Of a DNA stretch of 64,000 nucleotides, positions 1-64,000 are shown piece after piece. The position numbers and the translations under genes were made by a program. Origin of the DNA: Aldrovandia affinis (Eukaryota > Chordata > Actinopteri > Notacanthiformes > Halosauridae); assembly GCA_029706075.1 (NCBI GenBank), contig JAINUG010000015.1, positions 620,001 through 684,000 on the forward strand. The letters are read 5' to 3'. Position 1 is the stretch's first letter. Each line of letters opens with the position of its first letter. The notes below the pieces were generated by a model. That model was not told where the DNA came from. It made no database searches and worked only from the letters and a program-made list of their open reading frames with translations.

Positions 1-3000
1 TGATCACTTCCAAGCTGCTGCTGCTGCTTTTCATATCTGAACCATCCCCTGCATATCTGTTGCACAGACACAGGGCTATCAGATCAGTTTTTTGTCATTC
101 TACATCCTAAAATGCAGCAACTCCTTTTGTTTTTTTACAAGTGAATAAATTCCTCTTTTGATGACTCAAATAAAAATGTCTCCAAGAAAGCTATTTTAGC
201 CTTTTTGCTTTGCTATATTAATTTTTTGTTTAAGTTGTCAAAAATTCAAATGAAACTTGCCAAACATCCTTCATTTAACATTCCATCCTTCATGATGATC
301 ATTGTCTGTTGTGCTGACTTTATTTATTGCTCTCAGGACACAGACGTACAGTAGCACATTTGCCCATACAAATGAGTTTCAATAATGACTTGCAGCATTG
401 CCAGACGCTGATTCATCTCAGTACTAGCAAACTACAGCCCTCCCAAAATCTAATTTACTTCAGGGATGTCCTAAGAACAGACCAGCACATTGTGTAATTC
501 TGCCATTAGACTTAATAAGATTCTCTTGCATCTGGGTTGTTCTGCCTAAGCTGTTAGATGCTGGCCAAATAGTCTTTATTTTAAAAACAATTCCAAGAAC
601 ATAAGAATACAAAATGATGAGAGTCAGCCCATCTAAGCTTGTCATTTAACTTGTACCATGAATGTGTATGATTAAAATAAGAATGCATGAGCTCTCATTC
701 TCACATCACCACAAATTAACACAACATTAACGAAAACAAAATGGCCTAAATCTTGGAATAAGGGAAAGGAAATTATAGCAGAACATCATAATTGCAAGGA
801 AACGTTGAAAAATATGCATTGTTCTTTTCAGATAAACATTATTGTAATTACAAATAAAATGTATAGTGTTGTTCAGTGATAGTTGTTTAAAGCAACTCTA
901 ACATTAGAATTACAATTCTAACAAACAGAATCAAACATTATTTCAAAATACAAATTCACAGTCAAAAGGCAATCCATTGAGATTATGATGAATCACCAAT
1001 AGACTGTACATGGCAATATAATTAATATGATTCATATAATTAATACAATATATTAGTATTATCAGTATTAAACAGCAGTTCAAACATTGCACTGTATTTG
1101 TGCATGCACAAGAAAGCTGCATCTGGTTTCATGGTAGCAACAAATACAATTAAGCCAAACATATCTTCCTGCACAACAGTGATACATTTTTCATGGTTTG
1201 TTTGAGGGGAACATCTGTTTCAACAATGTTTACTTAACATACATTTATGTTCACTTCACAAATCTAAAATTTCAAACAAACACGTGTTGACTTGTGAAAT
1301 GTGTTCCCCTGTTCCCAGGGCAACAGTGTTTAGCATTAATTATACTGCTGTCTCATCCCTGAAAAGCTCTGACATGCAGGATAATGGCTTACTGGGTCAA
1401 TTTGTGTTTTTCAGAAAGGATTAGACCACAGCGTCATTTTGGAGATATGGAGTAATTAACATTCACACCCTTGAAAATGTGCTGCTCAATACCAAAGCAC
1501 TGGCTTCAATAACAAATCTGCTGAACAAACACCACCCTAAAGTGTAAAAGCAAAATTACACTGATGAGGAACCAATACAAATATATAGAGCAACAAAGTT
1601 TTTGACAATAACTGTGAATTATTGCTACATTATTTTATTAAAATGGCAGGGTATGTATTTATTGTGTAAAATAATGTATTTAAAATAATATTTTTGCATA
1701 ATGTTAAATAATGAACAACAGTTAGTGGAAAAACAAAGCTAAAAATTATAAAATAAATGTATTGTACTCCTTTGCAACACCTTTCTCAACTCTCCTTTAT
1801 ATAAGGGGAAATTATAATCAAGCATTGTTCTTTCAAAACAATAAGCAGTGCTGATTAGCACTACTCTGACAACAAATGTGGAACATTAGAGGTTGTACTT
1901 TCATCTGCAGATTGTACACTGATTCAAATGCTTCATAGGATTTAAAGGCATTGTGGTTTATAGTATATGTGGTTTAATCCACACAAGCTGACAACTTAAA
2001 CCAATATGCAGAACCCAGCTACACTAAATGTCTTATTTCCTTTCATATTAGGCAGCGTTGGACTCAGGCCATATAAAAAGGGCCAAATTGATTTATATTA
2101 GGGTAATTCACTTGTGTGTCTTGGGAGGATCACTAATTAGTCATTACATTTTCACTTTCCACATTATTTATGATGAGGATCAAGGAATCCCTGTTGGCAT
2201 CAGGCTTTGAAAACAAAATAATGTGAAAAATTAAGGAAATTAAATGTATTTAATTTAGGAATATTTCTTCAAAGTCTAAACATCTTGAGATAATTTCCAT
2301 AGTATACCCACAATTTCCCCTCTAAATAGGAATAGCTTTATAACATGTTTGGAGGATATATGGTGAAATATCAAAGCTAAACCTAAGTCAATATTATATT
2401 AGCTTGGTGTGAGATCTGAAAGCAGGCTGAAAAAGAACCTTTTAATCCAATGACTGGTTGGTTGTTGTTGTGCGCAATGTGATGACTGGCTGCCAAGGGT
2501 GCTTCCATCTCCCTCTAGTGGAATAACTATGCTTACAACACATGATAATATGACTGGTAACCTTGTGAATGACTCATAGGTTTGGACACAAAGGAAGTAC
2601 TGTAGATACTAATTTTCAAGTTTTGGGAATAGACATAATATATATGGCGAGAAAGCCGTTGGATCTCAGCCACCCAACGTTACCGCCAGTAAATTCATAA
2701 TGAGACCTAAGTCACTGGCTCTCGTATGATGCAGTGGGCCAATTAACTCAAAATCTGTGAGTTGATACTAATGTATCTAACCACAAGGCAGAAAAACTGT
2801 TGAAACCATGCTGATAGATCCATGATGTTTGTAATAAGTCAAGATAAAATATGGACAAGAGAGCTAAGCAAGAAATATTCCGAAATTTTAATTAAAGATC
2901 ATTTTTGTCTCTAGCTATTTATAAATTGCAATTTAATAACATTTTATTTTTATTTTATTTTATCTTTGCTCCAGCACAACTGGAATGTTGGTTGTCCGCT

Positions 3001-3950
3001 CTCCAGGACCTCTGAACTCAGCACTGGCACCTCATTGCAGCGTGAATAATATAGCATATACATAGGCCACAAATTAAAAAATTAAAAAACATTCCTGCTT
3101 ATATTCATTGTAGTTTCTCTATCATTTTCATGTTGTTTGTAGCAGTAGTTTGAAAATGTGTTTTACATTGATTGTTGGCCATTATGTATATGGCTTCGCA
3201 CTATACACTGTATACGGTGCTCTGGTACCTTTGTTCCCCATTGCACACCCCACCTCTCCTTATTCACTTTGAGATCCGGCACCTTGTTATTTACACATTA
3301 AGTGTAAACACTGCCTGTTTTTTTGTGAGTTACTGAAATGTTGGGGTATAGAACATGCCATTACTTTTTAATGAAAGGCTTTACTGATATTTAAGACCAT
3401 AACATTATTTTAGCTTGTGAAGAATATAAGTACACTGATGACAATATCATGAATTAGAGATCGATATATCAAAGGCTTTGGGGGCTAAATGGACACAAAC
3501 ATCAGGTAGCTGAGTGCAAAAGTTTAAAGATGGTACAAGATTGTGATACAGAGTGTGCTGTGGTGCTTTGGGGCAGTTGGGTAGAACAAGACAAGATAGC
3601 ATTGGTGAGAGACTGTTGGTGACTTTATGATAAGTCAACTGTTGACCATCTGATGGTCAACTTCTTTGTTTTAAACTTCAAGGAGAATGAGCACCCTTAT
3701 TGCTCAGACTTGATCAAGAGAAGGTTTTGGCAGAGTTATGTCTGTACTGACATTAAATCACATTGCAAGCAATATAAACAGTGTGCAGGCATTCTTTCGC
3801 TTTTTACAGTTCTCCATTTTGCGTGGCACCTGCGCAAGATTTTTGGATGTTCGAATGCCTCTCTGAACCTTTAGCAGAGTTAGCCATAGCTTCCTAGAAA
3901 GGATGCCAGACAGAATGCATTTTCCCACAATACATCATCTGCTTGACCAA
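1..3950. other. AT-rich intergenic DNA, no gene recognised
   Basis: No open frame here looks like a conserved protein, and no chain of exon-like segments with splice sites was found on either strand. The sequence is AT-rich with short A/T runs. Only very short spurious frames are present (for example near 460-645 and 3447-3638). It may hold distal regulatory sequence, but nothing in it can be supported. Confidence 0.6.
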
Positions 3951-3959
3951 AAAGTGCTA

Positions 3960-4450
3960 TAAAATCACAAGCAGGGTCATGGTTAACAGTATTCTTGCTG
4001 AATTCCTTCCCATTAGGTCTGGCATGAGGCATAGCCTCTGGCCCATCTCCTGTACATCATCTACCTGGAGCCATTTATCCAAGCAATTATGACAGCCCTG
4101 AACCTAACACATTACCAGTCTCTGGGGATCTAAGGAAAATGTCTCAGCATGGTGGCATACATTTATAATATCACCATCGTTAGCACACATAGTCTGTCTA
4201 TCTCTACAACTAGGATGATGGATGACTTTTGTGTGGCCATGGGTGCTTCAGTCAATATGGCCATGAGCTGTGTCTGAGGCAGGATGGGCAAAAGTAAATA
4301 CACCACTTTCCCTATTCGAACCCAGGAGATCAGACTCCTGGGGGTAATTTTCGGGCGAGGGATTCGGAATTTGTAGGAGGTCATCCATCATGTCTTGTAG
4401 AAGGTGGTGGTTTGGAGAACACAGACCCTGGAAATTACAGGTAAGATCAG
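3960..4450 (+). mobile_element. Degenerate LINE reverse-transcriptase fragment
   Basis: Translated on the plus strand with stops ignored, this stretch gives LYIIYLEPFIQAI, then AYIYNITIVSTH, then IRLLGVIFG. These sit in the order expected of the palm and downstream region of a non-LTR reverse transcriptase: the segment before the catalytic box, the box itself (normally Y-x-D-D, here decayed to Y-I-Y-N), and a later conserved IxVLGVxxG-like segment. Several in-frame stops show the copy is dead. The clade cannot be fixed from this fragment. Confidence 0.45.
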
Positions 4451-5494
4451 GTAAGCACAATAGTGCTCCTGATCCTCCTCTGTGTGAGGCAGGTATTTTC
4501 CCTAAGACAAAACCTCTTGTAAAATCATTAAGACAACAGTTGTTAGTTTTGTCTTGGGGAGTAAAATGTTAAAATATAAATGGACCACATTGATCAAGGG
4601 AGTAGGAGAAAAGGGGACGCAGCATTATCATTATGTTGTTCCTTCTCTTAACTAGCCTTTTTAACAACAACCAAAATCTTCTGTCATAAATACTTGCAAA
4701 CAGCCTTTAAAATGTTACTGATACGATACTGTAGATTGAACAAACAGATGTATTGCAAATAATATAAGGCTGAAGCTTGATATACTTCATTAAACTGGTG
4801 TCATCATTTTAGGTTTATTATTTTAAAGATTTTTACAAGACATTTGATATGGTTGAGCATTTTAGTTCACCTAGAAAATTTGGCCTGGGGACGATTTCAT
4901 TTGTGTTTTAAATACAGCTCTAATATAAGTAATTCTATCAAGGTTCTCCTGCTATCTCCATATGCTTCACCTTGCTATACTCCCTTTGGCTGTTTATATT
5001 ATTTACAGGGATATTCAATTAATCACAATTGTCATAAAATAAATAACTGATGACACCTCTCACAACTCACAAAAATCACAAGTTCCAGAATCAATTAATA
5101 TTAAGAAATGGGAATTAATTTCAGTCAAAGAAAGTGATGGTATGTGATGATCTATTGCTGATATCCCTGTAAAAGAGGAAGTACTTTACTTGGGAATTAG
5201 TATATGTAAAGACTAAGCTGTTAGATGTTCCCAGAATTTAAGTCTGGGAGTCATACAAGTATATTTACAAATTATAGTTGTTAAAAGCTAATTTTACTTA
5301 TTCAATTTACAATTACGAATATTATTGTACAGTGTGTACATTGACATATTTTGGAAGGATGTCAAAACGTTCATTAAAAAACATTAAAACTAATGACATA
5401 TTTTGTATTACTCATAACAATTAGAGCTACATTTCACATCTTTCTAAAATATGTAATTCGTTTTGATGTTTTTAAATACATTTCGGTGTACACA

Positions 5495-5630
5495 GTGTCC
5501 CTTTAAAGTCTACACCCTGTCTCAAAAATGTCACATTTTGTTGCCTTACAGCCTGAAATTAAAACATTAAATCAGACTTTTTCCACCTTTATATACACAT
5601 TTTACCCTAAAACTTCGAAGTGAGTCATAC
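5495..5630. mobile_element. Tc1/mariner-type element end (relic)
   Basis: The stretch starting near tttaaagtctacaccctgtc and running through the AAATTAAAAC and CCACCTTTATA blocks is repeated in inverse orientation at about 10180-10352. That matches two ends of one transposon family now 4.7 kb apart. No transposase frame lies between them that would make a single element, so they are best read as independent relics. Confidence 0.45.
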
Positions 5631-6053
5631 ACATTTCAGTAAGTTGAAAGTCACAGGAAATGTAGATATGTTCAGTGATCAAGGGGACCATGACCACAGA
5701 AGTAAAATTGTTGTCAACCTAATAAATTCGCCCAATATATCAGAACTAACCTCTAATGTCAGAAAGGTCCCTGAAAATTTAACCTGTAAAAATTATTCTC
5801 AAATATCTGCTACCTAAATTAATTAACCACTTGGCTGTATCCATCCGTGTCCTACTATACAAGAATTACCTTTTTCAATGTGTTTTTATTAGATGAATAA
5901 TCACCTCTACAACACTTTGAGCAGCGCCACCACGGCACAGTAACGAATCGCAAAATTGGTAATATCGTCGCACGCACATTTTTAATTCGTCCCCGAAAGA
6001 TACGGTGTTCACAAAGGTCCAAACTTTCTCAATTGTGTCCACCACACCATAAG

Positions 6054-7252
6054 ATGGCCGACAAACCAGGTAAGGATAAGAATAAGTCATTCAGTTCGAC
6101 AATGCGCTGTCATTATTTGCACCCAATTCATTTGCATTTTGATTCAATGTGTGCGCTTGCAGTTTCTCAGACTAGCTGGTCAGCTGGCTAACGTTAGTTA
6201 TTAACGCGACGCAGAACGCGAATGTCAGTAGAGGCCGCACCATACACATTTTGCTTTCGCTATGAAGTCAAGGACTTTTCAGTCATGACTAAATAGCTAA
6301 CGTTAGCTAGCCATCACCAGTCGAAGTTATACCGAATATGACGTTATCTCTTTTATGGAAAGGGTTTTCTTGGTTGAGGTACATACACTTTGCTGATGTT
6401 GACTTTTTTAATTGCAGCAGCGGCAGTACGCCATCATAGCGGGTTGGTTAGATATCTATAATAATGCGTTACGTTACTCAAGGTCTTTTCTCAGTATGGT
6501 TAGCTACTTTGCTACATTGGCGTTTGCCGCACTTGTCCAGATGAAGCGATGTAACTGTGCTAGGCTTTTATTCTTTATAGTATACATCTTTAATATATGT
6601 TTGTTGCAGTTATCACTGTTTGTATGTATGTTAGCCAAGTATTGTATTTGCTTTGCAGTGCCCATTGCCGAAAAGAGGCTTATGGACGTTAAATTAGGAG
6701 AACTTACGTCTTGGGCAACCACCAAGGACTTCTCCCCCAACGGAATCATCGCAGCTATTCGCAGGGGTGAGTATTGCCTCTGGCTAGAGAGGGGGTTGAC
6801 ATGTCATCCCAATATTGAAAACAGTCATGTCTGCCCCCCCCCAATAATTTGTAGATATTAAATATTGGGGGGTGGGGCATAATTAAAGGGAATATTTTAT
6901 ATGTTGTTACGTCCTTGAACCATGCTTCCTCCATTAATGTAACGTTAGGGTCATTTCTTATCTGCAGGACACGACAGGTATTACAACAAGTACATCAACG
7001 TGAAGAAGGGTGGCATTGGTGGGGTTGCTATGCTCCTGACAGGATATGTCCTCCTGAGCTACGTGTGGGAATACGATCACATCAGTGAGTATCATTTTAT
7101 TTGTGGAGGCATTATTATAAATGAGCATGTTTTCTATTTCATACAATACAACTAATGTACGAACTATACTTCTAAAGATATATATTTAAAAACCTCAGTT
7201 AGCCCGTCTCCTTTTTTTCCTAGAGCATGACCGCTGGAGGAAATATCACTGA
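6054..7252 (+). CDS. atp5mf: ATP synthase membrane subunit f, mitochondrial
   Basis: A small single-pass subunit of the mitochondrial ATP synthase Fo sector, in the inner membrane. Four coding exons, all with GT-AG borders: 6054-6069, 6659-6766, 6968-7084 and 7224-7252, joining to 89 residues plus stop. The product starts MADKPVPIAEKRLMDVKLGE. It carries the family signature around residues 28-61 (KDFSPNGIIAAIRRG, then RYYNKYINVKKGGIGG), a hydrophobic helix at about 60-74, and ends HDRWRKYH, very like the mammalian C-terminus. Mammalian forms are about 88-94 residues. The start is the first ATG of a short first exon ending CAG|GTAAGG. The 3' neighbour is cpsf4, tail to tail. In human this gene forms read-through transcripts with PTCD1. 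The assignment is close to certain. Confidence 0.96.
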
Positions 7253-7337
7253 AGACTCTGAGGTGTTGCTCTTCAATGTCGTGTGAATTCCACACGTACA
7301 CCCTTTCTGTATTCTGCACTAGGTGATATATGACCAA

Positions 7338-7343
7338 AATAAA
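7338..7343 (+). terminator. Polyadenylation signal of atp5mf
   Basis: A canonical AATAAA lies 86 bp after the atp5mf stop codon, giving a short 3' UTR. Confidence 0.75.
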
Positions 7344-7482
7344 CTAAAAAAATGTTGTGGGATTATTTGATTAGGACTAGTTTTTCTTTGACTTTGATAA
7401 TATATGCCATTTTTAGACCCAGATTGCTTGTTTATGCCAAAAACCGACTTACAGTAGTGAATGCATATTTTTCAGTATATGT

Positions 7483-7550
7483 GGTCCCAATGGGAATCCA
7501 ACCCACAACCCAAGCGTTTTCAGCGCCATGCTCTACCTAGTGAGCCACAC
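7483..7550 (-). mobile_element. tRNA-like SINE head fragment
   Basis: Read on the minus strand this has a GTGGCTCACTAGGTAGAGCA segment (A-box type) followed about 40 bases later by a GGTTGGATTCC B-box. This is the internal polymerase III promoter layout of the tRNA-Lys-derived salmonid-type (HpaI-like) SINE heads. Only the head is left. It is not a functional tRNA, since the arms do not pair and the spacing is off. Confidence 0.55.
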
Positions 7551-7559
7551 AATGTACCA

Positions 7560-8830
7560 AATGTATATTAGCGTAAAAGTGTAAAAGGCATGGAAGAAGT
7601 CTTCAATCTCTGATATGATTATGCTTGGAAAATTAATTTTCCCTCAAATAATATTGAATTTCAAAAGTTAAAATATAATGACCATTGTTTGACATGTTCA
7701 CACTTCAAATTTCTGTTTCTGTTCTGTGCACAAAATGAACAAGCTATAGCTGCAATGACAATAAAATGGTATGATCTATGAAATTTTCTTCACATAGTTT
7801 GGCATGGTACTAGGGGAATTAAGAAGAATGCAGGACAGTTTGATTGAAAAACAATTCAACCATTTGAAGTAGTGATGTACATATGACAGCCTCCAAGTAG
7901 AATACAGGTGACCGGTTCAATTTCAAGTTGTGTGTTTCCTCGCATGTAATCCTAAAATACATTATATATGGTGAAGGCGAGGTGGTCAAGGTTGAAAACT
8001 GAGGTGCTTAAAAAGGGTAACTTTACACCATCCTCCCTAACTGCCCATGTGTTACTACTTACTAGAACACATTAATTACCCAATAAATTCAGCATGGATT
8101 GATCAGCCTTCTATCCTATTCCATTGTTAAAACTATTAAAAATGTTTCTGACAACTGTTTATTTGCATTTCAAAGACATAATTCTCTTAATAAATTGTGT
8201 TTGTGTTCCAAGCAAAGCTTGAAAATATAAATGGTTTACATTTCGTTATGCAATGTACATATAGCCCTCTCAGGTAGGAGCTTTTTGAGAGTGCTGTATT
8301 GTTTTTTTGCAGCAGATTTGTCATGAATAATAATATTAACCTCATCTGACAATGAGGCGGAGTCTGATAATGGTTTAAGCAGCATTTGTTAAAATAATGG
8401 GGTTTATTCAAAGTCACCCCCTTTTATTGTATTTGTAGTACAAAAGTGTATGCAAAACAAAATACAAAAGTAATTTATTACACATTGTTCCTTTACTGCA
8501 ATAAACCTTAAAGTTATGTCAAAACATACCCAAATACATTTTCTGTACCGGCCTGTACAAAATGCAATATTTATCATTTTCAAGATGACGGTCTATGCAA
8601 AAAATCTGTATGTCCACAGCATTCGGTTCAATTGTCTGGAATTGAATCATGGATACCCTGTACTTTGCCTTATACTCATATTTGTTTTGCTGCAAAACGT
8701 TTGGCAATTATACGAAGGAATAATCACCAAGATTGCATTCTAAATGGGAGTCTCATGATGCCTAATAAAGAGCAGTTCTTGTATTTTATAATTACATTTA
8801 TTCATGGAGAAGACCTAGTAGTTTATTTAA
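7560..8830. other. Intergenic DNA, no gene seen
   Basis: AT-rich sequence between atp5mf and a Tc1 relic. Short open frames at 8187-8417 and 8516-8743 show no family resemblance and no splice context. Confidence 0.5.
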
Positions 8831-8834
8831 TGTT

Positions 8835-9232
8835 GTCAAATGAATGAAAATGACAATTCTTGGAGGCGATTATCCTGGTATACTGCAAGAATGAAGTTTG
8901 TAAAAAATCTGAATAGAGCTCTAGGGAATAGGTTGTTCATAAGATGCAGTGAACTCAAACTAATGACCTGGCCTGCCCAGTGTCCAGACCTCAATCCCAT
9001 CAACTCACTGTTGTCTGGGAATAGCTGCAGGAGAGCTGGGAAGACATTTCTCTTTTGCAACAGTGTTTTATGAGATTCACGCTGAAATGCACAAAAGTAC
9101 TGAAAATGTGTGAATAATTGTGAGATTATTCTAATATTAAAACATACTACTTTTTAAACAAAATTGTATTTAAACAGCTGCCTTTACCCATCTTTATCAT
9201 TGGTGTGAATCATTTTGGAGGGTACTGTATAT
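8835..9232 (+). mobile_element. Tc1-like transposon 3' relic
   Basis: The plus strand encodes TWPAQCPDLNPI, the conserved segment just before the third catalytic acidic residue of Tc1 transposases. The following ExLW region is missing or altered. The stretch ends near 9232 with sequence matching the other member of this TIR family at 10979. The N-terminal half and the first two catalytic residues are absent, so this is a dead copy. Confidence 0.7.
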
Positions 9233-9289
9233 ACATACAGTGGTTAAAGTGGGCTGGTATGGTATACACCTGTATGGTACACTGCCATT

Positions 9290-9445
9290 TAAAAAAAAAA
9301 AAACCAGCAGGTCGAAGGGTGTGCGCGTGTGTGTGTGTGTATATATATATATATATCTCTATCATCTCACACACACACACACTCTTCTTAATCTCCACTT
9401 CAACCACTATATTTTCTCTCACACACTCACACTTTTTTAATGTTC
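9290..9445. repeat. Compound microsatellite (A, GT, AT, CA tracts)
   Basis: A run of A is followed by (GT)n, (AT)n and, after a short gap, (CA)n. This gives open frames of low-complexity peptides on both strands that are not genes. Confidence 0.9.
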
Positions 9446-9475
9446 CCTTTAACTCCACTCCAGTGAGGTGATTGG

Positions 9476-9481
9476 TTTATT
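9476..9481 (-). terminator. Polyadenylation signal of cpsf4
   Basis: TTTATT on the plus strand, that is AATAAA on the minus strand, 157 bp past the cpsf4 stop codon. Confidence 0.6.
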
Positions 9482-9637
9482 ATTCTGCAGGGATAGAGAC
9501 TTAAGGGTGGATGCAGTCTACAATGCGTGGTCATCAGAACTTTTAAAGGGAACAGTTGAAGCCCACCGGCACCTGTGCACCGACTTCCTGCCATCCATCC
9601 AGGCTGAGAACACATCTGCACATCTGAGGATATGTAG

Positions 9638-12600
9638 TTACTGTCCACTTAGGAAAGCCAGGTGTCCCTTTGTACATTTATTGGCGTAGTGTCCCTTCTC
9701 ACCACACTGACAAGATAAAAAATAATAATAATGATTAAATAAGCACCAATTGAGATACAGCAGCCACTCTAAGGAGCTGGAATTCTAACATCAAGTTCAA
9801 TACTTCTGCCTTATGCTCAAAAATCTAGCAATTCAAATTAGAAATAGCATAAGGTTTAATTTGGTTATGTCAAACATGTAGAAATGGTTTGTCAATGGAA
9901 TACAATATGTTATACAATTACAAATATTAGTTGTTTCCAGAAATAGGTATGACAAAATACAGTTTGAAAAATTGGACAACTGAAGTTTGGTTCGCTAGTG
10001 ACAGTAAGGGTAGAGATTATGTGCTACATAAACAAAGATAAGTGAAGCATATGCTAATTTAAAGGAAATGTTGAAACGTCCTGATCAGCCAGTGTCTCAG
10101 CTTTCCTACACCGTTTGCTTTTGTGGATTGAAGGTTTTGCATACATCATGTCCATAATAAAGTTTTGGGGTTTTTTTTTCTGATATTTTTAAATAATGCT
10201 CGGAAACTGAGAATATTTTTCTCCACTTGGAAGTTGTAGGGTAAGATATTTAAATGTGGAAAAGTCAGATTTAATATGTTTTAATTTCAACAAAAGCAAC
10301 AAAAGGTTACATTTTTGAGACGGTGTAGACTTTAAAAGAGGCACTGTAATTGAGTGAGACATACTAATGAATTACCATTACACATAAATGAACATAAACA
10401 TGAACGCGACAGCATTGGAATACAATATGCCAGGATTTAATGCTCTTTTGCCACAGGACCAGGACAATCCATAGATGGTTTTTTTGCCATAGCTTAGACT
10501 GCAAAATAAAAGGGCTGGTCTTTCCTTGTAGTGAGTTCCAAGGATGCAGCATGTGATATTACAACAACTGGAATTTGACATTTTAGTGCTGGGGGCAATT
10601 ATGTATATTCAATGTATATGTGTATAACATAATGTAATGTGTAATGTGTATAACATAGATATTCAATGTCAGGTCAAATATAACAGTATAAGCAATGCAT
10701 TGTTCTCTACATAGAGCTGCCATGAACACATTGAACCTCGTTACCTTGTAACACGTGACCTGCTCCAATGGGCGGGGCCCTCTGTGGCCTGTCATGTTGT
10801 TGTGTGAATGCATTGCACCAATGACTTGTGGCATCCTCGGGTGGTGCTGGTAATGGTTGGAGTTAACTTTAGGGTTGGTTAACTGGATCAGTGATGATGA
10901 TGACCTCATATTTGTTGGTTGAAAGTTAATCTGTAAGGGAAAAAGCAAGAGATAAGGCAAGACATGACATTTTACATGTACAGTGCCCTCAAATTATTCA
11001 CACCCTTGATAAAGCTGAACAAAGAAGGCTGTACAACATAAACAATACAGGTAATGTGCTATATTGTAAGCTCAATACAATTGCACAAGAGAAAAAGGTT
11101 TTGTTTAACAAGTAATATTTTCACAATTATTCACACCCCTATCTTCAGTACTTTGCACAACCTCCCCTCAGGGGGCCGGGGGGGTTTCCTTAGCCTCCCT
11201 GCCTCACTGTGTGTAGGGGCAAGATGCAACGGTGTCCTCTACCAGACAAGTTAACCTTTTTTATACTGGTTTTAAACTTCTTAACTGTTGACCTAATAGT
11301 GGAAAGTGATATCTATAGTTTTTATTTACTTGTCTGTAACCATTTATGACTTGTAAATGGATCATACCTTTTGCTGGGTCTGGATTTGCTGTTGAAGGGG
11401 CGGTTGCTCAGTTGTTCCCATGGGCAGATCAAACCGTGGACTAAAGAAAACATGTATATAAATGACCTTTTCAAACCCTCCTTTCACCAAATAATGAGAT
11501 ACACTTTGACTTGCAAATCCTGTTTTACTCAATCAGTATACATAGAGACTACTAGGTAACTAATACAACTACCCTAAATCTTACCTGAATACTAGATACC
11601 ACAAATGGAAAACTTTAGTTGGCAAGGAAAATAGTTGAACTTACTGCATGAATTTACAAGTCCTGCCGTCTGGACAAAAGCCGACCAAGTAGTTGATACA
11701 GATGACCCTTCGAGTATGCCTGTGTCTGCAATCTGGACCTGAAAAAGAAGTGCAAAAATAAAGCACAAAAATGTTACTACATTAAATTACAAGCTGCTAG
11801 TGGAATAGAAATAGATCATTTAAAGTTTTTCATCTTTGCAAAGAAAAAAATATATAAATAACATAAGCATGTTATTAGTATTCTCACCATGTTTACAGAA
11901 TCCTCTGTCATACCAGGGACAGTCTTTGATCTTGGACTCAGGGTCAATGTGTAAGAATGGACATTCTTTGTTACTGCACTCCCCTGCAATGACATTAGTT
12001 GAAATGAACTAATCTGCAGAAAGAATAAGACTAGTTTTACTCACTTTTCCAGAACAAATGTAAAACACTCACCAAATTTGGAGTAGAAATAGCACTCTGG
12101 CATCTTGGTCATGTCATATTCGTGCAGAAACTCGCATTGGTCCCCTTTTTTGCACAGTCCTCTGAGCCAATGTTTACAAACTACCGTTTTCTCCCCACTG
12201 ATGTGACGGAATGGACACATCCCACCTGCAGAACCAGATAAGAAGCGCGTTGGTAAAGTTCGACCAAAACATTTGTATAAAATTAAAGAGTCGGATAATA
12301 CTTAACGTAAATAAATAAACGTCAGCTATTTCACAAACATCGGTCTAGCCTAATTCTAATGATTCATTTGGATGAACTGACATGTCTGAATGTTATTTAG
12401 CATGCTAAAACCAACGTTGCCATATTTTAAATATCACGTGCATCTTGAACCTACTTAATTTCGATTTTAAAATTATATTTCAGTACTGAGTTACCAGTAA
12501 GACTTCAATATGCATACCTTTTAAACAAGCAGCTTTCAGGAAAAACTCACACACCGCCGCCCCAGATTCTGTAACGTAACAGGATTGACAACATTATGAA

Positions 12601-12813
12601 GTACAAGCCATGCATAGTAGATATAACTTGGACCTGACAAAGTTTTTCTACATTTCATTTATCTAGCTAGTATTAGCTATGTAGTGACAACATTATAATT
12701 TTCCACTCACTGTCCATTCCTGGGAACGGTAGAGGCTGAGCTCCCAACTGCTGCTCCACAGCAATCTCCAGGTCAAATTTAATATGATCAACTGTAGCAA
12801 TCAAGTCCTGCAT
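9638..12813 (-). CDS. cpsf4: Cleavage and polyadenylation specificity factor subunit 4 (CPSF30)
   Basis: The zinc-finger subunit of the CPSF complex, which helps recognise the AAUAAA signal of pre-mRNA in the nucleus. Eight coding exons on the minus strand: 12711-12813, 12518-12568, 12073-12225, 11888-11983, 11645-11738, 11368-11440, 10745-10930 and 9638-9706. They join without a break to 274 residues (human 269). Five CCCH zinc fingers span residues 41-170, the first being C41, C49, C55, H59. A Ser-rich linker with SSSSLIQLT follows. The last exon, 1 kb downstream and only 69 bp, supplies the rest of a CCHC zinc knuckle (C250, C253, H258, C263) and ends FLSGQ. All introns are GT-AG. The gene is head to head with ptcd1 and tail to tail with atp5mf. 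Introns 6 and 7 hold Tc1-like ends. Confidence 0.97.
10180..10352. mobile_element. Tc1/mariner-type element end inside cpsf4 intron 7
   Basis: Inverted match to the relic at 5495-5630: the same blocks (tttttgagacggtgtagact at its right end) occur in reverse complement. No coding capacity remains. It lies between the CCHC-knuckle exon and the previous exon of cpsf4. Confidence 0.45.
10979..11165. mobile_element. Tc1-like end fragment inside cpsf4 intron 6
   Basis: Begins cagtgccctcaaattattca followed by cacccttgataaag, a typical teleost Tc1 terminal sequence and the inverse partner of the end near 9232. A second cacaattattcacaccc block lies near 11127. No transposase remains. Confidence 0.55.
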
Positions 12814-13452
12814 GTTTACTCACTCCGGTCCCGAAAGAATTAGAAATAAATTCAGTTCAACCACACAATCGACAAATTAAACAGGTACTTATCGACTAGC
12901 TGTAGCTATCTACCGAGTTTATTCGCTTGCCTTCTCGTCTGATTTTCCCTCTCCGTCAAAATACAAGACAGCCTGCTTAACAATTTAATTGAACTCTGAA
13001 CTCTGAACTTTAAGGCAAATACAATCAATAACTAAACGTTTCCATCGATATCCAGCCAGCAAGCAAAACTAACGTATGAAACGAAAATATCTGTATTTTC
13101 TGTGATTTAAAAAATGCTATTGTTCTTTTATTGTAAGCCAGAGATGGGTAGCGCTGCGAATCACATACTCTATCATCTGCCAGTAGGTCTGGCAATGGCA
13201 TTTTTCAGAAGGAAGTTGTTCTCACGTGATGGAGTGCTTCCGCTGCCTGTCTTTCGAAACTCTTGACTTGTGCTCAATCGGGTATTTACAGTGCGAGATG
13301 CTTCAATCTAGCACGTTGGATAAATGTTTTTTTCCTAACGATTTATAGGTTTGTTTTGGTATTATATCTCTTGTATAGATATCATACTTGGAAGTATCTA
13401 TCTTGCTCTCGTTGACATTTAGCTAGTTGGCGAGCTAAGCTCAGTATTCATA
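12814..13452. promoter_or_regulatory. Probable bidirectional promoter between cpsf4 and ptcd1
   Basis: The two genes start in opposite directions 639 bp apart with no repeat between them. The 5' UTRs and core promoters of both must therefore lie here or overlap. I see no TATA box at a convincing distance from either start. This is an inference from layout only. Confidence 0.55.
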
Positions 13453-16400
13453 ATGTCTAAGTATCTATCTTTAATTAAGTGTTTGATAAATCGAACAAAC
13501 GTGTCTGATTGTGGTTTGAAACACTTCACTGTCACCGCATCCTTTAGTTCAACTTGGAAGAATACTGCGAGAATCGTGTGTCCTCTGTTGCCCCTGCCTT
13601 CAAGAACAATAACGGATACACAGTGTAGAAGATATACCATTACATTTTTATCTCTGAAGAATCCACGTGGTCCAATTGTGGCACAAAACAGAGCACTAAG
13701 GTCAGAAATTCCAACGGTGTGTGCAACTGATAAGGATACTACTAACAATGAAAGTGAGGAGGACTTTGGATACCATTCCCAAAACTTTGCATCCAGAAGG
13801 ACTTTCCGCAAGACATCAGCAGAACTTCAAGACCTGAATTACAGAGCAAGTGTTGATGAAGAAGACATGGAAAAGTTGAGGCCAAGGCCAATCAGAAGAA
13901 ACACTTCTTACTGGTATTTCCTTCAGTGCAAGAAACTTATAAAGCAGGATAAGGTAGAGGAAAAAGTTCTTACACTTGTAAATATTTACATTGAACAATG
14001 TCACTGTCTCTTCATGCAGTTTGTCTTCAACAGCTTTCTGAAGCACTGGATATGTTTGAGACACAAATGCTAGAAGGTGAGCGTCTGCAGCCAGAGGAAT
14101 ACAACTACACTGTACTGATTGGAGGCTGTGGCCGCGTGGGTTTCCTCAAAAAGGCCTTCAAGCTTTACAATGATGTAAGTGTATGAAGGATGTAAAATGT
14201 GTTTTTCAGCAGTGCAAAGTGATCAGTGCTTAACATTGACTGCAGTCATTCTACCCTGTAGCCTTGCTGAGATCTCAGTTCTAGATCTAGTTGATTTTGA
14301 CAATCTGATTGCTGCTTAAAGTGATGCTGGTACTTGGTCAAGGGGAAAGAATGCCCTATGCTAAGTAAAAGTCCATGACACTGTTTCGTAAGAGGTGTGC
14401 TTTCAGATGACCAAACAGTCTCTTACTCACTCTGATCATTGGATTCCACTGCAATGATCAACTAGAGCAGGTGTGTTAATCCTAGTATCCCTGCTAAATT
14501 CCCAAATGGTAAAATATCCATTCCTTGTCCCATGAACAGATGAAGAAGCGAGGCCTCGTCCCTACAGATGCCACCTACACGGCTCTGTTTAATGCCTGTG
14601 CTGAATCTCCCTGGAAGGACTCCGGTTTGCAGCGGGCCCTCAAACTGCAGCAGGAACTGAAGATGAAGAACATTCAGCTCAATCTCATCACTTACCATGC
14701 GCTACTAAAGACCTTTGCACTTTGCTCTGACCTCCGGGCCTGTTTTCATGTGCTGCGGGTATGAAATGTCTTAGGGCCATTTTGTTTTTGTTTTTGTCAC
14801 CCGATGAGCTAAATGTGCCATAATAGTTTTGTTTTATTTTATGTTGTTGTAGGAGATGCTGCAAAATGGTCATGCAACCACGCAGGAAACGTTCAGCTTT
14901 CTACTGATGGGCTGTATTAAAGATAAAGATGAAGGATTCAGACTTTCCCTGCAGGTGAAACTTGTCTTACACAAAGTTGTGCCATTATTTTGTAGGTTGA
15001 CGTAAAATGAAGATCTATGTTCAAAGCAACTTGCCATTTGTTTCTGCATTTTTTTTTCTTCTTCCCCCAAGTCTTTGTTTTAATTTCAGGTCTGGCGTCA
15101 GATGTTGAAGATGGGGATAAAGCCTGATTCTCTCAGTTACAACTTGTTGCTGCGCGCAGCTCGGGATTGCGGCATTGGGGATCCTGCCGTGGCCTCTTGT
15201 TTGCTGCTGAGGGACGAAGAGGAGTTGACCCCAAAACATGGAAAAGCTAGGAAAGGTCACAGGGCAAAAGACAAAGGGCTACATGAGATGGGCATAGATG
15301 TAGATGCCTTTGAAAGCAAACTCTTTCTGGACAAGGGCACAGAGGAACAGAGGGTGGGTCCCTCACTGAACAAGGAAGAGGTAGATGAACAGCCCAAGGA
15401 AACATATACTGAGTCTCATCAAAAGCACAAGAGCTTCAGATACAACATGATTGCGGGATTAGAATCCACGAAGAGTAAACAAATGGTTCCCACTGAATCA
15501 AGCTCCCCTCAGCCATCAGTGACCGGGGCCAGTTTACCCAACCTTCTTGACTTAAGAATAAATATGTCCAATGTTGTCTCTTTGGGTGCTGTGACTGGTG
15601 CCTCTGACCGGCTGGCATTGATAGGAAACATGGAGGGATTACTGAGCAAGATGGAGACCAGTGGTTTGAAGCCCAACATTAAGACTCTTACTTTGCTAGC
15701 AGATATTGTAGCACCAGGAGATGAATCTGAATTGAGCTTGCTCTCGGTTGCTGAACAGCATAAACTGAAGCTAGACATATTTTTCTTCAATGCACTTGTG
15801 CGAAAAAGGGCAAAGGCAGGAGACTTTGAAGGAGCAAGGGTAAGAAAATGGACATTCATGATTTTTACATTTCTGCACCATGTTCTCATGGAAGTACTAA
15901 CCTATGATTCAGCTTGCATGTGAGAATGACATGGCATTTTAATATTTCTAATGTTCACTTTTAGGCTCTTTTGCCAGCATTGGGAAAGAGGGGTTTGGAA
16001 CCTAATCTTCACACATATGCTAGTTTAGCCATTGCCTGCAGGAGAGGGAAAGATGGACTGCAGCTACTGTCAGACATGAAGGTAAAGAGATTATATTTAC
16101 CAGGTTGCAGCTACAAAATTGGCCAGCAGTTTAACGGTTTACTTAAATAGACTTATGCTTACTTAAAACACTTCGTTTCTAACACGTTCTTAACTTATTC
16201 TTTTTTTCCCCCATGTCTGTTTCAGGTTGTGGGCATTACGCCCAATGCCCAGATATATACTGGCCTTATCAGTAGAGCTTCCAAACAGCTGGATTACAAG
16301 TACTTGCAAGATATCCTAAGAAGTATGAAACACAACCAGGTCCCTGCAACAGAGGAAATCATAAGGCAGCTTGAGTTTGCTGCTCAGTACCCACCAAACT

Positions 16401-16751
16401 TTGATAAGGTCAGTTTGTGAAGTAATTCAGTTAATCTGATTTAAGTGTCTGAAATGTGCTGGTAATAGACCATTGTCTTATGTTTCCAGTAAAATAGTAC
16501 TATTTTGGCCCAGAACAAAATGTGTCAATTTTCAGGCTACAACATGCTGAATACTCTTGATATCAAATGCTTGTATCTGAATCCCTTTCCCTTTTCAGTA
16601 CAAAGCCAAAAACACCTACCTGGAGAAGATTGATGGTTTCAGAGGTTTTTACTATTACTGGCTAAAGTCTATGCCAGGAGAGGAGACTCCACACCCATGG
16701 GAAAAATTTAAACCACCAAGAGGAGAGACGAAGTGTGAGAATAGTGGATAA
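13453..16751 (+). CDS. ptcd1: Pentatricopeptide repeat domain protein 1, mitochondrial
   Basis: A mitochondrial matrix PPR protein known in mammals to affect leucine tRNA levels, 3' processing of mitochondrial tRNAs and 16S rRNA stability. Eight coding exons: 13453-13953, 14034-14174, 14540-14758, 14853-14954, 15090-15839, 15965-16081, 16226-16408 and 16599-16751. All have GT-AG borders and join to 721 residues (human 700). The N-terminus is basic and poor in acidic residues, as expected for a mitochondrial presequence. The conserved core begins at about residue 148 ([17 protein letters not shown]). PPR units follow: [65 protein letters not shown], and later [20 protein letters not shown] and [14 protein letters not shown] poorly conserved linker of about 130 residues lies in the large fifth exon. 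The C-terminal [12 protein letters not shown] and ETPHPWEKF segments match the mammalian protein. Confidence 0.96.
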
Positions 16752-16920
16752 AAGAATCAAATTATGAATCCATGATAACATAAATATGCTGTACAGTAAG
16801 GTGTAAATGAGTTTGTCAGAAAGAGTCACTGATTACAATTGTTACTTGTTGTGTTCTTTTAATGTCATGTGTACATAGTGACCAAAAAAAAAAAAATTGT
16901 ATCACATTTGTAGGTGGCAC

Positions 16921-16926
16921 AATAAA
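16921..16926 (+). terminator. Polyadenylation signal of ptcd1
   Basis: AATAAA 170 bp after the ptcd1 stop codon, just after an A-rich stretch. Confidence 0.7.
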
Positions 16927-16929
16927 CTG

Positions 16930-17700
16930 AAAATAATCAACCTATCAAGAGGTATGAAAAAGTGATTTTTTTAAACATCAACATATTAGTCATACAAACT
17001 ACTCACATTTTGCTTCGAACAACTGCAATCAACGCAAATATTGTTCTCACAACAAGCAAATGCATTATAAAACAAAGTATGTAGGGCAATGAAGTTATTT
17101 AAAAGAATGCATTTGTCACAGGAGACAAGTGCAGATAACAATAACGGTACACTCCACACCAAAATCTAGAATCCATTCATTCATGCTCCAGCCTATACAA
17201 AGCACACTAGTACTCTATTCCAGATCTTTAATGTCCATTTTGAGAAAATGAAATAATGCTACCTTACTATTGAAATCCAAGCGCTAGACCACATTACTAT
17301 GGATTTAAAAATGATTGTTGATGGTCCATTTTAATTAGCAATCCAAAAAGTCCAAAAAAGAAAGAAATGACAGAGGGTGAGAACACTGCATCATCAAGGA
17401 TGGGTTCAAATAAAACAGTTCTTTGCCAGAAATGCCACCTATATTTTTTGCAGTCTGGTTGTCCTTGGCATTAAGTGTTGCTTTAACTGCATTACAAATC
17501 AGACCTGGCCTGATTATCAATTAGGCGTAGACATAGCTTTGCACCTCCTATTTTGTGCAATTTAATTTTTGCAACAGTAAAATTTTCATTTTCCAGAAAC
17601 ATAAATCAACAAGATATTACAATTTGAATACAAGTTGTAGGCATTTGACGTTTGTACAAAATGACTACAAATGCCCTTTTGGTGCAGAAAATAATCATAT
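16930..17700. other. Tail-to-tail spacer and 3' UTRs of ptcd1 and bud31
   Basis: Noncoding AT-rich DNA between two convergent genes. Most of it is probably the 3' UTR of bud31 on the minus strand. No repeat or RNA gene was recognised. Confidence 0.5.
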
Positions 17701-17701
17701 T

Positions 17702-18702
17702 TCAGCCAGAGCATCCTCTGCATCCACAGTGAGTGCATTCTACAATCCTGCCCTATGGGAATAATAAAAGGCAAGCATTAGCACATACAGTGACAGCTTA
17801 AAAGTATGGGAGACTGTTACTTGATTGACTTTAGTGCCTTTCCAATTTGTTGCTGTAGAAACTGGTGTGAAATCAATTCACAAATAGATAGGCACCATGT
17901 CGAAATGCCCCGATTATTAACACATACTGCGCAGTAACGCTTTGATGAAACTCATGTTTACTGCTGCGTCGTGTAGTACACGAAAAGGACCAACTTACCA
18001 CTTCAAGCTTGCTTTTGGGCACTCTGCATATGCAGTTTGTTCCGAAGTTTGTGTCTCGGGTCTGGATGCAACGCAGGCAGCACAGATTTTCATACCCCTG
18101 CTTTTTCCACTTAGCGATGAGGTTCTTGTCTGCGTATCCTTCTTTTATGCAGTACTCGTACAGCTCTGTTAAAACACATTTCCGGCATGTCAATTTTGGC
18201 GTAGATTGGAAAATTATTGGTAAGACTAAGCTAACTATATGTACATCGCATTCAGCGACTGGTTGAAAACGGCGCATGTGCAGACGTACCTCTACTAATA
18301 GCCTTTCTTTTGTAGAATAGGTCGAAAATGTAGCGACTCCGTTGATGATGCAGCCTGAAAATTGGCCAGAGAGACTCCACTTTGCGTTTGCCTTCGTGCG
18401 GTTCAGTCTCAGCTATGATTAAAGCAAATAAAATGTATCTCAGAACATGACTATGACTACTTGACTATCTAGAATATCTGATTAAAGTCAAGAGCCAAGA
18501 AAATGTGACATAACATGATCCATTCAACTACACAAGTTAGCTTAGTTTGCTAGCCAGCATATTGTTCACTACAGATAGCAAAAAAACGGCTGATTCTGTC
18601 GAACTCACCTTCCCTCATTTTTTGATCCAGTTCATCCAAAGTGGGTTCAATCAGCTCCCACCCATCTGGAGGGGGTTTTCTGCTCCTTTTCACCTTTGGC
18701 AT
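17702..18702 (-). CDS. bud31: BUD31 spliceosomal zinc-binding protein (G10 family)
   Basis: A nuclear, highly conserved component of the activated spliceosome. Four coding exons on the minus strand: 18609-18702, 18290-18412, 17999-18165 and 17702-17752. They join to 144 residues plus stop, exactly the mammalian length. The product starts [20 protein letters not shown] and ends in the Cys-rich [12 protein letters not shown] tail. The middle exon encodes the [20 protein letters not shown] and [12 protein letters not shown] segments, whose cysteines form the zinc clusters of the G10 fold. Introns are GT-AG. It is convergent with ptcd1, as in human. Confidence 0.97.
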
Positions 18703-19786
18703 TGTTAAAAATAATAATAATACAAGAGCACGCTAAACTACCGCTGACTATAACGTACTTTGTCTGTGGACGCTGAGCAACTTCCGGCCTGGCTTTACGT
18801 CCTCCGTGCGTAGTCAAAGAAGGTTTACGTCCTCTGGCGTAGTTAAGCAACGGCATTTTGCAATGACCTCACACGTAATCGGATTTTACGTGCATTTAAC
18901 ATAGGATGGAATTAGAAATCGTTCTCCATGCGGGATGTGGAAAAATGTTTACTTTAACTTTGAACCTTCTCGGTAGGATTATTAAACACTGTTCATTGTG
19001 TTTTGCCTCCCAAAACAGATCAAGTTGAAATGTGTTTATTTTCAAATGACATAAGCATGACATTTATGGACGACATATGTGCTTTCTGTCATATATAGCT
19101 ATCGTTCATTTTTAATGGTTGAAGGAGGTGATTAAGTGTGAACATTTAACAGCTACCTACAAATGCCCAAATTCACAGACGGTAATAGCACTCCAACACA
19201 AAAGGGGTCAGCAGTTGTATTTTACCCAATTACTATCAGTTTAAACCAGTGTCTGCAAATTGCGCTGATTTGTGGGATTGAAAACCCAACTAGCACATTG
19301 GCTTATCTCCCAAACCATGGCAATTGAATAAAAATGTGCAAGTCCTGTTACAATTGGTATATATATTTGTGTTTATTTAGTGATTGTTTTGTTGTAAAAG
19401 CCATTGGCAGTTAGGTCTTTTTTGGCTTAAGATATTATTTTGGCCATGCAATTTCTGGTATTGTCTTCTTTGGCAGACAGATACGACTGTCTTGGCTTTG
19501 GAACCCAAAGCCTTGCAACCCTATTGTACCGTTAGTCAGCTGTGTGCCGATAAGAATTTAAAAAATGAATATCGGAAGATACAAAAAGGATCAATTATAT
19601 AGGAGGGACTGATTAGAGTTCCTTTCTAGGGTTAGCTACGTTAGATAGCACAGTCATATTGATATGTTGTGAGTTACAACGTTACTAGTTTTAACAACTG
19701 ATGCCTCTTATTTAGATTGGTTTAAAAGAGGTGCTACACAGAGCCAGTAGTTTTTATATTACGCACATTGTCAAATGTAACAGTCG
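18703..19786. promoter_or_regulatory. bud31 upstream region, otherwise unremarkable
   Basis: Contains the bud31 promoter and 5' UTR close to 18703. The direct repeat ctggcttTACGTCCTC / aggtttACGTCCTC lies near 18790-18835. No other gene or repeat was recognised up to the hAT element at 19795. Confidence 0.4.
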
Positions 19787-20044
19787 ATGTAGAGCATTGT
19801 TTCTCAACCGGGGGTACGCGTACCCCTAGTGGTACGTGGGGGAATTGCAGGGGGTACTTGGAAATGTTTTTTGAAACCTCAAAATAAATATAAATTAATT
19901 GTATTTTGCAAAATAAATAAATAAATAAATAAATAAAATAAAAAAGAATAATGAATGTTGAAATAATATTCTATATAAGGCCATCAAAATTAAGACAACG
20001 TGTTTTTAAAATGAACCAACCGGTCCTCCATATTTGCCAGACCC

Positions 20045-20411
20045 ATCCATCCATCCATCCATTGTCTAAGCCGCTTATTCCTGGTCAGGGTCGCGGGGGG
20101 GGTGCTGGAGCCTATCCCAGCATGCGTTCCGGGCGAGAGGCAGGAATACACCCTGGACAGGTCGCCAATCCATCGCAGGGCACACACACCATTCACTCAC
20201 ACACTCATACCTACGGGCAATTTAGACTCTCCAATTAGCCTAACGTGCATGTCTTTGGACTGTGGGAAGAAACCGGAGTACCCGGAGGAAACCCACGCGG
20301 ACACGGGGAGAACATGCAAACTCCACACAGAAAGGCCCCCGGCCTGGATTCGAACCCGAGACCTTCTTGCTGTGAGGCGACAGCGCTACCCACTGCACCA
20401 CCGTGCCGCCC
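20045..20411 (-). mobile_element. Composite tRNA-like SINE nested in the hAT element
   Basis: A 13-bp target duplication ATTTGCCAGACCC flanks it (20032-20044 and 20412-20424). Read on the minus strand, a tRNA-like head (GGTGGTGCAGTGGGTAGCGC, then the B-box GGTTCGAATCC) is followed by a long conserved body. It ends in an (ATGG)n tail, the kind of 3' simple-repeat tail seen on RTE-type retroposons. A second, 5'-truncated copy is at 47801-48090. Confidence 0.85.
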
Positions 20412-20596
20412 ATTTGCCAGACCCTGGGCTCTTATTTCCTGCAGATTTGCTGGCTTTGTTTTGTAATTATTAATGATGAATCTTAAATTATAATTTTTTT
20501 ATTTATCAAAATATCTTTTGTAATTATTAATGGTGAATCTTAATAAAATGTTTTAAAAAAAATCAAAATATCTGTGTTGGCTGCTTACACGTGAGG

Positions 20597-20670
20597 TATA
20601 TGCCTATATATATATGTATATATAGGTATATATAGGCCTATATATGTATATATAGGCCTATATATATATT
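20597..20670. repeat. TATATATAGGCCTA minisatellite
   Basis: Short near-palindromic units of TATA and AGGCCTA repeat several times inside the right arm of the hAT element. Confidence 0.7.
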
Positions 20671-21171
20671 ATGGGTAGGGGGTACTTGGGGATTGTTGAA
20701 AATATTTTAGTGGTACAGAGCACAAAAAAGGTTGAGAACCACTGATGTAGAGAATCGCACAAAGAGGATCAGTGCATTTGCACAGCATGCTACCTGTGAA
20801 GAAACAGGCTAATAGAGATGACTAATCAATTTACAGCTCACTAAGATTATATTAAATAATCAAGTTTTTTTTTATTGTAAGGTCCTTCTAAGACACACCA
20901 TTTTTTATGTTTGTCCGTTGCGTATATTGAGCGAGATTGTCACAAGGCTGTCAACTTGCAGGTTGAGGGGTTCTGAGAAGCTAGAATAACTGGAATGGAT
21001 CATTTAAGTCCTACATTTGTGAATTTGATTGACAGTTGAGGTGGAAGAGGGCCCAGCGGATAACAGAAAAGAAAAACCTAGTAGGAGTCAATCTTGTTTG
21101 TCTCTGTGACCATGGAGGAGGCGTAGCCAACTTTGTTCTACCGAGGAGTTTTATGAGATCTACAATGTGGT

Positions 21172-21735
21172 TACATTTTTACATTTTAAGCATTTAGCAG
21201 ACGCTCTTATCCAGAGCGACTTACAAGATGTGCATTAATACATGGTAGGAACAATCATAGTTTGTGCAAGAGATCAGTGCAGTAATACAGCGATAGACAG
21301 TGTTGTAGGCAGCTGCATACCATACCTGTAACACTGGGAAGGAAAAGGTTAATAATACAAATATTAATTTTTTTTACATTAATTTTTTTTTTTTTATGAG
21401 GAGTAAGCAGGAATCACAAGTGATTCCACAGTCCTGACCGATTGCGGAAGGTCATTCCACCACCGAGGGGTCAGGACAGAGAAGAGGCGAGACCGCGAGG
21501 AGCGGCTGCCGGGCGCCCGGAGGGATGACACAGTCAGTTTGCCAGAGGAGGCAGAGTGGAGGTGTCTGACTGGGGTATAGGGTGTGATGAGTGTCTGGAG
21601 GTAAGGGGTTGCAGTTCCTCTAGCTGCTTGAAAAGCAAGCACCAGTGATTTGAATCTTATGCGTACTGCGATGGGGAGCCACTGCAGAGAGCAGAGTAGA
21701 GGGGTGACATGGGTGAACTTAGGTTGATTGAACAC
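21172..21735 (-). mobile_element. 3' end of an L2-like LINE
   Basis: The minus strand has a 113-codon open frame (21394-21735) with the typical C-terminus of L2/CR1-group reverse transcriptases: HVTPLLCSLQWLPIAVRIRF, YLQTLITPYTPVR, RSRLFSVLTPRWWNDLPQSVR. Downstream on the same strand comes the 3' UTR. It ends near 21175 in a conserved tail (tcgctctggataagagcgtc followed by tgcttaaaatgtaaaaatgt). Two further copies of the tail are at 57118 and 58812. The element is 5'-truncated. Confidence 0.8.
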
Positions 21736-22317
21736 CAGGTTACACTGAATATGAAGACCAACCGTGTGTTTTTGAAAGTTTTCAAAATGTATTTAGCCTT
21801 TATTTATCCAGACGAGCTCCACTGAATTAAAAAATGTTTTTTCAAGGGAGTTCAAGTTGTTATTCTCTACATAGAATAGTTTCAAAAAGGTTTCAATTCA
21901 CCTGTTCCCTTAATTCCCCATTCTGATGTAAGAAGAATCTAAGTATGTCTAAAAATTTATTACATTTCCAGACAACGACAGCAAAAGGAGAAAACATGCC
22001 AATCAAGCCAGATGTTAACGATTCTGCTTTGGCAGAAGGAAATTAGTCCTTGGGTCCCGTATGGTATGCAGGTATGCAATTAGGACCAGAGACTGTAATT
22101 CATGACAATAGTTTGACATCTAACCCTCTCTTCACACCAGGGTTTCAGATCTCCAAATGTGCCAAATATGTCCTCAAAGAAATTTCAGATGAGGACCAAA
22201 ACATCTAAAATAAACTCCTACAATGCAAGTTAAACATTAGGCCTAGGGACCCTAGCATGATAAGAAAGACAAAGAAATAATGCAAATATCCATTAACTGA
22301 TTAACTCATTTGTGTAA

Positions 22318-22551
22318 GGGCGGCAGTGTAGTGTAATGGTTAGGGAACTGGGCTTGTAACTCAGAGGTTGCTGGTTCGATTCCCAGGTGGGGGCACTGCC
22401 GTTGTACCCTTAAGCAAGGTACTTAACCCGAATTGCTTCAGTAAAAATATCCAGCTGTAGAAATTGAATTTATGTAAAGAAATGTCAATTGTGTAAGTCG
22501 CTCTGGATAAGAGCATCTGCTAAATTCCTAAAATGTAAATGTAATGTAAAT
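22318..22551 (+). mobile_element. tRNA-derived SINE with LINE-type tail, full-length-like
   Basis: The head holds the A-box-type AGTGTAATGGTTAGG and the B-box GGTTCGATTCC, followed by a short body. The 3' tail GTCGCTCTGGATAAGAGCAT continues into AAATGTAAATG and matches the tail of the L2-like LINE at 21172-21735. A second copy lies in reverse at 50937-51163. Confidence 0.88.
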
Positions 22552-22580
22552 GTCTTTGTGGCAAAAAAAATTAATAAATA

Positions 22581-22584
<4 letters not shown>

Positions 22585-22644
<60 letters not shown>
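22585..22644. repeat. (AT)30 microsatellite
   Basis: Sixty bases of uninterrupted AT, just after the A-rich tail of the SINE. Confidence 0.98.
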
Positions 22645-22647
<3 letters not shown>

Positions 22648-22649
22648 AC

Positions 22650-23964
22650 CATAAACTGGTAACACATAAAATGTGGACATATGGAGTTTCTTTCAAGTTT
22701 AAACTCATTAACATCTTAAAATCAATTACGGGTGTTTGGACAGGTCCTTCCAACCCACTGATCTAAAATAATGTAGGTCAGTGTCCCAACCTGTTGACTT
22801 AGCTAATATTACATTTTTATATAAAATAAATTGACGATAAAACCCTACAAACGTCCCCCAATAAAAATAAACAAAATGTACACCTTTTTGTTATTACTGT
22901 TTCCTTTATGTTTCAAATATTCCAATGTTTTTTTCTAAGCCAACTCGGTCAATGAAAAAGCCTTGCTCCACACTCCAATACAGTAGATGGCGGTATGCAC
23001 CCCTCGTTGGCTTGTTAAAGGCAAAACAACCACAGAAGGCAACAAATTATTCTGTTCAATGACGTATATAGTTAGCTCGTGCGGCGCGCTAAAAATTGAA
23101 GGAATATCATTTTGATACGGAAAGTAGGTAGTTTGCGTGCTAGAGCGAACGTTCGCACGGTGCCAGTAGCAGTTACATGGAAGGCAAGTGGCGTGCTAAC
23201 TGTAAACGAGAATAATATAATGCGTAAACGATAGGTGTTTTTCCTCAATACATAATCAATATTTCCTAAAGTATGCTGACTTTATCGAAACTTTGTTTTC
23301 TCCGTTACTAGTTAACCTAATGGCACAGCAGCTAACGAGTTTGCTAACTTAGCTCGATATGTAACAGCTATATAGCTTGCACAGAAGAATAGAACGTTGT
23401 ATCATATTTTATTAATTTGCCAAGTTGGCCAATATTTCTGTCTGATGTCCACATTGTCACTGATTTCAGACTGACTTTGTTAGTTTGAAAATACCGCCTA
23501 GCGCATTTAGACACATTTGTGGCTTTACTGGTGACTGGTTTTTAGTCAAATATAAATTGGTTAGGGCCCTTGTATTAGCTTTGTCTGTCTAATGTCGTTG
23601 TTTTGGATTATTTGGAAGTCATTGCGCCACGGTCGCTTGGGATTTAAAAAACAATAAACCTGGCAGTGGCCACCCTGATAATATACTGTTAGCTAAATTA
23701 GCTAACGATCGATAGCTAGGGAATGTGCTAGTTTGCCCATTAGCTAGCTAACGTTAGATTGTGGAATTGATTGTTTTGTATATTGCTAACGCTAGATGGT
23801 TATCTGCTGTGTAAAATGAACTTTACACATGCATCTTAGACAGTCACAAAAACACCAATTTGCTATCGAACATGTTTACATAGTGGGATCCTGTGTATCA
23901 AGGCTTTGAAGAACGTCCCTCGCTTCTATTCCTCTCGTTGTTTGCCATTTGGTATCGCATAAAC
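22650..23964 (+). promoter_or_regulatory. Upstream region and 5' UTR of the 19-exon gene
   Basis: No coding exon. A stretch with more CpG at about 23060-23210, and TAGCTAACG-type sequence common near teleost promoters. A site resembling the CTCF consensus (ACAGTAGATGGCGG, 13 of 14 positions) is at 22980-22993. A possible 3' splice acceptor (tttacatag, 23875-23883) lies before the start codon, which suggests a noncoding first exon upstream. Confidence 0.4.
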
Positions 23965-26900
23965 ATGGAGCAAGAAAGTATAATTATTATCAGTGACGGG
24001 GAGGATGACTGTACGACAGTGTCTTTGGACGATTCCTCTGTGTTCATCGTGGAAGCATGTGCCAAGAAAGGAGGTAAAATATCCCCTCTACAATCAAACA
24101 TTAGCACTTTGAAGGAATTGCCAGCTATGTAAACATGTTGCCTATAGGCAGTGGTGGACGAAGTACACAAACCCTTTACTTGAGTAAAAGTAGAGCTACC
24201 ATGATAAAATATTACTCCAGTAAAAGTAAAAGGACCTACATTTAACCCCATTTGCCTTTGAAATGTAGGAATGAAAGTACAAATGGAAATACTTAAGTAA
24301 GCAAAGATACTTGAAAATGTACTTAAGTACAGTAATAAGTCAAAGTAAAGTAAATGCACTTTGTTAGTGTCCACCACTGCATGTTAGTTCACATTTTAAC
24401 TTTAGTTAGTTCACACTTTAAGGTTAGTTCACATTTACTATGCAGTGGTAGTAACTAAGATGTCAACCTGCTGATAATATTTCTGTCATTCTTGATGCGA
24501 TAAAACAAAGTCCTTAACAAGAATCACAAGAACCATCTTTTGAAACGATTTTTCAAGTAGTTTGTTAACATTGCAGTATGAAGTATTGATTTAGCAAGAA
24601 TTTATTTGTATTTGGATACATTTTCAAATATATATACTGCACAAATCATGTTGCATAAACAAATATTTATTTATTTACCCACTCGACATTATGCCATTTC
24701 ATTTCATTGCCATTTCATTTCCAGATGCAATTTATATAGGAGAGGAATAGTTTTTAGAATAATTTATTTCTTCTGTCTATTCATCTTTGGTCCTGCACCT
24801 GCCAGTAAGACAGGATATGTGTGCATGATTTTCTCTTACGTTGCAAGATAATCCAACACCAGAGGTGAATAATACTAGCGAGATTGTGGATGAAGACTTG
24901 GCGGTAACTTTCTCCACAAAGGCAACTGTGATGCCACATGCCAGATATGACTGCGATGCCCATCCTTTCAGGTGAGGTTGACTCAAGGGTTTATATTTAT
25001 TAATGGATAATTCCATTTTTAAGACTGGACCATTACAGGGGGTGGACAAAATAATAGAAACACCAAATATTTATAACGAATAATGGGTTGTCTGTCATTT
25101 GCCTTTAGAACAGCTTCATTCCTTCTTGGAATGTTGTTATACCTCTTAGGCCCTATACGATTTTTAACTGTTTCTAGTGGGATATTGGACCATTCTTTAA
25201 GAAGGAAAGCCTCCAGTTTTTGAGAGATTAAGGTGGTGGGAAATCTCCTATGCACTCTAGTTCCAGAACTTTCCATAAAGATTAATTGATGTTTAGACCT
25301 GGTGATTGGGGAGGCCATGGAAGGTGCTTGACTTCTTCCCTGTGTTCATGAAACCACTCTTGAATAAATATAGCAGTGTGTATGGGGGCACTATCGTCTT
25401 GGAATATTGGAACATCTTGAGGAAACCGTGTTCACATCATAGGGTGCACCTGGTCACCTTAAATGGCATCGTATTCCTTGGCTATAATTCTGCCATCCAG
25501 TGTAATAATAGGACCCAATTACTCCTATGAGATGGGTGCCCATATAATAACAGATCCACCACCATGTTTAACCATTGGGAATAGGCAATGTGGTTTGGTT
25601 TGAAGGCTTCATTTGGCTTTCTCCAAACATAGACCCATCCAGATGTAGTAAAAGAGGAGTAGTTTTTGTTGAGCCTGGATTATGGAGGGGTAGATTTGGT
25701 TCTGTGGTTATTTTTGAGGCCTTGTTTTGTGGTTTTGAGCAACTATCCTGTTAAGTGTCCGTCTTTCCCTGTTGGTGAGCTTCAACTTACGTCAACTTGG
25801 AGTATGCTGTCATGATTTTCGACACTGTTCCCGATGATGCATTAAATAATTTGGCCATTTCTGAGACTGATGCAATTTGAACGCTTTCAAAATCTGTTAA
25901 TAAACTTGCATATAGTGTTGATTTGAAATGTCTTATAGCAGAAACATGTTGGTAATTAGTAATGACATTAATATAAAATGCATGTGTAGACTCATTTTTA
26001 ATTGCGATTTAGTTCCTTCAACATCCTTTAACAAGTCCTTGTCCTTGTGGACAGTGTATCTACTAGGGATGCTAATGTTAAGAAATCGATTGTCGCCCAC
26101 GTTAAACAATGAATCAATTCATCCTACATTTTTTTTTAAACGGCAAAATGTAGCATCTGACCGAGAATACAAAATGCAATTTTTTTTCCTCAATCAAAGC
26201 CAAATTCTCAATCCCGGGGATGCATAAATGCTGTTGTGCTGACTTTGCCAGTCTAGGGAATCGTCCTCTGTTGACTTTCCACCAGTCTGTGTGATTTATA
26301 TCCCGGTAATGTCTTGTGTTGAAAAATGATTTCACCAAAAACTGTGGAAGTAACGTCAGGCGTGCTTTGCGAAGTCAAGAGACCATGCTATTTTTGTCTG
26401 AGGTAACGTTAGGCTATACAAAATATAACAAAAATGTTTTGTTGTAAATTGTTTCTTTTGTGAAATATTGCTAGATATATTTTATGAAAATGAACAAGGT
26501 TTTAACTGTTGTTTCAAAGCAATATTATTATACTCACTAGAGTTTGTGAATAATTCACAAATTCTTAACGGCGATTAATCGATCACCGATTAATCATTAA
26601 CATCCCTAGTATCTACACTTGTGGCAACCAGGCTGCTGAGTATTAGGTAGCTAATTTACATAGCTAAAAGGTCTGCAGTGTGCGCTTGGGACAAAGTAGG
26701 ATGTACACACATCCAAAATAGTTGCAGGTGCAAGGTAAAAATAAAGTAAGTGATAAGGTAGATAAGGACAAATCGTACCTAAGAATAGTACCTGCACACT
26801 TTTCAACAGGTTCTCATCTAGCCCACACTCCAGTATTGTAGATGGCAGTATGCACCTCTAATTGGCTTTATACTGGCAAAAAAACAAAGACCAAAAACAA

Positions 26901-29900
26901 TTCTGTTCATGCCGTACGTTGTTAGCTTGTGTGGTTAATGTTCCTCCTCTCAATTGTCTGCTTGCCAGCTTTCTGATAGGTGGGTGTTTTCTTTCTCAGC
27001 CCAGGTCTATTCTGAAACTCCCTAACTGTGCCCCTGAACCTTTGTTACATTGGTGCAGATTGTAATACATCGATTACAAGTAATTTGATTTTTTATTTTT
27101 TCTATTCATTTTCAAGTCAAACAGAAAATGACACCAGTAACCCAGTTGAAAACAACAACGCTTTCTGTGAGCAGTGTTTCTGTTATATCTGCGATAAGGT
27201 GGCATCAGAGGTAAGGCCAAATATAACTGATTTGCAATTCTGTTTATTGAAAGAAATTGGGGGGGGCGATTTGGTTTGTCACAGCAAAGATACAGAAGGC
27301 AGTGAAAGAACACACAAGACATACAGAATATCACAGTATACTGAAATAATAAATACAAAATAAATATTTTTAAAAAACAGTAAAACCTAGCAGCTATACA
27401 GACATACAGAACATCATAGTATATTGAAATACCAGATGCTGAAATACAAGAATAAAAAAAACCGATCATACTGGAAGTAGTGCAAATCCACCAGATACGC
27501 AGCGCATACCAGTGTACTGAAGTACTTAAAAAAAAAAAAAAAAAAAAAGTAGTTTGTTAACATTGCGGTATGAAGTATTGATTCAGCAAGGATTTATTTG
27601 TATTTGTATACATTTTGAAAAATTACACATACTGCACAAATCATCACGTTGTATAAACAAATATTCATTTCTTTACACACTCTATCCACATTTGCTCTTA
27701 AGTGTCCATATGCCATAATCAACACAATCAGATGAAAAGTATAAACTCTAGAGAGCAATGGATAGATTGTTTAATATTCAAGTGGGTGTAATTCAATAGA
27801 TGGAAAATTACAACAAAACTTTTTTTCTTTGGGGAAAAAGAAAGCTATCCTTCCATATATATATATACTGTATATATATATTTTTTTTTCATACATTAGT
27901 TACAGATTTTTTCTTCCAATTAAGTAGCCAATTACACCCTCTATTTATTTCGATTTACCCATCCCACACGGTTCCGCTGCTCGTCTCTACGAGGCAAGCT
28001 AATTCTCAGAGGGCAGCGAACTCCGCTTCCTTCGAGACGGAATTCGCCCACCCACGTTCTGGAGACTCCTTACGTGCTTCACGGCGGACCCGAGCCGGCT
28101 CACACTCGCCCTGGGGTGGACAGCCAAATGCCGCCCCCGATTGGGGCTGACGACCAGGGCTGGTCTGGTAGAGACGGGTTTTGAACCGTGTCCCTGACAG
28201 GCGATGCGCACCAGCCAAAATATGGTGCGTTAGACCACTACGCTATCCGCCGCCCCCATATTCAGTTTTTGGCTTTCAATGGATAAGTTGCATCTTATGG
28301 CATGACTGGTCTCTGAATTGGATTAATAACTGAAAATGTGTTCATTCTTTAGTGCAAATTGTGGAGCACTGCTGGAATCTGCCACTGCAATGCCCACAAA
28401 CGAAGTGTGTTTTGGAAGGACCAAAGAGACAAGGCCATCCTTGGATACCTTCATATATTTAATTTTGATCTGCTGGAGGTGGATGCAGAACTGAGACTTG
28501 CTGGTATACTTGATCAATTTGTTCAATGCTTTTTAATTGCTGTGTAACGGAATTGTAAAAATGTGTAACTTTGTCCTGACTTGTGACTTTTTCCAAATGT
28601 TCAGAGAGTCTCCTATTGAAGTTTGAAGAAGTCTTGAAAGTGGAGTATGGCACATTTCTGAAGGGTGTGGAGACAGAATTATCAAATATCATCAATTGTG
28701 GCTGCTATTGCCATGCAGCCAATTCATTCACTGCCGGATGCAAAAAATGCAAATCCAGACATGTGGCTGTAGTGTTCTATAAGTAAGAAAATCACATTTA
28801 TTGTATGTCTTTGTTTGGCAATGTGGCAAAATAGTATGTTTTGCCCAATAAAATGTGTTTTTCCTCCAGCTACACCAAAGTGTACAACCTTGTGTCGGAG
28901 TTCCTGGGCAATGCTGAAAAACAGAAACCCAGAACAGCCGCAGTGATGCTGCTCGGAGCGGCTAAACATTTTGTTGTTCACACACAACCGGCAGGGTATG
29001 TGCTTTCTCCTCCTGCATACAAAGCCTTAGGAGTTCTTTATTAGTCAATATGGCTGCTTTAGATTAGATTATTGTTTCAGTATACTGTATAATGTAAATT
29101 CTTAAACTATTAAACTATTTAAACTATTCTCAATTTTCTATCCCCAGTATCCCAAATACAGACCTGAAAGCATACGTTTCAGATGCCGTTCCTTTATTAT
29201 TGATGAGGTAAAGTGTCATAGCAAATACCTTTTGGTTATCAGTGCTAAACAGTAATCCAACATAACTCTTCTATTTTATCAGTGAATATGTTTCTATTAT
29301 AGAGTGACCAACATTCTGAAGAACTTGATGGTTGTCGCCGATTTCAGTGCACCGTTCTCAAAGAAACTGCAAATGTTCTTTCAGTCACTCCCACTGCCGG
29401 TGAAGTGCAGATGGCTGTATAATTGGTGGGCGATAGTTTGGTGCCTCTTGAGTTTTCCACATCAAAATATTTTCAGATTTAATTCATGGTACCTGATGAA
29501 AATGTTTTTTGGACCTTCATTGCAGTCTGAATGTGCTCCAATGGGATGATACTTTGCTGACAGCAGTGCTAAGAGGGCAGAATATCACAGGAGAGCGAAT
29601 TCTGAGAGGGAAGAGAGAGGTCCTGTTTGAGTCAGTGGTTGTGGTACAAGCACGTGTGGAGAAACTCAAGGAGCAGGGAAGGTAAAAATGTCATAATGAC
29701 TAAGATACTATTAAAAACAAAGATGTTTTAGTACATTTAGTCTTTGTTGAATTCGAATTTAGTACTATCCATCGCCGGGTCACCTTAAGTGAACAATTTA
29801 ACTAGAGACTTCATTGCTACATTCAGAGACAGATTACATATTTCCGTAACGATGAACTGTCTGATATGCTTGTATCAATTAAAAAGTTTATCTTAAAAAG

Positions 29901-32900
29901 GATTGATCTTTTTCAGGTACAGGGAGCTGGCAAGATATCTGAAGGTTGTGAGGAGTGATAACAAAATGCAGTGAGCCTTTCTTTTTTCCATCTTAATCAG
30001 CTAAGGTTCGATTTACAGTTGCAATATTTTATCTGCATAGCTGAAGTCCATTTCTCCCTGTTTGTCTGCCTTCTAGTTTGCAGAGCATGAGAGACCAAGT
30101 CCCTTTTTTTCTGTGCAAGGCTGGAGACTACCATGCAGCTCTTCAGAGTTTTTTCAGTTCAACATCGGAGATGTGCTGCAGTGCCTGTCGACTTTCTCCC
30201 AAAGAGTTTGCTGTGTACTTGAAGGTCCTGACCACAGGGAAAATGCCAGTTGGAAAAGACTATTTTCTGTCAACAGAGTGGGAAACTGTCAAAGGTCATA
30301 TCCACATTTTTTCTTGCATTTTATTATATTTGATCATTTTGACCAGTTTTCTCCCAATTTGGAATGTCCAATTTGTGTGTTTAAGCTCATCGCTGCCACC
30401 TGTCAGTTCGGGAGAGTACAAATAAGCACACGCTCTCTTCCTAAACCTGCGATGTCAAGTCCCTGCTTCTTTTTACTCCACGGTCCACCAGTTAAGCTCA
30501 GACGGGCATTGAGTTGGAGGAGGCGCGTTGGTGTGCGATGAGACACGGACACCCCTTTGACTGAGATCCCTCCTATGACTCTATGGCTGATTATAGACCG
30601 CCCTGCAGGGCTGCCAGCCACAGCAGACGCTGGCATGGTCCAAATACCAAACCGTGGAGCCCATCCACAACTAGAACAGTGCCTTAACAGGATCAACCAT
30701 GTAGTAGCCCCGTTATATCCAAGTTTTAAATTAGTATTTGTGCTAGCAGCATTTTCTGTTTGGTGGAATATCTTAAATGTATCTTTTTATTTTGGTAATT
30801 ATAGATGCCAACCTTCCAAAGACGTCTGAGGTCATAAAGTGCAGTTTGAGAATTATGAATTGCAACACAGCAGTGTATATGGATGTAAGTATAAAACGGT
30901 GGTTTGACGCAGTTGATGGCTTTTAGGTTTGCTGGTCCCCGCCTACTCTATAATCAGTTAAACGTTAGTGTGTGTCAGCTCACCTGCTAAACGGTCATTT
31001 GCGTACCAAGCAAGACGACAAACCTTTGAAACATACGCGATGGACTAAGTTTGATCAGTCCATCACTGGTAAGTTCATTTAAATATGGAAAGTACTAAAT
31101 CACTGATTTGGTACCTTCCTGGTACGCAAATGAGCGTTTACCAGGTGAGCTGACGCACGCATTAGCATTTGAGGATGCGAATGCGTATTGGCATACCACT
31201 TATGTGCACCCGTCTGTAATACATATATATATATTTATTTATTTTTATCCCATTTTCTCCCAATTTGGTAGCCAATTACACCCGCTATTTTCAAGTCAGT
31301 CCCCCCCCTCGTAATGTGAATTCGCTGCTGTAGCCCTGTGACCGGTAGTGATGACAGCGAAGTATCGTCTCCTCTGAGACGGTACTCACCAGGCTGTTGA
31401 CTGCAACCCGGTACTACAAAGCCACTCCTGTGCGCAGCGAACATCATGTCTGCTTCCCTGCCCCCTCCCTGGGGCGGACAGTGCTCTTGCTTTTTAAATT
31501 TGTGTCTAGACGGCCTCCCGGGTGGCCCAGTGGTTACAACGTCCAACGCTGGCCACAGAGACCGGGGTTCAATTCCCCGTCTCGCCAGAGTCGGCTCTGG
31601 CCGGGAGTGCCACCGGGGGCGGCGATTGGCTGTCCGTCCCAGGGAGGGGGGAGGGAAGCCGACATGAGATTCGCTGCGCATAAGAGTGGCCCTGCAGTAT
31701 ACCGGGTTACGGGTCTCGGAAGAGGCGTCAGGTCGCGTGTCGCTACCGGTTGCAGGACTACGGCTGCGAACTCACATTACTAGGGGGGGGATTGACTTAA
31801 ATAGCGGGTCTAATTGGCTACCAAATTGGGAGAAAATGGGATAAAAATCTGAAACAAAAATTATTTAAAAAAATTGTGTCTAGACCTCTGTCACTTTTGA
31901 CAAAATAGTCAAATGGTAAGCTGTGTTCAAGATTATGGTGCTAGTTTAACATTTCAAAATGTGTTTGCAGTCAGAACCCTGGGTGAACCTGATCAGTGTG
32001 GCATGTTCTGCAGTGATGGCAGAAGATGGCTCTCTTACCTGTATCTCTTTCCCTGTGCCGGACTTTGAATTTCAGGCGGTAAATGTTCTGAGCTTAGTAT
32101 TTGTTTTTCTTCTACAAAATTTGACATTCTATGACATTAAATGGGGTTAGTGCTGATCACAAGCTTATTTTCTTTTTTAGAGGACAAGGGACATTGCAAC
32201 AGCCATTCTCCTTGATGGACCACACATCCAAATTCCAAAATCATTGCAAAATGTAAGTTTAAGTGGTAAACATGGGTGTTTCTGAATTATTTTGAGGGCA
32301 ACCAGTTGAGGAGGTATTTAATGGGTTTTTTGGGGGTATTTATTTAATTTATTTTTATGCCTAACCTATTTTCATTACTTAATGCAGCGGTTTCCAGATC
32401 AGGCTCTTCTGATGCTCGTCACACAGGCCCTAGTGCACAGGATTAATCAAAGTGGCATGATCAATGTCCTCAACGTCATCATGGCTTTCAAAGTGAGACC
32501 CAAAGTGACATTACATCCCTTAATCACTGCTTTCTGTTGTTTGAATGTCTGTGTACTGTGTTAAGTGGTTTAATGCACAGCAATGGATCACTGTAAAATG
32601 TTATATACAAGTGAAGCAAATCATTTTAAATTTTTTTCATTCAAATTATTGGTGGGATTCAGTATTCCACATTGTGTTAATGTCTTGAACGCAAATATCC
32701 CATCTAGACTAGATGTATAACAATGCTTCTAAAGAACAGAAATACCAATCAAGTGTAAACTATTTTGTCAAACTGTTTTGTAGAAATCTTGCATCAGCTG
32801 TACATTTAAAGTTTCGACTAATTTATTTGCGTTAGTTATATTTATCATACTCTTGGCTTACAATTTTAGTCATTTAAATAAATTAGAAATGACTGACTGG

Positions 32901-33913
32901 TTTTTAGCAAGGTTTTACAGTAAGAAAATGTAATACATCGATGTGTTTTCTGTAAACTGCATAGATTGGTTTCCTGTTACTGAGTTTATTGCATACAGGA
33001 TATGAAAACTGAAGTACATTTGACAAAAGTAATTTACTATGCCGTACTGAATGCACCCTAAAATACCAAGTACTGTTACAATATATCACAACACATGCTA
33101 TATTATACAGTAAGTAACATATAAATATTGTTAGTTACCTTGCTGTCTTGTCTGTAGGCAAATGCATGGGGACTGAAGTGGTTCTACTATGGCCTCTGTG
33201 CCAGGCCTGATACCCTGCAGGCATTCATTCATGGGCTTCTGGAAGAACTTTACCAGGAAAAGCTTGAACAAACCTACCGGTACTAATCATTCAAAATATT
33301 CATATTCATATTATCCTGGACAGTCACACGTCAGGAGGGGAATTTCAACTGCCCATGAAATAATTAATGTCATTTCTTCTTTAGAAAAAAGGAATTGTCA
33401 GATCCTACCTTCATGGCAGACTTTTTCTTTACCTACCTGCTGGACAGCCGCCCACTTTTATTTTCAGTCAACCGTCCAATAATCAATGACCTTTTAAGCC
33501 ATTGGAATGAGTAAGCCTTTGAAATTACATTTATTCTTTCTCTGTGTGTGTGAAATGCATTTGTTGCTTGTTTGACTTATTAAAATTATGCTTTGCTAGG
33601 GAAGTTGACCGCAGAGAACAGATATTTATTTGCTATTTTCAAATGTCTAGGCCTGATTTCCCATGGCAGTACTACCTCCGATGCCTCCTGCAACAATATG
33701 TAAGTGTTTAATATGTTCTATCTGGATCTTTTCATTTTCCACTGCAGCTGTGGCATATTTGGAAGTTAATCCTTTGCTCCTCTGTCTTTTTATTTGATTT
33801 TGTTTGCATAGGAGCTTGAACTTATGCCTGATAAACAGAGGTTCCTGGAGATGATCAGGGCATTGTCTCTAGATGCACGTCCCCGTGGTTGCAGTAAAAC
33901 AACATACAAATGA
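23965..33913 (+). CDS. Unrecognised SUMO-interacting-motif and Cys/His-cluster protein (19 exons)
   Basis: I do not recognise this gene with confidence. Nineteen coding exons join without a frame break to 736 codons: 23965-24073, 24848-24971, 27117-27210, 28353-28503, 28605-28782, 28870-28995, 29148-29207, 29303-29425, 29526-29681, 29917-29970, 30077-30294, 30805-30884, 31971-32078, 32181-32252, 32388-32492, 33158-33279, 33385-33510, 33600-33699, 33812-33913. All introns are GT-AG. Residues 5-15 ([11 protein letters not shown]) and 24-30 (SSVFIVE) look like SUMO-interacting motifs. A first Cys/His cluster is C95, C98, C100, C103, C110, C119, C121, H124; a second is C191, C193, C195, H196, C205, C208, H212. 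Residues 220-735 look mostly helical, with no transmembrane segment. This suggests a nuclear, SUMO-linked protein that may bind zinc. The start ATG has a good context (AACATGG), and no longer in-frame ATG is present. Confidence 0.85.
24149..24379. mobile_element. MITE with CAGTGGTGGA ends, in intron 1
   Basis: Inverted ends CAGTGGTGGAC at the left and GTCCACCACTG at the right enclose a body with repeated tacttgagtaaaagta and acttaagta motifs. This is a MITE common in teleosts. The ends resemble hAT termini, but I cannot see a clean 8-bp target duplication. Confidence 0.75.
25038..25930 (-). mobile_element. Degenerate mariner-type transposon in intron 2
   Basis: Starts ggggtggacaaaataataga, a typical mariner-family terminus in fish. 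On the minus strand it contains broken transposase-like sequence. Several stops and frame breaks rule out activity. A related relic is at 55010-55310. Confidence 0.55.
26064..26608. mobile_element. hAT-type nonautonomous transposon in intron 2
   Basis: An 8-bp target duplication GTATCTAC (26056-26063 and 26609-26616) flanks inverted ends TAGGGATGCTAATG and, in reverse complement, TAGGGATGTTAATG. There is no transposase. The 545-bp length and 8-bp duplication place it in hAT. Confidence 0.9.
27548..27685 (+). repeat. Second copy of a direct repeat (first at 24556-24690)
   Basis: Starts agtagtttgttaacattgc in both places and stays similar for about 135 bp, through the tgcacaaatcat block. One copy is in intron 1 and one in intron 3 of the 19-exon gene. 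A second pair in the same order is 22968-23085 and 26822-26936. Confidence 0.75.
27900..28255 (-). mobile_element. tRNA-derived SINE, second family, in intron 3
   Basis: Read on the minus strand: a head with GGATAGCGTAGTGGTCTAAC and a B-box-like GGTTCAAAACC, a GC-rich body, and a tail containing GTGTAATTGGCTACTTAATT. The same tail occurs in the copies at 31233, 31508 and 44930. The body makes GC-rich open frames that are not genes. Confidence 0.75.
30330..30715 (-). mobile_element. Old SINE copy of the same family in intron 11
   Basis: The left end (ttttctcccaatttggaatg) matches the tail of the SINE copies at 31233 and 31508, but the body is strongly diverged. Boundaries are uncertain. It lies between coding exons 11 and 12 of the 19-exon gene. 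Confidence 0.45.
31233..31483 (-). mobile_element. SINE copy, headless, left arm of an inverted pair
   Basis: Tail at the left (ttttatcccattttctcccaatttggtag in sense), body to CTGGGGCGGACAG at 31483. The tRNA-like head is missing. The reverse complement aligns along its length with 31630-31850. Confidence 0.75.
31508..31850 (+). mobile_element. SINE copy, full-length, right arm of an inverted pair
   Basis: The head holds GGTGGCCCAGTGGTTACAAC and the B-box GGTTCAATTCC. The body follows, then the tail GCTACCAAATTGGGAGAAAA. A near-perfect target duplication flanks it: aaatttgtgtctaga just before and aaattgtgtctaga at about 31870. It therefore inserted as a unit next to the older opposite copy. 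Confidence 0.82.
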
Positions 33914-34367
33914 AATAAGGGACTTCCGTTTTCTTCCAAGATGAAACCACTGACTCGTTATACATTTAAATTATTTTAAATATTTAACGAACCTGCTTTT
34001 TAAAAAGATTTTTCACATGGACCAATACAGCCAGATGCTGTACTTTTGCGGTTTATTTTTTTTTTGGAACATTAAAGGATTGAACCGATTGTTAACTGTG
34101 TATTATAGATAGGTTTTTCATTGGCATGAGTACAGGAATGACAATTGTGGTTTATTGGTTCGCCTTAAACAGTGCATTGAGTTTAATACAATTGGAGTAA
34201 GTGTGAAACTTGTATATTGGGCCGTGGCAATATGAATACAATTTATTTTAAATAATTGGGCCCACTATTTCTCGTGCCGAAGTGAGGTCTTGCTTTTCTT
34301 TTATTGGGACTTTAACGGCTGTGCATTTTTGCAATATCATTTATGTGGCATATTGTCATGCTTGTTT

Positions 34368-34373
34368 AATAAA
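34368..34373 (+). terminator. Polyadenylation signal of the 19-exon gene
   Basis: AATAAA about 455 bp past the stop codon at 33911-33913. It is the first canonical signal I see on this strand after the stop. Confidence 0.6.
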
Positions 34374-34585
34374 ATTTCATTTTTGCTAGGATAAAGTGCA
34401 TTGTGAAAATAACTAAATATTTTGTATGTGACCTCAGCTTTTCTAAGACTTATCCAAGCCTTGGCAAAGTAGAACATGCTGTCAACATGCGACAAAATAA
34501 AAATACTGATTTAAAAAAGTTAACCTGACTACATAGACCACATGGGAATTTCATACCATTGACAAGGTGGTTCGGATTAGATCTT

Positions 34586-36904
34586 TTTATTAAATATAAG
34601 TTTTGATGTTTACAATTGTCAAAACGTACAAAAGCAAATTCTAATAGACCAAGAGAAATAAAAGAAAACAATCAAACATTCCTGTGCAAAATCAAATTCA
34701 GACATTGGCATACATTCAAAAATAGGTACATATTCACTTTTTAATCCGGTCAAAGGATAATTGGATTTTTGGAGCAGGATAAAGCCCTGCACCCTGCCCA
34801 CATACACACACACACACACAAAGGCTGTGTGAATCACTAGATTACACAAGGTATCAAAATCTCCAGATTCATTGTAGAAATTCAGTTATGATACAGAAAT
34901 GAGTTTACTGCAAATGGATTTGGGTAGTAAAAATTGTGTATACAGAATCCGGAGCAAATGTATATGGTGATACATGCTTTTTATATTAGCTTGCTATTGC
35001 CACCTCCATTAAATAATCACAGTAAGGCTTTGGATGAACGACATCCCAATTTCTGAAATGTACTCAAATCCTCCCTCAAATAATGTCTCCACAACAGGCA
35101 ATGCATGGAATGTGTAAATCATTTCAAACAAAATATTAATCCAATCAATTGATCAATTAGAGACCATTTAAAATGATACACATCTCTAGGGGCATGAAAC
35201 AAAACTGCTCTAGTCAACATATTTGACAGACCAAAAGAAACAACCTGTGGAGTGGAAAGAGCCACAGAACATAGACTGGTACAGTTGTGTTGAACCAGTC
35301 ATCAACTTAATTTCAGAAACTGTGACCCTGAATTTACCAGTCAGCATCACTGTCTTATTGCAACAGCTTTACTGAAAATCTTATTTCTGCTTTGATGTGA
35401 TTATTCAAAGATGGAGCAGGAAAATATTTAAGACGACTATAATCAAATGACTGACATGCTGTCTGCTTATGAATCTGAATTATATCTGGTTCTGTAAACA
35501 ACATGTTACTTGTGTCAGGCAGACACCAAAATTACTTGCAGAGTTCAGATTTTGGACAGCAGTGTCCATTTTCTTCTAACAATTATGTCCAGACTGATCC
35601 ACAACACTTTCCAGACAAGAAAAGGTTGATGGATGTTTAGTAAACATAATATTCCTTGAAACATGCAATACCTCGTGAAACCTTTTAAAACCTTGTGAAT
35701 CATTTTACACCACACTACATGCTTGATATTCAGGGACCTACCTGATCCATTTCCATGTAAATACTGAGGGCTAAAAATTGTATGAACCTGTCCTTTTCTT
35801 GTTTCAAGATCTTTAACTTGGAGGGGACTAATACTCGTCATTATTTTAAGGTTAGTGTTCCTTGTTAAGTTTAGTTATTCCTTTTTAAAATGGTTCACAG
35901 GTGGAGCATATGGTCAGTAAAATAGTAGGCCTCTCCAAAGCTATAAACCACCTGAAACAGTTTGAAACTCATTAACATTAGTTAGCATTTATAAAGCATA
36001 GATTAACATGAATTATGGATTTACTGTTTGCATTACTGTGATACCCCACCAATACCAATTGATCATGGTCCCGTTTCACGCAAGCTGCTACTTCACTGTT
36101 CTTATCGGTGTTTCCCCCCTAAAAGTAAAATGTGTGTATGTTTGCATTACATGAAAAAATTATATTTAAAATGTTGCATGTGACTTCAAACATTTCCAAT
36201 ATCAATACCCCTAATCTAGTAGAGAACCAAATAAGCATAATGTAGTGCTTTCATCCAAAAAAGAACTAGGGTGGGGGGATTGTGGGAAGAAAAAGAAAAA
36301 AAAAAAAAAAAACTTTGTGAGAGCTGCTTTAAACAGGAAAACTGCCAATCAATAACACCATTTTTAAATAGTAGTTCAAAGTGTTTTAGTGACAATGAGG
36401 AAAATGCATTAAAATAGAACACTGATCATGATACTTGCCAACTGACCATTTTCAGCTCTCAGCAAAACTGATTTGATCAACAAAAAACATCTTATGACAC
36501 CATAAGGATCATTACTTGCAGGTATAAATTATTTACTTCATAAATCATACTAGCAGGAAGTTTTGGTAATTAGATTATCAGTTACAATACCCCTCTGGAT
36601 CTCTGCTCAATAGTATATATTTCAATAGCGGTTTTTAAATAAGGCTGGCTAATTACATAAATACTAAATAAATATCACAGATCAAAAATTACAACAGTAA
36701 ACCACACTTAACAACAACTGCATGACTCAATCGGCACACATTTGATGACAAACTAAACATGGAATCACATGAACTGAACAAAAGATAATATACATTCATC
36801 GTTTTTCTTCATCACCCATTGCTACAAGAGTAAGAATGAAGGGAACCTCGAGAGTTGTCCAGATGTCACGGTGACAATCTGTCACAAATGTGATAAATTC
36901 AGGC
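34586..36904 (-). other. Probable long 3' UTR of smcr8
   Basis: No coding exon or mobile element was recognised between the smcr8 stop (36905) and the end of the convergent gene. The AATAAA at 34586-34591 on the minus strand would give a 3' UTR of about 2.3 kb ending some 210 bp from the convergent transcript. A short (CA)n run is near 34803. This is inferred from layout only. Confidence 0.4.
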
Positions 36905-38913
36905 CTAAATTTTGTACAAAAAGCTGGTGGTGTAGTTAAAGCTGAAGACGGGTGGTGTGACCCCCTTGCCCGGACCATGCAGGTAATGGTGTTTTATCAG
37001 CTCAGACAGAGACTGCACAATTCTGCAATCATCCTCATTGTAACCCCAGTGGTAGCGCAGGAAGTTGGCCCTACGTGAAGCTACAGCATCGTGGTCTTCA
37101 TCTGAGCTGATGGGAAAGTGGAGATGATGGCAGAAGGTGTACAGGAAAGCCTTGGCACTGAGTCCTGTTAGCATGCTCTGTACATGCATAAAGTAGGTGC
37201 TCCCACGCTTGATCTGCGTACGGTGGTCGACCATTTGCCCAATCAAGGAGCCCCTGTACGGCGGGCATCGCAGTGTCTTGTGGTCAATGTCCAGGATGCT
37301 GATGTAACGGCTATAGCGGTTCAGGGAGTGCAGCATGTTAGAACCTGTAGGAGAGGTCATCCTGACAAACCAGACAGAAGGGAGAAGGACTGGTTGAGAT
37401 TCTGGAAATGACCCAGCGTAAGACACTTTCACACCCTACACCAAGGGCAAGAAAACCTGGTCCTGGAGTGCCAGAGTGGTTTCTGCTCCATACAAACCCC
37501 TAACTACATAATTTGATTATTAGGCTTAATAAACTCTGGTTGCTAACCCTATGCTGGGGGTACTCAGCATTTAGCCATTCTGACCAGGGATATTCAGCCT
37601 CAGGCTCTTAATAATCAATCAAACTGCAATCAAACGCAGATGGAACAAAAACATAAATATCTTCAGGACCAGGGTTTCCTACACACGGTCAACAAATTAC
37701 ATTAATATGCACACTTATAAGTTTAGACGTTCAAAAATATGTATCATTTTCAGGAAAATGCATTTATGTCATTTTAACGGCAATTTTAAAGCTATAAATC
37801 TCTTCTCAGCTTCATTTTTCTGGTAATAGTAGTACATTAGTGTGTGCTGAGGAACATTTCAGCCCCTATAACCTTGTACTGCTGAAGGTAAATTATTTTC
37901 AGATAATGTCCTGGTGAAGAGACAATTTTGTGTGTCAGTGGTGGTGATTAATGTGTCTTCGCACTATGAGTAGAATTCCTGAGACATTTCATATCCTCCA
38001 AATAACAGCCCTACTAGCCTCCCTTTCACAACAGGGTGCTGCTGGCGTCACTCTCAGTGGGATCTTGGTTACTGCTGTGTCAAGTGAAATGAAAGGTCAA
38101 CTCTGTGGGAACAACTGCAAATGCATACAGAAGCCAAGAATGGTTTCCTCTGATGGACAATAGGAGTCATTCTTCCCCATTGGTCCCAATTGTAACTAAT
38201 TCAGACCTGGATCAAATACTTATTTATTTTCCTACATCTTAAGAATAACTAATACAGTGTGAAAGCTACAGGCAAATGCTGCACTTGTTTTGTTTTACTA
38301 CTTGTTTACTTGTTTTAGTACTTGCCAACTTTGACACTAGCTTTGAAGCCTTTGAAATATACTTGATAGACTGTATTTGAAAAGCATTTGATTAAAGTTT
38401 TTGAAATTTATTTTTAAAAGTATTTCAGTACTTCAGTACAGTACAAGATATTTCCTTTTACAAAAGTAATTCCGCCTAAACACTTCAAATACAAAACATG
38501 ATTTTCAGAATTTTTAAATATAAAAATGTAATTTAAATACTGAAATAATGCATTTCACCCTGGTATAAACAAATTCCAGAAAGATAAGATAAATAGATTT
38601 TATGTACACATTTTATAGTATCTTTGTTCTATTTATTGCTTTGAAAACTACACTGAAATAATTTTGTTTTATTGAACAGGTATGTGAAATGCTAAATTAA
38701 ACACGGCTTCCCTTCATTTACAAGACTTGTTAACATCATTTGGACCAATATATGCTTCATAAAACAGTTTCTCTATTCCTCCTCCACTTTAAATGATAAA
38801 AGGTTGAGTAATTGTCTGAGTAATCTTAGATACATAGGATTTAACCTGGAGACACTTAATACATCTTAAAATGTGAAAGCAACAGCTTACGAGTTAATAT
38901 GTAGAGGTTAGAC

Positions 38914-38953
<40 letters not shown>

Positions 38954-41513
38954 ACACTGACTTATTTCTTAGGACCTGTTAGTACACTTGTGGTAGAAAC
39001 TGAAAATGGGAAGTAAAATTACACGTGGTATTTCTGCATGTGAAAATTAAATCACTGTTTGATAATCACATGATTTCCAGTTATCAAAAGGGAAGCAGGT
39101 GAAATGAATGAGTGATGCATGATTTAGTTCAAACACTTCACATGTAATTTGTAAGGCTTTACACCAAAATCTTACCTGTGAAGGCCAATAAGCTTCCAGT
39201 TCTGCAGATCAGTCAGATGGAAGGGTGAAGAGAGCCACTGTTTTACAGTTTCCCCATACTTCCCGAGATTGGGTACATAAATTGACAAAGCATTAACCAG
39301 CTTTCTCACTGTCCCCTCATCAGCTCCCAAAACCACTAGAGCCCTGCCACTCAGAAGGCAGAATATGGCTTGCTGAGCAAAGGGGTACTGTCTGATGAAC
39401 CTCAAAGCACTCTGCCCAGCCTTCTTCTTGTGCTTCACAGTAATGGGATTGCCATAAAGAAAAGGTGAATATGTCCTATCAGAGCTAGTGGAAGTACTCA
39501 TGAAGCTGGTGCTGTCAGAGAGGTCATCCAAGTTCATTCTGGGTATCTCATCGGACAGACAGTTGGGGTTCAATTCAAACAGAGGAAGCCCAGCAGAGGA
39601 GGCTTCACAAAAGGTTGCTTGGTCAAGAGAAAAGTCCACATGCAGAGTAGGGTCCCCCTGACGGCAAGACTGTGGCTCCTGTTTCACCACTCCGTTTGCA
39701 CAGCACTCTTGTGCCAGCTCAGGCGAGGACTCTTTATAGGTTTGGCCCTCTTGTCCCATGCAGCATGTTGCCTCCATCTGCACCACAGTCCCTGATTCAT
39801 GAATGCACTCACCCAGAATGTCTGGGGCTGGATTCAACACTGATGTCCGATTGCCTAAAGAATCTGTACAGTTCTCCACAGGCAGTTCCTCTTCATAAAT
39901 GGCACTAGGGTAGGATGCTCGCAAGTCCTCGGGTATAATGGAGTCAGATGTGATCAGGATTTCAATGCTGTCCTCACTGTAAGCCCTCCTAGTGACAATC
40001 CTCCTGACTACTTCAGGATAAGGCAGCTGAAGGTGTGCCACACTGTCTGAATTCACTGTAGGTCCCTGAGTTTTAAAAGACTTCTCAGTTCCCAGAACCT
40101 CAATGCTCTCACCACTGCTTAAACTACCTTTCATTTCAGCATCAATACCTTCATCAAAATTGTCTTGCATGAGGCCACAGGGGCTGGATTCAGAAAACCC
40201 TGTTTCATGAAGCCCTTCTTCATTGGTTTCTGGCTCCAATTTAATAGGCACAGTCTCAACGCAGGAGGTGTAGGAATCCAGACTCAATGGCTCACCTGAC
40301 AGGATGGAGATTGAGGAGGTAGGAGGTTGTTGTTCAGAGTTTGTTTTCCATCACAGAACTGCTGTACAGATTCTTCTTCCTCCCAGTCATTATCTTCAAA
40401 AAGGAAGTTTGTGATTTTCTGTTTCTCAACAAAGCCTGGTCAATCTGACTGGTGTGGATGTAGCACAGATCACCTCGGAATGTCTTCTCAATTAACTTTA
40501 GCTGATCCATTGTTTGATGGAAGAAGTATAAATCACAGAGCTCTTCCAGTGTTTTTAGCCTCTTATCAAAACATTTTGCTGATTTTCCTTTTATAAGCTG
40601 AGGGGTGTAAGAGGGTCTTCGCTTACCACTAATCCTCTGACTTATTTTCAGAGTTGAATTCACTGGATGTTGGTTCATTGTCTATTTCAGCTGTGTCCGC
40701 AGGGTTGTCTGATTCATATGGCAGAAATGCAGGATCTTTCATTTTTCTGTTTGGGTAGGATGTTATCTGCTTTAACAAATCTTTATGCTCATATATAGAT
40801 TTTTCAACGTTGGCTAACTCATTAGCCTTCTCTATTGCTTGGGTTGAAAAGCAGCCATTGTTCTTTTTCTGAAGCTCTGTCTCCTTGTGCAATACACTTT
40901 TGGTATACTCTAAGTCTTTCAGTTTATTTTCTAACTCATTGGCAAATGCCTTTCCTGTTTCCTGTTTTCAAGAACTCAGAGGCCTTGGAAAACTCAGATG
41001 ACAGCTCTTGAAATTGCTGCATGATCTTTCTCTCATCTGCTGAAATATAGGCCATACAGAATGGCCTGACAAAACCACGTGCTTCTAAGTCATAAAGAGT
41101 TAAGATGATGGACATATGCAAATGCACCTTCTTTTGAGTCTCCAAGCACAACTTTTGAGTCCTCCACAAAATTGAGTTTTGGGATAGCCATCCTGGTGGA
41201 TGTCCCACAAAAGAGGCTTGGTAATCCACAGACATGATCCGGAGGAGAAATAGTTGAGATCAAAGGTGCCATGAACTTTAGATTCATCTGGGATGGTGAG
41301 TAAAGGTTGTGGACCAACTTGTTCAGAAAACTCTGAAATTAGAATAAAATCCTTTGTGAATTTAGCATAGGAAGTCTTTGACCAGGGATTAGAATTTCCA
41401 GAATGAGGGAACAGGGGCACAGAAAACTCTTCTGGGATCATCCAGGGGTCGACATATGCCTCCCCAAAACCATCCTCTTTAGTAAAAGCAACCAAATCAG
41501 GGGAACCAATCAT
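36905..41513 (-). CDS. smcr8: smcr8, reading frame broken by seven single-base indels
   Basis: SMCR8 is the DENN-family partner of C9orf72 (with WDR41), a GAP-type complex acting in autophagy and lysosome function. Two coding exons on the minus strand, 39176-41513 and 36905-37361, as in mammals. The protein starts MIGSPDLVAFTKEDGF, contains FILISEFSEQVGPQPLLTIP, KLNFVEDSKVVLGDSKEGAF, GSLSSGESIEVLGTEKS and FIRQYPFAQQAIFCLLSGRA, and ends SFLYKI. Frame changes occur near 41244, 41190, 41101, 40949, 40630, 40423 and 40346 (four missing bases, three extra). Correcting them gives exactly 932 codons (human 937 residues). The last 1.16 kb of exon 1 and all of exon 2 are clean. Residues on both sides of each break are highly conserved, which fits assembly error or very recent inactivation. 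Teleosts can carry two copies, smcr8a and smcr8b; I cannot tell which this is. Confidence 0.93.
38918..38949. repeat. (AT)n microsatellite in the smcr8 intron
   Basis: About 16 AT units in the 1.8-kb intron between the two coding exons of smcr8. No other recognisable element lies in that intron. Confidence 0.95.
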
Positions 41514-43059
41514 ATTTACAAGCTATCTGATTAGAATGACATTAAGAAAATATTATCATCCAGTATGACTTCATGTCTCCACACTTTGAAGTGCTAGAAA
41601 ATGTATCTGCACAACTTACGAACTACGCACTTTGTGACTCAGATGTCAGTATAGCGAGCTACAACACATATGGCACAATGTTGTTTAATGAGTAGCGTTT
41701 ACTTCGTTGAAGAGACAACGCATAACATATTAATATTCCTCGTTTATAACATCTATGCAATTTGTGAGGATGTCCACGTCGGTCCTTAATCAACGTTTTA
41801 TTTATTTTCCCTCCAAACTAAAGTTGTAAGCTGACAATCGAGCTACCAAACTAGTAGTAGCAACGAACGTAAATATTTGCTAGTAGCATCTATCTTATAC
41901 AGATAAAAACAAAGAATAACACTACACAGAATTGCTTATTTAATCACTTGCCGAAAGAGTAGATAGCTAGCGCTGAGTCCTGTTCTGTGTCCTATGAATA
42001 AATCCTTCGTGCCCACCCAGTTCAAGTTAACCGTTCCGTTAGGTGCAGAAAACATGAGAGCAGGTGAATAGCAGGCAGCAGAAATAGTCAGTGTCGTTCA
42101 CCACTGAAGCCCGCAATAAGCATGACCAGCCATATTTATCCATGTGACTCACTGGCTGAACTACAAGGAAGTGTCCAGTCTCGGTGCTCCTGTCTCTTTA
42201 GCTAATGTTATCTTTGGGTTAGCTGAACGTCCCGTGCCTCTGCTTTACAAATAGAAAGCTCTTCACGTGGATTGCATTTATGACCTCTGCTGACGAATAC
42301 GCTGAATTTAATTAAGGTCAAAAACTATACTCAGAGATAACACCAGGGGCTTGTAGTTCTTAGCTTACTAGCTTATGCTTTACGACACGTTCCATTTGCG
42401 ACGTGGCGTGAATATGGCTGCTGAATTTGTAGTTAATATTAAATAATTGTAGTAGCCTACAGCTATCTAAGTTTTACTAGCTAACTAATTTACATTTCTT
42501 GGTTGAGTACTGATTTAAAGATTAAATTGCTGCAAGCATGCATGCTAGTGAGGAATAGGTTTTAGTTATGTGTAGGGTGACGGAGGTTTTCAAAGTCTAA
42601 AACCGGGAGAGACAAAACAAGTAACAATACAGTGTTGTTCCACGACAGGTCACTTTTTTTAACAGGCATTTTGAAGCTCTATATTAAATCCGCATTTTCG
42701 CCTCGGCATTTTAACGAGACGAGACGTTGTCTGGCGGTCGTCGATCAGGGTACATGGTCATGGTGTACATACACTGTGCTCCAATTAATTGGCTCAGGGT
42801 CGGTTTTATTGTGTTTTCTTCATTGGTTAACATTTTTAAAATCATAAGCGGGGCCTGGTCTTAGACCAGTTGAGGGCAGGATGTAATCATATCCTGCAGA
42901 ATTACTCCATCTTGGGGCAAGCTGGAAACCGGGACAATTTGGTATCTTTAGCCATTTTGTTCGGACACGCTGCTCAAAACCGGTACTGTCCTTGCCAAAC
43001 TGGGACGCCTGGTTACCGTAGTAATGGGGAACATTTCACTATCGAGTAGCCACGTAACA
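41514..43059 (-). promoter_or_regulatory. smcr8 5' region, no other gene seen
   Basis: A possible 3' splice acceptor (ctaatcag on the minus strand) lies about 15 bp before the smcr8 ATG, so a noncoding first exon probably lies within the next few hundred bases. From 42560 to 43020 the sequence looks like a diverged repeat with cgggagagac / aaactgggac blocks, which I could not assign. Confidence 0.35.
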
Positions 43060-43067
43060 CTTGTTAG

Positions 43068-43773
43068 TAGTGGTGTAACGGAACGCAGTTGATCCGTGAT
43101 CCGTATGGATCACCCCCCACGGTTCGGCACGCATATGAACCGCGGATTAATTGCTAAATTGATCCATTTGAGAGAAATACCGTTTTTCTGCCGCTGTTAG
43201 GTTTTAAAGTAACAATTCCCTAAATTTCAATGCAGAGTTACAGTGAAGACATAGACAACCATGTATGTTTTGGTTTGCTTTGTTTTTCATACTAAATGCC
43301 TTTCTGGGAGGCAGGCTTTTAGAAACGCGACCGAATTAAATAAAATGTCAAAATGAGCGATCTTTTCATTTTTTATTAAATTAATTAATGCATAATACCA
43401 CCCTAGTTAAATCACCTAAGGCGTACTGAATCTAAAAATGTATTTTGTGAAATTTTCGAATAAAGATTTAGTGAAATAACGTAAATTGAAAAACTGAAAT
43501 GGTCATTTATTGGCGTACGAAGAATAATAACATGCGTCAGTGGACTAATTTGACTTCGCGGTTCTTTAGACCACTGTGGAAACGCAGACGTAATGGATTG
43601 AAGGAATCGTTTAATTCCTTGAAAATAGTTCCTTCGACTAAAAGTTCCTGGTAATTTTAGGTGGAAACGCGCCTTTTGTCTCCTTTTTTTGCTGATCCGA
43701 AAAATGATCCGATCTGTGACTCAAAACCGTGATATGATCCGAACCGTGAGTTTTGTGATCCGTTGCACCCCTA
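43068..43773. mobile_element. hAT-type nonautonomous transposon
   Basis: An 8-bp target duplication CTTGTTAG (43060-43067 and 43774-43781) flanks inverted ends TAGTGGTGTAACGG and, in reverse complement, TAGGGGTGCAACGG. Inside are repeats of the form GATCCG-TGATCC near both ends. There is no transposase frame. Length is 706 bp. Confidence 0.92.
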
Positions 43774-43781
43774 CTTGTTAG

Positions 43782-44925
43782 ACACTGGTCACTGGTCTAT
43801 TCAAAATGTGTCGTTACCGGCAATATTAGCTGCCAGCCATCTGAAATGTTAACTGAAACATGCTCCTACTTTTATAGACTCACACAGGGGCGTCACTTTT
43901 TGGGGGAGAAAATAAAACCTCATTTTATAGGCAAAAGTTAGCTTATCATTTTATGTCAGTGCATGATTTAAATCTAATGAATTTACTTTGTTGTGCCACT
44001 GCTCTGCTGAAAGAGTGCTAACTGTTCAAAATAATGAGCTGTTATTGTCAAACTACAGTACAAACAGATTAGGCAAACAGGGTAACAGAGCCTGCTACAT
44101 CATCAGATGGAATACATTAAAGGCATCATATATGGTGTAAATACATATTTTGTCTTCAGTACATTTGCTTATTTATGTGGCATCACAGCCTCAATAAGGG
44201 TTTGCGTCTAGTGCTCATAACTGCATCATTATTACCCTGTGGAGCAGTTATCAACAAGGAGCCAGTGGAAACCAGGTTTAGATAATCTGTGTCAAATCCT
44301 GCAAAATGTACACTATACACACAACTAAATTGATTGACTAAAGTCTCACCTGAGAAACTGTTTCCTGCCCTGCCCCTGAGTCTGCAAGCTGTGCTGGTAC
44401 CTATATTTATGAAATCTTCCTACATTTATGAAAACTGTATACATTTATTTAGCAAAGTCACAGAACTTGTGTTTTATGTGAACATGGACACACTGTAAAG
44501 CACTGAGTTCCTGACATATTGCAAAATTGAAGTCATGCTGCTGCTTAAAAAGTAAAATAGAATTTGAGGTTGGGGCTAAATATATATCGGTTAAACATAT
44601 ACTAGATTTCATTGTACCTGGCCTGAAGATTTAATCTTACTTTTATTTTCTTGCCCCTGACTTTTGAATGTTTTTATGTCAGCTTTTCTTTTCATGTTAG
44701 CTATACCAACAGAAAAAATGCTGTTAGTTTAGCTATCTAGGTACTGAATCTTATTGAACATGCACTGATGAAGTAACTAAGCTAACTAGCACGTGTAACA
44801 CAGTTGATTCACAACAGGTGGTTTGAAATACAGGGGGGCGGGGGATATTCACAATCTTTAATAATCTGAAACACAATACGAGGCAGACCCACACTGTAAA
44901 CTCAGGCTACTTAATGTTTTTTCTG
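43782..44925. other. Intergenic DNA, nothing recognised
   Basis: AT-rich, no exon-like segment and no repeat that I can assign. Confidence 0.5.
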
Positions 44926-44929
44926 TCTC

Positions 44930-45075
44930 GAAGGAGGCGGATCATCACCAGCCTCGGAGAGTAGCTGCCCCGTAGAGACGGGCGGCGAGTTCGTGGGGGA
45001 GGGGTAATTGAAATAAAACAGAGGGTGTAATTGGCTTCCAAATTGAAGAGAAAAACAGGGGAAAATAATAAGAAA
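44930..45075 (+). mobile_element. SINE tail fragment, second family
   Basis: Contains the body end (tgccccgtagagacgg) and the tail gagggtgtaattggcttcca of the SINE family seen at 27900, 31233 and 31508. The copy is 5'-truncated. Confidence 0.65.
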
Positions 45076-45479
45076 AATAAATAAAGCTATTAGCAATCAG
45101 AGCATATCTTAATTAAACCCATAATGGATGGAGGTACCATGAAGTTGCCAATCATGAATCTCTTGAATCAATCAGAAGACTCATGGTCCAGAGTAAAGCA
45201 GTATGTTTGGTTCTATTCACTTGGTTATCGATAACAAACATTAACTCCATCTATTCTGGGGTCATATATATATATTAATTCTCTCCCATCACTATCATTC
45301 AGCATAGGGATTCCAAAACTAAATAAACCTTTTCTGGTTTACATGTCCATTTTAGGCATTTATCCAGAGCAATTTACACAGGATTTATAAGCATTTTTTT
45401 GATAAGCCCAGCAATTTTATTGAGTTACTGCGCCCATGCTTTTTTTGCATAGGAAATGTTATTATAATAGATTTTGAGG

Positions 45480-46520
45480 AGACTCCAATAAACAAATTGG
45501 TGGCAGTTACATGTCAATATGTCAAAGGGGTCTAGGAGGAAATCTTTTCAGCGTTTTAAATTAAATATGATGAAAGTAATGGTTCCTTGAGGCATATATG
45601 TTCTGTGTAAGGAGAGTAACCCAATGTATCAAGTTTAGTAAATGTAGGTCAAACAGGTCAAGAGTTCTGGGCTTGGAAATTTTTCAAATTCAATGCTTTG
45701 CTGTAGCGCCACCTTATGGCACCATATTCTGGGAGTAGCATACTGCCATGTGTTGGTACAAGTCTACTCAGTTTGGTAATCACAAGTTTTGTTGATCCAT
45801 ATGAAAGGTAATGAAATTTGACTGAAAGTCAACAATTCAAAAGTTTAAAGTTTCATACTTATGGGTGATTTTTAAGATATTTTGGACTCTATAGTGCCAT
45901 CATGTGTTTGATTGTGCTATTACTGCTAGGCTAGTCTCCTGCCATGGGCCTTAACTTATATACAGTTTCATGCATACCAATACCACTTGCATACCAATGT
46001 TATAATTGACCATTTAGGATTTATAGTTATTTATGTGAAAAGCCATGCCCTACTGAGAGTTCATTACCTCATGTTTTTTTTCTTCATTGCCACCATGTTT
46101 TTTTGTTTGACTAGCAACTTACCAAATAACATTATAGAGAGGGCAACAAATTGGTTGAAGCTGCATGCTGACATGTCAAACCATCTAGGAGAGGTCTTTG
46201 AAGGCATGTGCGTTGTTCTTTGCGAGGAGAGGGATCTAGTGACATTGGTTTCAAGTCTCTAGGACAAACATGGCACGAATTATGGCTGTTTATATATTGT
46301 CATTTCAATTGTTATAGCACCACCATATGTGGCCAATCAGTACAAAATGTGGCCATGGCTGCTTGGGATGTGCCATCAATGTGCCATGAAACTTGTGCCA
46401 TGAACACCTTATCAAGTAATGGCTGTGTAATGGCTGGTGAAAGCCATTTTCGCTTTACCAGCTTTAAGGCAGCCATAATGTTACTGTAGATTAATTCAAA
46501 TTGCAATTAATTATTGCCAT
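45480..46520. repeat. Degenerate tandem repeat of about 0.6-kb units
   Basis: Matching landmarks recur in the same order: acatgtcaatatgtcaaagg then tctaggagg near 45515 and tgacatgtcaaaccatctag near 46170; tgtagcgccaccttatggca near 45703 and atagcaccaccatatgtggc near 46314. Two diverged units of roughly 610-650 bp are implied. I could not assign a family. Confidence 0.5.
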
Positions 46521-46673
46521 TGCTGCCAAAGTAATTCACCTGTACATGACATTCTTATCAGAAGACAAGCAAAGGCATTTTGGAAATGTCACAAATCAGG
46601 GAAGAGAATGAGAAAACATTCAGGGAAAAATGGGAAGGTCTCTAATACAAATGGGAAGGTCTCTAATACATAC

Positions 46674-46852
46674 CTTTACCATCAGCATGGCTAAATAAGG
46701 AAAGCCTAGGCTCCAGAGCGGCGGATACAAGCGCTAATGCATTTTCACAAGATGCACTGATGTGTCCTACTGACTGCACAGAATCCAGGCTATGACAGTG
46801 CTGACTGAGGGGAGGTTGTTCAGTCACCTCCTGCTCATTGCTCAGTAATATT
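46674..46852 (-). other. Exon-like open segment of unknown identity
   Basis: On the minus strand an open frame runs about 80 codons to a strong donor (GGTAAAG|GTATGT). An acceptor-like TTTACCAG precedes it at 46853-46860. It has no ATG. The translation includes LSNEQEVTEQPPLSQHCHSL and, later, ENALALVSAALEPRLSLF. Composition looks protein-like, but I recognise no family and found no partner exon. It could be a lone exon of a lost gene, part of an alternative transcript, or chance. Confidence 0.25.
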
Positions 46853-47800
46853 CTGGTAAATCCGGTGCAGTAATGAAATAGAATAAATCCTTTTGTGTCT
46901 TTAACATGTGGTCATAACCTTACAAACCTATTAAAAGAGTATTTGGGGGATGAAAAAAGAGGGAACTGGATACTAAAAAGTGGGGGGGAAATGGGGAAAA
47001 ACTGAAAAAAGGGGTGAAATGAATGAGAGCAGACAAGAAAACATGAAAACCTGTTATGCCTTAGGACTTTTCTAAAATAAAAAAGTCTGATATTTTCATT
47101 GTAAGTCAACTTGAATCTTTTTTGTTTGGAACTATCTAGTCAGCCGCAGTCCTCTGTGCTGCCGCAGTCCTGGTTTGATGACTACAGGTGAATGTATCTG
47201 TGAAAAGACAGTTAGTCTCAGCATAAGGACTATGCAACTTTTTTCTAATGATTACTAAAAAAACAATGAGTAGGGGCTGCATATTTGGCAGTAACGTTGC
47301 CCAGGGAGGGAGGGATGCAATCGGTGGGTGACCATGTCTCATTGCACACCAGCGACCCCTGCTGGTCAATCAGGCACCCAGACTGCCTGTACAAAGTTGT
47401 ACATGATGTGTCTTCCTTGGATTGATGTCTGTGCAAGTTCAATTTGTGGGCATATTCTTCCAATATTCCAAATTGGAAGAAAGGGGGAAAAGGCATTTAA
47501 AAAGGCAATAAAAAATAAAATAAAACAATGGGCAACAACATTCATTCAAACTTCAAAATCTTAAGGCATCATAACATTACTATACAGGATTTGCTGGGAG
47601 TTTTAAAGGCTCCTATTCCCTCATTCATTTTAGCTATGGTAGCTCATGCTAAAGGAGAAAAAAAAGTTACTTAAATTAACAGGCTGAATGTGAGAATAAA
47701 ATAATAAAAACATCTTATTTATTCTACAATTGTAAATTAATACAAATCTGTGTTGGGCGCTTTGTTCTAACTTTTGAATATTAAATTAATATATATATTA

Positions 47801-48090
47801 TCCTGGATTCGGGGCCTTTCTGTGTGGAGTTTGTCCACGTGGGTTTCTTCCGGGTACTCCGGTTTCCTCCCACAGTCCAAAGATATGCACGTTAGGCTAA
47901 TTGGAAAGTCTAAATTGCCCATAGGTATGAGTGTGTGAGTGAATGATGTATGGGCCCAGCAATGGATTGGCGACCTGTCCAGGATGTATTCCCGCCTCTC
48001 GCCCAATGCATGCTGGGATAAGCTCCAACCCCACTGTGACCCTGACCAGGAATAAGCAGGTTAAGATAATGAATTAATGAATTAATTAAG
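47801..48090 (+). mobile_element. 5'-truncated copy of the composite SINE
   Basis: Begins in the body at cctggattcggggcctttct and follows the copy at 20045-20411 in sense orientation, through the cagtccaaagatatgcacgt and attggcgacctgtccaggat blocks, to a degenerate tail. The tRNA-like head is absent. It is more diverged than the first copy. Confidence 0.8.
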
Positions 48091-49020
48091 TGATCGTTTT
48101 GACAAATGAATACATTTCCTTCCATTACCCTTTTTTTTGCAGACCCATGTCAAAACAATCTTATTTGTCCTAAGAATAAGGTTAAAGGACACTGATATAT
48201 ATAAAAGAAATCAGTAAATATGCAGTTAAAGATTTTCAACATCTATGGGGAGATTAAGGATTTAATATACAGGTAAACAGATGATTCATGCACAATTCTG
48301 TGGCATTGGGAAAAGCAACGAACAGGACTGGTGCAGTAGGGTCAATAGCTGGATACTCCCACAAGGTTTTCAACCAGATGTAAGCAAGCCTAATACAAAT
48401 CACTGAGCTATTTCAAAATAAAACCATAGCCTAATGTTCTGATGACTAAATGTAAAACAAATATAAATGTAACACTACAAAAATAAAGTTTATATGTACT
48501 TTATGTCCTAAACAGGTATTTTTAAGAAACGGTGGCACATCTTCAAATATACCTTTATTGAATAATCAGATGATTGAAAGAATTGACTTAAGTTAATTAG
48601 CTCCAAGTCCTGCCATCACAGGAAGGAGAGCTTAGACATTCCTGAACACAGTAGCTAACTACCTATGCACATTACTTGGTGTACAAGAGTGGTGAGCAAA
48701 TACAGCATTACATTTATTTTCTAGTCTTTAAAATATTGTATTCACAGAAAATGCAATCTACAGAATTTTGTGCAATGCATGTACATTTACCAAAATATTT
48801 TACTAGGGTTCTAGTTTTTACAAATTACAAATTTATTACTGTAAACTGGCAATCATCCAGTGCGCCCCCCAAAAAAAGTGCTCAGTACAAAATGCAAACA
48901 GGAGTAGAAAAATAAATACATGTAGAATGTATAAGGTAGCTCAATCTAGAACCCTAACCTCTGCTCTAGGATATGTTAAATAAACACAAAAGAACAGTTT
49001 TGCAAATCAATGTTTTATGA
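48091..49020. other. Intergenic DNA before the mief2 3' end
   Basis: AT-rich, no gene or repeat recognised. Confidence 0.5.
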
Positions 49021-49026
49021 GTTATT

Positions 49027-49032
49027 TTTATT
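49027..49032 (-). terminator. Polyadenylation signal of mief2
   Basis: TTTATT on the plus strand, AATAAA on the minus strand, 186 bp past the mief2 stop codon. Confidence 0.55.
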
Positions 49033-49217
49033 TTCTCAATTAGTGGCTCTGTATAATTTTATACTTGTTGGCAACAATTCTAGAGTTCTGCGATTATCCT
49101 TCAGATAATTAATTACACTGCCAAGCAACTAAGGTATCTGAGTGACATTCAGGTAAAGTTATCTTGTTATTACTGCTGATATGATAATTATATGTTTGGA
49201 AGAAAAAAACCAAATAT

Positions 49218-51325
49218 TTACATTTGTAACAGTATTTCTGGCTCAGATATGGCACAGTACAGCATAAAACCAATTTCATCTATCTCTTCTTCCGTGAAAT
49301 CAGATAGCAAATTTACTGTCTGCTTGAAGTAGCTGGGTAGACAACCTATTTCCAGGTAACTAATGATCTCAGTGATGGCCTGCTGGAATCTATCAGCCAA
49401 AGCAGCCTCTGTCCAATCGTATTCCTTCTCACTGAGATGCAAAATGACATTTGTCAGGTGTCCACCCGAGAGCTTCCTCAAAGGGGGGCTAGTTTTGCAC
49501 ACTGCCTTGAGGATTTTTAAGCACTGTTTTCGGAGACCACGGTCCTCTTCATCCAACTCTGCAAGCTTGGTGGTTTCGGAGGTATAAAGACTGTGGTACC
49601 AAGTGTTGTCAAAGTTGCCGGTGAACTCCAGTTGGGCGGTCAGTACAGTGTCATTCAAGCGTATGACGGGTAAGATGCTTAAGAATAGCTGGCGCTGTCC
49701 ATTCTTAATCTCTAGCTTCAGCTCCTGAGACCCCATCACTGGTCTGACCACACACTCAAGTGTGTTGCTGATCGAGGGCCAGTTCATGGTCTCCATCACA
49801 GACTTGTTCAGGACTTCAACTATTGTATTGGAAGACAGGTAACACCCAACCATGAATTTGTCCCAGAAGCTGCGGCCACGGGGAAAGTACTCCAGGTTTA
49901 CCCGGCGGACCATCCAGAACTGCGGTTTACTCAGGATCGTTTCCTCACCTGGGATCAGCTTCCATAGCACGTCCTCAATTTGCAAAGGCACTAGGAGACA
50001 GGCGTGGTCTGCAGTCACGACCTGGAGGTCGTCCAGCAGGGAACCGCCCAGGTGCATCTCCCCCAGGGGCATGTCGGGGTGCTTGGTGTGGAGGAAGCCT
50101 TGGATTTCTGTGCATATATCCAGAGCCTGTTGTTGAGCTTGACTCACTTCCTCCGCAGAGAGTGCTACATGAGAGTGGTAGTACTGCTGCAGCCTCTCCT
50201 GGAGGCTGACACACAGCTGGAGCCTCTTCACTTCAACCTTGGGCTTTTCTTCAATAGCACTGGATGGTTTGGATAACTCTGCTAAAGTACAATCAAAAGG
50301 TTGGGCTGCCTAAATTCACTTTTGTAAATAACAAAGCTGTTTCAGAGAATACGTCATACTTCAAATCAAATACTCAACAGCGTAAATATTATTTTTCCAC
50401 TTGTCTCTGCTTTTTCAAGATAACCTTCCCCCCAAGCCCCATGAACAAATCTGTTCACTTGAACCTAGAGAGAACATTCTGAAACAGACTTAAACATTCT
50501 GAAGATTTGAAGGACTAAAAATATTAAATGTTATTGGTCACCGCTTAACTCAAATTCAAATTCAAATCTACTTGAAACGGAAAAGCACTGCAACATTAAT
50601 ATTTGCACGTACTGTACATTTCTGAGACAGCCAAATACAAAATATTGAAGTACCTTTACGAGCTTTGGTAGCAGCAGCGATTTGCGTCATAACCACCCCC
50701 TCGATGCTTTTCCTCAGGAGCTTTGGGGATGCGCTAACCAGGCTCAGCTCCTCCCAGGCATCTATGGGCTTTTGGTCTGGTTTCTCATCATCTGGGACTC
50801 TGCCAGCACGTTCAATCAGCTGCAGCAGCACAAAACACGTATAGGAGCACTCGCACGTTTCTTTTTTGTGACTTTATAACTCATGGTTCTGTGTTACAGG
50901 AGTGGGAATAAATCATCTCAAGAGTAAACAAGATCCATTTACATTTACATTTTAGGCGTTTAGCAGACGCTCTTATCCAGAGCGACTTACACAGTTTACA
51001 TTTCTTTACATACAATCCATTTATACAGCTGGATATTTTACTGAAGCAATTCAGGTTCAGTACATTGCTCAAGGGTACAACAGCAGTGCCCCACCTGGGA
51101 ATTGAACCTGCAACCTCTGAGTTACAAGCCCAGCTCCCTAACCATTGCACTACACTGCCAGCCTATAATTCACAGGATTTAGGTCTGCTTACCCGTTTCA
51201 CGGCCAGCGTTGCTATTCCGAGAACCGCTGCTCCCCACCCCGAGCACCAAGCGGGCATTTGCAAGAAGGAAGTCGATAACGGCAGCAAAGCCATCCTCCC
51301 CCCTCCTCTTCCCTCGATAGTCCAT
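49218..51325 (-). CDS. mief2: Mitochondrial dynamics protein MiD49 (mief2), one-base frameshift in the first coding exon
   Basis: An outer mitochondrial membrane receptor that recruits the fission GTPase Drp1. Three coding exons on the minus strand: 51193-51325, 50654-50819 and 49218-50281. The N-terminus is MDYRGKRRGEDGFAAVIDFL followed by LANARLVLGVG, the start of the single membrane anchor. One extra G in the run at 51233-51236 then shifts the frame. In the other frame the anchor continues AAVLGIATLAVKR and joins exon 2 (LIERAGRVPDDEK) in phase. With that base discounted the product is 453 residues (human MIEF2 454). The large last exon carries the nucleotidyltransferase-like domain: LQVVTADHACLLVPL, RRVNLEYFPRG, HLTNVILHLSEKEYDWTEAA and EEEIDEIGFMLYCAISEPE. 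Sequence alone fits MIEF2 or MIEF1; the smcr8 neighbour argues for mief2. A SINE lies in the first coding intron. Confidence 0.92.
50937..51163 (-). mobile_element. tRNA-derived SINE in a mief2 intron
   Basis: Reverse-strand copy of the SINE at 22318-22551. The tail (ttagcagacgctcttatcca) is at the left, and the head with B-box GGTTCAATTCC and AGTGCAATGGTTAGG is at the right. It appears complete. Confidence 0.88.
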
Positions 51326-51351
51326 TTCTCTTTTTGCCTTTGCGATAGGCC

Positions 51352-54300
51352 CTATAAAACAGCAGATGCATCTTCAATACATGCATTTACTTTACAAGGA
51401 GCCCCCCCCACCTTCCTTTTTACCACTGATCTTACATTGCTTAAGCATGTAGCACATATCTTTTGTAGCAAAAAGATTAGGCCCCATTATTATGATTTTA
51501 TTATTCAAGGAATTGATACAATCATACTGATTTATCTCAGAGCCTAGTTCCCTGGATCATTGAAATGACCCTGTACTGGCATCAGTCTCCATGGAAGCAA
51601 AAACATCTGATGTGTTATGAACAGCCACCATTTTGTGTTTTCCAGTAACAGCTTATATTTAAAAAAATACAGATAAGACTTTTACTATCGGTACTCGAAA
51701 AGAAAAACATTTCCTTTCTGTAAAAAATCAATAAACCAAGTGATAGTAATCAGTAAGAAAATATGTTATAAGAGAGTCATGTGGCATAAAGTGACCTTCA
51801 AACCCTTTATCTTTATCAATCAATGGAAACATTCAAACTTTGTTTCGAGTTAAGGCATGGTTGCTTTGAAGCAAGCAACGTTACAGCTCAGTTCCTCCAA
51901 CCGAAAGATCACACTCCAATACCATAAGCACCTGGCACTGGCACGTCACTGAAATAGATATCCACGAGATATTTTGAGATATGTACATGCAAGTCAGTTT
52001 TTTTCCTATTTGATTTATTTACCTTCTCATTGAGAGGTTGTTGCCATTAGGAAAGTTTAAAGGTTAAGCATCAATTCTACTGTCAAAGGACAACTGGACT
52101 CAGAAGCTGCAGGTCTGATTGCTTAGGATATGCATTTTAATTCAACTGATATTATAATAATATATGGCTCCCAAAAGCCAAAAGTGGAATTAATATCATT
52201 AATGAATTGCCATTTTATGTTGGGTTATTTTATGCTGTCATTTTATGTTGGGCAGCACCTGGAGACAATTGCATAGTAAATGCACTATATACAAATATTT
52301 CTATTTATGTTTACTCAAATATTGATAAGAAAAAATAGAATGGAACTTTTATTTTGTGTTAAAGCACTTATATGATGATACAAGTAACCGAGTGAGGTTA
52401 TGGTCTGTCTGCCAATGAACACTGACAAAAGGCAATAATTGACAATGCAGGCACTGTGAAAACCTGTAGAGAACTACAAGACGGGACATTATTCTGAACA
52501 TAAACCATCTGCATAGCAATACATTATATTATAGGTACATGTAAAACTAAAAATTATTTTACTTTTTATTTTATTAAATGTCAGTAATAAATATAATAGC
52601 AATATAACATGTTTTGTGTATGAACCTTGTATTGCTGTTGGTCAACATTTGTCCTGCTATGTAAATGTTAGATTAATGGTTGCAGTAGCAGTGTTAATCT
52701 TATAAAACTTTGTTAGTCTGACTTCCTTCAGAGTGCTGCCAATTTCTGTAGTGACATTCTGAGGGTGACATTGAATAATTTGGTAATTGAATACGGGTGC
52801 AATGTGCACTGTCCTTGAACAGTGGTTGTATAAACCCAAATCATTTTGCACTTTTTCTTTATTTTAAGATTCAAAAACGATTTTGTATTTCGGCTTATTC
52901 AGAGTTTTCAAACTTACTAGGCTATACCATTTTTGTTTAATAGTGGCTTCTTACGAATGGAATATAATGATCCATCAGTTAGCCTACTATCGTTTGGCGT
53001 AGATAGACCAAATATATATACACACACACACACTACTGATCAAAAGTGTTAGAACACCCCCATTTTCCATTTTTTACTGAAATTTAAGCAGTTCAGGTCC
53101 AGTGAATAACCTGAAATGGTACTCGTATCATAATGCATATTCCAGATGAATTAGGCTACAGGGGAAACGATGGTCAAGTTGGGGCACTTTTGCACCTAGT
53201 TCATTTGATTCGAATACAAGTGCGGCATGGTTTGTTCGTTCTGTAAATGAATCGAATTGTGATCGTAAGCAGCTAGCGGAATAATCAAATCAAATCAGAT
53301 TTGTTTTTTTATAAACAAATCATAAAAAATTATCTTGCAAATTAATGATTTCCTGGCCTGAAACAAAGTAAACCTTGAAGTTAAAAAGTAGGTTTAAAAA
53401 CGTACTGTTTTCATCGTATCCAACGACACGACTTTGGTGTGGATAAGTCTAGTGCAGTGGAAACTATTTCTGTCCAGTAACTTATTAAAGTTATTATGGG
53501 TTGTTGGATTGCCACAATGTCTTCATCTTAACATAGACTATGTTCACGTTAATTTTGATTCCTATAACGTTAGCTGGCTGTTCAGGGAGCTAGCGTCTTA
53601 ACGTTATTGGTCTCTTACAGGGTTTTGTAGCTAAATAGGTTGGGGCCTTTTTCCACTGCAATGGTACTAGAACTTTTGGCTATTGTTTTACTTTCCATTC
53701 GCCAAGGGCCAGGTTCTGCAGAGTTCTCGCTTATGATTTTTGGTGACTGCCCAAGACGTGTGACTTACCATACCAAACATGACCTTGGGTGCAGGACTAA
53801 CAGCACTGTTTATCGCTGATTTAGCATAGTCCTGTTAGTTCCCGTTTTTTATTGTGCAATGGGAAAGGGGCTTTTGTTTGATGCGTTGTTGAAGTTGTAC
53901 GTTGTAAGTGAACATGGGTAACTGTTACCCTAAACAAACTTCACATCAGAACTGAATTCGTTTGTTTAAGTAGCTAGCAAGCGAAGTTAAAGTGTCTAGC
54001 ACAAACTATCCCAAATCTCGGCTAAGTAGTTGGCAGTTCGCGTTGGTTGTTCTGTCCAGCTTGCAAGGATCGCTCGGTAATTTCAGCTGCCTTAGGACGC
54101 TAACCAGTTAGCGAGCTACGATGAATGTATAAACATTAGCGACCTGGTATAGCTAAATCTGCTGGAATTATTCGATGTAGCTTGCTACATCGTTGACGTG
54201 CTTTATCTAGCGACAAGACAGCGTCTGTAGACGGGACGCAAAATAGGTAGCCAACTAATGAAACGTTAGCCAACTTCGTTAACGTCGATATCGTTAACTA

Positions 54301-54420
54301 GCCAGCTAGTTAGCCAACTTCTAAATGCATACCTTTGCAAACTTCACTAACGTTGGCCAATTAGCTCCCGCTAGCAAAGTAGCAGCTAGCTACCGTTACT
54401 GCTTATGTGTGCCAACTTAC
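51352..54420 (-). other. Probable first intron of mief2
   Basis: The first coding exon begins after an acceptor (TTTTATAG) at 51352, so an upstream noncoding exon is required. The interval is AT-rich. A fragment near 53030 (cactactgatcaaaagtgtt) looks like a Tc1-type end. No other gene was recognised. Confidence 0.45.
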
Positions 54421-54480
54421 CTCGTTTATGAGCGTTTCACTCGGTCCAAATCATTGTTTAGGGACCAGATGTAGTGTGAC
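54421..54480 (-). other. Candidate 5' UTR exon of mief2
   Basis: On the minus strand a strong donor (AACGAG|GTAAGTTGG) lies at 54420/54421, at the edge of a stretch full of GCTAGC and TAACGTTA-type sequence typical of teleost promoters. The upstream boundary of the exon is not known. Confidence 0.35.
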
Positions 54481-55009
54481 GTTCGCTAACCAGCTTGATT
54501 AGAAACTAGCAACCTTTCTATTTTAACTATCTATCTATCTAGCAAGGCACGTTAGCATTACTGTTATCGCAGCAACCAGACACAGTAGCCTGTGCTGCTG
54601 GTGACATTTCGTTGAACCAATGGCAATCGGCAAACTTGTGTTCACATGTCTCTAAATAGACCGACAGCTGCTGGTGAGAATATATTTTTTCAAGAGGGAG
54701 GGCGTGAAACTCGGAGAACGCAGCGTATTTCTCTCTTTGATGATTAACAGCTAAATATATTTTAGGGTAGTTATATTTCATGATTTTGTGAGTTTCTTAC
54801 TTTCCTTGCTTGCTTTTGAACATTAGAGCAAATTGAATAGCTAGCGTTGGCGAATCAATTCGACACAGAACGAAACAAAATCTGACTCGAAATAGCTGCT
54901 TTGTAGTTCTAGCTTGCAATATGCTGCTACAATATTAGACATGGGTTTAGCTACTTTGGAAGTCGTGTTCTGTTAAATGTTAAATAAAATAGATAAAGTG
55001 ACTTAATAG

Positions 55010-55310
55010 GGCGTTGAGCCAAAACGAACTGCCAGAACACCTTCAATGTGCCTTGGCATAGATGCTACAAATGTCTTGAACTCTATTGGAGGGATGTAAC
55101 ACCATTCCTCCAAGAGAAATTCCATCATATGGTTGGTGGTGGAGAACGCTGTCTCAGGCGATACTCCAGAATCTGTTCAATGAGAAAATTGTGACTGAGA
55201 CGGCCGTGGCATATGGTGTGCATAGGTACATTGTCATCCTGGAAAATACCATTCCCATCAGGATATAAATGCTTCACAATATTGTATTTATTGGCATTTA
55301 CCTTGCCCTC
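55010..55310 (-). mobile_element. Mariner-type relic, left part (host of nested elements)
   Basis: Starts tagggcgttgagccaaaacg and contains degraded transposase-like sequence on the minus strand. It resumes after the inserted elements at about 57030-57056 (agaaaaatgcaccccacacc), which shows that the MITEs between are later insertions. Confidence 0.55.
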
Positions 55311-55313
55311 TAG

Positions 55314-56520
55314 AGGCCTCTACATGCTTCTATGTAACTTGTGCGACTTCTTTGCGGTTCGCGCAATGCAAGAATGTCGCAAGCACTCTGCAATATACAG
55401 TGGGTTCGGAAAGTATTCAGACCCCCTTACATTTTTCACTCTTTGTCATATTGCAGCCATTTGCTACAATCAATTAATTTCATTTTTTTCCTCGTTCATG
55501 CACACACAGCACCCAATATTGTCAGAAAAACACAGACTTGTAGAAATTTTTTGCAGATTTATTACAAAATAAACACTGAAATATCACATGGCCATAAGTA
55601 TTCAGACCCTTTGCTGTGACACTTGTATATTTAACTCAGGTGCTGTCCAATTCTTCTGATCATCCTTGAGATGGGCCTACACCTTCATTGGAGTCCAGCT
55701 GTGCTTAATTATATTGATTGGACTTGATTTGGAAAGGCACACACCTGTCTATGTAAGGTCCCACAGTTGACAGTGCATGTCAGAGTAAAAACCAAGCCAT
55801 GAAGTCCTAGGAACTCTCCATAGACCTCCGAGATAGAATTGTGTTGAGGCATAGATCTGGGGAAGGGTATAAAAACATTGTTAAAGCATTGAAAGCACCC
55901 AGGAGAACAGTGGGCTCCATCATTGTGAGACTCTTCTTAGAGCTGGCTGTCTGGCCAAACTAAGTAACCGGGCAAGAAGGGACATGGTCAGGGAGGTGAC
56001 CAAGAACCCAATGGCCACTCTAAGAGAGCTTCAGAGTTCCTCTGCAGCGATGGGAGAACCTGGTAGAAGGACAAACATCTCTGCAGCACTCCCATCAATC
56101 AGACCTTTATGGTAGTGGCTAGACGGAAGCTACTTCTGAGTGAAAGGCATATGACAGCCCACCTGGGTTTGCCAAATGGTATTAAAGGACTCTAAGAGCA
56201 TCAGGAAAAAGATTATCCGGTCTGATGAGACACAAATTGAAATTTTTGGCCTGAATGCCAAGTGCTACCATGCTCGATGAACTAACTAGCTCGATGAACT
56301 GTGACCTATGAACTGACTATGACAGCTCTGCCTCCATTCGCTAACCAACCAATCAATGATGCGCAACATCTACGTGAACGGTTGCGCTGTGGTCACGAGT
56401 TTGATTTTTGTGCTAGCTACGCGACACCCTCTGAAACCCCCTCTGTGTAGGTTGCGTTGATGTTGCAGAGCCCTGGTTGTGTTGCTGTCACGTTGTTGTT
56501 GTTCGAGCATGAAGAGGCCT
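55314..56520. mobile_element. PIF/Harbinger-like MITE, copy A, split by a Tc1
   Basis: The left end AGGCCTCTACATGC is at 55314. The right end, GAGCATGAAGAGGCCT, is at 56505-56520. The Tc1 fragment 55398-56270 interrupts it. Its left arm (ttcgcgcaatgcaagaatgt) and right arm (ctacgtgaacggttgcgctg) are repeated in copy B. Confidence 0.7.
55398..56270 (+). mobile_element. Tc1-like transposon, 3'-truncated
   Basis: Begins with the typical end CAGTGGGTTCGGAAAGTATT next to TA. The plus strand carries a broken transposase from the DNA-binding region up to the first catalytic Asp (RSDET near 56219). The rest of the element and the right end are missing. Confidence 0.75.
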
Positions 56521-56542
56521 TTAAGAGGTTGAGTGGACCTTA

Positions 56543-57026
56543 AGGCCTCTACATGCTTCTATGTAAGTTGTGCGACTTCTTTGCGGTTCGCGCAATGCAA
56601 GAATGTCGCAAGCACTTCTGTACACTAGTAGGTGTCAATGTATTGAACAAGGTCGATTAAAGTTTTCAAAGTTCATGAAAGCAGGGAAACTCCTGTACCT
56701 TCAAACTTCTTCAGTTAATCTTTCCTGAAGCTGGTTCATTTTATACCGTGTTGAACAAATGATGCTATCTATCTACAGTATATCATTAGCTACTAGCTCA
56801 ATTAACTGTGACCTATTAACTATGACTATGACAGCTCCGCCTCCACTCGCTAACCAACCAATCAATGATGTGCAACATCTACGTGAACGGTTGCGCTGCG
56901 ATTTAGATTTTTGTGCTAGGTACGTGACACCCTCTGAAAACCCCTCTGCGTAGGTTGCATTGATGTTGCAGAGCCCTGGTTGTGTTGCTGTCACGTTGTT
57001 GTTGTTGTTCGAGCATGTAGAGGCCT
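56543..57026. mobile_element. PIF/Harbinger-like MITE, copy B, intact ends
   Basis: Inverted ends AGGCCTCTACATGC and GCATGTAGAGGCCT with a 3-bp target duplication TTA (56540-56542 and 57027-57029), as expected for PIF/Harbinger. Length is 484 bp, noncoding. It lies only 22 bp from copy A. Confidence 0.8.
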
Positions 57027-57117
57027 TTAGAGAAAAATGCACCCCACACCATAAACTTCTACATGCTCAAAGAACAACACAAGTTGGAAACTGAGTTTCC
57101 CTGCTTTCATGAAAACT

Positions 57118-57335
57118 TTACATTTACATTTTAAGCATTTAGCAGACGCTCTTATCCAGAGCGACTTACAAGATGTGCATTAATACATGGTAAGAACAAT
57201 CATAGTTTGTGCAAGAGATCAGTGTAGTAATACAGTGATAGTCATCGTTGTAGGCAGCTGCATACCATACCTGTAACACTGGGAAGGAAAAGGTTAGTAA
57301 ATTATTTTATTTTTTTGAGGAGTAAGCAAGGATAC
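57118..57335 (-). mobile_element. L2-like LINE 3' tail fragment
   Basis: Same 3' UTR and tail as 21172-21400 (tgtgcattaatacatggtaa block, ttagcagacgctcttatcca block). No coding part remains. Confidence 0.8.
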
Positions 57336-57494
57336 ATATACAAAAAGTATTGAAAAATAGGCAGTGTCTTGGAAGAAATCATCAATTTATTGTACTGATG
57401 TTGTTCTCACTAGACTTATAATTAAGGTTTTTGAAACTATACATACACATTATTAATAGTTCTCTTGTGACTGGGTAGATTGTTATAATTTAAA

Positions 57495-57800
57495 TCTACA
57501 GTGGTTCAGCCCCTTCTCAAGAAACCTAATCTGGATGCCCTGTCTTAAATAATCACAGACCGATTTCTAATCTACCGTTCATTGCTAAGATTTTAGAGAA
57601 AGTGGTCTCCAAGCAGGCATCCTTTTTGATTACAAACAGCCTTTTTGAAACAAATCTGTCTGGTTTTCAGCCAAACCACAGCACAGACACTGCCCTCCTT
57701 GAAGTAAACAACCTTATCATAACACACTGGTGACTATTTAATTTGAGTTCTGTTAGATCTCAGTGCTGCATTTGATAGCATTGATCATTGCATTTTAACC
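57495..57800 (+). mobile_element. Degenerate LINE reverse-transcriptase fragment
   Basis: The plus strand reads VVQPLLKKPNLDAL, then TDRFLI, then SGFQPNHSTDTALL-like sequence and DLSAAFDSIDH, with stops and small frame breaks. These are the N-terminal and first catalytic (A) motifs of L2/Rex-type reverse transcriptases. Confidence 0.7.
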
Positions 57801-58084
57801 CCATAGCACGTTCTCCTTTAAATATCATGGTTAAATGTACCGAAAATATGGACGTGTGTTATATGCACAGATCGGTGGGAATCTCGTCCTTTCAATAAGG
57901 CATGCCAATTCACATCAACTGCGACGTCGCAAAATAAATCCTGTCCTGATTCAAGGCAGGGTACTCCAGGAGAATAGCTGCTCCTTACCTTTGGTGAAGT
58001 CAAGAAGTCACAAAATATGACAGATCATTGATAGTGTGGGCATCCTGATCACGGTCTAATTGTGAAGGTCTTGTCTGGTTCTGC

Positions 58085-58170
58085 CCGCAGCGAGTTTCGA
58101 ACCGAGGGATCTCTGACGCGACAGAGCGATTAAGCTCGCTAAGCTAAAGACTCAAGTCCCTAACTCCGGG
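58085..58170 (-). mobile_element. tRNA-like fragment, possible SINE head
   Basis: On the minus strand GCTTAGCGAGCTTAATCGC is followed by a B-box GGTTCGAAACT. The rest does not fold convincingly as a tRNA. It could be a SINE head or a tRNA pseudogene. Confidence 0.3.
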
Positions 58171-59017
58171 AACTAATCGTACTCTTATCCACGTCACTCT
58201 GCAGCTGGTGCTCACCAGAGCCCATCCGCTACACTATGAACAAAAGTAGTGACCCTGTTTTGTCAGAAAGGCTAATAGTATGCACTTGTATGCATTGCTG
58301 AAACATTTTGTCTGAATTATCATCTGATATTACATGCATTTTGGCAAAATAGCCCAAAACTACAAGTCTTATATTGTACATAGAGCAAGTTGGCTGGTAT
58401 CCTTAATGATAGTTTAGTATTTTGGTCATCTGCCCTGGGCCCCCACAGAGATTTATTTTTCTGTTTGCTGAAAAGGCTTGTCATTATTAGTGCTGTATAG
58501 TTATTAATACAGTGCAATATAGTTTTATAGCCCCCTGATGGAGGTACAATTCTAAGGCCATGCATGTCAGACACAGACGATTAAGGGTGGTTTGCTTGTC
58601 TGGAGGTTTGGATCAGGTCTTGCATTTGGCTCAGAGATTAACTGTTATGTTAGGGTAATTGTTTCAGTCTGTAGAGCAAGGAAGCACTCAATACATCACT
58701 GAACTATGTTAATCAAATACTAGCACCTCTTTTCTTAACTTGAAATGTTTTCACTCATTTTCAAACATTGTATGTGGATACTCCTAAATAGGATAGTCCT
58801 AAACTGTTGATGTTACATTTACATTTTACATTTTAGTCATTTAGCAGACGCTCTTATCCAGAGCGACTTACAAAATGTGCATTATTACATGGTAAGATTA
58901 ATCATAGTCCGCGCCAGAGATCAGCGTCGTGACACGGTAATAGACAATCGTTGGCAGCTGCAACCGTACCTGTAACACAAGGAGGGAAAAGTTAGTTTAA
59001 AAGAAATATGTAACATA

Positions 59018-60263
59018 CACTATATGGCCAAAAGTCAGTGGACACCTGACCATCACACCTATATGAGCTTGTTGGACATCCCATTCTAAAACCATGGGCA
59101 TTAATATGGAGTTGGACCCCCCTTTGCTGCTATGACAGCTGCCACTCTTCTGGGAAGCCTTTCCACAAGATTTTGGAGTGTGTCTGTGGGACTTTGTGCC
59201 CATTCAGCCAAAAGAGCATCTGTGAGGTCAGGCACTGATGTTGGACGAGAAGGCCTGGCTCGCAATCTGCATTCTAATTCCTCCCAAAGGTGTTCAATGG
59301 GGTTGAGGTCAGGGCTCTGTGCAGGCCAATCAAGTTCCTCCACACCAAACTTGTCTAACCATGTCTTTATGGACCTCGCTTTGTGCACAGGGGCACAGTC
59401 ATGCTGGAACAGCAAAGGGCCTTCCCCAAACTGTTGCCACAAAGTTGGAAGCGCCCAATTGGCTATGTCTTCTTATCCTGTAGCATTAAGAATACTCTTA
59501 ACTGGAACTAAGGGGCCTATCCCAAACGCTGAGAAACAGCCCCAGACCATTATCCCTCCTCCACCAAACTTTACAGTAGGCACTATGCATTCCGGAAGGT
59601 AGCGTTCTCCTGGCATCCGCCAAACCCAGATTCGTCCATCAGACTGCCAGATAGTGAAGCGTGATTCATCACTCCAAAGAACATGTTTCCACTGCTCCAG
59701 AGTCCAGTTGCGGCGTGCTTTACAACACTCCAGCTGACGCTTGCCATTGCGCATGGTGATGTGAGGCTTGTGTGCAGCTGCTTGGCCATGGAAACCCATT
59801 CCATGAAGCTCCCAACGCACAGTTATTGTGCTGATGGTGCTTCCAGAGGCAGTTTGGTACTCTGTAGTGAGCGATTCAGCAGATGATAGGCGATTTTTAC
59901 GCGATATGCGCTTCAGCACTCGTCGGCCCCGCTCTGTGAGTTTGTGTGGTCTACCACTTCATGGCCAAGCTGTTGTTGCTCCTAGGCACTTCCACTTCAC
60001 AATAAAAGCACTTACAGTTGACCGGGGCACATCTAGTAGGGCAGAAATTTCACGACCTGACTTGTGGCAAAGGTGTCATCCTATAACAGTGCTGCGTTCA
60101 AAGTCACTGAGCTCTTTACGAACCATTCTGAATTCTAAATGTTTGTCTGTGGAGATTTCATGGCTATGTGCTGGATTTTATGCACCTGTTGGCAATGGGT
60201 GTGGCTGAAACACCTGAACTCAATAATTAGTAGGGGTGTCCACTGACTTTTAGCCATATAGTG
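59018..60263 (-). mobile_element. Tc1-like transposon with both ends
   Basis: Inverted ends begin CACTATATGGCCAAAAGTCA at the left and, in reverse complement, CACTATATGGCTAAAAGTCA at the right. TA precedes the left end; the right TA has mutated. Length of 1246 bp is typical for full Tc1 elements of fish. It carries the transposase pseudogene at 59101-60126. Confidence 0.92.
59101..60126 (-). pseudogene. Tc1 transposase with three nonsense codons
   Basis: One frame of 342 codons runs from ATG at 60126 to the stop at 59101, with no frameshift but three internal stops: TGA near 60078, TGA near 59960 and TAA near 59472. The N-terminal helix-turn-helix region is readable. The catalytic DDE residues remain visible in WSDESRF, FQHDCAPVHKA and PDLNPIEHLWEEL. 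Both TGA codons could derive from CGA by CpG decay. Inactive as read. Confidence 0.9.
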
Positions 60264-60271
60264 TGGATATA

Positions 60272-60824
60272 CACTACCGTTCAAAAGTTTGGGGTCACCT
60301 TCCATCTGGACTATGGCTAATCGGGCACTCCTTCATTCTTCAGCAAGATAACAACCCGAAACACACCTTGAAGTTGTGCAAGAACTATCTGGTGAAGGAG
60401 GAATGTGAACAACAACTCAAACTAAAGACCTGGCCTGCCCAGTGTCCAGACCTCAATCCCATAGAACTTGTATGGGACAAACTGGAAAGGAAGAGTCAAA
60501 GCAAAGCAACCCACAAGTTTCTCTGGGAATTGCTGCAGGATAGCTGGGAAAACATGTCGGGTGATTTCCTGCTAAAACTTATTAACCGAATGGCCACTGT
60601 TTGTGAGGCTATTCTCACGCCAAAGGGTGACTATTTTGAGGAATCCAAGATTCAATTTTCAATATAATCTTCTGGAACATTTCTTTGATGTTCATTTTGT
60701 TCATTGTTACATGTGGTTTTTGTCATTTTAAAGTATTTACAGAAATGTATACGGTGTAAAGCATTGTCAATTATGAGATAAAAATAGTTTCCAGCAGGTG
60801 ACCCCAAACTTTTGAACGGTAGTG
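60272..60824 (+). mobile_element. Deleted Tc1-like element with intact ends
   Basis: Ends CACTACCGTTCAAAAGTTTG and the exact reverse complement at the right, flanked by TA (60270-60271 and 60825-60826). Length is 553 bp, so about two thirds of a full element is missing. Confidence 0.92.
60326..60666 (+). pseudogene. C-terminal part of a Tc1 transposase
   Basis: An open frame with FILQQDNNPKHT (second catalytic Asp) and PDLNPIELVWDKLE (catalytic Glu) to a normal C-terminus. The DNA-binding domain and first catalytic Asp were deleted with the internal part of the element, so it cannot act alone. Confidence 0.88.
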
Positions 60825-61128
60825 TATATTACAAAATGCAGTATTGAACATGAAAGCATTGGTGATGACAATTTGTGTTAATGGAGTCTGAAGAGGTGGG
60901 TTTTCAGTCTCCTGCAGAAGATGGCCAGTGAGTCAGCGGTCCTGACCAAGTGCGGAAGATCATTCCATTACTGGGTGGTCAGGACAGAGAAGAGGCGAGA
61001 CCGCGAGGAGCGACTGCTCGGAAGGGACAGGGTCAGTCAATTTACCCGAGGAGGCGGAGCGGAGGGGTCTGGCTGGGGTGTAGGGTGTGATGAGTGACTG
61101 GAGGTAGGAGGGAGCAGTTCCTCTAGCA

Positions 61129-61333
61129 CAGGGGTGGGCAATCTTACCCTGTGTGGGCCGGTGTGGGTGCAGGCTTTTGTTCCAGCCGAGCAGTAGCTCA
61201 CCTGATTTGACTAATCAGCTAATCAAAGTCTTCAATCAGGGCTTTGATTAGTGGAATCAGGTGTGTCACTGTTCAGTTGGAACAAAAGCCTGCACCCACA
61301 ACGGCCCACACAGGGTAAGATTGCCCACCCCTG
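61129..61333. mobile_element. hAT-type MITE
   Basis: An exact 8-bp target duplication CTCTAGCA (61121-61128 and 61334-61341) flanks inverted ends CAGGGGTGGGCAATCTTACC. Internally almost palindromic (caggcttttgttccagc and its complement), noncoding, 205 bp. It inserted into the LINE. Confidence 0.95.
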
Positions 61334-61344
61334 CTCTAGCAGCT

Positions 61345-64000
61345 TGATAGCCCAGCAACAGCATGTTGTCTCTCTTCCAGAACAATTGCCACAGATTGCA
61401 ACAATCTCACTTCAGAATTCTGTAATGTCTCCTGCACCTATACGACTGAGTTAAAAAAAATGTTCATTCAAACCAATTACTGCTGCCTTAATTGGTTCAA
61501 ATCCTTATTCATCCATATGCATGTACATCTGTGCATTTTTCCAAGTTAAAGTACAAGATATAGGGAACAATTGTTATTAAGATGAGGAAAAAGAACTGAA
61601 CTGAACTCATTTCATTTTGTATGCATTATGTGCAAGCCAACTGGATAATTTAGAAAATAATGTAATTAATTATCTAATTAAGAGCGGAGGCCGGAGTAAA
61701 AACCAGCATACACATGGCCCTCCATGGCACTGAGTTTGAGACCACTGGCAGACCACTTCCATTGGATGGGGGTGATATCACATTCCTGGGAGTGGGATGT
61801 GAACCATCAAGGTTTTCTTTGTGTTTTGGGATCTTTCGCTTTTGTATGGGGGATGTGTGTTCCTTTCCTTGCATAGCTCCACGCAGATGATTCATTTAGT
61901 CAAGCAATTTCCAAAGTAAACCACAAGAATGTGGCCAGCTGGTTTTTATTTCCTGGCTTTATCTGGTGAAGTGCAGGGGCATGCAACGCCCTCTCTGTCT
62001 GAGCCCTGCTCCCAAGGCTAGACGCTGACATCACCAGAGGGGAGGGTGCCATTTATTGGGAGGCGATCACTCCCCCAGGATTGGCCTGCCTGTTTGACAG
62101 GGCTGTCTAAACATCTAAATAAACGTTCACTCTTATTATTCTTAAAGATTTAGTAGCGTTGTATAGAACAGCCACAGAATCACAACCTATAAATGTTTTT
62201 TTTCCCCATTTGGCTGCTGCTAAAATTCCTAATAATTTACTGGTTTAATTCACTGAGTCACTGGTTTCTGATGCCTCAATTACTGTAAATAAAGTGTTCT
62301 GACCATGGTCAACAAACAGTTGCACACAAAGAACAATGGGATGGAGAGAGAGAACTGGGTGATACATTGGCTGAATTCCATTAAAAGTTTGGCTCCTTCC
62401 ACTCTCTCCAAACTTCCCCCCCCTCCCTACATGATGAGTGACAGCTGCAGTAACACTCATTTGGAGTGCGAGTGAAACAAGATGGAGGATCAATAAAATT
62501 TTCAAATGGAATGGCCTCACAACTTGGAACACGGAAACATCCGTATTAAGAAACTCCCGTCGCTGCCACGGAAACCACAATCGTCATCGCAACCAGCGTT
62601 TACAATCCAGGGGACTTACAGGGGATTCCAGTGAAGTGAGCAAATGTACAAAACAAAGTACAAAGAACAAAGTACAAAGTGAGCACACATGAACAATATT
62701 ATGGCAATGTTGAATTGGTATAGAATTAGAATGCATTAAGAAAAGGTTATGTCAAACATATGCAGGTTCTTGTATGATCCTTCTTTAAAATGATTCACTT
62801 CGGCTCTCATTGAGCAGAAGTGTTTACTTGCATTAACCAGAACTGTATTTTAAGTAAGACTCGTTTCATTGTTTATAATTTCAGAATGCAAATACTTCCA
62901 AAGATTTTTTCAAAGCCTCCTTGCTGATGTTGCACTTCTATCCAGTATTCTAAAGAATGATGAAAAACAAACGCACATCCAGCTCATTTGTTAGGGGCCG
63001 AGAGAGAAAACGCTTGCACATTAAAGATGCTCTTGAATAAATTTAATGTCACTTCGATCCCACTGGGATCTTCGTCAGGCCTGTATAAAATATACCTAAG
63101 AGGTGGCCACAGTATGTGTTTGCCAATTATTTAGAAGTAATAGTGTTTATTAATATTGAACTTGAATATAATTTTGCATCATTGCTCCTAATGATCTCCA
63201 TTAAATATTTTGTTTGCCACTAAATTAACAGTATACATTTGAAAAAGGCCTTTTTGGCATGATGCTCCCTAACCTGGTCCTTGTAACCAGTGTAAACTCC
63301 GACGTCCATTGTGCTGAGATCTGTAAACTGTACATCTCAAAACATAAAACAAAACAAATGCATGGTTTGCGTAACGCGAGGGTATGAACACCTGAGTAGT
63401 CTCCATCCAGTTTGAACCCTTGGGACACTTGACTTCTGCCAGCAGAAAAGTGTCTTGAGGTGGATCCCTCAATCTTTCAGAGCCTGCTACTCACCTACTG
63501 CAACTGCAGATTCTATGACCCGCCACTTCTGGGAGCTGGTAGGCTACATTATTTTCCATAATGAACACAAAATATTTATGTTTACACAATTTTACTGAAC
63601 AAAGCATAGGTGATCACACACTAGTAATACCATAATTGTTTTTTTCACAACTGATGCTCCTACAGTGCATGCCATATTGAATTATACAATAACCTAGGTT
63701 AAAGAGGAATGATTGGGTCCCCTATTTTCCTTCCTTAAAAATTTTACTCATTAAGATTTATTATTAATACTGTATTCAAATTCAAACATGTAGACAACAC
63801 ACTTGTGACCCACCTTTATCCATCAAACTACCAACCCGTGGGTCCAGATCCACAGTCAAAGTTACATTTTTAATATAAACCTGATCAGTGATTTTCAACC
63901 TGCACACACTTGGGGATGTTGAGAATCCCATAACTTTAATGGTGTGCAAGTAAGTTATTCTCAGTGATTTACCAGATAACTGATCTAGAAAAACTAGTAC
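61345..64000. other. Intergenic DNA, no gene recognised
   Basis: No exon chain or conserved frame was seen on either strand. A segment near 63050 (cacttcgatcccactgggat followed by cttcgtcaggcc) resembles a dispersed fish repeat that I cannot assign. Confidence 0.5.

Follow-up and report, generated by a model that had tools for sequence, protein, structure and literature searches.

The window, i.e., the whole 64,000-nucleotide stretch of Aldrovandia affinis DNA analyzed here (contig JAINUG010000015.1, positions 620,001 to 684,000), carries on its forward strand an intact gene of 19 coding exons, whose product combines two SIM-like motifs at the N-terminus with two Cys/His clusters and a long C-terminal region. 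A preliminary description had considered this a real, intact gene that it could not place in a named family, and both points are borne out, the first by the agreement of exon chain, codon usage, and splice consensus, and the second by profile searches without a Pfam or NCBIfam match and PDB sequence searches without a credible relative. A single-copy vertebrate protein of 735 residues that lacks a relative in Pfam and NCBIfam and a credible one in the PDB represents a real gap. Tentatively, we regard it as an uncharacterized nuclear scaffold with a SUMO-binding N-terminus, a zinc module, and a C-terminal platform. The gene has no model, and the present results do not indicate any unusual mechanism.

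Gene structure

The exon chain between positions 23965 and 33913 was re-derived from the DNA (Table 1). All 18 introns are of the GT-AG type, and the 2,208 coding bases of the joined exons specify 735 residues followed by a terminal stop, which is the only one in frame 0; the other two forward frames contain 40 stops each, and the reverse frames contain 22, 23, and 37. Since the exons had been picked as open, the open frame is a partly circular argument, and tests of codon usage and splice consensus were added for this reason. A codon-usage score derived from four open stretches of neighboring genes reached 111 bits in the true frame versus 27 and 41 in the other forward frames and 53, 30, and 7 in the reverse ones. 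Exon by exon, the true frame ranked at the top in 12 of 19 and was outscored in the other seven, by a clear margin in exons 4 and 8 and by a narrow one in exons 7, 10, 12, 14, and 18. The donor sites had a mean consensus score of 6.28 (n = 18) versus 4.32 for the 3,687 GT sites of the window (z = 6.8), and the acceptor sites a mean of 12.8 (n = 18) versus 9.0 for its 3,827 AG sites (z = 6.4). By frame, codon usage, and splice signals, this is a real and intact gene.

The start codon has an A at position -3 and a G at +4 and lies 84 bases downstream of an in-frame stop (position 23881), with no ATG of the same frame between them. The presence of a CpG-rich stretch upstream of the ATG makes a non-coding first exon possible. 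At the other end, pattern matches alone gave additional candidate polyadenylation signals, namely, ATTAAA at 34071 and others at 34496 to 34657.

Table 1 Features of the 19-exon gene and its flanks (positions in the window)
Feature	Positions	Strand	Basis
CpG-rich stretch, candidate promoter	ca. 22801..23400	.	Observed/expected ratio of 1.1 to 1.3; inference
Coding exon 1 (start codon; both SIM-like motifs)	23965..24073	+	Exon re-derivation; start context, upstream stop
SIM-like motif 1, residues 6 to 10, followed by an acidic patch	23980..23994	+	Pattern; counted from the start codon
SIM-like motif 2, residues 26 to 30	24040..24054	+	Pattern
Coding exon 2	24848..24971	+	Exon re-derivation
Coding exon 3 (C95, C98, C100, C103)	27117..27210	+	Exon re-derivation, motif positions
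First Cys/His cluster, residues 95 to 124, interrupted by intron 3	27166..28397	+	Motif positions
Coding exon 4 (C110, W113, C119, H120, C121, H124)	28353..28503	+	Exon re-derivation, motif positions
Coding exon 5	28605..28782	+	Exon re-derivation
Second Cys/His cluster, residues 191 to 212, inside exon 5	28697..28762	+	Motif positions
Coding exon 6	28870..28995	+	Exon re-derivation
Coding exon 7	29148..29207	+	Exon re-derivation
Coding exon 8	29303..29425	+	Exon re-derivation
Coding exon 9	29526..29681	+	Exon re-derivation
Coding exon 10	29917..29970	+	Exon re-derivation
Coding exon 11	30077..30294	+	Exon re-derivation
Coding exon 12	30805..30884	+	Exon re-derivation
Coding exon 13	31971..32078	+	Exon re-derivation
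Coding exon 14	32181..32252	+	Exon re-derivation
Coding exon 15	32388..32492	+	Exon re-derivation
Coding exon 16	33158..33279	+	Exon re-derivation
Coding exon 17	33385..33510	+	Exon re-derivation
Coding exon 18	33600..33699	+	Exon re-derivation
Coding exon 19 with stop codon	33812..33913	+	Exon re-derivation
AATAAA, candidate polyadenylation signal	34368..34373	+	Pattern match only

SIM-like motifs and Cys/His clusters

The predicted protein has a mass of 84 kDa and a pI of 6.25, and its first 90 residues are acidic, with a calculated pI of 4.05. Both SIM-like motifs are located in the first 31 residues, together with adjoining acidic and serine residues. Two such clusters within the first 35 residues were found in 4.2% of local shuffles and in 0.45% of whole-protein shuffles, and the motif has to be considered a cheap one, since four further SIM-like clusters occur elsewhere in the protein. 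No obvious classical nuclear localization signal was seen when the protein was scanned by eye.

The first Cys/His cluster consists of C95, C98, C100, C103, C110, C119, H120, C121, and H124 and the second of C191, C193, C195, H196, C205, C208, and H212. Around the first, the protein displays the signature PHxRxxC...PF...CxxCxCYxCD...C..W...HCxA...W. The spacing of the cysteines and histidines suggests that they may bind zinc. Compared with shuffled sequences, the crowding of these two residues gave P values of 0.013, 0.041, and 0.020 in windows of 36, 52, and 140 residues, respectively, and 0.55 in a window of 12 residues; the clusters thus exceed the expectation from composition, but not by much. 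As to the layout, the preliminary description had located the motifs and both clusters correctly, but its statement that the first cluster follows within 60 residues does not hold, as it starts 65 residues past the second SIM-like motif.

Searches for relatives

When the full protein was compared to its own genome (1.22 Gb, 2,576 contigs), 19 stretches were recovered, all of them within the 19-exon gene, with the 15 best candidates scored, so that distant copies could escape. As far as this search reaches, the gene is single copy. The middle segment alone gave three matches, all in the gene, while the Cys/His module gave five (three in the gene and two weak ones, with E values of 2.44 and 6) and the C-terminal segment seven (four in the gene and three weak ones, with E values of 0.83, 0.83, and 2.86). 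The five weak matches outside the gene (E values of 0.83 to 6) were taken as chance.

The most promising of these five in appearance, L023, retains 13 of 34 residues without gaps, including C..CDK.A.....W....ICH.NA.K, which cover the conspicuous positions in the first Cys/His cluster. Not one of 200,000 shuffles reached 13 identities, a result that we discounted because the match had been picked from a 1.2-Gb genome, which the shuffles ignore. L023 is located at ca. positions 4962 to 5063 of L031, downstream of and on the same strand as open frames matching Pfam amino acid permeases, and we read it as sitting in an intron of the permease gene. Upstream of L023, the strongest candidate splice acceptor contains no more than 8 pyrimidines out of 16, and a Pfam search of L023 gave no match. 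On these grounds, L023 was attributed to chance, although it is the one lead that might be worth reopening. Two other matches were also discarded, L024, which keeps CHCN...WK but contains a stop, and L030, which is devoid of the Cys/His cluster.

Beyond this genome, the profile searches of the protein returned no family at an E value of ≤10 in either Pfam or NCBIfam, and the PDB sequence search returned nothing at the same threshold, whether queried with the whole protein, with its Cys/His module, or with the middle segment. The C-terminal segment matched four PDB chains with E values of 0.25 to 1.4, which we took as chance; two belong to pTAC6/PAP8 and the other two to a bacterial sugar-phosphate transferase. 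None of 3 pattern matches in viral contigs or of 19 in bacterial and archaeal genomes was confirmed, and phages provided no relative at an E value of ≤0.1; these negatives are weak because the viral and the bacterial and archaeal searches, which started from six short peptides, find close relatives only and because all these collections are the wrong places for a vertebrate gene. The gene is likely to be a conserved orphan and not a new kind.

The periodicity of the C-terminal region, estimated by the hydrophobic moment, gave z scores of 1.84, 0.73, and -1.09 for three C-terminal segments and of 0.84 for residues 136 to 735, which is not significant versus shuffles as support for a helical solenoid. 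By eye, the protein outside its N-terminal part appears helical, an impression that these tests do not back beyond shuffles.

A putative nuclear SUMO-binding scaffold

In the working that we propose as the likeliest, the acidic and probably unstructured residues 1 to 90 would grip SUMO on modified nuclear proteins through the two hydrophobic-acidic motifs. The cluster at residues 95 to 124, perhaps with that at 191 to 212, would fold round zinc and either set the orientation or give a second contact, and a partner might be held by the other ca. 500 residues, folded into a globular and probably mostly helical platform. We infer the scaffold role and its nuclear location, the helical platform, and the binding of SUMO and zinc. 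Counted in favor of the nuclear scaffold were the frame, the codon usage, the splice signals, the SIM-like motifs, the Cys/His crowding (three of four windows), and the acidic N-terminus, and counted against it were the commonness of the SIM-like motif, a helical periodicity not clearly above shuffles, and the lack of an obvious classical nuclear signal. A SUMO reader would be compatible with the motifs, the statistics of which are modest. There is a published precedent in SIMC1, described as having N-terminal SIMs and, toward the C-terminus, a helical domain by which cargo is brought to SUMO-rich bodies (PMC9708086). We would consider SIMC1 a precedent for the layout and not a demonstrated relative.

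The ancestry of such a scaffold could be supplied by a reading that is compatible with it and that we hold to be possible, although far from secure, namely, that the gene represents the animal side of a family spread across eukaryotes, to which the plant RIN13-like proteins would also belong, and in which an N-terminal SIM-SIM-zinc module brings partners into the nucleus and the C-termini are lineage specific. A resemblance to plant RPM1-interacting protein 13 (RIN13) had been suggested in the preliminary description. The plant proteins carry a CxxCxCYxCD...C..W...HCxA signature, with which that of the fish protein would agree, and PANTHER groups them with zebrafish zgc:112980 as PTHR33443. 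The likeness would extend to the upstream PHxRxxC...PF and to the N-terminal hydrophobic-acidic motifs. However, the C-terminal stretch of 500 residues is not known to have a counterpart in plants and would stay unexplained. If the kinship is right, this family already includes the gene; otherwise, the gene would constitute an orphan family. In open-license text, no literature was found under the names zgc:112980 or PTHR33443, a negative of little weight since names with a colon are unsearchable as written. Among the papers listed for RIN13, a spelling variant, or sequence words, no title linked the plant family to the fish gene, which counts against the kinship, and a search for RIN13 together with SUMO matched a review of plant coactivators. 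On the favorable side, RIN13 is described as a nuclear protein (PMC9531352) and reportedly causes PAD4 to move into the nucleus (PMC8831314), which, if the kinship holds, would also favor the nuclear scaffold.

A bolder version, which we find doubtful, would be an ancient SUMO-reading zinc module common to plants and fish that serves in both to relocate immune or chromatin proteins to the nucleus, with this gene as the single fish copy bearing a large private C-terminal platform. If the putative kinship with a plant immune regulator is true, a knockout in fish or in a cell line would reveal the role of the shared module outside plants.

The modest statistics of both motif types and the missing classical nuclear signal would also suit a cytoplasmic scaffold of another kind, in which neither the Cys/His clusters nor the SIM-like motifs have any meaning. 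With nine cysteines and histidines in residues 95 to 124 and seven more gathered within the 22 residues of the second cluster, we think this unlikely.

An adaptor of SMC5/6 of the SIMC1/SLF1 type (Nse5-like), with N-terminal SIMs and an SLF2-binding alpha-solenoid, would share with this protein the order of its parts, in which the SIMs precede a long C-terminal region, and the tandem N-terminal SIMs typical of SIMC1 are present here as two SIM-like motifs, by pattern only. Moreover, SIMC1 itself was not linked to its yeast counterpart by standard sequence searches. Its SIMs lie in a large disordered region, whereas the SIM-like motifs here are confined to residues 1 to 31, and the passages considered name no Cys/His cluster in SIMC1 (PMC9708086). 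The clusters are an extra of the 735-residue protein, there is no sequence match between the two, the PDB search found only the four weak chains of other kinds and no such domain, and the helical periodicity was not significant. We consider this assignment improbable.

That the C-terminal region is partly derived from a transposase is scarcely credible, for although 54 of its residues are 37 to 38% identical to part of a 254-amino-acid open frame in L028 (presumably a transposase) and L029, 5.8 kb away, gives the same match, the two being read as a repeated open frame, the genome-wide E value is 0.83, the pairwise E value of 3e-7 ignores the choice from 1.2 Gb, and Pfam names no transposase in the L028 frame.

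Genomic neighborhood

Upstream, the gene is flanked on the forward strand by a PPR-repeat gene (Pfam PPR_2, E value of 1.6e-6 and 28.5 bits versus a cut-off of 30), which we take to be PTCD1. ARAGORN detected no tRNA genes in the window. Pieces of Tc1-type transposons were matched, which, together with the vertebrate neighbors, suggest a fish genome. The downstream neighbor, on the reverse strand, is SMCR8, which matched PDB SMCR8 chains with E values of 5.5e-34 and 3.6e-81, and beyond it lies a MID49/MID51 gene, also on the reverse strand (Pfam MID51-like, 1.8e-86; PDB MID51, 1.9e-109).

Weak matches to the gene product elsewhere in the genome

Two parts of the 735-residue product had weak matches elsewhere in the A. 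affinis genome. The 34-residue frame in the stretch L023 reproduces the spacing of the first Cys/His cluster (residues 95-124), C..CDK...W....ICH.NA, with 13 of 34 residues identical (E 2.44 in the own-genome search). Amino acid permease exons lie upstream of this frame, which probably sits within an intron. In L028, 54 residues of a transposase-like frame resembled the C-terminal part of the product (37% identity, not significant genome-wide), and the same match was found in another stretch, L029.

Features of the window and of the matching stretches
Feature	Location	Strand	Remarks
Frame in L023	1501-1602 (L031, a stretch also containing it, about 4962-5063)		34 residues; weak match to first Cys/His cluster
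Transposase-like open frame	L028 1333-2097	-	254 aa
Inverted repeat, intron 2	window 26053-26619		25-nt arms, 88% complementary; spacing 517 nt
Inverted repeat, intron 12	window 30970-31158		39-nt arms, 92% complementary; spacing 111 nt
Nested inverted repeats, intron 12	window 31241-31848
SMCR8	window 39172-41513	-	downstream neighbour
MID49/MID51-type gene	window 49218-50231	-	downstream neighbour
Tc1-type transposase pieces	window 59473-59919 and 60263-60667	opposite	Pfam HTH_Tnp_Tc3_2 and DDE_3

Repeats within the introns

In the nested repeats of intron 12 the outer arms are 50 nt long (98% complementary), the inner ones 62 and 70 nt (84-86%). They possibly represent two tRNA-derived SINE copies inserted in head-to-head orientation, although their identification as SINEs was made by eye; ARAGORN found no tRNA in the window. 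The arms of the intron 2 repeat look like the termini of a small DNA transposon. Elsewhere in intron 2, positions 25040-25900 resemble, as judged by eye, a decayed Tc1-type transposon.
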